Part shown: positions 1 to 64,000 of the stretch, one piece after another
Layout: the number at the start of each line of letters is the position of its first letter
Position numbering within the stretch: the first letter of the stretch is position 1
The notes under the pieces: model-generated
What the model was told of the DNA's origin: nothing
The model's input: only the letters and a program-made list of their open reading frames with translations
The model's database searches: none
Position numbers and translations under genes: made by a program
Assembly: GCA_001792895.1 (NCBI GenBank)
Contig: MARA01000016.1
Coordinates: 124,001 to 188,000 of the forward strand
DNA length: 64,000 nucleotides
Source: Lentinus brumalis
Taxonomy: Eukaryota > Basidiomycota > Agaricomycetes > Polyporales > Polyporaceae
Direction: 5' to 3'

Positions 1-407
1 GATAAATGGGTTGAGCCTGGTATATTTTCGAGAGGACACCGGCACAATATGCGAGGTGGATACGGACTTCAAAGCCTCAAGTTCTTTCCGGGCGTAGCCC
101 TATCACGGCAGATGAGCTCTCAGGGCACTCAGTAAGCATTCCAGACATCTAGTCCGTTTGTATGAAGAGGAGGCGGCATCGCTGGCGCGGGACCGGATCA
201 GTACGTTACAGACACCACGGATCATGTATGTAACGAAATCAAGCTTCACGGACCGGACACGCAGTACTAGAAACATGTCTGTCATCAGCATCACGAAACA
301 CGACTGGGACAGAGACGGCCTACGTACCTGCACCCCAAGTTGGAGGTTCGTGCCTGTGCGCGATCATGTCAGCATCTCGACGGGACGCATAGCGTAGTAT
401 GGCTGCA

Positions 408-3400
408 TCACTCACACTGCGAGTTGATCTCGGGGTTCCACTTGATGAACTGCGCGAGGGTGATGCCGAACTTGGTGTCGATCACGCCGCAGTTGTCGCC
501 GGAGGCGACGGTGTAGTACGCCTTGCAGCCTTGGCCCGGGGTGAGCGTCCCGGAACCCGTCGGTGCTGCAGCCGACGTGGTCGTGGTGGTCGTGGTGGGT
601 CCGGATGCGGCTGGTGGAGAAAGTACGTGAGTAAGTATGTGAGAAGTCAGGCTGAGACACGTCGGCAGATGAACGAGGAACTCACGTCCGGCGACGCAGT
701 AGAGCACTCCCGCGACGATGTTCGAGCCTGCAGTGCACAGAGGTCAGGGGGATGATCCTGTGGCAGGGAGACCATGGACGGTACGGACAGGCGCTGTTGA
801 TTTCCGGGTTCCAGGCTTGGATCTGCGTGAACGTGATGCTGAACTGCGACTCAATGGCCGGACAAGAGTCACCGCGTCTGAGACTATGCATCAGCTCACG
901 TCCTACCAGGGACAGTTACGTGTCCGCGAGACGTACTGGACCGCATAATAGGCGGTGCACCCTTGCGAGGGCGTTAGGGTTTCCGTTCCGATTGCAGCTA
1001 CACGAGCATGATTGCATCAGCGCTCTATTCCACTCTACTTATAACCAAACGAGCTTGACTTACGTCCCGCAACACAGTACCCCAAACCAGGCTGGATGTT
1101 TGCGCCTAAAAGCGAGTCAGAACGCCCGCGGACATCGAAGTCAGACGATTCGCCTACAGTTGGAGTCGATCTCGATGTTCCACTCGCGGATCTGGTCGAA
1201 CGTGATGCCGAACTGGTCCTCCATGACGGCGCAGGTGTCTCCCGATCTGCAGAATATTATGATGCTCAATGCGCAGGCTCGCTGTAGGAATAGGGCGCTT
1301 GACTTACTTCACGGTGTAGTACGTGTCGCATCCCGTGGTGCTGTGAGGACGTCCGTCAGGCTATGGCTATGGCTGGCTGAAGCGGAGGAAACTGTTTGCG
1401 TACATGGTACCAGGGGCGATCGGCGAGCTCGTGGGCGGCGGGCCGCTCACGCAGTATGCGAGCCCCAGAACGATGTTCGTGCCTGGTGGGATAGCCACAG
1501 TAAGATCATGCACAGTATTTGACGCAGCAATCACATAGACGTACACTGTGCGTTCCTATGTCGGTCGTGTTCGTATCAATACCCATGCGGCTTCTGGGCA
1601 ACGAAAGCTATGTACGTACACCTCGGGGTTCCATGTTCGGAAGTCGGAGAGCGAGATCGAGAACATCGTCTCGATCACCGTGCAGGTGTCGCCCGACCTG
1701 TTACAACCTCGTCAGCGACGCAGGGATGACTGTGCGCACTGGGACGCCGCGCTTACTTGATTGTATAGTACGCTAAGAGGGGACACTGCGTCAGATGATG
1801 GTTCGTCTCTATTGAGACTCAGGCCACTCACTCGTGCATCCCTCCGTGATTGTGCCGTTAGCGACATTGGTAGGTGCAGGTGCGGCGGAAGTCGTCGTTG
1901 TGGTCGTCGTTGTGGGACCACTAGGCGAAGTTGTGGGAGGGAGCGTGATGGTCGGCGTATACGAGACGTAGGGGCCAAAGACGCAATACGACAGGCCGAC
2001 CTGTCCGAAGTTGTGAGTGAGTGCTATGTCAGTATCCCGAAGGTCGAGGCTTACCTGAATGTTGGCGCAATTCGCATCGATCTACATGCAGATCGAGTAA
2101 GAATCGCAGCGCAGGGTGCGGAGTGCGAAACGACATCACCTCAGGATTCCACGCGCGGAACTCCTCGTCCCGGAGCGAGAAGACCGTCTCGATGGCAAGA
2201 CACGTATCGCCTGGGCAGATAGCAATCAGACGCACTCAGTGACGACTGCTGCAGAGGGCGACTCACCAGGTTGCACTGTGTAATCTGTCGGGGAAGTTAG
2301 CATGCTATCGATCGCCAAAAAGCAGTTCGAACGCGCTTACATTGCAAACAGGAGTCCTCGCCGACCGTTCCCGGAGCAATCGTCGGCGCAGGGGGCGCCG
2401 TGGAGGGATATGACTGCTGTGGGCTCGCAGTGACCGGGGTGACGGTCATGTTCCCTGACGCGATGATCGAGCCTGTTCCGACAGGGAAATCGCCATCTAT
2501 CGTGACGGGTACCAAGTTAGCTGACGATCTGTGTAGGAAAGTATGGCTAAGTACCGACGACAGAGATGAGGCTGGCGCCGGTCGTGGTCACCGTGAACGC
2601 CGATGTCGAGGTCGTATCTGTGAGACATATGTGAGAAGTCGAGCGTGCGATCACGCAGAAGTTCAATCTGGGAGCTTACTGCCAAAGACGGCCACGCAGT
2701 ACTCGAAGCCGGCGAGGAGGTTGCTACACTGGAGTGTGGAGGTGAGGAGTTTCAACCTCAGCTGGACTTGATAATAAGGACGAAGGGCAGGGACGTACAT
2801 CAGAGTTGACGTTCGGGTTGAGCTACCGACCGTGGTTGTTAACGAGCGAGTGGACAAAGAGGGAAGGATGGCATACCGCGTAGAATGTGTCATTTGTGAT
2901 CTGGAAGATTTGAAGGATCTGTTGAGAGTCTCTATCAGTTATCGCACGTCCCCGAAGGTATTGTGAGCGCAGTTACCTGGGGGCAGGTATCTGCCAGTGT
3001 ACGCCGCCAGTCAGCAATGTCAGGACATCAGTATCGACATAACCACGCGAACCTCCAGTTACGGCTTCGTACCACATCCCACAGATAGAACGATCCGACC
3101 CAGGCGCGATAGGTCCGGTGGGTATGCTATCGACGCGCTCGAATCAACAGGGCTCACACTGATGTCAGGAACTGTCACTCACGCAAGTGCAGTAGGCGTG
3201 CCTAGATGAGCCCATGATGTGGCGTTCAGTGATTCGTACATATGTGCATAAGCTTATACCCCGCACCTGAGATGGGCGGAAGCGTGGTCGAAGGCTGATA
3301 CCCGCCTCCCGGAGGTCCGACGCAGATGCCTTTGCCGACCTGGGTGTCGATGTTCGTGCAGTAACTGTTGATCTGCCTGACAGGTGGTACGTGCCGGTGA

Positions 3401-4962
3401 GACAGGCTCTCGGCAGGAGAGAGACTTGACTCACGGGTTCCAAGCGAGAAGCTGGCTCCACAGGATACCGTTTGCTTGGTATATGCCGACGCATGTATCG
3501 CTGGACTTGACGGTGTACAGGGGGCACGACCCGGACAGGCAGATCTTGCCGCCAGCAGCGGGCAGCTTCGTGCAGGGCATGTCGAGGCCGTTGATGGCTA
3601 TGAGCTGGTCGTATGAGAGGCTGTTCGCGGATGCGATGGACGTGCATGTGTCCCCGGACTGGGCGAAGAGTATAAGTTCGGCGTAGTGGGAATCTGGAGA
3701 AGAACCGACCTTGACCGTGTACGTGCCATACACGCAGCTGTCCGCAGAGGCAGGTGTGAGAGTGGGCGAACTATGAACAGCGGGTCAGTCAAGGCAAGCC
3801 GGAGTCTTGATTGGACCTACGCAGTGACGTTGTAGGAGGTTCCGTTAGTTGCGGAGGGACTGTCACTGTTGAACAAGAGCCCAGCGGGTATCGTGTTGTT
3901 AAACGACTTCCCGCACGTCGACTGTACGGTCATCCAGTCTGACACACTATGGAATTGCGTTGAGAAGCCGCGACATGATGACGTAATAGACCAGCTCACA
4001 AGCTCGCATCCCACCCGAAGGGACTGGACATCTGGACATTGAGGGCGTCGAGGGTGCAATTCTGACAAAGTTGCGCCGGCGGCTCGTCTGTGATGGACGT
4101 GTCCGAGGTTGAAGGGGAGCTCTGGAATCACGGCGTTGAGTCCATCATATCAGGATATAGAGAACGGCAGGGGTCGCAAAGCAGACAAGATGCGAGGTAT
4201 GGCGAGTAACGACGGATATGTGCCCTGCCGAGTACCTGGCGCGGTGACTCTGTGTCTGAGACCTTGGATTGCTATGCGCCGTACTGGCCTCAACCTGAGG
4301 TATACCCATACACCCGAGTCCGTGACTGTATGAGCCGCATGCGCAGGCTCGAGGTCAGGGTCACATCGCGGCGTAGTAGCGCCCTGTGCCGTTCTCGATA
4401 TGACGAAAACGAAACTCGAAGCTGTACCTGAGCGATGTTCACACAGTAGTCTGAACCTTGCGTTATGCAGGACTGAAAAGACATCCTGAAGTCAGCTCCA
4501 ACGTCTGAACTCTATGACGGTCGGCTTACAAGATTCCAGATGTAGGCAAGATATTGAAAGCTGGAAGTTGTACGAGTTAGCCTGCGGCAGATAGAAATGA
4601 GGACGTACTCACGGAAAAGAGGCAACATAGCTGGTGTCGCCAAGGATGTAGGGCCAACCAGGACAGGCGGCATCGACTTTGGCTGCGGTAGACACGAGCG
4701 AGTTGTAACACGTAGCAGAGCAGAGGGTATTGAGATCGGCAGCGGTGAGATTGGAGATGGGCGCCGCAGAGCTCGGAACGGCGAAGAGTATGGTGTTTGG
4801 ACACTGCACCGCCGAAGCGAGAGCATCCGCGCACGAAGATGAACTTGGGAGGGGGTAGATATCAGACGCATCTGCGAAAACTGCAAAGGTAGCCTGGCTC
4901 TGCGCTGCTACCAGCCCCACACGGCTCAGGAGTAGGATGGGTAGGAGTGCGTACGCCATCAT
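408..4962 (-). CDS. Secreted multi-LysM chitin-binding protein (about 8 LysM modules)
   Basis: The start at 4962 opens a signal peptide (MMAYALLPILLLSRVGLVAAQ). A Cys-containing N-terminal region follows (exon to about 4609, more near 3820-4130), as in fungal multi-LysM proteins. LysM modules then recur: near 3640-3730 (SGDTCTSIASANSLSYDQL), 3431-3520 (SSDTCVGIYQANG, LLAWNP), 2890-3020 (QILQIFQITNDTFYA), 2130-2300 (GDTCLAIETVF, AWNPEV), 1620-1700, 1165-1260, 790-880 (GDSCPAIESQF, WNPEINSAC) and 430-520 (GDNCGVIDTKFG, WNPEINSQC). Thr/Ser-rich linkers separate the later modules. LysM domains bind chitin oligomers, so the product is probably secreted and binds chitin in the hyphal wall or hides fragments. 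It is divergent from the chitinase at 5836. The stop at 408 may be false: the sequence there also reads as a GTGAGT donor, and a possible last exon (LAYCAGV) lies at about 30-90. Exact splicing was not resolved. Confidence 0.82.
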
Positions 4963-5835
4963 TGCGCGGGGCAGATGCTGAGCACCATCGCGGTGAGCAC
5001 GACTTGGATGGCAATCTCTAGTAGGACGTGCCCCAGGAACACGACACTCCTTATGAGTACCCGGATCCTCAATCAGACGGCATCGCGACCTAAGCTGGAG
5101 CGCCTCGCAGTGCAGAGCGCCCCCACACGCATCACGGAGGTACAGGAACATGCGAGCGCGATGGCGGAGTAATTGAAAGAAGGACTTCAAACGAACCTCC
5201 TCAGCGCGACCACGGGCGTCTATGTGCATTGCTGGCACAGCTGACCGGGACTTTGTAAGTACGTACGTACACCTCAACCACCATCCACTCTCCCGCCGCC
5301 CGCCGCCCGCTGCGCCGTGCGCCCAACAGAAGTTTCACCTACTTACTCCATACTCTGATAGTCGTTCTACAGAGATGGCCCTTGAAAATACCGCCCACCG
5401 AAGCCCTGTTAGCACACGCCTACGTTCAGCCCGACGCTTCCCGTGGAGATGGCCCTTGTACTGGACGCCTCTGGACGCCTGTCGAAGTCAAGTAACCATG
5501 TGCACAGGTCGATGCCATTTTATGCACCGCGCTCAGCAATCAGTCTAGCTCAGACTCCGTCCCTGCTTGCCGTACATACTAGTACCGTGACGCCGCCGTT
5601 CTTCGGACTCACCGGAAAGAGGGCCCGCGCGACGGACTAGCCGGAGGACCCATGTACGGTTCTTCACTCAATACAGACCATCAACCTTCCGGAACACTCT
5701 TCCTTTGCACGGCGCGAATCAGACCAGCCTCCGACAGCGCCGTATTGCCCTGAGATGTCTTAAAGCTGCTGACCATATGCATGGGGATCGAGGACTTTTC
5801 GCATATCTCAGCTGCTCCAGCAGCGGAGACCCACC
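4963..5835. promoter_or_regulatory. Divergent intergenic region between LysM gene and chitinase
   Basis: This 873-bp region separates the start codons of two head-to-head genes, so it must hold both promoters and both 5' untranslated regions. I see no clear TATA box or named operator. The chitinase start has a favourable context (CCACCATGG at 5831-5839). Co-regulation of the two genes is inferred from geometry only. Confidence 0.6.
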
Positions 5836-8800
5836 ATGGCACGTAAACGTCTCACTCTAGTTAGAGTCCTCATCTCTCTCGTCCTCCCAGTTATCTTTCT
5901 GGTGGCTCTCTTCGCTGACACCGCAGAAGCCGTCAAATCCGAGTATCGCAGCCCCGCTGCTCGCCGCTTCCAGCGTCGCCTGGAGCTGGCTAAACGCAAA
6001 GAGCATGCCTCGCAGCGCACTCGTTCCTCTCCGATCCCTCGGTCACCCAGACCCCCGCGATCAGTCTTTCCCTCGTCCTCTCTCCTCGACGTGAAGGCTT
6101 CCTTTGGTCACGGCAATCATACTCGCAAGTTCAGTGCTCGGCAACTCGACAATGAATCGTGCAATAATATCACCATCACCCCTCCGGGCTTTGACGGGAG
6201 CTGTTCCATCACTCAGCCTTGTCCTAACGGTGCATGCTGGTAATTGTCAACTGCTCCCCTCACATGTTTTCGGGCATTCTCTGACGATCATCGTCTCGTT
6301 CAACAGCGGCTCGTCCGGTTTCTGCGGTTACGGTGCGTACTTCCAGCATTCCTAGAGCTTCCTAGACTAGGTTTATCAATTGTTCTTCATCCGTCTAGGC
6401 GGCGAGTTTTGCGGCGATGGTTGCACTAGCAACTGCAACGCAGTCGCCGAATGCGGCCCCAATTCAGCTCCTGGACACGAGAACTGCCCTCTGAATGTGT
6501 GCTGCAGCAAGTTCGGCTTCGTACGTACAGCCAGTATAGTCTGCAGTGGCTCTAATCATCTGACCTCCCTGCATCCGTGTTCAGTGCGGTTCAACGGATG
6601 ACTTCTGCGGCGCAAATTGCGTCGGAGACCATTGCGGCTCGCCATCGATACCGACCGGTGTCAACTCGGCCGTCACATCCAGGTTGATTGGTTATTACGA
6701 GGTGCGTGCTAGCTACTTTCGCGTTGGTGAGCGGCAGGAGCTGACATTGTGATCAGGGATGGTACGTCGCTCCGATGTCGGCCGCAAATTTGACGGGAGC
6801 TGGCCTGACGTGACATGATTCGCAGGGCATCGGCGCGGCCGTGCGATCAGTGGTATCCTGACAACATTCCGTCAGCTGGCTACACGCATCTGAATTACGC
6901 TTTCGCGTCAATCGACCCGGTGAGTTCCTGGATCGACTAGAGCTCGTCGGGCGTAACGCTCACGCGGAAAGCGCCATAGACGACATTCGCGGTGGTACCG
7001 GCCTCCGCCTCCGATGTTCCGCAATACAAGGCGTTCACCAACCTCAAGCAGTCGAACCCGAACTTGAAGACGTACATCTCCGTCGGCGGCTGGTCTTTCA
7101 ACGACCCTCCGACGCAACATGTCTTCAGCGATATGTCGTCGACTGACGCGAACCGACAAGCATTCGCGAACTCGCTCGTGAAGTACGTCCGCTGCCTAGG
7201 CCTTGCCTCACATACTAAATCCTATCTCCAGCTTCATGGTTACCTACGGGTTCGACGGAGTGGATATGTACGTCCCTGCACCCTCTTGAATACCTTCTAG
7301 CGCTGACCCACATCCCTCAGCGACTGGGAATACCCCGGTCAGTTGCCACCTCGCCGCGAGTGAGAGACAAGGTTGCTGATATAGCATCATCTCCCAGTTG
7401 CCTGCGAACGTGGTGGTGTACCTGAAGACACGGCAAACATGGTCGCGATGTTTAAGACCCTGCGGGATACTGTGCGTACCACACATCGTATCAACAGTCT
7501 CCTCTCTCTAACATCCTCCCGTAGTTCTCAGCCTCCGGTCACACGTTCGGGCTCACCTTCACGGCGCCGTCGTCGTACTGGTACCTGCAACACTTCGACC
7601 TCCTCGGACTCCTCTCCTACGCGGACTGGGTGAACCTCATGACCTACGACCTGCACGGCGTATGGGACGCGAAGGACGTCTTCATCGGCAACATCGTGCA
7701 GGCGCACACCAACCTGACCGAGATCGAGCAGAGCGTCCAGCTGCTGCAGCGCGTCGGCGTCCCCCTCGACCGCATCGTCCTCGGACTCGGCTTCTATGGA
7801 CGCTCATTCCAGCTCACCGATCCGTCGTGCTCGACACCAGGATGTGCATTCAACGGCCCGGCTCCCGGAGGACGTGAGCGTCGCATCGCGATCCTTCTGC
7901 GTACATATTCACTCATCGCCCTTTAATGGCCAGCGTGCACTGCCGCTGATGGCACCCTCAGCTTCTCGGAGATTCAGAATATTCTGTTGACGAACAGCCT
8001 GTCTCCCGTCTACGACAAGACCGCGCAGGTCAAGTACCTTGTCTACGATACGGTACGTCTTGAGTTCGTCACCTATCTCGAGTCGCACTGACACCATACT
8101 GTGTATAAGAACAACTGGGTCAGTTATGACGACAAGGACACGTTCACTGCCAAGATCGACTGGGCAAAGGGAGCGGGCCTCGGTCAGTCATATGCTCTTA
8201 CGTCACGAGGAGCTTGGTGTTGACACCCGACCAGGAGGATTGATGGTCTGGTCGGCTGATCAGGACGACTTCAAGTGAGTCCGTTAACCACCTATCCAGT
8301 CACCTCATGCTGATGCCAGTGTTTGCAGCGCAACGGTCCGTGCCGCGGCATGGTCTGGTCTAGCTGAGATGTCGCTAACTTACCGTATTGACAGGCTCTC
8401 TCTGCTGTGCTAGGGCAGAATGCGACCGGTGCGTGTAGAGTATATTCGTCCTGAGAGGGCGCGAAGTCGCTCATAGCTCGTGCTTGCAGACATCATCCCA
8501 AAGTCGCATGACCTGAACTCCAAGGACGGGAAGCAGTGTGTCCAACCAGGATGCGGACAGACGTGCCCTTCGGGATACGTGCAGATGACCGGTACGTTGT
8601 GTCTTCCCGTCCGATCAGTTTGCCAGTGTGTCCTGACTTGTGTACGCAGATGTTACTGATGGAAAGTTGGGTGAGTTTCGGCCGACGGTCAGCATGAGTA
8701 TAAGGACCTTGACTTATGTTCCTGTGTGTAGCTGACCCCACGACGGGCTGTGCGAAGGGCTCTGGGAACCCCGTTTGTTGTCCTGTCGAGTGAGCATACC

Positions 8801-11800
8801 TGCGTCCTCGCTTTTGCAAGTCGCATTTCCTCACTCTCACGTAGCCAAGTGCCGCAAAACTGCCAGTGGCGGGGAACGGGTGGGTGGTCTGTGCTCCTAT
8901 GCTCTGACGCTTGAGCTTACGCCGCCTTTCAGCCCCGGTCTGCAACGGAGTCTGTGAACGTATGTGTCTGGGTGTATGCGACGTTTCTTCGGTGCTATAC
9001 CTGATCACATCATTGTAGCGGGTGAGATCACGCTAGCGACCGACTCCTGTAAGTGTTTTCCGCGTCAATTCGTAAGGTATAGAGCGATGGCTGACTTATC
9101 TTCGATTCAATTCAGGGGGAACGGGGAAGAGGTGCTCGTCCGGACACAAGGTGTTCTGTTGCCAGTCGGGTCTCACGGCTGACCAGATCTCGCGTGCGAC
9201 CAATTGTCAATGGTGAGTTCTGCACGTCTTTCTTGCCATCGATCGCGCGGCTGACTCTCTCCATAGGTGTACGTAGTCCCTCTTCTTTCGCGAGATCCTC
9301 GGCTGATAGTTTGCCTGCGCGAGGTAGACGGCAAGCAGTCGCATAAGTGAGTTATCAGCTGATCGAGTGGGTTTCATCAGGCACTGACGTTCGCTTCACG
9401 CGTATAGCTGCAACGACAATGTACGTATCTTTTCCTGGAGATTCTGCGTGTTACTGACATGGAAACGAAGGTCTGCCCTCCCGGGACGTTCACCAAGGAC
9501 AGAGACTGTACGAGAGTTGCCTGTGTCTGCTGGTATGGTAGCCTGGTCACTGACAGCTACGGGCAGATTATGGGGACACGAACATTTTCCACGCTTGCTT
9601 CATGCAAGAGAAGAGTCTATGCTGGTAGATCGCCCATTATGAGGAATGCGGATGCTCACGCTGACAGTGTGTCATATCCTGTAGCGACCCGCCGGACGGT
9701 GCCACTACGACCTCTCCGTTCGATGTCGTACGTGCATCGCGCCTGCGTTAGGATGCCTCACCCGTGGCTGACTCTCCTTTACAATGCAGGACGATCTCTT
9801 CCCCAACCCGCCGTCAGATGGAGACCTGAGCTGGGATCTTCAAGACGACCCCATCGACGAGAATGCGCCCAACGGAGGTGCCGACGCCGATGACAACTCG
9901 TTCGGCCTGATTGCCATGGATGTAGGTTCTTCCTCACTATGCACGTAGTCATCCTCAACATTTCTTCAGGGTCCCTCGAACCTCCTCTCATCCGTGGCGC
10001 CGGCGAGCGATTGGGTAGTCGTCGGGTGCACAGGAGAGACGACTGGTATTCAGAACGTCATCGCGTTCTGCAGGAAGAGCGAGAACGACAAATCTTCGGG
10101 GTGCTCCGCAGTGTTCGAGGGCGGTGCGCAGAACACGTAGGTCACCCTCAGATATATATGCCCATCGCCTAGCTGACTGTGATGACAGTATCGTCAAGCT
10201 TCCCTCTGGCTGCGGCGGACCTTATGCACGACTACACAGCCTGGAAGTGAACAGCTCGCTCGTCGTCCCGAGCTCGCATGCCTCCCTCAAGCCTGCGTCA
10301 AACCCGGTCTACGACCTCCAGTTTGACTTCGAGTTCGGTCGCATGTACGTGTTGCTTCATCCGCGCTTGAGACGACGTCATGAGAACTTGTATCTTCAGG
10401 TCCGAGACACGGGCGGCGTCCGACGGTTCGGTCCTGCTTCGGGTAGATGCTACCACTCTCCCTGGCTACTGGGCCGAAATTGACACGGCAGGTGAGTCTT
10501 GGGGTTATGCGAATCTTTTCGTATGGTCGCGAATCATGGGTATCTTGTAGATCCCAACTCGCCTGCTCGTCGAGAGCTCGAGGAACGTTGGTTTGGTGCA
10601 TTCGGGGACTGGCTCTCTCGCCTCAACAAGGTCAAGTCAAACACGAAGGCCGACCTCGGCATGTCGAAGTCGTTCCAGTCCGTCCTCTACTCGGCAAGTC
10701 AGTTGTGCTCTAGCGATGACGGCACCACGACCTTCGCTTCCTCGATGTCGTTGACGGCTCAAGGCAGCGCTGACTACAACGTCGAGTACGGTATGTTGTC
10801 GCCACAGGCTCGCGATTTCTTGATGAATTGCTGCTCAACCTTCAACCTCACCCTTCCCTCATCGCAGGGTTCTATCTCGAAGGGACCATATTCCCTCCCG
10901 GGATCAATCAGGCATACGTCTACGTCTCCTCGCACGGTTCGGCTACCGTAGGACTGCAGCTGACGGGACGGGCGTCAGCAAGTTACAATAGCGGGAAGAT
11001 CCCGATCATTCCGCCGGTGTACTGGCCTGGTGTGAGTCAACTACGTACCTACGCCGACATCGTTCAAGTAACTGATTGTTTATGTTAGCTCTCATATCCT
11101 GGCATTGGTGAGTCCTTGGGATGAGCACGTGTAGCAGCTGATTGACAAAGGCTGCCTGGCATAGTATCCATCGGGCCGTCCCTGAATATCTGTGAGCGCA
11201 AATCTCTCCACTTATCTCGACATGCACTCATGACTGGCTAGATGGGCAACTCCAAGGATCGCTCACCCTCTCCGGGGATATCGGCGCAACCGTAACATAT
11301 CCTCTCCCGGAATCGTACGTATTTCGATCCTTGTGTGGATGCTCGTCTCACCAAGTATATCAGACATGTGTCACTCGGGATAACTGGTAGCGACCCCAAT
11401 CAGTTTGACGAGGCTGTGGATGCGGATGTCAGCACCATCCCCGCAAGTAAGCCATGTCGTGGAAGAAACGATCCTCGCTCTGATCATCCCCTCAGCATTC
11501 AACGTCGCGCCTACATTTGACGTTTCCCTCGGCGGTTCGCTCAGGTGACGTTCAGTCGCACGCATTCTTGACGTGTCCACTGACCTGGAATATATCCAGT
11601 GTACATGCTATCCCTGAAGCCTCGCTCGTCTTCGACCTACTTCCGAACACCATCGTGCATGTCAACGCTCGGGGTAATGAGCATCATGTTTTATACCTCA
11701 TAGGTCCGGGCTGATTGCATGCTTCACCTCAGCTTACATTTCTTTGGACGGGTCGGTCACTGCCTCGTTTGACGCGGACCTCTCCGGAGTTGAAGCAAGC

Positions 11801-14208
11801 GTAGTTGCGGGGATTGATGCTACTGCTGTGAGTTGACAACTTGTCATTGTGCCTGCATATTTGGCTCTGACTCTCCGAAAGGGCGTCGAAGCATCCGCGG
11901 GCTCCAAGTACACTCTGGGTCCCTTCTCCCTCTACCACACCTCCCTTACACTCTATCAGTCAGTATCCTCCCTGACCGTCTTCGTTCCTTCCTTTGTTGA
12001 CAACGGTATAGGCAAACTTTGACCTTCGGAGGGAGCGAGCGGCGCAGCGTGCCGTCATATCTGCATGACTACATCGAGAGCGGCATTTTCGCCGGCTCTT
12101 CCGAGTATGACAACTTGCACAGGAATACGTCTTTGGACCCCTACACGTCCTACACTTCCCATGGACACACACTCGACAGGCGCAGTATTATCAGCGGCAC
12201 GCTGACATGTCCGAAGACTGTTGATGGCGACGGATCAGCGTCCTGCGACCAGCAACTCGCCGACGATGACGTAGCGGATGCTGACCCCGACGATACGACC
12301 GATGAGCTCTTCCGACGCTCCTCCGATATTGAAGGTCTCCTGGAGCCACGAACGCGTGAGTATAGTCCCAAGTTTCCATTCGTATAGACTTTGACAAACG
12401 GCGATTGTAGTGGAGAAGCGTGTCAAGGTCATTAATTGCCCAGGGTAAGTTGGGTTCAGTCGGTATGCCAGCAGCCCACAGCTCACCGCGAGCCCTCCAG
12501 TCCAAGCCTTACGCCGCCGAGTACGTTGCGCGACCATCGTGATCACCGTCAGGATGGTCATGTTCACGTCGCTTCCACATGTTACAGACTACAAAGGGAC
12601 TACCATCTCCGGCTACTGGCACTTCGCTCAACCGTTCAAGTGAGTTCCAAGCACAGCTGCTTTGAGTATATCGCTCTTACCACTTCGCGAAATACAGCCC
12701 AACTAGTTTCGCTGCAACCAGTACGTATGCGTCTGTCCCCTCAGTAAGGCTGTTTGACCTCAACTCCCATGATCCCCAGACGCCGGTAAGAATGTTCCGG
12801 TGAGCTGAACCGACTAGTTGTGCAGGAAGTGCCGTCTCACTGTCTTCGTGTCACACAGGGAGCGAAATGGGCTAGGGAACACGTCTATGAGGTATTGCCT
12901 AAACCCTATCTGTAGTAATACTCGTACTAACAGATGTCTTTGTAGGTCCAGGCAAGTGATTGAGCAGTGTATGGCATATGCGGAGTCAACGGTGACTGAG
13001 CGCGATCGTTCAACCCCAGCTTTTGACCCAGTTCATGAGCGTAAGTGTCGGACAGTCTCTGTTCTCTGTTAAGCCTCATGCTCACCACTATGTAACAGGA
13101 CGTAATTGCGCAGAACTTCGCCAATAACGCAGACTTCTGCACGTGGATCAAGACCTTCGTGTTCAAGAGCGTGCAATTTGGGCCGAACACCAAGTTCCAG
13201 CTGTCAGCTCTCCTTTCTGCGACAGAACCCAAGGGAACGGAAATGATGCCAGGTGTGTCGAGAGCATGATCATGGCCGTCTCCCCTAGAGATCATCACTC
13301 ATGCGTGTTCATTTCTCTAGCATTGTTTGCAGATTCAAACTCAGCAAAGTGAGTACGCTTATCATTCCGATAGCGAACCGCTCTCACCGTTCTACAGGCA
13401 GGCAGTATGTGTCGCGATGTCTGCCGATTTGCGTGCTAGCTGTTCGCTGAATCCCGACTTTGCAGTTCATTTCTGGGAAGCGAAAGTTCAGAAAGCGTAG
13501 TACGCTCCAGAACGCGGACCCCGGAAACGTTCTATACCTCCTGCGTGCAGCAGCGCACTCCGTCGACTACATGAATAGCAATGACATCCGGAAGGAATTC
13601 CAACGTGTCGCCCGGCTGGTGAGTTATATTCCCGCCTAGGCAATACAGCAACTGAGTCAGCTTTTAGGTCGAGCAGCGGTGGATTGACTTCTTCAAACTG
13701 TACAATACCGTGCAGGGAACCAACTACGATGTCAGCACGGCCTATGAGTAAGTATCATATACCGGGCAGCGTGATGTGGATATTGACCGGAACTTTTTCA
13801 GGACTTGGCTCAAGGTGTGTACCCGTTGCGAGTTCTTGTATCGCAAAGTATCCACCAACATGTCTTGCCGTTTACAGGGAATTCTAGGTATGCCTTGTCA
13901 GCCCATGGCCACGATTCGTGCGATTGACTCACATATACGCAGCCAACTACGGACCGAACGCGAACAGCTTCTTCAATGATGCAGTGAGCGTATTGTCCAG
14001 TCAAATAGCCGCAAATCAAGGTTCTGTTGTGGTCGGAGTACCCAAGGACGTGAGTATACTGATCGCTGTAGGGAGGTTCTGGCAGGCATTGACAGTACTT
14101 CATCTGCTTCCTCAGTGCTCCAGCACGAAGGGTCCATTCACGCAAGCTGATCTCGACATTCTTGAGCGGTCCCTCCCCACGGGCGGAATCACCTGGACTT
14201 ACCCGTAG
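5836..14208 (+). CDS. Killer-toxin-like GH18 chitinase with hevein domain and long C-terminal extension
   Basis: A large gene with many exons. The N-terminus is a signal peptide (LISLVLPVIFLVALFADTA) followed by a basic stretch. A hevein-type (ChtBD1) chitin-binding domain lies at 6430-6650, with CCSKFGF and, after an intron, CGSTDDFCG. The GH18 barrel runs from about 6690 to 8275: SVGGWSF near 7080, the catalytic DGVDIDWE split by an intron (7268-7320; Glu codon 7328-7330), LMTYDLHG near 7640, LGLGFYGRSF near 7790 and MVWSADQDD near 8243. Cys-rich modules follow (8500-9250; CGQTCPSG, CCPVE), then a beta-rich domain (10560-12000) and a helical C-terminal part (13100-14208) that includes EHVYEVQ near 12870. 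The product should hydrolyse chitin outside the cell. The architecture is that of subgroup C chitinases, which resemble the chitinase subunit of yeast zymocin-type killer toxins. No gamma-type toxic subunit is visible nearby. Internal exons of the extension are approximate. Confidence 0.85.
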
Positions 14209-14637
14209 TGGTCAGCTTGGACCTTCGAGACACGTCGCGCAGAGGGCGGCGCAGAGAGACATCGAATGCTTATTGCAGTATTGTACTTGCACGTTCGCGT
14301 TCGGAGCCTTGGTTGGATGATGGATGATACTTGCTCCTCTGGGAGGCCTCAATTTCGACGTCAACGCGCTCCCGGCAGAATGCGCGACCTCAGTCGACTC
14401 TGAATCATGCCTGTCTCGCAAGCTATTTATATATGCGACTGTGCTTCATCGGAGCATCCTATTTAGTTATGTAAGCGTATCCTGATCGTCTCTTGCATGC
14501 GTTCGGATCAGAGGTTGAAGTTCGAACTTGCTCTTGACCATATCCACCTCGTGTGAGGGCAGGAGACACGTAGAGTACACCACGCTTCCGGGTACCATAG
14601 CTGCCCACTAGCAGGCCTAGGTCACACCAAGGAAACC
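14209..14637. promoter_or_regulatory. Intergenic region with TATA-like element
   Basis: No gene is seen. An AT-rich TATTTATATATG string at about 14424-14435 lies roughly 200 bp upstream of the next start codon and could be a TATA element. This is inference from composition and position only. Confidence 0.35.
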
Positions 14638-16919
14638 ATGTCAGAAGGCACCGATGGGGAAGCTATGGCAGCCCGGCTCGCTCAAGAGCTAAACGATGCA
14701 GCGGCAAGCGGCAAGCCCAGCAAGGTGTGTTCGCTTTCCATGTGCATACTAGTACTGATGTTGGTTGATCCGTACATAGGATATCTCGGATTTGCTCACT
14801 CGCATCATAAACGAGCTCGTGTGGACCGCTGCGCTCTCTCAGACAGAGGTGAGATAGCTTGCAATAATGTCGACTTATCGCCGCATCGTTGTCAATAACA
14901 CTCCTCTCTCTAGAGCGGGCAGGCACTTGAATTGGCCATCCGTACTTGTACGACATCTCCCGAGCGCAGCGGCGATACGGAGCTAAGAGCCTTCGCCATG
15001 AGTGTTCTACACTCTCTTTCAGACCAGCTTCGCGAGGCGGACATCCGGGAAACCGAGGCTCGCTGGTGGCATACCGAACCTGTGCCTGAGGACGCGGTCG
15101 AACGCATCACGCTCGAGTTCCGCGACACCACCGCCGAACACAAGGCCTGGCCCGTGACGGAGGTCTGGCCGTCCGAGCTTGTGGAATGCGCGCCATCCGA
15201 AGCATTCGAGCGTGTGGCCCAACGCTTCCGGGTCCGTGCAAATTGGCAACATCGCCACCCCTTCATGCCCTCCCTGAAGTTCGATGTTGTGCTCAAGACG
15301 GGCACCGTCTCTCTGGACTCGCTCGGCGCGCGACCTATCGCAGACGTACTGGAGGATCTGGCCGAAGGACGCGTCGTACCGTATGTGCGCAACGACGAGG
15401 ACAACAAGAGCGTCTCCTCCCAAACACCGGCGCGGTACTTCAAGCTCTGGGAGCGCACGCTACCTTCATGGTGCAAGACGCCAGACCACTGGATCGAGCC
15501 GACTCCCCCGCCTGGGTTCATCGAGAATCCGGAGACAGCTCCAGTACTCCGGGAGCAGTACTACAAGAAAATCCCGACCCTGCACGTACCGGGCAGTGGC
15601 CTCCACATCGTGCCGTCTGCGACGAGGCCGGACATAATCTCGCGTGAGCTCTTCATCCCAGTCGAAGATTTGGCCCCGAATATCACGCGCGTATGCGCTC
15701 TTGACCGCGAGGCGGACCTTGTCCCGCACGACGCGCATCTCGTCCCGGGCAAGGATATCACTCTCGACGAAGCGCGTGCGCTGCTCGGGCGCGTCGTCCA
15801 GTCGTCGATGGAGCCACGGCCGGACCCTGCCTCGCCGCCGCTGGGGAAGCGCAGGAAGGTGAACAAGTACGCGGCTCAGAAGCTTGGGCTTGCGTGGGGG
15901 CTGGAGACCGGCTCGTATGGGAAGCCCGCATGGCTGCTTTGCGTGGAGTTCCACGGTATGAACAGCGAGTATGCGCTCGACTTGTCGGGCGAGAAGCGGC
16001 AGTACGAGGACGTTCGATCGCCAGTTGCTGTCAGAACCGTCGCATGCGCCTGGGTCGGTGCGGCGGTCTTTCCGGCGGATAAGAAGGCGGTGAAAGGCGC
16101 CGTGGAGAAGAAGGTGGAGCAGGATGCTGGTACCATATCGGGGCGGGCACTTCCAGGGGTGGAATCCGAGAAACGAGTCCTGTCCTACGACGACTGGTAC
16201 AAGAAGACGAAGAAGTTGATTCGCGCACTCAACAAGAAAGCGCCGCTGGTAGAGGTACGCACTTTCGCCATAAATATTGCACTGTGTCACGGCGAATATT
16301 GACGCCGCTATCGAACCAGGTTGGTGCAGACGGCGCATTCGTAGGAGGCGACCTCGGCACTTCAAAGGGCGAGGATGACGAGTTCGAAGCTGAGATAACT
16401 GGCGCAAAACCCGGCATCTGGCTGGCATCCGTGAGTCCTGCGGAACCTGAGGACGGTGACGAGGATGGGACGGGAGATGAGCCCAAGCTCATCCGCTTTG
16501 TCTGGGTGCGCGACGGCACGGTGAACTACGATGCACTCCCTTCGCGCGCCAGTGTCCAAGCTCCGCCTGCGGACCCTGCGGCGAACTGGGAAGTCGTAGC
16601 ATCGTTCAGTGTCGACTCTGGCACGATATGCCTATTCTCGAAGCACGCTCTCGAATCGATATTGGCCACAGGGACGGACCGCGAGGCAATGCTTGAGGCC
16701 TTCATCGACGACGACGAGGGCACTAACGTCTTCGTGCCGAGCGGCATAGTGTGTGAGTCCTCATCTCTCTCTGTGCGGCGGCGTCTCGTACCTAAATCGT
16801 GTTGTGCAGTGAGCGGCAACGACGGAAGCTACGAGGTCAAAGCTCGGCGGGACACGGAGGGACGAATCGTCGAGCTCAATCTGCGCACATGTAGCATCGC
16901 AGACATTGCCAGGTTCTGA
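14638..16919 (+). CDS. Unrecognised cytosolic protein with weak DUF4241-like C-terminus
   Basis: I do not recognise the full protein. Exons read cleanly in frame: 14638-14724, 14780-14848, 14914-16254, 16320-16752 and 16810-16919, joined by four introns of 55-65 nt, giving about 682 residues. There is no signal peptide or membrane segment. The N-terminal part begins MSEGTDGEAMAARLAQELND. The central part (14914-16254) is soluble and mixed, with a basic PLGKRRKVNKYAAQK stretch near residue 340. The last 120 residues contain FSVDSGTICLFSK and SGNDGSYEVKARRD, which recall the VDSG...GDGSYPVY pattern of DUF4241; this is a weak resemblance from memory. The 3' end abuts a DUF6533 fragment on the other strand. 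Confidence 0.75.
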
Positions 16920-16939
16920 GACAACGCTGCGTTGGCGGT

Positions 16940-17277
16940 TTGCGTGGCTTGAGATCTGTATGGAAATGCTCATGTATTAGGTACTTATCGACGGCGGTCC
17001 AGAAGGACGCCACTTCTCCATCAAATGTGATAAAGGCGTCGTACATGAAGAGAACTGCGGGCAGAGCAGTGAGCGTGAGGTTGACAAGGTCGAACTCGCG
17101 GTTGGGTGGACGCACTCGAGGCGGCGGCGGCGCAGTAGCTGCTCTTGAAGCTGTTTGGGCGGTATCAGCAAGTGTGATCTGTGACTCGGAGCTTGCCCGA
17201 AGCTTCATAGGGACGTACAGGGTGTCGAACAAGGCCACAGTCGCCTCTGCATCTGTGGCGGAGGGCATACTGTCAAA
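16940..17277 (-). pseudogene. Truncated DUF6533 membrane-protein copy
   Basis: The N-terminus (MPSATDAEATVALFDTLY, from about 17268) and the motif YDAFITFDGEVASFWTA match the full gene at 55867-57570, which starts MPSDADVS and carries YEAFVTFDREVACFWTA. The donor after the first short exon (GTACGT) is also in the same place. Downstream of FWTA no further transmembrane segments are found: within about 60 nt the reading runs into the 3' end of the plus-strand gene ending at 16919. At least two thirds of the family length is missing, so I call it a remnant. A short expressed protein cannot be excluded. Confidence 0.6.
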
Positions 17278-17322
17278 GGAGGACGCTCGCGTTTCGGAGA
17301 ATCGGGAATATCGCAACGACAC

Positions 17323-18379
17323 CCGTAGCGCGACGAGGTTTTATATCATACACGGCGATGTGATCAACATACCTGCGCTGGCCGTGTCATCGTCACCGGA
17401 AAGATTCGACCACACCTAAATCAGCCACGTCGTCGGGAATGGAAGAGTCGTGGGATTGAAGGCAGCGCAGATTAATGCAAAGCCTGACATATCCTTGAAT
17501 CGAAGGACCTTGTGTACGGAACCGCACATGTGGTTCAGAAGCAGGGGACGTACCCGCATGCTGTGCCACAGCGACCAATCTGGAGGGCATCCCAATGTTC
17601 AGCCATGGCTGCATGACACTTGCTCAGAAGATCAATACGTACGGGTGATTCAACGAGGCGAAGACGAAAGCCCTGAAGACGAGCGGGGAAGGTGGATATA
17701 TTGACGAGTACAGGTCGCTTCTTCAGTGCAATATGTGCGCAGCCTGACGGACAGAATACCGCGCCTGACCAGGGATCTACTATGGCGGTGACAATGCACT
17801 GTGCAGCGCCGTAAGTGACTCTTAAGCAGGCGAGTCGCGGTGCTCCATGCCGAGGATGGTCTTTCCAAACGCCCGGACACAGTCGCTATTCAAAAGCTAG
17901 AGAGGGATCAGAATGTCTGTGATCACCCGCGGGTGAGCTGACACATGAACTAAAATCACAAGCGACGGCGGGAGTAGTAAGCAGTTGACGAGACATAGGC
18001 CTGTTGAGCCTTAAGTATGGTTTAACGTTACACTGCATGGATGTGTACCGACAGCGAGTGTGACTGGGGGAAGCGGACAGCAGCGAGCCTCAGGGTGTAC
18101 CGCAATGGAACTCTTCTGGATAAATTGAGGACCAGGACGAACAGCAACTGTGACCGCGGGCAGGCGCGAAGAGGGTTGAACGTACGTCGAAGGGTGGGCA
18201 ACACGAGTAACTAGAGGCTGGCACTGCGAGCCTAGTTGACCACAACATTGCGACGCGCTGCCGCGGGCAGCAGGTGTGCAGGAAACGGTGATGAAAGGAA
18301 GAGACGCACCACGAGAATCAAGAGTGGCAAGAAGTGGCGTCGCCCGTTGTGATAATGCCATAGAAAGCCCAGTGACTAT
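17323..18379. other. Intergenic stretch, no gene supported
   Basis: Both strands were examined. Open frames here are short, lack family motifs and lack convincing splice partners. A Cys-Cys pair on the minus strand near 18240 is discussed among the rejected items. Confidence 0.5.
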
Positions 18380-18460
18380 GGCCGCCTGGCGTAATGGCAA
18401 CGCGTCTGACTACGATGTTCGATAATCAGGAGATTGCAGGTTCGACCCCTGCGGTGGTCA
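18380..18460 (+). tRNA. tRNA-Arg (ACG), with 9-nt intron
   Basis: The acceptor stem GGCCGCC (18380-18386) pairs with GGTGGTC (18453-18459). The D-stem is GCGT/ACGC. The anticodon stem TCTGA/TCAGG encloses 16 nt: a 7-nt loop with anticodon ACG plus a 9-nt insert after position 37, the canonical tRNA intron site. The T-arm GCAGG-TTCGACC-CCTGC is perfect. A run of five T follows at 18476-18480, suitable as a Pol III terminator. A34 would be deaminated to inosine to read CGN codons. Confidence 0.9.
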
Positions 18461-18585
18461 TTCTACCATGACGAACATTTTTCTTCCAGACCTTGCAGAG
18501 CGCTTGCAAAGAACGGTCGAATGAATCCACAGTCCATCGCAGTTCTCTGCTTCACTCCATACATATCTTCTCTCAACCCGAGACC

Positions 18586-19683
18586 ATGGCGCAAGTCCTG
18601 CCCAAGAAGAATGAGGATTATGGTACGAAGGAATACTGGTGAGGGTTTCACTGAAATGTGGGATGTTGGGGAGAATACCGAACGTGCTGACTTCAGATCT
18701 TCAGGGACCAGCGATACACCCAGTAAAGCACTTCCCTCTCGACTGGCTTAGCGTAGTTCCTCAACCGTTGTCGCCGCTCAGGGAATCTGAAGACTCTTCG
18801 TTTGATTGGTTCAAGTCCTACGGGGACATGGCGGATATCATGCGCGAGCTCATCCCGGACAAGTCATCAAGGATCCTGATGCTAGGATGCGGAAACTCTA
18901 CGCTATCGCAGGACGTATGGCCCCGCCGCACCGACAATCCGCTGATGTATGAACGCTGAGATCTTCACAGATGTACGCTGACGGCTACAAGAACATCGTG
19001 AACACCGACGTGAGTGACACTCGCTGATTCCCTGTGTCACGGTCCTTGCTCACACCACGGTCTGATGTTCAGTATTCTGGCGTTCTCATCGAGAAGATGC
19101 GCCACAAGTATGAGCAGACCGCGCCGGAGATGGAGTGTAAGATCATGGGCACGACTGTCGATTACGCTTTCTTTGACCGCCGGTCTGTGCAGGGCACGAG
19201 ATGGACATACGCGATCTTAAGTTCGAGGCCGATTCCTTCGACGTCGCGATAGACAAAGGCATGCCTCACGCTTGTGTGGGGCTAGTACGCACGCTGACGG
19301 ACATAATTCAGGAACGATGGACGCCATGATGACAGCCAAAGCCGACGTTTGGGTGAGCCTCGAATGGCCAGGCTACTCTCGTTGACTCCCGCTTCTGACG
19401 ACGTGCATGCCAGGATCCACCGGAAGAAGTGGTACAAAATTGCAATCGCGAAGTCGACGAAGTCTTACGGTCCGTCACTACGCCGCGGGTCACTCCCGAT
19501 TGCATTGAGCTCAACCGTGTCGCCGACTGCTGCAGGGTACTTCGACCAGGTGGCATCTTCATCTACCTCACCTTTGGCCAACCACACTTCCGCCGCCGGT
19601 ACCTCGACCGCCCGAACACGACCCTGGAGATCCGAAAACTGGGCGAAGCATTCCATTACTACCTATATATCGTCAGGACATAA
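18586..19683 (+). CDS. EEF1AKMT4-like class I methyltransferase
   Basis: The start at 18586 gives MAQVLPKKNEDYGTKEYW. Splicing 18638 to an 18-nt microexon (18705-18722) and then to 18782 restores EYWDQRYTQESED followed by FDWFKSYGD, the N-terminus typical of eEF1A lysine methyltransferase 4 proteins. Later exons hold the SAM-binding loop ILMLGCGNSTLSQD, the acidic motif NTDYSGVLIEKM, an IDKGTMDAMM segment, VLRPGGIFIYLTFGQPHFRR and the end FHYYLYIVRT. The fold is a Rossmann methyltransferase that probably modifies a lysine on a translation factor; the exact substrate is inferred from the human family member. The 3' end converges with the CLC gene, 78 bp away. Confidence 0.83.
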
Positions 19684-19761
19684 ACAAGATTCTGAAGCGC
19701 GCACGAAAGCAAGTATTAGATCAATGTAGCATACAGGACAACAGAGCAAACCGACCGCGTC

Positions 19762-22700
19762 TCAGCGATCAGCGAGCGCACCAGCGTGGGCGGAATCTGC
19801 AGTGAGCAACCACACGATATCGGTCTTCGTGACCATGCCCATCAGCTTGCCTTCCTGCGAAAAGAGTATATGACGCAGGTTCTGCAAAGATGATTCAGTG
19901 GCGAGGATGATAAGGGTTCGCGACGATGCGTACCAGCTTCTGGAACATGTTCACGACTAGTTCTAGCGGCACGTCTTTCCTGAGCTGGAGCACGGCCTCC
20001 TCGAGCAGATGAGACAGGTTGACCATCTCGCTACCGCCCTCGTCAGCCCGACTGGGCGGCAGGAACGTGCACCTGCGATCCATGGAGCTGTCCTCCGCAA
20101 GCAGCCCCTCTGCTCGTCGTCGTCAGCACATCCATCTCTGCCAAAAAAAAACATCCGCCAACGCCCACCTATACACGCCCGCAACTTGTCCCGCATGACG
20201 ATGCCCAAGAGCTGCTCCCCATACACCACCGGAAACCCTCTGAACGAATGCCTGCGCACGAGCTCGTCGAGCTCCCTGACGGTGCACCCCTGCCCGTCCT
20301 CGCTGATAACCACAAGGCTCCCTGCGGACTTCATGACATGGGCAGCGGTCTGGCCCTTGTCGCGGAAGTCGCGCGCGGGCAGCCACGGGTACTGGTGCAT
20401 CGCGATCCAGATGGAGTATATGCCGTCCTTCCCGAACGCGTCTGCGACCCACTTGGACACCATGACGGAGATCATGATGGGGAGGACGTGCGAGAGCGCG
20501 CCTGTGAGCTGCGGATGGGAGGAGCGTCAGTGCTGGGGTGGAATAGGTGGCATGCAGCGTAAGAGCGTACCTCGAAGAGAATCACGACGATCGAGACTGT
20601 TACGCAGGACGTCGTCAGCGAGGCGGGAGGAATCGTAGACCGTGACAATTACCTGTCATGCGGGTCACCCCGCCCAACATCGCGGACGCACCCACAACAG
20701 CGTAAAAACCCGGCGATATGCATCGCACCGTCGGGTCCGGAGGACAGGACGAGAATATCCAAGCTTGTGGGTACGTTCGGTACAAGCCCTGTCTGCAAGC
20801 ATCGTCAGCGAGCGTTGAAGCGAAGGCGAGGCGGGCACGGACGTGATCAGTCCAACAGCGCGTCCAATGCAAGCACCAATGGCGATGGTCGGGAGGAAGA
20901 TACCAGCAGGAATCTACGCGGATCTATCAGGTCTTCAGGCCGTATGAATAGAGTCGGTGCGTACCATCATGCCGAAGGTCCACGCTGTGAACCCGATCTT
21001 CGCCATCGCAGTGAGGATGAGGAGGAAGACGTTCGCCCAGACGGCTGTCGGACTGTCGTGGGTCAGTCAGCACAGCCCAGACGCTGCAAGACACATCTGT
21101 CAACGCACTTGCAGAGCCCGTGATAGTCAGGCTTGCTCGGGTCACACTCTTGGAAGAGATTTGCAACAAGTTCCGACGACTGCACCCTGAGGAACACCAC
21201 CTGAGCCAAGCGTCAGTACTGTCGCGACAATTTACAGGGACATTCGTACGTACCAGGTAGCTGACGGCAGCTGTGATGGCAGTGAAGCCGACGACTTCGA
21301 CGATGGGCCACTCGTGCAGGACGCTGTGTCTCCTGTATGCGGCCACGGCGGCGTTCAGCTTGATCAGTAGGGAGCCAAGGAGTCCCTAGAGGTCGAGCCG
21401 TCAACAACGCGGTATGGGCCCTGAGGCAGCACATACGCACCCCGAGAACAGACAAGAATACCCAAGGTATCTAGGCATATAAGCAGTTAGCCACCTCCCG
21501 TCACGCACTATCCACGTATTAAACGCACCAGCTCGAACGCTCGCCATGTCGAAGCCGACTCGGACACCTGGAACAGCACCAGCTTCGACGTCCCAAAGGG
21601 GTCGATGTACTGCAGTGATACAGCAGCAATGACGGATGTCACGAAACCCCGCCACATGACATCGCTATCGTTTGAGAACGTGTCGAGCTCCTCCAGACCG
21701 AAGAGCACGCCGCCGAGAGGACTACCGAAGGCGACAGACACCCCGGCAGCGGCAGCTGCGGCCAGCAGCTTGCGCTTGCGCGCTGAACAGCATAAGCACT
21801 AGACTGACAGAGCCAAGGAATAGGGGCGCGGAGCTCACCTTCGTTCTGCCGGTACTGCTTGAACACGCGAGAGAGGAGGAACGCCCAGCAGCAGGCGACG
21901 TGGACGAGCGGGCCTTCCTTGCCGAGGGACAAGCCGGATGCTACAGCGAGCGCGAGACCGAGCGCCTTGATGAGGAGCACCCAGGGGCCAAGGAACGCGT
22001 CAAGAACATATCCGCTGAGGATCTGTCAGGTACGTCGTGAGCACAGGATCAGCGCAGCGCGATACAACCTCGTACGTACCGCCTTGATTTCTGGGACTGT
22101 ATGCGCGTCGACTTAGCTTCGCCATAACAGGAATGATGTGCAACACGTACTTCCTGTGTGGAATGCACTGAGACCGAACACGTTAGCATGACGGATTCGG
22201 GCGCACGGCAAACGCTGCTCACTATGGAGCGTATGTCAAGACCAGCACGGCGGAGCTTCCTGCAAAGCCAATCTGCCCATAGTGGTGTCTGAGTGTGATG
22301 CTGCGCATGGAGTGCATGGTGATCCTCTTACCGACAGAGCGATGTAGATGGCGGCCTGGAGCAGCGACTGCCCGAATATACTGCTGACATGGAGGAATTC
22401 GCTCCAGCTCTGCCATTCATTGCAGATCTCTCCCGCTAAGTCGCGTTCGCGTCAAGACGAATAGAAAGGGTGTGTATTGAGGTCGTACTCACGGTCAAGA
22501 CCGCTACAACATGCGACCTGGTTGTAGAAGAACCCGTACGTGCAGCGTCCTTCTCGCAGGTCACCTAGCCTGACCGACGAGTGCATACATGTTCAGAGGA
22601 GACGACAAATGCAGGGCGTACCACTTGACCAGCACATCTAGCCATGCTCCCAGCACGCCCACACCCACACCCGTCAAGATGATCACCAGCCACATCCCCG

Positions 22701-22925
22701 CCGAGTCCAACACCAGCGCAAGCAGTCCATGCAGGCCCCGCTGCGACCGCATAGCGCGCTTGCGTTCACGCTCCGCTGCCTCTTCGCGTAGCCAGTCGAT
22801 AGTACTTCCCTCTTCGTACGCGACTTGCTTCTCCAGGGAGCGCGAGGAGAGGAGCGGGCCTGTCTCGGTGTCGATGAACTCGTATGCCTCTGCGTCGCGG
22901 ATGTCGCGGCCTCTACCCTGGAACC
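19762..22925 (-). CDS. CLC-family voltage-gated chloride channel / H+ exchanger with CBS domains
   Basis: The first clear exon (to about 22560) has an acidic cytosolic region with STIDWLREEAAERERKR and the first transmembrane helix. The filter loop reads HTGIPEIK across small exons near 22080-22170. The second signature GLSLGKEGPLVH (about 21900-21935) carries the gating Glu. PLGGVLFGLEE lies near 21690, and the GIFLPT anion motif near 20900. The C-terminal half has two CBS domains (19780-20470; HVMKSAGSLVVISEDG, SFRGFPVV, then GMVTKTDIVWLL) and stops at 19762. The protein probably acts in an endosomal, Golgi or vacuolar membrane, like yeast Gef1. The start codon is not resolved: the first exon here opens after an acceptor, and a short 5' exon should lie at about 22950-23250. 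Confidence 0.87.
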
Positions 22926-24365
22926 AAGGCAGATGCGAGCTCCTGCCAGCGGTCAAAGATGTTCAAGCGCAATAACATTGTTGTGCAGGTCAGAACGCAC
23001 GGCATCTTGGTTTGTTGTATCTCGTTGGTCCAGAGCCGTGTGCAACCTGGATCTGCAACGTCGTGGCGAGACTGCAAGCTCACAGGACCCCCAGCAATAA
23101 TTAGCCACAGCGAGTAAGTAGCTCACAACGGTGTCGGCTAGACCAAAGAGATAGCAGTAGGAGGAGTAGCGATACTGTGGAGGAGGTGCGCACGGAAGTC
23201 GGCGAGCGCAGTCCGCGAAAGTCGGACCGTGTGTTACGGGCGTCAACGTCAATAGCTTCTGAATATAACACGAGCAAGCACCTCAGTGGTTATGCTTTGC
23301 TTTGCGCTTCCGTGCTGCACGCATTCATCGAAATACGAGGGGAATGACACTTGGAGCAGTGGCATTTGTAGTATTACTGGGACCAGTACAGAAGTACTTA
23401 ACGGTAGTAAGTACGTACTCAACCTCTTTGCCATAGGGTTAGGGTTAGGACCGCGCAGGAGCAAAAAAGAGTGGCCTGCCCAGCCCGAGGGCCGAAGCAG
23501 GACAGGGAAATATTGAGACGGTGCACAAGCCGAAGCCTGTACAAACCGCGAGGGCCCCCTGAGGACATGGTCGCCGTGCTATGAGAGGCCCCCACGGCCC
23601 ACGGACCCTGGTACGTGAAGGGGTTCGTGCCATCAAGGTAAGTATGAGTTACTACAGTGTCCGAGAGCAGGTTATATACGGTACGCATGTGCGCACGGAC
23701 CAGGACACTTCAGGGCGGGCTTGCGGCGTTGCGCCGATGCATTGATGCGCGGTGTCAAAGAGCGCTTAGTGACCCGCCACACCACGGTGACCCCAGGCAG
23801 CAACGCTTCAGCTTCTTATTATCATCGCCCACCTTGGTGAAGTAAGTTCAGAACCAAGTTCACCCCAACAAGCCTAAGGAGTCGTATAGCTATGCGCCCA
23901 ACCCCGACAACACCGCAATCCGGGTCAGAAACCGCACGGTATGTCCTGACTCCGACTCACCTGCTGATGAACCGCCTTACGAGCCTAACAGGCAAGCGGC
24001 AGGCGATATGGTTGAGTAGGAAAGTCAAGGTCCTAGCACAGAAGTGCGGTCCACCACTGCGGGCAAGTGGAGTGTGGACTGATATCTGGGACGTCTGTGC
24101 ACCTATTACGAACCAGTTGGGGATGTCCTCAGGCCGCGCACTTAGCTCAGAAGGCAAGTTACGGCCTCGACACAGCCCACGCCGTCCGCGGCTGCGGAAC
24201 TCCCAGGAACCCAGTTCTTCCGCCGCGAACAGCTGAGCGATCTTCCACCGTCTGTGGCCACGTTACCTGCCTTCATCTAGCACATCTGTCGCTCGCGCCT
24301 TCTTAGTGACTATATGAACCAGAGCTGACGTCCCTCAGCCCGCCATTCTTCTCCCGCCCACCTCC
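22926..24365. other. Intergenic region with a short telomere-like repeat
   Basis: It should contain the missing first exon of the CLC gene and the promoter of the phosphatase gene. No other protein gene could be supported. TAGGGTTAGGGTTAGG occurs at 23433-23448, about 2.7 units of the TTAGGG telomere repeat used by most filamentous fungi. Confidence 0.4.
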
Positions 24366-25180
24366 ATGTTGACCTTCACCTCGCCCGTCGGCCGCGCCTC
24401 CCTCGTGGTGGCAGGCCCAAGAATACACCCTCGCCACGGCGGGATGATCACCACGCCCTCTCAGATCCTCCCCCGGCTGTGGCTGTCGGGACTGTACACC
24501 GCCGTGGACGAAGAACAGCTCATCGCGCTCGGCGTGACCCACATCGTCTCCATGATCGAGTACCGACCCAAATACCCTCCATCGCTGAAGCTCAAGAAAC
24601 TACATATACCCATCCAGGACGTCGAAGGCGCGGACATCCTGCAGCACCTCGATGTCACCACCGCATTCATCACCTCCGCTCTCGAGGACAAGCGCAATAC
24701 AGTCCTGGTACGTGCCTCCCTCGCGACGCCGCGCCCGCACAGCGAGGCCTCAGGGCTGCACTGCGCGGCGCGCAGTGCAAATCTTCCACTCTGAACGCCA
24801 GGAACTGACCTCGCGTCTCCCTGTCTCTGCAGGTGCATTGCGCGATGGGCATCTCCCGCTCCGCCACCGTCGTCTGCGCGTATCTCATCGCCGCGCACGC
24901 CATGCCGCCCCACGAGGCCCTCGAGTTTGTCATCTCGAAACGCGAGATCGTCTGGCCCAATCCCGCGTTCCAGCGCCAGCTGCAGATGTACGCCGCGCGC
25001 TTCCGTGGGAGGAGGAAGCTCAGGAAGATCGTGCCCCTGCCGCTGCCGCCGCCCATGCGTGCGACCGTGACGTACTCTTCGATGTCTCCTCGCACGGAGG
25101 AGCGCTTTCGCTGGATGTGGCCGGAGTCGCGCCCAATTCCGCCTCCGCCTCCGATGTCCAGGAGAGGATCCCTGAGCTGA
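24366..25180 (+). CDS. Small dual-specificity protein phosphatase
   Basis: Two exons, 24366-24707 and 24833-25180, give 229 residues. The P-loop signature VHCAMGISRSATVV begins exon 2, with nucleophile Cys117 and Arg123. The likely general-acid Asp is in IPIQDVEGADI. The catalytic domain fills about residues 25-175. It begins TPSQILPRLWLSGLYTAVDE, typical of atypical DUSPs, and contains LIAAHAMPPHEALEFV. A proline- and arginine-rich tail follows and carries no further domain. The enzyme removes phosphate from Tyr or Ser/Thr, or possibly a non-protein substrate; the target cannot be read from sequence. No signal peptide is present. Confidence 0.88.
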
Positions 25181-26028
25181 GGACGCTCAGGGTGGCCGTG
25201 GACGATCAGGGACCTCATACGCCACCGTCGTGTGTCGAATGCGACGAGCGCAGCGGTGGCGTCCTATCCAAGCCCATCCAGGTGGTTTCATTTCGGCTGC
25301 TGTGGGCACATGTATTGCTTCGGTTACGTAGTAAGTGCCTCATGTTTCGCTGTCTGATGACTGCCATGATCGTGCGGTGTGTTCCATGTACGAATAGGGT
25401 ACCCTAGCAGTGTCTTTGCCACTGATTGGCCATTTGGGGAATTCGGGAGAGAAGGTTTGGATACGAGCGTGTAAACCTTATTGTTTACTTTAGACAGTCG
25501 AGGATCCAGCGAAATGAGTCTTCCCATATCGTCCTGCAGTCTCGACCGTACGTGGTGCTGTGTAGTTCGACGTCGAAGGTCAGTTGCCAGGAGTACGGCG
25601 TTCAAGTGCTGCATATGAAACCCGAGATTATTCGCTGGACTGGATATGCTACCGGCAGATGACAGACTCGTGGCACACCGAAGCAAGAGGTTCACGTCAT
25701 ACATAGCAACTTGAGACGATACATTAAGTTACGCCGAGGACCAGAGTGAAAGCTGTTACAGATACAGTGGGGTCGTTTCTCGATCAACTACTTCCTGTCG
25801 TAAGCATGACCAGCATCAAAGACGTGAAGACATAAGGGAACCCAAACCCAGAAGTGAAAGCAAGAGGCAAAGCAAACGACAAGCCCGCATGCGAAGGACG
25901 AATCCGAAAGCAAGACCAACCGATCCTGTAACGAAGACGAAGCCGAAGCAAAGAACCTGAGACATGAGCATGAGGAGACGCGCGAATCGCGAAGCAGAGG
26001 AATGCGAACCACCCCCAGACCACGGACC
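25181..26028. other. Intergenic stretch, no gene supported
   Basis: This region lies between the convergent ends of the phosphatase and carboxypeptidase genes. Frames present are low-complexity or lack motifs. It probably holds both 3' untranslated regions. Confidence 0.45.
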
Positions 26029-29014
26029 TCAGATCGAAAGCAATAAAGATACCACGAACGCGGCCACGCCCGCCACGACGGCGAACGCACCCCCAACTGC
26101 GCCTCCCACACTCGCAGCCCCGCTCCGCTTCGCGACGTTCCCGGGGCTACGCGGAGCCTGGATCACCGTCGCAGTGGCAGTCGCAATGAACTCCTCCCAT
26201 GCGGCGATCGTCGCAGCCGGGTACTGGTAGGTGCCCGTTGTCGAGACCGCGCCCACGTAGATGCCGGACTGCCCGATGATGGCGTCGACGGCGAGGTCGG
26301 CGTCCTCTCCGCCCTCCACGGTCACCCCGTCAGTCCCGGAGACGACAAGCCCGGTGTGGTTGTTCCCGAAGATGAATTTTTCGAAGAGGGTGAGTGCCTG
26401 AGGGGCGGAAATGAGCGTGAGTGCCAGAAGGGATGCTGTGATTGCATGAGGCGGGAGCAGAACTCACGCGGGCGGGCTTGTTGTATGGGACGAGGTGCCC
26501 AGCGCCTTCGACGAGAACGTACGTCCAATTGCGCTCCTGGTGGATGACGCCGGCGTGGGTTCCGTCGTCATCGAACCACGGCGTAGCAGGGCGCCGCGTG
26601 AAGCCTTGTATGCCGCCAAAGGTCGTGTTCTACGGTATAGTCAGTGGATTGCACGTCCGTCCACGGAGCAGTCGCACGAACCTGGATAACAACTGAGAAG
26701 GCCGTCAGTACGATCATGTCACGGCCAATGTACTGGTAGACACGTACCTTCCGTGCCACGGTGTGCAATCAGAGAATCGTCGTTGCCAGAGTACAGCACG
26801 ATTGAAATGCCGTGCCGGGACATGTTCGTTGCTAGATCGGTCAAGAACGCCATCGGTCTAATAGTGGTCAGTCGATTAGCCTCCGATGCAGCATCCTTCA
26901 TCGACGTAATCCACTCACTCGACGCCTGCATACGGGCGCCGTGCGGTTAGTGCGGAACTTGTGCGGAGGTGTCTGTGAACTCACTAGGATCGTTTCCATT
27001 GACAGGGTCTCCAAGGAACGGATAGGGGATGCCGCCAGCCCATGCTTTGCTAGTGGGTGCATGGAGCGCAGAGATGGCCTTCGGATCTGTGCAATGCTGT
27101 CAGTCGAAATCAGCACATAACGCAGGGAGACCGTACCATGGAAGAAGCTAGTGCCGTCGATGGGGAACTCGGGGTTCAGTGCATCAGGGACCTGGTAAAC
27201 CTGCAGGGCGTGAACAAGGTTAGGTGACTGGCACTCGCGCGTTCGCAGAAGCGTCACATACATCGAAGCCATCAAAGGTGACTGGGTTGCCAACAGTGTC
27301 TACGGTTCAAGACCTCAGCAAGCTTCCAACATGAAAGACGATGGAAGACTCACTCCACGGAGCCGAAAAGTTGAAAGCGTAGTCGATCATCTCGTCATAA
27401 ATGAAGCATCCGTACCACGGGTCGATGGTCCCGTTGGCCCGCATGCTGAGGTCGCGCTTCGCTACCGCGCCATCCTCGGAACGCTTGATATTGGCCGAGG
27501 CAGCGAGCGCGGACTTGGAGAGCGTCTTCCGGAAGAACTGACGCTTCGCCGCAAGCGTCTGGAACTCGCTCCGATGAGGGTCTGACGGGTTGACGAACTG
27601 CAGGGTCGGGAAGTGGCCGTTCTGAGGGTACGTGAGGTTGAGGTCGTAGCCGCAGAGATGTTGTCTAACAGGATGGTCGTGCGTCAGGGGAGGCCGCCCA
27701 GGAATATTCGCGCAGCGCTCTAGCACTCACTGCTCTCTGAAGAACTCGAACGCCTCGGGATCGTAGCCAATAAGTTGCGGGTAAGTCTCGATCGTCGTGA
27801 GCTATGGTACGACAGCGAGAATGATCAGATAGCGGTAGAATTGACGACGGAACTGGACACACCGTCGGGACGTATTCAAACACAAGCTCTGATCCGACAG
27901 TGCCATCGCCGATAGCAAATTTTGCGATCTTGACCGGAGGGTTCGTCATGCCGAAATACGTCTTCATAATATAAGGCTAAGGCTATTGGTCAGCGGGCAT
28001 CCCGGACTCAGTCTCGCGGGAGTCGCTCACAATATAGGTGCCGGCGTAACTCTCTCCAGTCAAGTACAGAGGCCGGTTCGCAAGGCTCGGAAACACCTTG
28101 ACCAGATTCGCCAGGAAGCCCATCTAGACCGCACCGATGATTCCGTTCAGTCAATCTCGCCGCTGATGACAGAACTGCACTTACAAAGTCCCTTCCCATT
28201 TCGTCCTCATCATGCACTAGGAATTCATATTCAGCAAAGCCGTAGCGGCGAGAGGAGCCGCTAGCTCACCATAACCAGTGGAGTCCGTCGTGGACCAGCC
28301 GGTGCCGCTGGAAAGAAGTGAGTACTCCGGGACTAAGCTGCGGTCATGTCCATCCAAAGTCGCTCACACAGGTTGGTCGATCCAGATGTAATCCGCGACA
28401 TGGTCGAAGCTGAACGGGTTCTCGAACGGCAGCCCGTCTGCATCCAAGTGAATGGGGCCATTCTGTGCCACAATCTGTCAGCGGCTGTCCGGGCGGGGCC
28501 AGACGCAAACACACGCCTACCTCGTACATGAAACCGAGCAGACTTGACGATCCCGGTCTAAAATAATAGAACGCGGAGCGTGTGAGGGACCGAGGCGCGA
28601 GAGAGAGGAATCGATCCGTGCATACCCTCCGTTGAGCCAGATTCCCCATGGAACCCCGGCGCGCTCGTTCGCGGCCGCGGTGAGGGAACCCTCGGTATTC
28701 TCCCATGCCCAGAAGAAGAGCGTGTTATTAGGATGGCCTGGACGGTCGACAGGGATGTTCCCAGCGAAGTTGCGAGACAATGACCAGGATACGTTCGGCA
28801 AGGGATCGGTCACCTGGAAGTCTGCAAGCGAGCGGAGTCAGTGAAGAGTACGGTACCAGTGCAGGCAATGGGCAAACGTACAGCTCTGCCAAGCAGGGCT
28901 GAAGTCGCCTGATGGTTTTCCAGGGTAGTCCTGCGGCCAGCTGCTCGGTGTCGGGGGAAGCGAGGCAGAGACTAGGGCGACAGCGAGCAGTACCGCAGAC
29001 GATACCCCAAGCAT
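26029..29014 (-). CDS. Secreted serine carboxypeptidase (peptidase S10), probably GPI-anchored
   Basis: The start at 29014 opens a signal peptide (MLGVSSAVLLAVALVSASLP); an upstream in-frame start is only TTG. S10 landmarks follow over many exons: LFFWAWENTEGSL near 28720, PWGIWLNGG (WLNGGPG region) near 28640, FDHVADYIWIDQPV near 28400, and TGESYAGTYI near 28050 with the nucleophile Ser. The catalytic Asp is in LYSGNDDSLIAH near 26790 and the catalytic His in EGAGHLVPYNKPAR near 26500. The C-terminus is a small-residue, hydrophobic tail (GAFAVVAGVAAFVVSLLLSI, about 26030-26090) after a Ser/Gly stretch, consistent with a GPI-attachment signal. It removes C-terminal residues from peptides outside the cell or at the wall. 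All three catalytic residues are present. Confidence 0.87.
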
Positions 29015-29883
29015 GATAGATGAGAAGGGAGGATTAGAGACCCGGGGTGTGCAGCCCAAGGAGTTCCAAATGTCGCGTATTTATACCAAGTCAGCCCAGG
29101 TCAGCCTCCAAATCGGGTAGACTGTAATATGGGTAACGGTATGTGTCTTCCGCGAGCTGCCGTACCCGCCGGTCTGGAAAGAAGGTTTGATGGTAAGCGA
29201 GATAGTGATGGGCATCCCGACCTTCTGCGAGGGTCCACAATAGCGGTCCTTGACGACGGCTCGCGAAGTGCTACGCAACGCTCGCCGCAACGTTCTCATG
29301 CAATTGTCAGTGTGCACTCGAAGGGGCATCGCTCGTACGTCTCTAATGCAGTCATGCGCCGCGTCTGTCAACTTGAAATGGGCTCAGATAGGGTTGCACA
29401 TGGCGCTGTGGACGAGGAGAGGATGAGGATTGGAAAATGACATAAGGACGCAGTCAGGCGACGGAGGGCGACGGAGGTGTGAGCCGCGGGCGCTCATTTG
29501 TATGTAGAGACCTTAACCGATCTGCGCCGTCCATACATACCGGTTATGACGGCGATGAATATTGCCAGCAATGTTCCGTCTCCCTGCAGGGAAGGTCATG
29601 TCTACATACCTGTCTGTAAGGATCTGGCCTAGGCAAGAGGGTGTGTGACGAATCGGTGTCCCTGAATGGAATTCTACAGAGTGACCGTTTAAAGACAGAG
29701 TACTGGCCATCAGACAGAGCCCCTGGTGTGCGCATGCGTCAAGGTACGTGTAGGTCAGGCTGGTAGAGGTTGTCGCCTGCTCTTGTTGTGCATTTGGATA
29801 AGGTGAGCCAAAGCAGGTTCGGATGCGGCGAGCGCTGATTGTGCCTCTGACCTTGAGATGCGCTCAAGCCACGAGCACCGGAC
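29015..29883. other. Intergenic stretch between carboxypeptidase and retrotransposon
   Basis: No coding region is supported on either strand. It should contain the carboxypeptidase promoter. No second LTR or older element fragment was recognised here. Confidence 0.45.
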
Positions 29884-29888
29884 AGGGA
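29884..29888. repeat. Target-site duplication of copia element (left)
   Basis: AGGGA directly precedes the left LTR and is repeated directly after the right LTR at 34568-34572. Confidence 0.9.
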
Positions 29889-30089
29889 TGTAGAAGTGGC
29901 ACAGGACGAAGGACGAGAGCAGAAGTGAATGAATAGAACAGACGCTGATGCTCTAGCTAAGTACATAACAACGTAGACAAAGGACATAGTAAGTACAATA
30001 AGTAAAGCTATACAATGACAGTAAGTAAACGAGTAAATAGTCCGTAAGGTAACTAGAAAGGCCATGAGTATACCCGCTATACTCCAACA
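29889..30089 (-). repeat. 3' LTR of copia element
   Basis: 201 bp beginning TGTAGAAG and ending CTCCAACA on the plus strand, identical to 34367-34567. Confidence 0.95.
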
Positions 30090-33000
30090 CTCCCCTCAAC
30101 TCGTCATCCGACAGAATGCCGAGTTGCTTCCGTAAGTAATGAAAACGCTCTCGCGGTAGAGCCTTCGTGAACAGGTCCGCGACATTGTCGGCCGTCGGTA
30201 CGTACTTCAGCAGGATGGTCCCGGTCTCGATGCACTCCCGAATGAAGTGATGTCGAATATCGATATGTTTGGACCGCGCGTGCTGGACATTGTCCTTCGA
30301 AAGCGCGATGGCCGACATGTTGTCCGCGTTCAGGCACGTTGCCTCCTTCTGTTCGAAACTAAGTTCGCTGAGAAGTGTCCGCATCCAGATGGCATGCCTG
30401 GCCGCATATGACACGGCCATGTACTCCGCTTCGGTCGAAGATAATGCGACGACCGCTTGCTTTTTGGAGCTCCATGCTACCAGGCCACTGCCGATCATGA
30501 ACACATATCCCGAGATGGATCTGCGGTCTACCGGATTTGATGCCCAGTCCGCGTCCGAGTAGCCCTCGAGACGGAAATTGTCGTAGTACATCCGTGTACT
30601 GGGCTCCCCCTTACGCCCGTACGTGATGCCGTAGTCTAGTGACCCCTTGAGGTAGCGAAAGATACGTTTGATGGCCGTCCAGTGCGCCGGGCCTGGACGC
30701 GTGCAGAATTGTGACACGGCCTGGACTGCAAAAGCAATGTCTCCGCGTGTTCCAAGGGCCAGGTACAGTAATGTCCCCACCGCTCCCTGGTAGGGGATGT
30801 CTTTCATCTCTGAGAGATCCGCATCCTCCGGCTCCTTGGTCAGCTTGACGTTGGGGTCCATGGGCGTGGTAACAGGTGCGCAGTCTGACATGCCGTAACG
30901 TTCCAGCGCTGTCAAGATGAAGTGCTTCTGTTTGATGGTGATGGTAGATAACTGTTCGTCGATAGCGACCTCGAGACCAAGCAGTAGCCGTGGTTTTCCA
31001 AGGCTCGTGATGTCGTAATGCTGCCGGAGCTGCTTCTCGAAGCTGTCCATCAATTCTGTTGTGTCCGCACCGCCGAGCATGTCGTCCACATGAAGACCAA
31101 AAATGATCATCTCGCCGCGCACCACCTTGATGTAAACGCATAGGTCTGCCGCTAGCCGTCGGAAACCGAGCTTCTCGACCATGGTGGTGTTGAAATGCTG
31201 GTTCCACATCCGCCCGCCCTGCTTGAGTCCATAAAGTGCTTTGCGGAGTCTAAGAACGCGACCAGATTCGTCGTCGAAGCCTGGAGGTTGCCGCATGTAT
31301 ATCTCCTCCTCCACAGGAGCATTAAGGTATGCGCCAACCACATCGTACTGCCGCGCAACCATTTTCCGTTCTGCAATGATAGCCAGAAGGATCCGGAGAG
31401 AATCCAGGCGCACTACCGGCGCAAAAGTCTCGAAGAAATCCAGACCGGGGACTTGACTGAAACCTTGCGCCACGAGTCGTGCCTTGTACTTCATAATTAG
31501 GCCTATCTCATCCCGTTTCAGCCTGTAGACCCAGCGGCAGCCGATCGGACGCCTTCCGGGTGGTAGCTCAACCAACTCAAAAGTGCCGAGTTTGCACAAT
31601 TGCGCATACTCAACCTTCATGGCCGCCCACCACTCTGACCACTCAGGTTGCTGTTGTGCCTCCTTGAAGTTCCGTGGCTCCGATACGCTCTCTGTGCCAT
31701 GCAGAGTCAACAAGCATAGGATGTACGACTCTTCGTGTGGGATCTTCTCTCCAGTCTCGTGGAGCGCCTTGTAATTGATCCGCGCAGCCGCCTTCCGCTT
31801 CTCCCGTGGCTTCGGTCCCTCGTCCCTGGGTGGCTGTGCTTCTCCTGATCCTCCGTCAACCGCTCGCTCCCCGTTCCGCTGATCCGTCTGCGTCATCCGC
31901 CCGCCGCCTGGCGTCTCTGCGCCGCTATTGCTCTCTGTGCTCCCTCCCACTGCTTGCGTGCTGCCACTCTCCCCCTCAAGCGGCTGAGAGGGGAGTTCGA
32001 TGTACTCGTAGTCATCCTCATCTTGCTGTACGGCTCGTTTAGGCACCGCAAAAATGACATTGCGTGACTTTCCGACCCGCCGTGCGACTGGGTCGTAGTA
32101 GCGCCATGCCTTGCTGCCGTCAGCAACCCCCATGAAGTACATGGGTTTGGACTTGGGGTCGAGCTTCGTCCGCTGCTCTGGGGAGGTGAGAACCCAACAG
32201 CGTGTTCCCCATTCTTGTAGGTTTGAGACATCGGGTTTCTGGCCAGTCCAGACCTCGTCCGGTGTCTTGTCCTTGAGGGCGCGCGTGGGAAGACGGTTTT
32301 TGAGATAGATCACATGTGCAACTGCTTCCGGCCACAAGAATTTGGGCATCCGCGCTGCAATCATGACTGTGCGCGTGCGTTCCATCACTGTTCTGCAGAC
32401 GCGCTCCGCAATGCCATTTTGCGCAGATGACTTGGGTGCGGAGGTGTCGAGCTCGATCCCTTCAGCCCGCAAGTACGTAGTGAATTCGTCGTTGATGAAT
32501 TCACCGCCGTTGTCGCAGCGTATCTTCTTCAATTTCACACCGAATTTGTTCTCGACGTATGCCTTGTAGTCTTTGAAATGCCCGAAGGCCTCGGATTTGT
32601 GCTTCCCGAAGGCTGGTCTAGAACGCCGCCCCTTCCCATCCGTGAACGCCCACCAATACTGCTCTCCCCGGATTCCCTTAGTCGATGCTGGTCCCCACGT
32701 ATCCATCACCGTCATCTCCCCGATCTCCGTAAATTCCGTCTCCGACTTCTTCGGGTATGGCGCCACCGTCTGCTTGCCCTGCACACAAGCCTCGCATTGG
32801 TCCATCGGCGGTTCCGACTCGTCGACCTCCATGCCCGTCACGAGGCCCTTCTTGTGCATTGCAATCACGGCCTTCATGCCCGGGTGACCTAGGATGCAAT
32901 GCCATTGATTATAAGTTGGCTTCCATTTCGGGCGACATACCGCTGCCGCGCACGACGTCTCCGACATCGTCGAGATCTCCGCATGTCCGTCCATCTCGTA

Positions 33001-34284
33001 GAGGTAGTTGCCGATCCGCTTCCCGATGGCATAGACACGACCCTTCGAACTCATGAATCGAATCTCGCCGCCGCTGAGCTCGACGCGGTGTCCGCTTGCT
33101 TCCACGCGTCCGACCGAGATGAGGTTGTGCGGGACGCCGGGCGCATGGATGACATCACGCAGTGTGACCGTCGTGTCCTTGTCCTTGCATCGGAATGTGA
33201 AACGGATTGTGCCGCGCCCGAGGATGGGTGTGGACCCTGCTCCTTGTAGCGTCTTCCCGGGCGTCTCCCGGTAGTCAGTGAACATGCGCCGCTCGCGCGC
33301 GACATGCGAGGTGGTGGCCGAGTCCGCGATCCACGCGTCTGTGCCAACAAGTGTGAGGGCGAACTCGGCGGTGTCATCCACCTCCTCGATCAACGCGTAT
33401 GCGTAATCCGAGCTGGAATCCGAGTCAGAGTCAGACTCCTCCTTGGATACCAACGCGCGCGAGCCCCCCTTCTTCTTGTGGTTGTCCTTCCTCCCACCGT
33501 CACCTCGCTTTCCGTCGCTCTGTCCTCCGCTCCCCGACTTCTTCTTCCGTTCCGGGCAGAAACGCTTGATGTGCCCTGGCTGTCCGCACCCGTAGCACCC
33601 CTCGCGATCTCCTCCACCGGCTGTCCGGCTAGTAGCCGTTCCCTTTGTTTTCGCCACTAGTGCAGCCTCGGACGTCTGGCCTATTCTCTGCGCGTGTTCT
33701 CGGATCCGCCCCTGGAGTTTGTCTGCATCTAGAATCTCCTGATCCTGGACGGCGTTGGTGAACGCGCGCCAGGACTCCGGTAGAGCGGTGAGTAGAGTGA
33801 TGGAGAACTCATCGTCGGGGATATTCCTGCCAAGACTAGTCAACTCCTCCCGCCACTCCACCATCTGTTGCAACCACGCATCCAGGTCCTCCCCATCCGA
33901 GTACGGCGTCCCGGAAATCTTGCGTTTGACATCGAGGACCTTTGCTAGTCCGCGCGTCTCGAAATTCTTCCGGAGCTTCTCCCACGCGTCGCGGCTCGTC
34001 CGACAATTCATGACGATCTTCATCGCACCTTTCCCGGTGCGCGTCCTAATTCCGCTTAGCGCGCTCCGGTCCTTCTTGTCCCATTCATCTAGCTGCGCTT
34101 GTTCTCCGGTCGTCACAGTGTGCCCGTCTGCGAATACCGGTCGCTTCTTCGTGCCGCTGACGTATGGCCACAGATTTGTCTCCCAAAGAAGGTCCTCCAT
34201 TTGTATGGACCAGATGGTCCAGTCTTCGGGAGACTTCAGTGGCTCAATCTTCGCGCGTGTCACGAAATCGGAAGCCGTCGCCAT
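29953..34284 (-). CDS. Copia Gag-Pol polyprotein
   Basis: One frame of 1,443 codons starts at 34284. Order of domains: Gag of the UBN2 type (residues 1-220); zinc knuckle CYGCGQPGHIKRFC (about 230-243); aspartic protease with WIADSATTSH (about 318-327); HHCC pre-integrase segment with WHCILGHPGM and CEACVQGKQ; integrase core with MDTWGP, IRCDNGGEF and SSAQNGIAER supplying the D,D,E residues; reverse transcriptase with RLVAQGFSQVPGLDF, LYGLKQGGRMW and the active site LHVDDML; and RNase H with GYSDADWASNP and ALSSTEAEYMA. There is no stop or frameshift between gag and pol. The frame continues through the polypurine tract into the 3' LTR and stops at 29953, adding about 50 LTR-encoded residues. 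Confidence 0.95.
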   Translation of the reverse strand: MATASDFVTRAKIEPLKSPEDWTIWSIQMEDLLWETNLWPYVSGTKKRPVFADGHTVTTGEQAQLDEWDKKDRSALSGIRTRTGKGAMKIVMNCRTSRDAWEKLRKNFETRGLAKVLDVKRKISGTPYSDGEDLDAWLQQMVEWREELTSLGRNIPDDEFSITLLTALPESWRAFTNAVQDQEILDADKLQGRIREHAQRIGQTSEAALVAKTKGTATSRTAGGGDREGCYGCGQPGHIKRFCPERKKKSGSGGQSDGKRGDGGRKDNHKKKGGSRALVSKEESDSDSDSSSDYAYALIEEVDDTAEFALTLVGTDAWIADSATTSHVARERRMFTDYRETPGKTLQGAGSTPILGRGTIRFTFRCKDKDTTVTLRDVIHAPGVPHNLISVGRVEASGHRVELSGGEIRFMSSKGRVYAIGKRIGNYLYEMDGHAEISTMSETSCAAAVCRPKWKPTYNQWHCILGHPGMKAVIAMHKKGLVTGMEVDESEPPMDQCEACVQGKQTVAPYPKKSETEFTEIGEMTVMDTWGPASTKGIRGEQYWWAFTDGKGRRSRPAFGKHKSEAFGHFKDYKAYVENKFGVKLKKIRCDNGGEFINDEFTTYLRAEGIELDTSAPKSSAQNGIAERVCRTVMERTRTVMIAARMPKFLWPEAVAHVIYLKNRLPTRALKDKTPDEVWTGQKPDVSNLQEWGTRCWVLTSPEQRTKLDPKSKPMYFMGVADGSKAWRYYDPVARRVGKSRNVIFAVPKRAVQQDEDDYEYIELPSQPLEGESGSTQAVGGSTESNSGAETPGGGRMTQTDQRNGERAVDGGSGEAQPPRDEGPKPREKRKAAARINYKALHETGEKIPHEESYILCLLTLHGTESVSEPRNFKEAQQQPEWSEWWAAMKVEYAQLCKLGTFELVELPPGRRPIGCRWVYRLKRDEIGLIMKYKARLVAQGFSQVPGLDFFETFAPVVRLDSLRILLAIIAERKMVARQYDVVGAYLNAPVEEEIYMRQPPGFDDESGRVLRLRKALYGLKQGGRMWNQHFNTTMVEKLGFRRLAADLCVYIKVVRGEMIIFGLHVDDMLGGADTTELMDSFEKQLRQHYDITSLGKPRLLLGLEVAIDEQLSTITIKQKHFILTALERYGMSDCAPVTTPMDPNVKLTKEPEDADLSEMKDIPYQGAVGTLLYLALGTRGDIAFAVQAVSQFCTRPGPAHWTAIKRIFRYLKGSLDYGITYGRKGEPSTRMYYDNFRLEGYSDADWASNPVDRRSISGYVFMIGSGLVAWSSKKQAVVALSSTEAEYMAVSYAARHAIWMRTLLSELSFEQKEATCLNADNMSAIALSKDNVQHARSKHIDIRHHFIRECIETGTILLKYVPTADNVADLFTKALPRERFHYLRKQLGILSDDELRGVLEYSGYTHGLSSYLTDYLLVYLLSLYSFTYCTYYVLCLRCYVLS
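30090..30101 (-). other. Polypurine tract of copia element
   Basis: On the minus strand GTTGAGGGGAG directly precedes the 3' LTR, where plus-strand DNA synthesis would be primed. Confidence 0.8.
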
Positions 34285-34349
34285 CCTGTCCAGTAAGATG
34301 TAGAGTAAAGCAGTAGAGTGTTGTTCTCAGCAGGTTCCTGGTTAGAGCA

Positions 34350-34366
34350 ACGCAGGGCTCATAACC
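34350..34366 (-). other. Primer-binding site, complementary to Met-tRNA anticodon arm
   Basis: Read on the minus strand, GGTTATGAGCCCTGCG directly follows the 5' LTR. Its complement CGCAGGGCTCATAACC equals the anticodon arm of fungal initiator tRNA-Met up to position 39. This points to priming by a 5' half-tRNA, as described for Drosophila copia and yeast Ty5. Confidence 0.75.
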
Positions 34367-34567
34367 TGTAGAAGTGGCACAGGACGAAGGACGAGAGCAG
34401 AAGTGAATGAATAGAACAGACGCTGATGCTCTAGCTAAGTACATAACAACGTAGACAAAGGACATAGTAAGTACAATAAGTAAAGCTATACAATGACAGT
34501 AAGTAAACGAGTAAATAGTCCGTAAGGTAACTAGAAAGGCCATGAGTATACCCGCTATACTCCAACA
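34367..34567 (-). repeat. 5' LTR of copia element
   Basis: 201 bp, identical to the copy at 29889-30089. It should carry the element's promoter. Confidence 0.95.
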
Positions 34568-34572
34568 AGGGA
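34568..34572. repeat. Target-site duplication of copia element (right)
   Basis: AGGGA, matching 29884-29888. Confidence 0.9.
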
Positions 34573-35013
34573 CGGCAAGGGCAGACCTCATAAACCCTTC
34601 ATGCATGATGCATGATATTTCCTTACGACAAGTATGACACTGCCTTTGTGCGTCGTCCTCGGAGCCTGGGAAGGTCTGATCAAACTACATAGTACGAGAA
34701 TTCGAGCATCGACTCACAGCAGGCCGTCTTCACAATTGAGTGAGAGGCACGATAGTACTTGCTGCAGCCGTGTACAATAGCAGAATCTCACCGAAGATAG
34801 TGAGTTGCTATGTAGGAGAGGCGGGAGAGCAGAGGCTGCAGGCGCTGGATGGCGCTGGCTGTGCCGAGTAGATAAGATTAGATTGCTTCGCCGTGATGGG
34901 CTCCCAGACGCATTTGTGCATCTTGTCCTTAACCTCGATGTGCATCCAAGTACGCACTCCCGAGCACACCATCAGCTGACTTCACAGAAGCTTTCAGGCT
35001 CTTCCGAGTACAG
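34573..35013. other. Intergenic stretch upstream of MED4
   Basis: No gene is supported. It presumably holds the MED4 promoter, now placed directly next to the retrotransposon's 5' LTR. Confidence 0.45.
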
Positions 35014-37105
35014 ATGTCGTATCCGACCTTTGTCGGGCCGTCCTCTCAGCCGCTCACGCAATCCGCCTACGCTTCCCAGTCAACCCAGTACGGCTACTCG
35101 CAGCAATATGCTATCCACCTCACGGATGTACAGATGCTGGGAAACCCCTCGGCGTCCATGTCGGAGATCCTCCTAGACCCTCTAGCGCGGCTGCAGACAC
35201 TCTCGCATACGCTCTTCCAGTCTCTTGGTCCCCCACAATCGCGCCCGCCACCTCCACCATCGGTCTCGGAACTCCTGGCAGTTGATGCTCAACTTGCGGC
35301 CGCCGTGCACCTAGCGCGCGCCCACCAAGTGAAGCAGCGCCGTATCGAACAATTGAAAGACGAGGTACTCGATCTCGATCGTCGGTGGCGCGAAACCGTG
35401 CGGACATTGGACGAGGGCAGACGCGAACTCGACGCCATTGTCCGCGAAGGCGAAGAGCGCATCAAAGCCATTGAAGAAGCCAAGGCCGGTACGTCACATA
35501 TGCTCCTTGTTCAGGATGCGCGTATACCCCTCGGACTTCTCTAATGGGTCTGAGCGGAAGTGAAATGTGGGACAGCGTCCCTGCCGTTTGTATTCCACAT
35601 CTCTTCGGCGCGGAACAGTCGCTGTAGCCCTGAAAAGATGTGGAGTTGCCCAGTCTACATTTGACCGATACGGAAAGTGTTGTTCAGCCAGTCTGAAGCC
35701 TCAGTGACTCGGGTGCAACTTGTTCGGTACCCAGTGCTCGACACGGCGGAGTGCACATGGAGGTGCCACATGTTTTCTGGAAACGGGACTCAAGGGCCTA
35801 TGGTGCTTGAGAGGGTACCTTGTGCGATTGCGGTACCTTGCTGAGCAATGGCTGCAGTGCATGACGCCTTCGTCGCATTGTCTAGTTGCTCAACCTCACC
35901 ATGCTATCGCGGTACCCCTCTGGCAGTCGGTTATCTGCGTCTGGATGCTGCACGCTATCTTAAGCCTACCATGCCGAACGGAGCGCATCATCGAAGCCTT
36001 CGGTGCATAAGCTTCATTGTGCAGCAAGCTCCGGCTAGGAAAACATGTATGGGGGTTTGGAACGCTTGCGCGAAGTGACCGAGATGTACTCTGTTTGCAC
36101 CTTGTTCTTCTTCGGTCATGCGATCAATCTCGGGCCGATTCGTACCCCGTATGTTGGAGAGAGTTCCATGGTGGCGACCTGCTTGGCATAATTGAGCGTG
36201 CGGGTTGAGTCTCCGAGCTGTCGGCGAGAATGTTACCGCGAGAGAGCCGGGTACAACCCGGGATCCCACCGGTAGACAGAAGCCAACTCCAGACAAAAGA
36301 GCATGTCCGAGAGACCACATGCTGCACTCAATCTGGCTACCAGGTTTAGCGATATATGCTCGGACCCCTCCACGTCAGGTTCTTTAGAACGGTCGAGGCT
36401 CGCGCATGTTACATTCGCCTCCGCTGTGCCCGGTTCCCAAATATGTTGTTCATTGTACTAGGCATACGTGAACCCCCTCTGGCTGCCTTCTTTGACCTTC
36501 TACGGTTCTCGAGGAGCCGCCCGGGTAATGAAAGGAGAAGCCGCGAAGCACAGTTGCCCGCATTGCTCGCTGATACATCGTCAGAGCGTCCCTGATTTGT
36601 GTCCGTCCGTCAAACCAACTCACGCTGACGCTTACGTATCGTGTCATACCCCCCTCCAGCCGCAATTCCATACCCGGAGCTGCTCGCGTACGCGCAGAGC
36701 CTGTCCGCGTTCACATCCGCGCCGCCAAACATGCCCGACCTGGCCCCAGGCCAGCCACCGCCGCCCCTGTTCTTCCCCCCGTTCCCGAACGAAGAAAAGA
36801 TGCGCCGCGGGCACATGAACGACGAGGCGCCGCTCGGCATCTTGGGCGAGACGCATTCGGTGGGGAAGCGTGAGTCCCTCCCCTCGCATACTCACCATGT
36901 TCCCGATCTGGCAGCCCTCGCCCTTGTGTTGCGGGGGTTGCGGCGGAACTAATGCGCGATCTGTTCGTTCCTTGCAGCGCCGACAGTATCGCCGACACTC
37001 GAGCTTCCGGGCCATCCTGGCGCGAACCCGTACAGGCCAGACTTCCAGCCGCCTCAACAGCAGCCGTTCTTCGACTTGGATTTGGATCTCAATCCGGATC
37101 TGTGA
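35014..37105 (+). CDS. MED4: Mediator complex subunit 4
   Basis: Exons 35014-35488, 36660-36869 and 36978-37105 join in frame to 270 residues. Residues 45-160 hold the Med4 signature: LLDPLARLQTLSHTLFQSLG, then a long coiled coil (AHQVKQRRIEQLKDEVLDLD, EGEERIKAIEEA). After the junction comes IPYPELLAYAQSLSAFTSAP, the second conserved block. The protein ends in a Pro/Gln-rich stretch and FFDLDLDLNPDL. Med4 is part of the Mediator middle module that links activators to RNA polymerase II. The odd feature is the first intron: 1,171 nt, against about 50-110 nt elsewhere in this gene and window. It contains no recognisable gene. The coding junction (GCC GCC GCA ATT CCA) and conserved flanks argue that it is spliced out normally. 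Confidence 0.88.
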
Positions 37106-37302
37106 CGACAAGGCTATTGTGAACGTCCGCTCAGGCGCGGAGTATGACGTGATCCATTTCCATAGAGTGTAAAGTGAGTGCTACAGCGGTAGTAATAGGA
37201 AGGATGGAAGAACTGAGACAGAGCATTGTCGACAGCGATACAAGTGAGGTGCTCATACAAGGATATGGTCGTGGGTCCAACGATACATACGACGTGCGGC
37301 GC

Positions 37303-40300
37303 TTACGAGACGTAGACGGGGAACGGGATGAGTGGCGGGCTGCGCGAGGGCTCTTCCTCGTTCATAAATCGCCTGCAAACAGCGCCGGGGTCAGTATGAG
37401 TGGCTTTACTGGAGCCGATGCCCGACGAGCACACGCACCGGAAGATCTGCATGTTGACGTCAGACTTGAACACAACGAAGAGGTGCGTATTGTCGTGCGT
37501 GTCGACCTCGGCGCAGCTGTCGCACAGGTCCTTCGGACAGTACGCGCAATGGAACCACTCCCCGGAGATATGAGACATACACCGGTCGCACACCGCGAAC
37601 GCGTGCGTCAGCGACCGGAGATATCCTGTGGCGCACGACGACAATTGTTAGCCAAGTGCCGTTCTCGATATGATAGAGTCTGCCGGCAAACCTTTCGGGT
37701 CGGCCATGTTGAAAACGCCACCCGTTGGCCCGGCGGGCTTCTTGTACCTGTACTTATTGTGAGCTAATTTGAGAGCGTCGGCAATACGAGCACGACGTAC
37801 AGCGGCGGCAGTGGCGGCTGCAGAACGAGCGGCCGGTCGACGGCTTTCGGTAGCTTGAAGAAAACGTGCCACGGGTCGTGCAGCGCATACGAGCGCGCCT
37901 CGCAACGTTCGCACTGTAATTGAACAAGGCGCCGCCGCCGTCAGCACGCCCGTACTCGTAGTGTGACACTGAGCCTCGGACAATTACGTACCAGACTAAC
38001 GGGTTTGGGGTACGAAGAACAGTTGGCGCACTGGTACCGCACGCCGACAATCGGCTAATGGAGGGGGTCGTCAGACTGCGTGCAACGGGACCACCAGCGG
38101 GACGCCACATACTTGAGCGCATCCATCACACGCCATTGCGTGGTCGCTCTGCACAGACGCGACGTCAACACGAGCACCACTTCCGAGCACGGTGTGCGAA
38201 TATGCGGATCCATAGGAGTTGCGCCGGGGGCGGCCGTTGACGCTGCTGCCCGCCTGGGCCTGGGCGGCGTCGCGCCCGGTCCACAGCTTCATCGCCATCT
38301 GGCTTGTTGAGTGCAGGTCCGCCGTCGACATGGGGTGGGGGATCTTCAGAGAAGGTGAGCGTTCGCGCCCAGCGTGATGCACCTATGCAGTCATTCACTC
38401 ACCTTGATCATGATGTGGGACGACACATGACCGCCGTCTGCCGAGTCAATATTTCCTGGAAGGCCAGCGGCGTCGCAGTTCGAGCATATATCGACGTTCT
38501 CGCATATGGCGCAATGGAACCTGGCTCCTATGATCTCTTGCATGCAGCTGGAAATCGAGGATGAGCGCACGGAAGGGCGTGTATAGAGGACCGAGACTCA
38601 CTGTGCACAAAGGACCCCTACATGTGTCATCGCTATATCACACGAGACAACACGAGCGTTGAGAAGTGGCCCCACAGACCGCACAAGCGTCTAGACTCAC
38701 AGGTTTCGTCCATAGACGTATGTCCAGCTAGGTCGGCCATCTTGCCGCTCGATGAGTGGGAGCTGCTTGGCTTGTCCGGGACCGCGAGGAACGCGTGTGC
38801 AGGGTGAACCTCATACACTTGCCTAGCACACGAAAGATTTGTGCGCGTGAGCATCTGGCTGCGGAATCGTACCACGACACCCTGCAGTGGCGTACCTGTA
38901 ACAAGCTCGGCACAAGTTGAAATCATCACAAGACGCACACTTGTACCGGTGGCTTGTGATGACAGTGTTGCAGGTAGAACAGTGGCATGTTCCTTCGCCG
39001 CCTTGCTCTGCGAATGGAACAATCGTCAGGATCGTTCTCTGCGTCCGTGCCTGTAAGGACCCATCGCATGCTGTGGCTGTAGAGTCCACACGCCGCAGCA
39101 TTTGTGAGCGCATGGGGGCGGGAGTGATACTCACCAACGTCTTCCCAACCGTTATGTGTCCAACTCTGCTCGATGTACGCGTGCCGCAGCAACCCCTTCT
39201 GACTCGGCGCCGTGCGCCGCCATCTCGAGAGTGCCCGCTCAGCATCCTCCGGCGAAGTCCCGGGTCCTGGAGATGTGCCAGGCGTGGTACTAAACTCAAG
39301 CGAGTGTTGCACACCATATGCCTGTACACAATTCGAACAGAGCTCGTATCCGTCCCTTCTTCTATTTTCAGATCCCGGTGAAGACGACACAGGGCTACCC
39401 TGACCAGGAGGTATAGGCAAGGGCTTATACGGCGGATGATGGACGTTGAGATGCAGTGTGCTCTCCGACATCGAGCGCGAGGGGTGGTGGTCTGAAGAGC
39501 CGGAGCTTCCACTCCCGGAATGCTGACTGCCGGTTCCAACTATGGTGAGCGAGGAAGCCGAGGCTGCGGTCGACGGAGCGTTGTGCCATGGCGGGTACGA
39601 GTGTTCTCGGCGGATCTCGATCGCCCGCGTCTTCCCCTTCACGTCTCCAGTCCACTCGGGTTCGATGATGATGGGTCTCTTCTCCCCGCAGGTCGAACAG
39701 ACATACTTGATCATGTCCAGTACGACGCCGCAATTGGAGCAGTTCGTGGGATCGGGAGGTGGCCCAAGAGGCGGGTCGGGACGCAGGAACGACAACACTT
39801 CCGGCGGTATGTCCGGGTGTATGTAATCTGTCGGGAACTGCTGCTCCTCGGGGCTCATGAATGGATTCGAGGAACGATGTGGGTGCGAGAACTGCGTGGC
39901 CTGCATCGATGTCGGGCGACTATCCAAAACCTTCTCTGCCGAATCCGCCAGACTTTCGACCGCGTCGTCGTCGTATCCGTAATCGCGTACGCTCTGCGAC
40001 CCGCTGCTGCCAGTGAGCGTGTAACGGTAGTTCCCGTGCTGATTTCGCTCGAGCTCGAGGGACACGCTGTCTTCGAGCGAAAAGTCGCTGACTGATGCCC
40101 CATCTCCATCGAGTATCGACAGATGCGCGTTCTGCTCTCGCAACCAGTTGGCTCCGCGCTCTGTCTGGAAGGTGGATGTGCCGTTGAGATTCCCGGGAGA
40201 CAGACCAAGGCGCTCCTCCTCCAGCTTCAGCCGTGCGAATACGGATGACGGATCCTCGGGGTAGCGTGCGAGGGTGTCGGAGGAGGTTAGCGGGCCCGGC

Positions 40301-41019
40301 TCTCGCGTCCTTGCAGCGCTAGACAGGGTACGAGTCTCCCACTGGTCGCCGGGGTCGATGAGGGGCTCGCGGCTGGGGCCAGCGACAATGGTCTTGGTGC
40401 CCTTGCCGCGGTATGCGTCGTACTTGGAACCGACATCCTTGGAACTCACCGTGATAGCATCGTCCTCGAGCTCGCGTGGAGGCTCTGACGAGTACGACAG
40501 CGACTGCCCGCTCCCGTTCCTGTTCTGGTACTCCTCCAAGCTGACGAGCGAGCCGGTGTCCGAGAGGCTGATGCCATCGTAGTCGACGACGACGTGAACG
40601 CGCAGGACGATCTGGGACTTGCGGAAGCTGCGACCGGAGAGGATGGAGGCCGCGGAGGAAAGAGGGGCATCTTCACTGGAGGTGGGCTTGAAGTAGTTGA
40701 TGGCCTCGGTGAGGTCTGCTTCATTACTGATCACGGTCGTTTCGGAGTCGTCGTCGACATATGCAATGTAGAAGGGGGTAGAATTGAGGCCGAAACATTT
40801 CTCTACCTGTGGAAGATCAGCAGGTAGGAAAGTGAATGGATCATCTCGATGACGCACATGCTTCCGGAGACTGTCGTATGTGCAGAGGCGGGAGGACGGG
40901 AATGAGATCTTCTTGCTGCCGCGCTCTTCGTGGGTGCACTTGACGACCAGCGCCTTGTCCGGGCGGGGCTCCGATCTGCCAAAGCTTGACCCGCCGTAGT
41001 CCGAGCCTGCAACCGACAT
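37303..41019 (-). CDS. PB1 and multi-ZZ zinc-finger protein, NBR1-like
   Basis: The start is MSVAGSDYGG at 41019; the longer in-frame start is only TTG. A PB1 domain spans about 40690-40980 (KCTHEERGSKKISFPSSRL, VEKCFGLNSTPFYIAYVDDD), interrupted by a 51-nt intron at 40807-40857 that keeps the frame. A long disordered Ser-rich region follows. Then come about five ZZ-type zinc fingers: CSNCGVVLDMIKYVCSTCGE with ELCSNCVQAYG; CSTCNTVITSHRYKCASC with LCRACY; FHCAICENVDICSNC near 38500; a module with RYQCANC and HDPWHVFFKLP near 37870-38080; and CDRCMSHISGEWFHCAYC with DLCDSC near 37560. PB1 plus serial ZZ is the layout of NBR1/p62-type selective-autophagy receptors. I could not find the four-Trp (FW) domain. 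The stop at 37303 is tentative. Confidence 0.78.
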
Positions 41020-42089
41020 CCAGAGCGAGGGGGTGGTCAAAGCCGTCGGGGTGGCTGCGCAGAGCCTGCGGACCCAAAGACTCCGATCCAGCGATCCTGG
41101 GTTATGTAATCCCTGCGCCGGCCCGAGGCTGGACGCGCCCTGACACGGTCACGTGAGGACGCATCTCCGCCGCGACGCAGCCGCCCCCGGACACTGTGTC
41201 GAGCAACGGAGCAACGAGATGCAGGTCGCACCTGCAGTACTCAACCTCACGGCAGTTCTCATTCCCTCGCTCGTTTGTGCATATCTGGCTTCATCACAGT
41301 CATCGGTCAGCGACGCTCGTGTCGCGAGGTCGATGCACTTACTGGATACTGCGACGTGACTCGGATCCTCGTGTAGCCTGGGCATTGTACTTCGAGGAAC
41401 CTGCTATATGCGTCATAAGATTGCACCTACAGGTACGCATAAAGCAACTCTCACCATGACTACTGAGCTACAATCACAGAAAGAGTGAGAGAGTGAGGGA
41501 GGGCAAAGCGGCTAGCAGATGGTGGTAAGAGGAGAAGTTGTGCTAGAATAGAGTTCGTGACTTGAAGGGGTTTTGTTATGACGTTACGGAAGATTCCGGC
41601 AGCGTATCGAGGAGTTCGAGGGAGGCTGGAAGCGGAGAGACGCGCGTGGAGTCTGCAGTCCGTGCAAGTGCCATTCTCAGGCTCGAGCAAGTCTTGACTC
41701 TGACTAGTACGGTGGGCAGGTAATTAGCCAGAAAAGTGCAGCTTTGCGCCTTAGTACAGCTTACAACGGTATACAGAACTACATGGTAGCGACTTTTCAC
41801 CCAGGGTTGACCGTACATATCCTCCATGCTGTGGCCTGTTGTACTCGAGCCCTCCTACGCTTCATCTCAATATTCCTCGCCTCGATTGTGGACCTTTCTT
41901 TGCTGCTTGTGGTGATGGACCCCGTACAACTCGTTATCCCTACGTGCACGTGCTCGCATGTGCCCGCCTGCGGCCTCTCGCACACCTGCATCGACGGCGG
42001 CCGAGTCCGTGTGACGTACAGGTACTCCGAGCCACGGCCCACTGGGAGCTTCATCTGATCATCCGCACTTGTGTTACTTAACTCCCGCC
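41020..42089. promoter_or_regulatory. Divergent intergenic region
   Basis: 1,070 bp between the start codons of the PB1/ZZ gene and the small 122-residue gene. It should contain both promoters. No coding frame with recognisable motifs was found. Confidence 0.45.
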
Positions 42090-42618
42090 ATGTCCGATAG
42101 TACGCGCAAGACATACAAACTCGTCACCGTCAACACGGCTCCCGAACGCGCCAAGCGACTCATTGGGAGAGTCGTGGAGGATGTCAAGGACAAATATACC
42201 ATCGTGCACGCTGCGAACGCAGAAAGTGAGTTACGACACTGAAGTGAGGTTCATACCACCGCTGATTTCAGGCTCAGGAATCGAAGACGTGCGTGCCATC
42301 GTAGAAAGGGAGCAACCAAACGTGCTAGTAAGTCTCGCTGCCAAGACACTTCCCGTCAGTTCTTGTGCTCATCGTCTCAGTTCACGGCCTCCATGTGGAC
42401 CCCAGAACAAGCGCAGGTGAGCGTTGAAGGCCTAGTAGCACACCATCGTTCTGTCTGTAGATGACCTCTGCACGCAGGAGATCGTCAGGATCGCGCGGGA
42501 GACGATCCCTGGCATCAAGACGTTCAGCATCCCGCAAGGCCTGCAGGTGGAAAAAGGTCCGGACGCGGTTGTTGAGTACATCAAGGAGAACCTTCCAACT
42601 CTCCTTGATGACTCGTGA
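42090..42618 (+). CDS. Small soluble protein of unknown function, 122 residues
   Basis: Four exons (42090-42225, 42272-42327, 42381-42416, 42478-42618) join exactly in frame to 122 residues. It begins MSDSTRKTYKLVTVNTAPER and includes VVEDVKDKYTIVHAANAE, FTASMWTPEQAQEIVRIA and GLQVEKGPDAVVEYIKENLP. There is no signal peptide, membrane span or metal-binding motif. The alternating beta-alpha pattern suggests a compact Rossmann-like or ferredoxin-like domain. I believe similar short proteins occur across basidiomycetes, but I cannot name a function. The perfect exon phasing makes it very likely real. Confidence 0.8.
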
Positions 42619-42847
42619 ACCTGCAGTGACTTGCCAGTGTAAATGGCAGAATGCAGACGGTGGAGTCTCCCTCAGAGACCGACTGCTCCGAGCATATGTG
42701 CATACGGCGGAGCATGTGTCCATACTTACCATGGTTTGTATAGAAGCCGCTGCGTGTACTTACTGGTGTGATGAGGCCGGGTGTGGACTTGGTGCGGGCT
42801 ATGTGCCTACTGATTATACTACTGTGCCTTGATCTAACCATTTCATC

Positions 42848-42951
42848 GGCCTGGTGGTCTAGTAGTATGATTCCTTCTTAGGGTGTAGACTGCTTGTGAA
42901 GCAGTTACTCCGAATTGGAGGAGGTCCCGGGTTCAATTCCCGGCCAGGCCC
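42848..42951 (+). tRNA. tRNA-Pro (AGG), with 32-nt intron
   Basis: The acceptor GGCCTGG (42848-42854) pairs with CCAGGCC (42944-42950). The D-arm GGTCTAGTAGTATGATT is characteristic of tRNA-Pro. The anticodon stem CCTTC/GGAGG encloses TTAGGG, then a 32-nt intron, then T38; the anticodon is AGG. The T-arm CCGGG-TTCAATT-CCCGG is perfect. A six-T run at about 42968-42973 can act as the Pol III terminator. Confidence 0.92.
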
Positions 42952-43258
42952 TTCGGAGTGTGATGCGTTTTTTCTCGCTTTTCATATGTTCGACTTACGT
43001 CCCTCTTGTTCGTTTGTCCATACATTTTGTCCTGTTGTGCTATCAGGCAGCAGCTCTGCCCCCTCGTGTCTGTTACTGATCCATGCCGTACAGGAGGCAG
43101 AAAGGCAGGAACGCGGCGGCCAAGTCCCGCAAGGAGAGTACATACATTAAATCGAGATTTCACATGGCGAGGCTCGATGGCGGGGTAGCCGGAGCTTGGA
43201 CGCGGGGCGCATATAACCAGCTCTTTACCCCGGAGTCGGACTGTGCCCCGCGACCTTC

Positions 43259-45760
43259 ATGATTCCTACCAAGCTCCCCAGGCTACCCCGCATCGCCTGG
43301 TCAGCGGCGCGCACGATGTCCTCGACACCCTTCAGCACGACGCGGCCGGCGAACTGGAAGACACTCGCGCCCCCGCCGCTCTCAGGTCCGACCTTCGCAG
43401 CGCAGTCGACGCTCCCCCGCCTCCCCGTCCCCGCACTAGAAGAGACCGTCGGCAAGCTGAAGGAGAGCTTGAAGCCAATCGCGTGGTCGGAGAAAGAGTA
43501 CGCCGACGCGGTGCAGGCCGTCGACCAATTCGCGTCCAGCGATTACGCGCGGCTGCTCCAAGACCGGCTACAGAAGCGCAGCGAGGAGCCCGGACGGCTG
43601 CACTGGCTCGAGGACTGGTGGGACGACATCGCGTACTTGGGCTACCGGGATTCAGTGAGTCGCGCGTAATCTCTGGCTGTCTACATGTCGATATTCACTC
43701 ATGGCGGACGTAGATTGTGATAAACGTATCATACTACTGTACGTGGGCCAGGTTCTCAGCACTCGGAGCACCACCGACGAGCCGTTGCATGCACAGATGG
43801 ATTCAAGGACCACCCCGCGCACCTACCCCAGACACCTGTTCACCGAGCCGCGTCGCTGGTGCGCGCAGTCATGGCCTTCCGCGAACAGTACAAGCTAGGT
43901 CAGATCCCTCCGGAGGCTACCAAGGAGGGCCCGATATGCATGGACACTTGGAGGTACGTTGACGAGCTGATTCTTCATATTGGATCGGGCTTCCACCGAT
44001 CATCCGAGTTTTGACGTTCTGAGAACTCGCTCGAGAAAACGCACGCGCATACATAACCATAGCTGCACGGCTCGTGCTGCCCTATATAACGCACCCCACT
44101 GCTATCTTAGCGTTACCTTCACGCTAGCAAGGAGAACTGGTCTCCACATGACTTAACTCTATGCCTGCCACAACGCGACTAACATAGCTCGTCATCTCTA
44201 GATGGATGTTCGACTGCTGTCGCATTCCCGGTGCTGGGCTCGATTGGTCCGTGAGTCATGCGAAAGAGGGCGACCGCGGCCAGTCCGGCCACGTCGTCGT
44301 CCTCCACCGCGGACGCGTCTGGAAGATCGAGCCATGGCAGGACGGAAGGCTTCTCTCCCTAGATGAGCTGGAGAGGTGCGCATACATGGAGTACACATGC
44401 CCTTTTGCCATTGACATTCCGAATGTGTTTCAGGCATATCCAGCACATCTACGACAACACCACCCAGGATTACCCTGGGGTTGGCGTACTCACCGCATCT
44501 AATCGCGACGTGTGGGCCAAGGTATGTATGCCAGCATCCACGTACTGTCCTCGCATGTTTGACCGTATTCCACCTAGGACCTGCAACAACTCGCATCCGA
44601 CCCACAGAACGCCCACATCCTCACCACCATCCACTCCGCCGCCTTCGTCCTCTGCCTCGACACCGAGCCCGCCAACGGGATGGTCGAGTTCTCCCGCAAC
44701 CTCTGGCACGGTGCCGTCACACAGCAGCCCAACGGCCAGCCCCGACTCGGCCTCCGCAACAGGTGGATGGACAAGCCGTGCCAGTTCGTCGTCCTCCCGG
44801 ACGGCAAGGCCGGCTTCGTCGGCGAGCACTCCGTCATGGACGGCACGCCCACCGCGACGATGTGCGACCGCGTGCTCGACATCATCGCCTCCAAGGACTT
44901 CGCGACCTCCGCCAACTCGCCTCTCCACTCGGCCGCTACCGGTGCGCTCCCAGAGCCGCTCGACTGGAAGGTCTCGGCGGAGACGCAACGCGCCATCGAT
45001 GCCGCGACGGAGGCCGCGGTGGCCCTCATCACCTCGCAGACTCTCAACGTCGTCCGCACGCCATACGGCAAGGCCGCCGTGAAGTCATTCGGGGTCTCGC
45101 CCGACGGCTGGACGCAGATGATCATCCAGCTCGCGTACGCACGCCTCGTCCGAGCGAAGGGCTGGAAGCGCCAAGGCGGTACGTACGAGGCCGCGTCGAC
45201 GCGCAAGTTCCTCAAGGGCCGCACGGAGGCGATCCGCATCGTGTCCGCGGAGTCGGACGCGTGGGTCGCGAGCATGGACGATGCGGGTGCGAGCACGAGC
45301 ACGAGGTTCGAGCTGTTCCGTAATGCGCTCAAGAGGCACGGCACGGACGCGCGTGCTGCAGGGAACGGACGTGGAATTGACCGGCATCTTCTCGGTGGGC
45401 ACTCTATTTTACGGTTTCGTTCACGAGTCGCTGACACCGTGCCCAGGCCTCAAGCTCTCGGTGAAGGAGGGCGAGCAGATGCCCGAGGTGTTCGCGAACC
45501 CAGTCGTCAAGCGTTCCAGTTACTGGGTGCTCAGCACGTCTGCGATCTACACCAAGAACTTCGGGCCATACGGTTGGGGCGAGGTTGTGCCCGACGGCTT
45601 TGGCATCGCGTACACGTCCGGGTTCGACGACTTCCTCCAGTTCACGGTGACCTCGCGCACGGAGATGCCGAACGACGAATTCTGCAGAGAGCTCGAGCGC
45701 GCTGCGCAGGACTTGTTCGACTTGTTCGCCAACCAGGGGGTTGGCAAGTCCAAGTTGTGA
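43259..45760 (+). CDS. CAT2: Carnitine O-acetyltransferase, mitochondrial/peroxisomal
   Basis: The N-terminus MIPTKLPRLPRIAWSAARTM is basic and free of acidic residues, as in mitochondrial presequences; a second Met at residue 20 could start a form without it. The choline/carnitine acyltransferase domain follows: LPRLPVPALEETVGKLKESL, WWDDIAYLGYRDS, then after two introns KEGPICMDTW and WMFDCCRIPG. The catalytic His is in GEHSVMDGTPT. Further motifs are GVSPDGWTQMIIQLAYAR, TYEAASTRKFLKGRTEAIR, FANPVVKRSSYWVLSTS and GWGEVVPDGFGIAY. The last three residues are SKL, a peroxisomal PTS1 signal. The enzyme transfers acetyl groups between CoA and carnitine to move acetyl units from peroxisomes to mitochondria. 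A 245-nt intron ends near 44201. The symbol is used by analogy with yeast. Confidence 0.92.
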
Positions 45761-46250
45761 TGTCAGGAAATCTTTGCAGTTCTTATGGGGAGCATTGTGC
45801 TAGATTGGGACTCGGGATCGCTCACCTGGGAATGATGTCCTGCACGCGTGCAGTCCAACGCGCCAACACGAAAGCCGTCTATGCTCGAATATGTGAGTTA
45901 GCTACTCGTATCGTGGCAATGAGGAGAGACTGGGAGATACAAATGCAGGTTAGGATATATATGCTGTGTACGTAGAACTGGGAATGTATGAGCCAACAAC
46001 AACACAGACATCACGTCAACACGGGAGGCACTAGGAACGATTATCGTGGAACAGCACGGATGGAAGGGAACCAGGGACGGGTGTGTATTCGGGCATGAAA
46101 GAACCAGGATACTAGAGGGATGGGGACGCGAGGCGGGGGCGCGGCGAAAGCAGGTGGACGTGCGGGTGTGTGGCATCAGTACGAACGAATAGATGAGGGA
46201 AAGCAATATAACAGGTCGTCGCGTCATGAAGGGCCGTCTCCGTCACGTCG
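45761..46250. other. Intergenic region between convergent genes
   Basis: It holds the 3' ends of the carnitine acetyltransferase and RhoGEF genes. No additional gene is supported. Confidence 0.45.
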
Positions 46251-49200
46251 TCACTGTCCATACACCGCAGAACGCGCAGCCTGGGTCATCTGGAGCCGCA
46301 TGACGCGGTCGTCGGAGACCACGAGGATCTCGTCGCGGCCGACACCAAGTGGTGGTCGTGGCATGTATGGGTTGGGGTATGGCACGCCTGCACCAGGTGG
46401 TGGAGGCAGTCCGTGGCCATTCGAGCCGAAGGACGTTCTCGAGCCGTCCGGAGAACCATAGGGCGCGTAACCATAACCTCCTGGGTATGGATTGTACTGG
46501 TTCGCTGCTGAGTGCGTCGTGGACGGCGGCGTGTCGGCGAAGAGGCAGCGCAGGTTGTTGCCTTGAATGATCTGTGACATTGAACCAGTCTCCACATGCC
46601 GGATCTCCACGAACGTCGGCTCGAAGGCAAGGACGTATGGATAGTGTAGCGCTACTTGGGTGTCAGTCGGGAGAGAGCCAGAGATCAACTGAACACTTAC
46701 CAAATCCAGTCGGTGATCCCTCCCAGTATACCATGAAGTCCTTCCGTGAACGCCAGCCCGTCTTGTTGACGTAGAAGGCGAATTCTTCGGAGGAGATCGG
46801 TAAAAGGTGACGATACTGTGAGATAGCAACGCACCGTCATAGCACAACAAGAACTCGTTATCTATTCGATAGATGGCGAGCGGCTTCAGGTTCTCCCTCT
46901 TGTGCACGAACTCAAGTGACGCGTCGGCCGGGTCGAGGAGACCCTGGGTATCCAATGTCTCGAGGTCGACGATTTCGAAGCCGTTTGTGCAACCAACACA
47001 CAACTTCGTCTTCAAGAAGTGGATTGAACTCGACTGCAGCGGGATGTAGAACTCCTGCTGAGGAATGAGAATCACGACCTCCAAAGTCTACTTGCTCGAC
47101 AAAACACATACCTTGAACACGCGCAACGTGTCGTTACCGCCCTGCAGCAACTTCCGGAACGTCGGCTTCGCCCTACCACGGACGTGCTGGTCGATCGGCT
47201 CCAGTGTCTTGATGGTACTGGACAAGGGACTCGACTTCACGACGCAGACGAGAGTTCTCCCAAGACACACGCCAGCCTTGAAGAAGGATATGTGCGACGC
47301 TATCCTCTTCGCACGCTTGAGACCAGCTAATGGATCCATTGGGTCCAACGCATCCAGTGGGAACGTGATTACTTGTCGTTCTGCGATCACAGGTCAGGCA
47401 AGGAACGGGATTCACGGCACACAGCTACCGTACCTGACAAGACGACTAGCAACTGGTAATCTTCCAGGACGTCGATCTGAGCCACATCCTTGAGTGCAAG
47501 CACCTTGACCGGTTCCCGATTGCGCTCCAGCAGATTCGAGAGGTAGACGCCATCGTCAGTACCGTACACGACCTTCCGGCCTTGATCTATCGTGGAAGTT
47601 CAGTGTGCTATTTGCAAGCATTATAGTCAAACGATGACTTACTGAACGGAGCAGCGCAGTTGACCCTGTTCACTCCAATGAAGAAGTTCTCGCTGAGGGT
47701 GATGGTCTCAAACACAGTACTGCGTTCGCGCATGGTTTCCTGCTGCTTCTGGATGTGCTCCACCCACTTCCGTTGGCTGACGTAGGTGCTCGCCCATAGC
47801 GTGATCTGATAGTATTTGCGGCCCAGATGCACAAATGTGATCGAGAACCCGCCCTTTGTCTCTTTCATAGGGATGACGGGGACATGCGGAGAGTTCTTGA
47901 TGAGAGCCTTCTGACGGGCGTTCATCGGCTTCTGGACTGCATACTCGTCGGGGGCGGAGACGAGGAGCAGCTCGAGTGGTATAGGCTGCTGAGTCTCAGC
48001 ACACTTGCTTCCCAAACATGGCGTAAAAGGGGGCTTACCCTTCGGTAGACCTTGTACTGCTCAACCTTGCTCTTCGGCTTGACCATCAAAAGAGCGTGAT
48101 CAAACAAGAAGACCATGAGCTCGCCACTGTCGCCCTGGGCGTTGCCGCGCTTCTTGAGTGCGCCCTTGTAGATGAGCTCTCGACCCTCCTCCTTCAACCG
48201 AAGGTCCTAGATCATGACTGTCAGTGGCGATACGCAGGCGGACGCGGAGGCACCGCACTCACCACTTGCTCTCCCGGACGGAACACGAGTTGCTGGTCGA
48301 GCTGCAGGAGGTTGAACCTGTTCTCTGCCTTTCCGGTCTCGGCATTGACGGCCTTCAGGAACTCGCGAACAATCTCGACGACCTTGGGGAGCACGGTCTT
48401 GTCGGGGTTGTCCTCCGATGTATGCTTGAGCACGGCCTCCAAGAGGAGCGGATACCTGGCCAATCGAGTCGTTGGCTTCGTAAGATAGCCGTTGAGCTCG
48501 AGTTTCCTTGACTCCGGCCGCCGCTCCGTCTCCTACTCGAGTGCGTCAGCGAACGGGGCTGACACGACCATGCGTAATCAGTACGAACGAACCTCCACAA
48601 ACCGCGCGAACGCGGGGTTGGCACTCTTCTCCTTCTCAAACTCGTACTTGCCGTATAGCTGGTGTGCACCGTACGAGACGAAGGGATGGAAGTGGGGGAC
48701 GGCCTCGAGCAAAATGTCACCAATCTGTTCCACGACGGCGTACGCCTTCTGCCGTTTATTGAGGGCGTCCCGTAACCGTGTGTTGACAGCGATGATGTCG
48801 TTAATGTTCCAGAACACCTGCTCGATGAAATCCTGCCGTCGCGCCTCAGGGATGATATCCAACTCCTGCAGGGGCTTCATCCACAACTATGCATGACATA
48901 CCGTCAGAGAGAGCACGACTGGTCTAAATCTATTCCATGCACTTACATCCCGGAGATACTCCATGTCGCGCACGAAGTCTCGTTCGGTGTAGATGACCTC
49001 GTTGATAGCTTCTTGACGCTTCTTCTCTGCGTCAGACACGCTCGCGACAACCTCCGCGGGGACTGTGTGAATCCACAGCGTGCCAGGTTCCTGTAAATGA
49101 TCGCGAAAACCATCGTATGAGCATCGTGAGGGAGGAGTAGCCGGCATACCACAAGTTCGCCCAAACTCTCCCGACTGATCTGCTTCTTGAGCTCGCGTTG

Positions 49201-51168
49201 GGGCTTCATGTTCAGGCGCGCTTGCTGCTCCAGCCGCCGTGGACAGGCGATCGAGTAACAAAGCTGGTCGCGCGTACATGTCGGAGAGTAGCAATCGGTC
49301 AATAGTGTGAAGACACCCGTCGGCAAGGGCACATCGTCAGACGAGATCGAGCCGGCTCGAGGTCGCGTAACGGGAGACGCGGGGGTCACGGAAGGGGTAG
49401 GAGAGTCGGGGCGGGACCCATCCTTCTTCTCTGAGTCGTCCTCGGCGGATGGTGACGGGCTCTCCTTGCTTGACGCATCGCCGCTGTCGGCACCGCCAAG
49501 AAGCGGCTGGGGCGTCCCGAGAGCTTTGAGGAGTTCCTCGTGTTCGTGCGGAACAGCCGCGAGCTCACCGCTGACGAACGGACTGGGCAGTTTTGTGCGA
49601 AACTGATACAAGTCGTGAGAACTGTCACGCAGTCGATGGTCATACGTCACCGCATGGAAGAACTTCTGCGCGTCCAGCGCACGTCCCAGCAGCAGCGCCA
49701 GATTGCGATCTGTGGTCTTGATGATGTACGCGATGGTGTCGACAGCTTCGCGTCCATCGAACGCGTCTTTGTACGTCAGACCATCCTTCACGCGGTCTCC
49801 AAGGGATATTCGAGCCTTGAATGCCTCAGCGACACGAGAGAGGAGTGCCGGGTACACGATAGGCGTCCTCCGCGGGCGCGGCGCTGATGAGTCGCGCCCG
49901 GGGGGAGCAGAGGGGACAGGCGGTCGGCCAGATCGGCCCGCTTCCATCATGGCACGGACGTGTGGGGACATCGCAGCAGACATCGACTGTGAGCGGTCAT
50001 TGATACTGCGATTTCGTTGAAACTGACCGGGCAGCGTCTTCGCAGACTCCGAGGATCGACGGCCCGATGGACCTGCATGGGACGGCGTGAAGGCGTTCAA
50101 CTGCGGCTCGTCGACCAATGTGGATGAAGCAGGGGAAATGCTGACTCCGGCAGCCTGTGCAGAGGCCAATGCGGTGTCAAGCTGGAGCGGGTACGGACGC
50201 GATGAGGACGGGGGGAAGTGGTGCGGGGCATGGGCGTAGTCCGCGCTCCCTGGAGGACCCGATGAGACAGACAAGCGCGATCGTACGCTGTTGGGAGCAG
50301 ACATACGTTGATAATTGCTATAGGGAAGCTCGCTCTGGTCTTCCTCCGTTCCGGCTTCGCTGGGAGGGGTGACCTCGGCGCTGCCGCCACTGCCCGTGCC
50401 ATTGGTGAAGTCGAGATCCAACCTCCCATCATCGGTCTCAAAGGACATGTTGATCCGCGGAAGAGTCTCGGGTATCTGGTCGAGGACAGGCGGGAGGGTC
50501 TGCGTGGACGGTGGACGTGGTCCGCGGGGGCCATTGGGGTGCGGAGCAGGCGCAGGCGCTGAGGGCGAGGGTGAAGGGGAGGATGCGGGTCGATTGGGAC
50601 GTTGTGGCCAGCTCTGCTGCTGACCCATGGCACCGTTGCTCGTGGACACCTGCACCTGGTACGCCTGCGCGGGTGTAAGGCCTGCCTCGGTGAGTGCCTC
50701 CAGGCCAGGGTCCGGGGGTTCCTCCGGAAGTGGTGCAATCACGCCTGGAGCGCTGCCGATTGAACGTGCACGGCTTACCACGGACGGTGGGGCGAGCGAG
50801 CGAGCGTACCCGTGCTGCTGCGACGAATATGGTGGTGGCTGATATCCTGGTGGCGGGACAGCGTAGGAGGATTGGGAGGAGGGCGCGATGGAGGAGGGGT
50901 AGTACGGCTGTCCGTACGCGCTTGGGATCGCTTGAGGAGCCGGCCTGTACGACGACGTCGATGTCCTCCGGTCGAGCTGAGCCTGCGGGTAATAAGGATA
51001 CGGCTGGCTGGCCGGGGGTTGTGGATATGGCTGTGGTAAGGATGTGGGCGAAGGGGCAAACTGGCCAGGCGGGAGTTGGTTATGATGGGTTGCGCTAGGC
51101 CGACCAAAGATGGATTCGTATGCAGCATTGCGTTTGTCGGGCCTGCGCGGACCCAGGGGCCTGTCCAT
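46251..51168 (-). CDS. Rho guanine nucleotide exchange factor, Rom2-type (DEP-DH-PH-CNH)
   Basis: The start at 51168 (MDRPLGPRRPDKRNAAYESI) is the first ATG in the frame. A Pro/Ser/Gln-rich disordered region of roughly 400 residues comes first. A DEP domain lies at about 49540-49870 (LLSRVAEAFKARISLGDRVK, LYQFRTKL). The DH exchange domain runs from about 49060 to 48220 (RQEAINEVIYTERDFVRDM, NINDIIAVNTRLRDAL, PTTRLARYPLLLEAVLKHT). The PH domain follows at about 48200-47640 (LIYKGALKKRGNA, LFDHALLMVKPKSK). The C-terminal CNH (citron homology) domain at 47600-46400 includes VVYGTDDGVYLSNL, FLKTKLCVGCTNGFEIVDLE and ILVVSDDRVMRLQ. This is the architecture of yeast Rom1/Rom2, which activate Rho1 in cell-wall integrity signalling and glucan synthesis. 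Introns are short and split all domains. Confidence 0.9.
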
Positions 51169-51461
51169 GGCAGACAGGGAGGCGGACGACGAGGGCAACA
51201 GCGAGGAGAACGTCGAGGTCGACGAGCAAGCAGTGGTACAATCCGGTAAGCGCCGACGCGAGGCTCGCGCCGCAACATCCTGGTCACACTCCCGAAACAC
51301 AGGAAAAACATACGGTGATGGGAGCTCTCGAGTGCTGACGTCGGTGGCAGCGAGATCTCACACGAATCCATGGTATACTGTCCCGCATTACATCTCGATG
51401 ATATACGAACGAATAAGATACTCATACACTCCAGTGTCCACCTCCGAGTCCGCGGCCACAA

Positions 51462-54400
51462 TCAGAACCGGAGGAACCCGCGCTTCTTCTTCTTCTCCGT
51501 TTCTCCGTATGTGCTCCCACTGGTGCTGTGGATCGAACTGTTCACAGAGACCGACGATCCCGCTGATGGCGCAGGCGACGGACGAAACAGGCGGCCACCA
51601 GATTGAGGAGCGGGGGCGGGAGGTGCACGTTGTTTCGGCGGCGCATCCTTGGTGTAGAACTTCTGATCGTAGATCTCCTGCGGCGTCCGCTGTGGCTCGT
51701 TGCCCTCCGGCACGCCGTTTGGTAGAGACTTCGAGCCAATTCCGCCCAGTTCAAGAACCATGAGGTCGCGCAGGAACTCTGTTGGGGTGAGCGCATGGGT
51801 TGAGCCTGCGCGAGGAAACGAGCATGTCCACGTGAGCGCCTAGACAACCGTTACGAAACCACCAGGTCACACACCGATGATGATTTCCTTGTTCAGGGTT
51901 TTCGACAGAAGGTACGCCTCGCGCATTTCAGAATACGTCATACCGCCGGCAACGAATACCAGTAACCTCTGGCGATTGTCGTTCTGGGTGCCCGGTCCCC
52001 TGGTTGCCTTATGCCAACTGGGTTTCTGGCTCCGCAGCGAAACTGCAGGTTGTATCGCCGGCGAAGCTGACCGTAGGCTCGTCGTCGTCGAGGCCACCGA
52101 AGGGGAGTCCTTGACATACGGGAACAACGTGGGATCAAGCTTGTTCGCAACGTGTTCCTGAACGATCGTCAGCGACATCCTCAGCAGACAGCCTAATGTC
52201 GTCATACCTCCAGCATGGTTCGGAGCACGGGCTTGTACCGTGAGAGCTCGTATTCCTCTTCGTTGCTAGGCTTCTGCTTTATCTTCTTCTTCGTGTCTTT
52301 GTCACCAGGTTGCTGTTCCTATCGTCAGCACGAACTGCGGTACCGAGCCAACTCCACATTTCCGACGCTACGCCTCCCGCAAAAGACCGTTCAATTGCCC
52401 TGGTTCCTGCGTCCTCTCCATACGGACCGCATTATCCAGTCTGGGCGCACTCTCGTAGTGGGGACCTCAGCAAAGAGGGAGCAGTGTCTGGCTGCATTGT
52501 CCCCAATGGTTTCGGCACGAGCAAGCGATCATCGGAGTAGACATCGCCGGAACGGTCGACACAGATAAGAGCACGTACCCTGTTTATACGAACACCGAGG
52601 TGGACGAGCGAGTTCACCGCGTCCTGCTCATGCATGGTGAGCCGCGCATGCTGGTACAGTCGTCGGCGGTCCTCCTCTGAAACGCCGTCCCGGTGCTGGA
52701 TGTACAGCGCGATGATTCGGACCTTGTTCATGTTGCTATCATGTTGCCGTCACGAGAACGGAATCGCTACGTCAGCAAAAGCCCAAAACACACCACAAAC
52801 GTCATAGCACCCACACAACATCGCGGCTGTCCAGAAGGGGGACCATCTCTTCGACCAGTGTTTTGGGTGTCTTGCCCTCTGCCGTAACACCGGTCGCGCA
52901 ATTCTGTTCGAATGAGGACTAGTCGCGTTGCGGAGATGACATCACGTACCTGTTCGACGTTGGCCACAGCGGGGAGCTTGTCGCGTTCGAAGATAGCCAT
53001 GCACTCCTGCGCCATGTTAAGGTGCAGCGAGAACTACGAGCACGAAGAAGTTGAAGTCCAATCAAGGGCATTCAAGGCCGAGCACACACACCTTGTCTCG
53101 TTGCTCCTGATACTGCGGCAAGTTCGCAAGCATATCCTTCATGTCGTTCAGATTCGCAGCGCCTTCCCTGAACGAAAAGATTACGACACCGTCGCAAACT
53201 CAAGCGACGAAAGATGACGCACCCCTTGAACCCAGCGTTGTCCGTCAAGAACTGGTTGAAGTCGGCCATGAGCTTGTCGATCGCCTCGCGCATGTGCATG
53301 TGGCGAAGCTCCGTCCACACGTTGTCCGCATCCGACAGCGTGGCCGCCTTGTCCTCGTAGCCGAGCTGCGTCTGGAACTTGTACCTGCAATCACAACGCA
53401 AACCTTGAGTTCCTCCTCCGCGCAGAAGAGCTCAAAAATACCCACCGGTACGTCGTCCCGTCCTCAATCGGGAGCAGGTCGTTCGCCATCGCCTGGTACG
53501 TGAACTCGTGCAGGAGAGGCGCCACCGTGTCCATCGACCGGTCGGTGATGATCAGAGTCGCGCGCGGCCGTGGAGGGTCCGAAGGTTTGGGGAAATCTGG
53601 GTTTGCCTTCTTGTACTCGTCAAGGTTTTGCTGCACCATGAACGCTAGTACCTTCGCAACATAATCGCCCTCGACGCTCTCGTACGCTCTCGCGTCTTGT
53701 CCCCGCGCCAGGTTGGTGCGCCACCGGCCGCTCCCTTCTGCTGGTGGCGGCGGGCGCGTGCTTGCATGGGGCTTGAGGGGGCCAAGCGGTTGGTGATGCG
53801 AGGGCGAGTGGTAGCGGATGAAAGGATACTCGTTCAAGGTCAGACACACGTTCGAGATCTACCAGCGCAGCGGTCAGTTGCCGGAGAATCTGCACGGCCC
53901 CCGGGAAGCGCACCATCTTGCTCATGAAGCGAAGCTCTTCGTGCAGTCGGTCACGCAAAGGCTTGTAAGAGGTGTCGCTGCGGGGTGGGCTGTACATGTT
54001 GAAGAAGGCGCCGGGACTTCGCACTGAGAATGCCTGGCTCTCGATAGCTGGGCATGGTGATAGCGTTGAACTCGAGCACATGTAACAGAGGTATCAGTTG
54101 ACGCACCCCAGAAGTTGATGAAGAGCTCTTGCAGCGCTTTCAGGTAGGGCTCCGCAGGCGAAGATGTCAAGCGTTCGAACAGTTGCTCATGTAGCCCTGC
54201 GAACGCAGGTGAGAACAAAGTATACCTAGCGTATGAGACATGTGCGCGCCCGCAACTCTTCGGTGAGGTCAATAGCAGATGTAACACTCGATCTCGCCTG
54301 GCCTGGCATCGACTGTCCAGTACATGTCTCGCGTGGAGTGGGCTGTGTGTATACACACAAGCGAGAAGTGTGTGCACTAGGTCGGGCACATCGAAAGGGA

Positions 54401-55470
54401 GAGCGTCCTGCGACTGATGTGGACGCAAGGTCGCATATCCAACCCCGCCCGGCTCCGATCTACATTGGAGAGGTTGGGAACATGCTCAGAAGTCGCGTGC
54501 TGCGGAGACTCGTCACCCAGCCAGGAGACTCCTGGAATTCCTTCACGCGGAGAACTCAGGCGGAGACCGCACCTAGTCCACGGACTGGCTGCCCGCCTGG
54601 CCCACCTCACCGTCGAGTCTCGTCCCTTCATCCGAGCCTTCCCCTCGCTCCTGCTCTTGGGATCCGCCAAAGTCATCGCCAGAGCTCTCCATGGATGTTT
54701 GCTGTGTCGTCTGGACATTCCCAATCCATCACGCGTCCGAGCTCCGGTCGCGTGCCGGGTCGCCAGTACGTCAACCGCAAGCACGACCGCACGATCGGTC
54801 CACCGCCTGTTGCGCAGACACGATAGGCCGCCGGACACCCAACGAAATATCTCGCGTCAGGGAAGAGCTCGTAGGATCCCCGTGGAGCGTGCCCTCGTCC
54901 GGAAAGGTGCACTGCCTGATCCTACCAAGACAGCTATCTCAAGGGGGAGGAACGAGGGCTTCGTGGCGCACACGGACGCATCCACATTGAGCAGGGAGCG
55001 TCTTCTCGGATGTCCTCCTCGGATCTCAGCATTAAGGAGTACGTACCATCAACGAAGAACAAGTGCGCAGCGGCGTACTGCTTGTGGCCGTTCGAGAAGT
55101 CGCGAATGATGCGGTCCACGTTCTGCGAGGTCGACATGACGATGTACATCGCCTCAAACTGTGGCTGGGGGTCGCGATGGGTAGTAATAGACTCAATCAC
55201 TGGGGGAAGAACGGCGTTCGCGCGAGCAAAGAGGTAGAGCAGCAGCGGACGGACGTACGCGTGACGTTCTCCTCCAAGATATCGAACTGCTTGAGAACGG
55301 AGTTGAGAAGCCGCTGAGAGTGTTCGTCGACGACGAGGATCTTCCATCGACCGGGGGGCTGCACCGAGCGGATCGCCTCGAGGAACTCTGCGAATCGTGA
55401 GCTGTATGCTCGAGCTTCGCGACGAGCACGAGCACGACGCACTGGACTTGACACTGCTGATTAGCGACAT
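51462..55470 (-). CDS. SEC1: Sec1/Munc18-family syntaxin-binding protein
   Basis: The start at 55470 gives MSLISSVKS, and a 68-nt intron leads to [20 protein letters not shown], the conserved SM-protein N-terminus. Further segments are [14 protein letters not shown] [74 protein letters not shown] with [10 protein letters not shown], and [20 protein letters not shown] near 51900. The tail ends in a basic, Ser-rich stretch ([11 protein letters not shown]). SM proteins bind syntaxins and promote SNARE assembly; this one most resembles exocytic Sec1. One intron, 54197-55046, is 850 nt long, while the others are about 50-100 nt. It splits FFVDG from LHEQLFERL, which are adjacent in the family, so the junction is secure. 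Confidence 0.88.
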
Positions 55471-55866
55471 GGCTCTTGGACCTGCGCGGAGAGATAGGCG
55501 ACGAGAACGAGGCCGACGGTGAGGCGGATGGCGAGGACGATGACAACGACGACGGCGACAAGCGTAAGACCAGCTGCAGCTCGAGAAGACGGCGGAGGAC
55601 GACGAGAGACTCGACCTCGGGGAGCGGTATGCAAGTGGCGGTACATCGCATCCGGCGATCTGCGTCTCCAGGCGTCGCGGCGTTTCTGCGGGCCGGCCAC
55701 CGAACCGCGCTCTCAGCCATCCTCATCCTCAGTCTGCATGCATCGGAATCATCCCTAACTGTCCGTCTATATACGAAGCGGGAAAAACACATCAACTATC
55801 GACACAGTATGCTAATGCGCCGCGGCCAGCTGGGGCAGCAAGGACACCGACATGGACTCCGACAAG
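55471..55866. other. Intergenic region upstream of the Sec1/Munc18 gene
   Basis: Short frames on both strands carry no recognisable motif. It likely contains the promoter of the minus-strand SM gene and the 3' end of the DUF6533 gene. Confidence 0.4.
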
Positions 55867-57570
55867 TCAGGACTGCTCCTCCCCGTCTGAGCGCGAAGCA
55901 AGGCGCGACTCGAGTTTATCGTCAGACGGCGCAGAGACATCCGCACTGATAAAAGCTCCAAGGGATGATATGAAACTTGGCGTGTCTTCGTAGGGATCCC
56001 TAGACGAGTGCAGAGCATCGTCGGGATCGAGCCTGACGACCACCTGGTTCGCTTCTTGCAGCTGGAGGAGGAAGCGCGACACGAGGATCGTCGTGATGCT
56101 GAAAGGTTGGTGAGGATTATGCTATGGTCGCAGCACGATGAGACACGTACGGCGCAGTGAATTGGGGCACAAGACTCTGTCCGCTATCGCCATCCCCCGC
56201 GATCTATAGAAGGTGAACATGAGCATGGGCTGCACATTGGAGTGGTGACCAGAGGCAGGATATATGGCTCACCGAAGTCACAGAAAAGACCAGGTGGAGA
56301 ACGTTCAGAATGAATAGAACTCTGTTGTATGTAGTGGCGGGCTCGTCAATTATCTCGCCGAATATCGCGGCGTCGCACATACATGAAGTAAATGGTTCCT
56401 GTGCGGCGCGTCAGGCATATAGTAAACCATGGCAAAGTTCGGGAATACGATTGGGGGGCATACCATCACGGAGGAGAATATCCGAGAATGACAGTCTGCG
56501 GAACTGTCGGATGTCCTTCAAGGCGGTCCTGCCGCTCAGCTTTGTCCAGGTAATATAGATGAGTAGACAGTCGGCAACGATGAGCGGCACTCGAGAGATA
56601 ATCACAACTGTGTGGTTCCGTGCATGAGCGTGCATGATCCAGAGTCCATACAATCAGTAGCAGTCAACCTACGCCTTGCAGACAGTCAGCACCAACTAGC
56701 GTGTGATTAGGAGCCAGTGAGCGAACCTGAGGTCGAGTACGGGGGTTGTATTGTCTGTCCCAAGACATCCGAACGGCGGGAACTTCTCTCCAGTGAGTCG
56801 ATAACCATACGTGACCTGTACAGCGGTAACTCCTGTGCTCGTCTAGATATATGGAGCGTTCATGTTCATACTCACCAGATTGGCACCAGCTGGCGCTAGA
56901 GACAAAGCCAAGACGAGGAGTCCGAGGACCTTGCTCCGACACAACACATATGCACGAAGGGCGGAGAACACTGGTGACAGGTATTAGGGTCGATGACCTG
57001 TGGACTTGAAGCACGACTTACCCGCCCCGGGAATTGACTGCAGGATCTGCATTGCCGTCGTGACCAGTACCAACAACCTGCAACTGGACATCGTCTCTCA
57101 ATACGTGATTATCTGCACGCTGCAAAGCTATACACAAACCTCTATTCCCGGTAGGAAACTATTAGCAAGACATGTACTGCTGGAAGCACTCACCTTGTCT
57201 GAGGAGAGAGATGCAAGCTGGACCAGCCCCAGTACATAGACTGCCAGGGAAATCCACCTGTTCGCAAAGAACAACAGTGACGCTCCAGTCCTTTTAGCGG
57301 TCCAGAAGCATGCCACTTCCCGGTCGAATGTGACGAACGCTTCATATACACAGAGTACTGAGTCGAGAGTAAACGTTAGGCCAGCAAGGGCGACCGCGTC
57401 GCAGAGCGAACGCACCCGAGACTGCCACATCGCAGTAGTCGCCTGTATAGCTAGTCTACGGTGTCAACAAGTAGTCATACGTCGAATGGCGGGAAAACAA
57501 CGTACATGGTCTTGAACAGGGTCATAGCAGCAGCAGCAGCAGCAGCAGAGACATCCGCGTCGGAGGGCAT
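55867..57570 (-). CDS. DUF6533 multi-pass membrane protein
   Basis: The start at 57570 (MPSDADVS) is followed by eight Ala codons written as a GCT repeat. After an intron comes the DUF6533 core: LDSVLCVYEAFVTFDREVAC and FWTAKRTGASLLFFANRWIS with flanking transmembrane helices. Later exons carry further helices (LGLLVLALSLAPVGANL), then SRVPLIVADCLLIYITWTKL and LKDIRQFRRLSFSDILLRDG, and a cytosolic tail SRFLLQLQEANQVVVRLDPD ending at 55867. The family is expanded in Agaricomycetes, spans the membrane several times and has no assigned function. Exon boundaries in the middle (56660-57200) are approximate. A truncated relative lies at about 17 kb. Confidence 0.8.
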
Positions 57571-58601
57571 GCCGAACTCGAACGGAAACCCTCACGCTGT
57601 GAAGGGCGAAGGATGCTTGTGATGACATCCATGGCACGAGCTGGCCTTATAATGATACAAGCAACCATTTGGCGATGCGGTCAATGGTCCGGACGCCAAC
57701 TCCTCAGCAAGCCACGGAGGTACGCCCACCGGTCGCATATACATGGCCCAATCGCACCCGAGTCATCGGTGATAGAAGAGCGGTTCGAGCGTGAGCCTGA
57801 GTCGCCACCGCAGGTGGTATGGCCAGGAGCGGACCTGCACGGGGATTCCAATGAAGTGGGTGTGCCTGAGGGCTATGTTAGGGCGATCGAGCAATCTTCA
57901 CCCGTTCTCGGTTGAAGACAGATAACAAGTCCAGCTTTAAGTGACAAGTCCGGCCAGATCGAAGGTCGTCAGGAAGAGTGGATAAGGTTGGCTTCCAAAG
58001 GAACATGCGGGACTTCTTGCCTGATATGTGCGCAGCCCGGAGTCAGTAGGTAGCGGAGCGCATGGGACCGGCACGACTTCAATAGCGTGCGAGTCATAAA
58101 GAAGAAAACAACTGACCCTTGAGATCAGGTAACTTTCAGCTCCCAGTAAGTTCAGGCACGGCGAGGGTAAGGGCCAACTTAAGCCACTACATACCTCAGT
58201 GAGGCCAGTAGCCAGGATATCGGGCGGCACAGGGGCCGGGAAATCAGACTGGAAGCCTGTCGATGTATCCGTGGCCGACCATGGCTGCCTGCAGAAGTTG
58301 ATGCGTCGAGAAGTCGAGTACGCAAAACAAAGACTAACTACGCACCGTATCCCCGCCCCCAATCTAAAGCTCAACATGTAAACGCCGTCGGACGCTGTCT
58401 GGTCATGCAGTCGAACTGCCATCGCAACGGGGGATGAACCTCAACAGATCAAGCATTTCCTTGTAGATTAGCAGTCAACAGGCTCCCTGAGCTCAAGTGT
58501 ACGCAAGCAGTCCATGTTACTGGTATACTGTAGATCGAATATCTAGATGTAAATCAAGCAGATGACAACAAGCCCACAACAACAACGCCCCCCGCTCATG
58601 C
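57571..58601. other. Intergenic stretch, no gene supported
   Basis: It lies between the DUF6533 start and the chitin deacetylase stop. A minus-strand frame at 57937-58422 and a plus-strand frame at 57613-57915 lack motifs and I do not accept them as genes. Confidence 0.4.
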
Positions 58602-60589
58602 TCATAGCGAACCCGCGACGACAGCGGCGACCGCAGCAGCAGCGACACCCACGAACGCCGCAGACGGCAACGACAGACCGGCGGCTCCGTTGCCAGATGC
58701 CGCGGCCGACGAGCCGTTCGAGCCGGTCGAGTTGTTGCCCACGATGTCGGTCGTCGCGGTCTCCTTGTACATGTCGTTCATCGGGAAGCTCATGCACTCG
58801 CCGATCGACTCGAGCTGGGTGCGGGACTCATATGAGCACTCTGATGCGGATGAGACACGAACGGGTACTCACCTTGAACGGCGGGTTGTGCGTGAGCGCG
58901 GCATCAAGGGTATAACCGACAGCCAGGTCGACGGTGATCTCGAACAGGTCGTGCTCGAGGACGATGAAGCTAGCAGACACGCCGTCAGTAACACGTTGCC
59001 ACACATCGCTGATTTCGCGCAGCTCACCCAGTGTCCATCGTGGTGGCGTTACCAAGGATGCTCTCGAAGGTTGCGAAGGACTCCTCGCCAGTGTGCTCAC
59101 CGGCAGGGACGCGCCAATCTAAGTGAGGGTCAGCACAAGGTTCAGCTTGTTATAACCTCGGCATGAAGTCGCACCGTTGGTGTCGAAGGGACCACCAGGA
59201 CCGGTCGTCCAGATGATAGGGCGGAGACCCATCGCGTTCGCGATCGCACGGACACGGTTGTCTTGGCACGCCTGTCAGCAAAGCCGGAGCAACATCAGAG
59301 ACAACGACATACCGATATCACCGAAAGGCGGGCGCATGGTGGTGGGCGTCACACCGAGCACGGTCTGGATGGCGTGACGGGTCCAGCCAAGCTCCGCAAC
59401 GACTTGCTCGTTGGTCATGGCAGTAAGGGGCTGTCAAGTGCGTCAAGTATCAGAGGCCAGCGCGGGGCAGCAGGGAAGGTGAACACGTACGTGGTGAGAC
59501 CAGGTGTGGACGGAAATCTCGTGACCAGCCATGTACTCAGCGATGAGGATGTCAGGGTACGAGACCACACGTGAGCCAACGACGAAGAACGTTGCGGAGA
59601 GGTCATGGTCATCCAGGTACTTCAAGAGTTTTCTAAAACATGTTGTCAATTCGGAGCGGACTTGTGCTCTCTCGCGCAACTTACGGAGCTGTAAAAACTC
59701 TATTAGCAGGTGCTTCACACTAGCTCAAGCAAGTACTCACTGTAGGGAGCAGGGCCATCATCGAAACTGACACCCCAGGTGTTCTTCTCGGGGCACGAGA
59801 CAATGTCGTTGCCAGACGTCCATCCACCACACGTCCACCAACCGCGCTCCTTGGCTTGTGCAGCAGCCTGTGGGTCGCTCGCGCACTCACCATCGACCGT
59901 CGGGCTGAAGTCGGGGATGTCGTGGCCGTCGAGCTCCTTCATCCACTCCTTGACCTTATCCGAGTCTGATTGACGACACATGCTAAACATACACCCATCC
60001 AGACTCGGCAAAAATACGCACCAGTGGGAGGGATCACGTCCAAGGCCGGCCAGTCCGCGGCGCTGAAGATGACTGCGGACGTCTTATCTGAGTCCTCTGG
60101 CACTTCAAAATCAAAAAGAAGCGGATCACACTTACACTTCGAGGGAATAGCAGGAGCGTTCGAATAAGTCGGCTGAGCACCGGCGGGGAACGTCGTCGAC
60201 AGGGTGGGAGTGGGGCCCGAAGGCATGGCCGAGTTGATGACCGACAAAGGAGGGACATTGTAGCTGCCCGTGCCTGAGACAGGAGCAGCAGTCGTTGCCG
60301 CACTGGTACCGGTGGCAGGGGCGGTCGTCACGCCGGTCACCGGCCCAGTCGTCGTGCCAGTCGTTGTGCCAGTCGCCGCACTAGTCGTCGCACCGGTCGC
60401 GGGGGCACTGGAAGTCGTCGCGGCGCCTGCCGCAGACGAGGTGGTGCTCGACGAGGCTCCCGCAGGAGCAGCAGGCGCGGCCTGCCGTTTGACGATGTCG
60501 TGGTGGGCGCGAGGGATGCCGTGGGCGTTGACGAGCTCAAGAGAGAGCGAAGCGGCCAAAAGAGCGGACAGCGCGGAGATAGGCAGCAT
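58602..60589 (-). CDS. Chitin deacetylase (polysaccharide deacetylase, CE4), GPI-anchored
   Basis: The start at 60589 opens a signal peptide (MLPISALSALLAASLSLELVNA) and a long Thr/Ala/Ser-rich linker. The NodB domain follows: GVSFDDGPAP with the metal/catalytic Asp pair (about 59770), SATFFVVGSRVV, the metal-binding HTWSHH (HxxxH; about 59500), TMRPPFGDID (about 59330-59270) and FIVLEHDLFE (about 58950). The C-terminus has ESIGECMSFP, a Ser/Gly/Asn linker and a hydrophobic tail (AAFVGVAAAAVAAVVAGSL), consistent with a GPI anchor. The enzyme converts wall chitin to chitosan at the cell surface. All CE4 metal-site residues I could check are present. Confidence 0.9.
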
Positions 60590-61455
60590 GGTTGCTGGTT
60601 CTAGGAGGAAGGTCGCAGAGGGCGCAACTCGCAATGCGACGTGTAGGACGGAGGTGTAGAGAGGGTGCCAGATGGCTTGTGAGTGAGATGTCGGGATGAA
60701 AAGAGGAAGGGATCGCAACCGAGGCGACCAATTTGGCGGATGGTCTCCCGGGCCTCGACTACCATAGCCGAGCGGCGGAGCCAACGGCTAGCGCTTGGCG
60801 ATCCCAGTCTCCTTGGTCGCCATCGTACGGTGCGATGTTGATGCGGCTGGAGGACATGTCCAGTGTACGCCCGCCGTACTGACTTCGAATTCGTGCACCC
60901 GTTCAAAGGTTTTCTATGGCAATCGGCCTCAATGTTTCGTCGAGAAAGTACGAAGTGTGCGGGGCTCACCATATGTGCGTGGCTTGGCAGGGCAAACTTC
61001 TCGCCGTCGCGCACATGGCTTGGGCGTCTTGCAGCCACCTGGGCACGCTGGGCCTCGCGGTCACCGAGACCGGCGGAACCGCAGCAGTTACAACACCCAC
61101 ACTGACTCGGAGTACTGTACGTGGAAGAGCAGGAGGGAAAGGCAGGACGACAAGCTTGACTGATATCTTTCTTATAATGCCGCGCAGCGATAACTAGGCC
61201 AGGAATAGCTTGACGTCGTTCGAGTTTGTGTCATCTCAACATCGCCCGACTGGGAATCGAACGAACCATAAGAGTATACGAGTGCAAACATGCATGTCCT
61301 AGTACGATTTCAACACAGAACATGTACAGGCCTGAGGAGATGTTATATGCGGCGTGCGCGCGTATACAGTACAAAGCATGTCCGAGTCATGTAGTGTCCG
61401 TATCCCGCCCGGCTTCATGAAATCGTGTATGCGAACATTGGTCGGACCCTGGTAT
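60590..61455. promoter_or_regulatory. Intergenic region upstream of chitin deacetylase
   Basis: It holds the deacetylase promoter and the 3' flank of the next minus-strand gene. No coding region is supported. Confidence 0.4.
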
Positions 61456-62444
61456 CTACTGGCTCTTCTTCTGGTCAGGCGAACTGTCATTGCCGATAAT
61501 ATTCGCCTGAGCTTCCAGCTGGGCAGCCCAGAGGGCAGCACCGACGGTGTTGGTGAAGCTGAAGAGGAGACCGACGATGGGGATGAAAGTGAAGAGCATC
61601 GTCATCATCCCAAACCTGTGGCCGTAACGTCAATACCACAGTAGAAGCACAGGCACTGCTCGCACTTACGCGGTGTACTCCGCTCGCCTTTGCTCGACGA
61701 ATGCAGCGCGCTGATTCTTCGAGAACCCCTTGATCTCGAAGTAGTGCGAGTGCCAGCCGGGTCCGCTGGCGTGTCCGTTGTACAGCAGGAACAGCACCGT
61801 GCCGACCGCCGGGATGAAGTTGAGGGGCAGCGTGAGGAGATAGCGCACTATCCCGTCCTTGGAGAACGCCTGGAACGGCTTGACGAGCGCGCTACCGACG
61901 CTGCGCGTCGCAGAGCTCTGCGTCCGGGTCTTCCCATCCTTGACGAGCTGACTCTGGCCCTGTGCGGCGAGCGTCGCGTCGAAGACGTGCGTGAGCGCTG
62001 TCTCGAGGAAGAGTGCCCGGCCGAAGAGCGAGATGATGAGGATGGACTCGGCGCCCACGACGATGAGCGCAATGATGGGGGCGAGGGGTCCCGTGAAGAT
62101 GGCGAGGATCGCCATCTGCGGAAGGTAGGTGAAGAACGCGAGGATAGCGAATATCCCTGCCGAGGCGGCGAGCGATTTCACGAGGGCATGGCGCACGGAT
62201 AGGAGAATTTGTGGGTCTGCCCAGCGACGACAGTCAGTACGCGTTCGTTCCAGGCCACTGTGAACTCACGTGTAGCGGAGAACATGATGCCACGAATAGG
62301 CCAGAGCCACGAAAGGGAGGCGGCTGCCTGCCAACCCTGAGCAGCAGCCTCTTGCGCCTCGCGCTTGATGTTTTCGACGAGAGACTGAGACTTGGAGGCC
62401 ATCTGTTGCTGGAGCGAGTTGTGTGAGCTGGTATCTGCAGACAT
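61456..62444 (-). CDS. EI24/Rrt8-like multi-pass membrane protein
   Basis: Three exons. The first starts at 62444 (MSADTSSHNSLQQQMASKSQ) and has a basic, amphipathic stretch ending SWLWPIRGIMFSAT. After an intron at about 62218-62273, exon 2 encodes several transmembrane helices (FAILAFFTYLPQMAILAIF, PIIALIVVGAESILIISLFG, YLLTLPLNFIPAVGTVLFLL) and the conserved YNGHASGPGWHSHYFEIKGF. Exon 3 adds LFTFIPIVGLLFSFTNTVGA and ends DSSPDQKKSQ at 61456. The pattern matches the fungal EI24-domain group that includes yeast Rrt8 and Lds1/2, lipid-droplet or spore-wall-associated proteins. The function in basidiomycetes is unknown. Confidence 0.78.
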
Positions 62445-62712
62445 GGTGGTGGTCTTGAAGCATGGAGCAGCATCCGGCCCATGAGTGTGCATGAGTGCTC
62501 GTACACCGATGACATCACCGACGCTGCAGAGGGCTCGGCGCTTGTCGACGCAGCTTGCTCCACTCCGCTCTGTTCGGCAGGATCCCTCTGCACTAACCAC
62601 AAAACAACAACATGCTGTACTCGACCGTATCAAGAGGCAAGAATGACCACGGTTACCGCGCGACCCGTAGGAAAGACAGAAGAGGTGAAATCTGGTAAGT
62701 ATTTTGCTGCGC

Positions 62713-63880
62713 TTAGAAACCTTTGACTTGTCCCTCAAGCCACTCCCAAAGACGGCCAGCAAGCTCCTCGTCAAAGGTCTGTCCATCAAGGCACTCCTCT
62801 TCTCGTTCCCATGGGATAAGCCACTGCAAAGGCGGTCTGATAGTCAGCACTTGCAGCAGTCCGGGCACAGCATGACGGCACGTACTTTGCCGTCAACTTC
62901 AAACCCCCGGCGCCGCCCCAGCGTACAACGGCGTGATCGCACCCATAGCCACAGGCCAGTGAACAACGTGCTAGGCCCGCCCCCAGTCCACATTCCAGAT
63001 GGTTTCCGCATACTTGCTAGGATCGACGCCACCAGAGCTGCCCTCTTCAGTATTGCCGCATCAAGCCCGTCTCCACATTACGGCTGCGCTGAGCCGCAAC
63101 AAATCCCTGCTCCCCATACCGCCGTACTAGTTTGGAGGCGACGAGGACATCCGCGAGCTTGCTCTGGTTGTAAAATTCGCTCAGTCTCCGGCGCTTCGGT
63201 CCGTCTTTGAATGTCTCGAAGTTCGAGGTAAGTACGCGTATGCGGAGGACGTGATGATGATACGTACGCGCTGAGCCATCTGACGAGGAGACAATGCCTC
63301 TTAGTAGCGCAGGCAGGAGCAGCTGGCTCAAAAATAACGGCCCGAGGACGTTCATTCCGAGCTGCAAATCGTATCCGTCGGCGGTCACGTCCCGGACAGC
63401 AGCCCACACAACGCCTCTGGACACGGTCAGTCATGAGCATCGTCGAAGCGAAAATTGCGAGGCCATTTACGCGTTGTTGAAGAGGTCATGCAGCGCCTCT
63501 TCCTTCGAGAGGAACTCCTCCGCCGTCTTCCGGACCGACGCGAGGCTACTCAGGTCGAGCTCGATGAAGTGCGCCTCCTTTCCCGTCTCCGTCTTCAGCT
63601 CTGCTATGGCCGTAAGGGCCTTCTCGCGACTCTGGGCCGCCATGTACTGTGTAGAGTACACCTTTGCGTCGTGTTTGAGGAGCTCTCTGATAATATCCTT
63701 GCCGATGCCCGTATCACCGCCTGCGCGTCGCCCGTGTCAGCTCCCAGGACTACATGCAGCAACACCCCCTCGCGGACGCACCGGTGACAAGCATGACACG
63801 CCCAAACAAGTCCGGCAGCTGGTCCGGGGTCCAGTGCGGCTTTGGCGGGTACACCGACTGCTGCAAGAGCTTCAAATTGC
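62713..63880 (-). CDS. Short-chain dehydrogenase/reductase
   Basis: The classic SDR order is visible: NAD(P)-binding TGGDTGIGK (built across an intron near 63715-63790), a long A-E-L-K helix, IELDLSSLASVRKTAEEF, LFNNAG, an LGMNVLGPLFLSQLLLPALL helix near 63320-63370, and the active site YNQSKLADVL with Tyr and Lys (about 63160). The C-terminus reads LIPWEREEECLDGQTF and ends GRLWEWLEGQVKGF at 62713. It resembles the retinol-dehydrogenase/WWOX-like fungal SDR group, so it probably oxidises or reduces a small lipophilic alcohol or ketone. The start is not resolved: the readable N-terminus (SVYPPKPHWTPDQLPDLFGR) has no in-frame ATG, so a first exon lies near or beyond the right edge of the window. 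Confidence 0.8.
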
Positions 63881-64000
63881 CCTTCAATTCGAAGCAGATT
63901 CATGACATGTTGTTATCTGGCTGCTCCGGTATACCGTAACCACGAAGGCAAGAGTCTTCTGGCCCAGATTAGATTAAGTGTAATACGCACGCCTTGGCCA

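What the first reader, a model, noticed from the sequence alone, without database searches (positions are those of the whole stretch)
408..14208. Head-to-head LysM protein / killer-toxin-like chitinase locus
A multi-LysM chitin-binding protein and a hevein-GH18 chitinase with a killer-toxin-like extension share an 873-bp divergent promoter region. In ascomycetes such as Trichoderma, subgroup C chitinases are reported next to LysM protein genes. Finding the same geometry in a basidiomycete suggests a conserved two-part module: one protein degrades or penetrates foreign chitin, while the other binds or shields chitin, perhaps the producer's own. The pairing is seen directly; the shared function is inference.
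Basis: partly seen in the sequence, partly recalled or inferred. Interest (0 to 1): 0.75.

Follow-up and report, generated by a model that had tools for sequence, protein, structure and literature searches.

The report
Paired chitin-cutter and chitin-binder fungal genes
Two fungal genes that sit back to back, one for a large chitin-cutting protein and one for a chitin-binding protein, lie together in several mushroom-forming fungi and occur twice in this genome, which suggests that they work as a team, perhaps as weapon and shield.

Summary
A second intact divergent pair lies on contig C76 (70.5% and 79.0% protein identity); no further locus of either kind was found in the genome. Among ten other Agaricomycete species whose protein hits include both relatives, nine have them on one contig, and four of these are direct neighbours by locus tag. 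Such pairs are known in ascomycetes, where deleting a LysM partner (Clonostachys) leaves hyphae less protected against chitinases; I found no report for basidiomycetes. Weapon plus self-shield is the best-supported reading but was not tested here. New: an unannotated third gene adjoins both pairs, on opposite sides, and is the only other gene found shared by the two regions. The chitinase C-terminal domain has about 2.5 times the dN of the catalytic half.

The parts
246..4962 (-). LysM protein gene: hydrophobic N-terminus, cysteine-rich N-terminal domain, 8 LysM modules, 858 aa, 33 exons; stop TGA at 248-246
   Evidence: gene model; 8 LysM stretches, E 7.2e-59; homologs; 852 of 858 aligned residues identical to Polyporus arcularius P0121
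4963..5835 (.). 873-bp divergent intergenic region between the two start codons
5370..5401 (+). 32-bp stretch 81% identical and collinear with the C76 intergenic region; candidate shared regulatory element
   Evidence: blastn E 2e-4; 1 of 500 randomised versions of the window gap scores as well
5447..5458 (+). second exact copy of the 12-bp motif AGATGGCCCTTG (first copy at 5373-5384); one copy with C to T in the C76 gap
   Evidence: genome-wide 13 occurrences against 10 for the backward control, so the motif alone is not distinctive
5836..14208 (+). killer-toxin-like chitinase gene, 1635 aa, 61 exons: hydrophobic N-terminus, 2 CBM18, GH18 with intact DGVDIDWEY (residues 332-340), cysteine-rich part, beta-rich extension with a weak DUF7223 match, C-terminal domain (residues 1356-1635) behind KR at 1354-1355
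14638..16919 (+). gene X, 676 aa, 5 exons, no Pfam match above cut-off, no hydrophobic N-terminus by eye; starts 429 bp after the chitinase stop; homolog next to the second pair on C76

Best explanation
This is a conserved, divergently transcribed two-gene module for fungus-fungus contact, present twice in this polypore. Shown: gene models, intact catalytic motif, chitin-binding modules in both proteins, a second copy of the pair, conserved linkage in several Agaricomycetes, and low dN/dS in both genes. Inferred: both proteins are secreted together under shared control from the 873-bp gap. The chitinase binds wall chitin through CBM18, cuts it with GH18 and so opens the wall of a competitor for its large C-terminal part, much as the alpha/beta subunits of yeast zymocin are described to breach the wall. 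The LysM protein coats the producer's own exposed chitin and limits self-damage.
For: Two intact head-to-head pairs in one genome; the own-genome searches find each family at these two loci and nowhere else, both paired (such searches give lower bounds). Linkage in other species: 9 of 10 on one contig, consecutive locus tags in Ganoderma sinense, G. adspersum, Fibroporia radiculosa and Phlebia brevispora. Co-occurrence: the LysM family is found in 10 of 13 basidiomycete species with a window-clade chitinase and in 3 of 35 with other listed chitinases only (Fisher p 1e-5, not corrected for kinship; counted; test). dN/dS about 0.07 and 0.08 (dS near saturation). Shared promoter stretch. [quoted passage not shown]
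Against: No expression or biochemical data for this fungus. In the Clonostachys study deletion of lysm1, which the passages do not describe as a chitinase neighbour, raised protoplast release too, so the protective effect is not special to the neighbour. Trichoderma Tal6, also a LysM neighbour of a subgroup C chitinase, inhibits germination of Trichoderma spores (PMC4392113, passage). In Exidia glandulosa the genes lie on different contigs. The two intergenic regions share no exact 10-base word, and the 12-bp motif is not enriched genome-wide. The KR before the C-terminal domain in the window copy is ER in the C76 copy. Whether Clonostachys LYSM2 belongs to the same LysM family was not tested.
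Confidence: 0.5

Rival explanations
1. A joint attack machine: the LysM protein binds foreign chitin and raises the local action of the chitinase, with no self-protection. Both serve nutrition or mycoparasitism.
For: Both proteins carry chitin-binding modules; the Trichoderma partner Tal6 is inhibitory to spores (PMC4392113, passage).
Against: In Clonostachys the deletion phenotype of the LysM partner is reduced hyphal protection (PMC7176902, passages).
Confidence: 0.25
2. Own-wall remodelling: the pair trims and then covers the producer's chitin during development or autolysis, without a role in antagonism.
For: The lysm2 deletion in Clonostachys shows accelerated mycelial disintegration (PMC7176902, abstract passage).
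Against: The chitinase has a large extra C-terminal domain that changes fast (50.0% identity and dN 0.43, against 70.5% and dN 0.21 for the whole protein), which would be unusual for a housekeeping remodelling enzyme; this is an inference.
Confidence: 0.15
3. Passive inheritance: the genes were neighbours in an ancestor and stayed so without functional need; the second pair is a segmental duplicate.
For: Gene X is also shared by the two regions, as expected of a duplicated segment. In the LysM tree the polypore sequences group together, as plain descent would give.
Against: No other shared gene was found between 114 kb of C45 and 100 kb of C76 (tblastn of open frames of 60 aa or more, E up to 1e-4; one identical 32-bp DNA stretch besides). 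Linkage is seen in 9 of 10 species that include Polyporales, Russulales and Agaricales, and the LysM family is rarely found without this chitinase clade (3 of 35 species).
Confidence: 0.1

Closest known systems
Trichoderma tal6/tac6 and other tal genes next to subgroup C chitinase genes (Gruber 2011 and Seidl-Seiboth 2013, as cited in PMC4392113, of which passages were read)
   Same: A multi-LysM protein gene next to a subgroup C chitinase gene; Tal6 has seven LysMs, the window protein eight.
   Different: Ascomycete; homology of Tal6 itself with the window protein was not tested; the window chitinase has no LysM match.
Clonostachys rosea lysm2/chiC1 (PMC7176902, passages read)
   Same: LysM gene adjacent to a killer-toxin-like chitinase gene, both induced on chitin; the shield role was examined there by deletion.
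   Different: LYSM2 has two LysM modules and 464 aa; the window protein has eight and 858 aa.
Fungal GH18 subclade C-I (Goughenour 2020, PMC8042737, passages read)
   Same: CBM18 with GH18, often no detectable LysM; [quoted passage not shown]
   Different: The passages read do not describe a LysM neighbour gene.
Kluyveromyces lactis zymocin alpha/beta subunits (PMC2614207 and PMC8715425, passages read)
   Same: GH18 and chitin-binding modules; a homolog of the window protein is named killer toxin subunits alpha/beta by its source (P0109).
   Different: No gamma toxin gene was looked for; the KR before the C-terminal domain is not conserved in the C76 copy; no sequence comparison with zymocin was made.

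Membership tests
GH18 chitinase, catalytically competent | GH18 domain with the DxxDxDxE motif | tested here: met
   Pfam PF00704 full length 1-317, E 5.3e-72; motif at residues 332-340 in the window copy and 330-338 in the C76 copy
Subgroup C / killer-toxin-like chitinase | CBM18 next to GH18 and a long C-terminal extension shared with known members | tested here: met
   2 CBM18 stretches; C-terminal domain finds ascomycete and basidiomycete relatives, mostly at 20-35% identity outside the window clade; a relative named killer toxin subunits alpha/beta is among the 120 listed
Subgroup C / killer-toxin-like chitinase | Grouping in a tree with subgroup C and apart from A and B | not tested
   The tree holds only relatives found with this query; no A or B members were put in
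Subclade C-II | LysM modules inside the chitinase | tested here: not met
   No LysM match in the chitinase at E up to 1
LysM effector protein | Several LysM modules and no catalytic domain | tested here: met
   8 LysM stretches, no enzyme family at E up to 1
LysM effector protein | Secretion signal | tested here: inconclusive
   Hydrophobic N-terminus by eye; no signal-peptide program was at hand
LysM / subgroup C chitinase gene pair as in Trichoderma and Clonostachys | Direct neighbourhood of the two genes | tested here: met
   two loci
LysM / subgroup C chitinase gene pair as in Trichoderma and Clonostachys | Co-expression | not testable with these tools
   No expression data
Zymocin-type killer toxin | Kex2 site that splits alpha and beta parts (recalled feature) | tested here: inconclusive
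   KR at 1354-1355 in the window copy and at the same place in P0001, P0002, P0003, P0005; absent in P0009; ER in C76
Zymocin-type killer toxin | Separate gamma subunit with tRNase activity | not tested
   No search was made for it

The most novel reading that the evidence does not exclude
The module has three parts: a wall-breaching chitinase that carries a fast-changing C-terminal effector domain, a LysM shield outside the cell, and gene X, a protein without a recognisable secretion signal that would act inside the producer, for example as an immunity or processing factor. The LysM/chitinase pair has flipped as one unit relative to gene X between the two loci (or gene X has moved), yet the three stayed together while no other neighbour is still shared.
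Probability: 0.12. Interest if true: 0.8.

Novelty: new member of a known kind. Interest (0 to 1): 0.5.

Why it matters
The pair of a LysM protein and a killer-toxin-like chitinase has been discussed for ascomycete mycoparasites. Its conserved linkage in Agaricomycetes, and the homology of the LysM partner with a LysM protein that neighbours such a chitinase in the ascomycete Penicillium herquei, point to a module with a wide reach in Dikarya. That makes the shield idea testable in fungi that fight each other in wood. Gene X, if linked elsewhere too, would be an entry to an intracellular partner that the papers I saw do not mention.

Tried and rejected
Fold of the extension: AlphaFold2 on P0011 (mean pLDDT 70.3) gave a confident GH18 domain and a long-stranded beta region (residues about 789-1054, block pLDDT mostly 60-84). 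The PDB searches listed only chitinases and chitinase-like proteins in the 50 rows shown. In the viral library 7 of the 11 matches with E up to 0.001 are GH18 proteins and 4 are fish-virus glycoproteins at rmsd 16-28, which I do not trust. The extension is thus untested by fold; no family is excluded. AlphaFold2 on P0113 gave no usable model of the C-terminal part (pLDDT mostly under 35).

Other species' DNA: a scan of viral contigs with P0001 found no relative. The collections at hand that give gene order hold no fungal genomes as far as their descriptions say, so orientation outside this genome stays unknown.

Promoter: the 12-bp motif is not enriched genome-wide (13 against 10 in the backward control). 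The shared 32-bp stretch is a candidate only. Word sharing: 7-, 8- and 9-letter words exceed the random pairs (reached by 10, 4 and 23 of 500), 10- and 12-letter words are not shared.

Considered and rejected: that C76 is the other allele of C45. Protein identities of 70.5% and 79.0% and near-saturated silent sites speak for old paralogs. That one copy is a pseudogene: all four gene models are open from start to stop.

Papers seen in passages only: PMC4392113, PMC8042737, PMC7176902, PMC6773873, PMC13039781 (a GH18-CBM5 chitinase, not this family), PMC3689799, PMC8097845, PMC2614207, PMC8715425. PMC8097845 reports four LysM proteins of Ganoderma boninense as down-regulated on palm; no pair is mentioned in the passages. 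PMC2614207 (2008) called C-I and C-II unique for filamentous ascomycetes.

Literature searches for the pair in basidiomycetes. Judged by the listings, the starts of abstracts and the passages above, none reports it. Subscription journals and bioRxiv are mostly not covered. DUF7223: 0 papers.

Rows dropped or not seen: one search lists 120 of 1357 proteins; each scored about 7,990 candidates; so absences are weak. The chitinase tree used 43 of the 120 listed relatives plus the 2 copies; species not in the tree were put in or out of the window clade by identity. The LysM tree used 44 relatives plus the 2 copies. In one search, 30 of 45 candidates were scored. The chance figure for linkage assumes one gene of each kind per 30-Mb genome and would be higher with several chitinase genes. 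For Taiwanofungus the names come from different strains though the contig length agrees, and P0139 (Peniophora) is a 1341-aa entry with foreign domains.
Full report
Where it is. The window is C45:124001-188000 of a 53.4-Mb genome in 136 contigs.

The two genes. A spliced alignment to homologous proteins gives a LysM gene from 4962 down to 246 and a chitinase gene from 5836 to 14208, both open from start to stop. The gap is 873 bp. The LysM protein has 858 aa and 8 LysM stretches. In the Protein Data Bank its modules match best entries 5bum and 4pxv, named 'Chitinase A'; PMC4392113 (passages) discusses a chitinase PrChi-A whose LysMs are characterised, and that these entries are that protein is my recall. 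The chitinase has 1635 aa with two CBM18 stretches and one GH18 domain, an intact DGVDIDWEY motif, a cysteine-rich part, a beta-rich extension (predicted on the relative P0011) and a C-terminal domain behind a KR pair. A weak DUF7223 match marks the extension (E 0.009, below cut-off).

A second pair. The same arrangement lies on C76: chitinase 66707 down to 58258, LysM gene 67307 up to 71728, gap 599 bp. Exon numbers agree: 61 and 61 for the chitinases, 33 and 33 for the LysM genes. Identities are 1142 of 1619 and 676 of 856 aligned residues. In the whole genome the LysM protein finds 28 of its 29 matches on C45 and C76; the last (C60) is weak, E 5e-4. The chitinase finds 39 of 43 matches there; one further match is another GH18 gene (C49) and three are extension-only stretches on C60 (30 of 45 candidates were scored). 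CBM18 gave 2 matches, one at each locus, the C45 one just below cut-off. Three other loci carry LysM matches (C85, C86, C104), and none of the 23 GH18 matches lies on those contigs. These searches go exon by exon and give lower bounds.

Selection. Between the two copies dN/dS is about 0.066 for the LysM gene and 0.08 for the chitinase; silent sites are near saturation, so these are rough. Within the chitinase the C-terminal domain stands out: 50.0% identity and dN 0.427, against 74.9% and 0.173 for the N-terminal part with CBM18 and GH18, and 76.6% and 0.151 for the extension. The linker before it is also fast (59.8%, 0.31). Its dN/dS, about 0.17, still speaks for constraint.

Linkage in other species. 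Contig lengths and locus tags allow a test. Ten other Agaricomycete species show both the LysM protein and a chitinase of the window's clade. In nine the two lie on a contig of the same length: Trametes cingulata, Ganoderma sinense, G. adspersum, Peniophora sp. CBMAI 1063, Flammula alnicola, Phlebia brevispora, Fibroporia radiculosa, Taiwanofungus camphoratus and Infundibulicybe gibba. The exception is Exidia glandulosa (Auriculariales), whose LysM entry is only 544 aa. The nine include Polyporales, Russulales and Agaricales (for one member each). About 0.16 of 10 would be expected by chance with one gene of each kind in 30-Mb genomes. Consecutive locus tags show direct neighbours in G. sinense (05257/05258), G. 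adspersum (004812/004813), F. radiculosa (02619/02618) and P. brevispora (g427/g426). Counting species in the listed rows, the LysM family occurs in 10 of 13 with a window-clade chitinase and in 3 of 35 basidiomycete species whose listed chitinases are all of other clades (Fisher p 1e-5; not corrected for kinship; clade by tree where placed, otherwise by identity). Two of those three, Mycena sanguinolenta and M. filopes, have the genes on different contigs; the third, Pluteus cervinus, on one. Species with a LysM hit but no listed chitinase (such as P. arcularius, Lentinus brumalis, Pilatotrama ljubarskyi) cannot be judged.

Ascomycetes. The third search used an alignment of ascomycete and basidiomycete LysM proteins. 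Of four ascomycete species present in both lists, Penicillium herquei (N7540_011216/011217, consecutive) and Podospora didyma share a contig; Xylaria telfairii and Neofusicoccum parvum do not (for the last, strains may differ). The Podospora contig has 7 Mb, so chance is not negligible there. In any case the LysM family itself is shared between the phyla: the window protein alone finds Xylaria palmicola at E 7e-62 over 98% of its length.

Trees. The window clade of 16 chitinases (with both copies) is separated with SH-aLRT 100 from the other basidiomycete and the ascomycete relatives in the tree. In neither tree are C45 and C76 sisters: C45 pairs with Trametes cingulata and P. arcularius, C76 with Trametes sanguinea and Lentinus brumalis, so the duplication may be older than these genera; some of the forks are open. 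Pluteus cervinus falls among ascomycetes in both trees, as if the pair had moved together. These are quick trees with SH-aLRT support only, and a few rows are long.

Promoter. The two gaps share a collinear 32-bp stretch at 81% identity (window 5370-5401); 1 of 500 randomised versions of the window gap does as well. Shared 8-letter words number 24 against 10.8 on average in random pairs of like dinucleotide make-up (reached by 4 of 500), shared 10-letter words none. A 12-bp core occurs twice in the window gap and once in the C76 gap, but it is not enriched genome-wide (13 against 10 in the control). This is moderate evidence for shared control.

A third gene. Gene X (window 14638-16919) has four loci in the genome: C45 beside the chitinase, C76 beside the LysM gene, C76 some 12 kb further, and C92. 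A comparison of 114 kb of C45 with 100 kb of C76 by open frames finds the pair and gene X and no other shared gene (0 other matches; one identical 32-bp DNA stretch besides). Because gene X lies beside the chitinase in one place and beside the LysM gene in the other, the pair has inverted as a unit or gene X has moved. It has no Pfam family above cut-off and only two matches at E 0.5 among solved structures. A single old segmental duplication would explain the shared linkage, so it may be one coincidence, not two.

How it most likely works. Established knowledge (recalled): GH18 with this motif cuts chitin; CBM18 and fungal LysM bind chitin. Published: next to a killer-toxin-like chitinase gene, the LysM gene lysm2 of Clonostachys rosea is co-induced on chitin and its loss reduces hyphal protection (PMC7176902, passages), although loss of lysm1 does so too; Trichoderma Tal6 inhibits Trichoderma spores (PMC4392113, passage). 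Inference: in this polypore the chitinase opens foreign walls for its C-terminal domain and the LysM protein shields the producer. The step from pairing to function is not shown here.

What is known and what is new. Subgroup C-I chitinases in six Agaricomycete orders are reported (PMC8042737, passage), and the pair is reported in ascomycetes. Conserved pairing in Agaricomycetes, a second copy of the pair, the shared gene X and the fast C-terminal domain I did not find in print in the searches. It is a new member of a known kind, well supported as a conserved module, with an untested mechanism.

Noticed in passing
C60:2783420-2784773 (+) and C60:2627920-2628576 (-), loci L019 and L020: Stretches like the killer-toxin-like extension also occur away from any GH18 match (25-30% identity, E 1.4e-12 to 1.7e-7); one piece matches DUF7223 just above cut-off (27.8 against 27 bits). 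It looks like a reused domain.
   Followed up: partly
window 9267-9268; C76:63337-63338: Both chitinase models need a 2-nt exon (GT) to keep the conserved WYG; the surrounding AGGTGTACGTAG is identical in both. A possible micro-exon or recursive splicing; no transcript data.
   Followed up: partly
P0096 and P0171 (Pluteus cervinus): Both the chitinase and the LysM protein of this basidiomycete fall among ascomycetes in the trees and lie on a contig of the same length: possible horizontal transfer of the pair as a unit.
   Followed up: partly
window 4122-4427: The LysM gene has a 306-bp intron where the C76 copy has 48 bp.
   Followed up: no
C92:31387-33791: A 2457-column DNA match (83%) to C45 covers just gene X and a little upstream sequence; no other match to C45 was found in the 30 kb of C92 read. 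Gene X may disperse as a single gene.
   Followed up: partly
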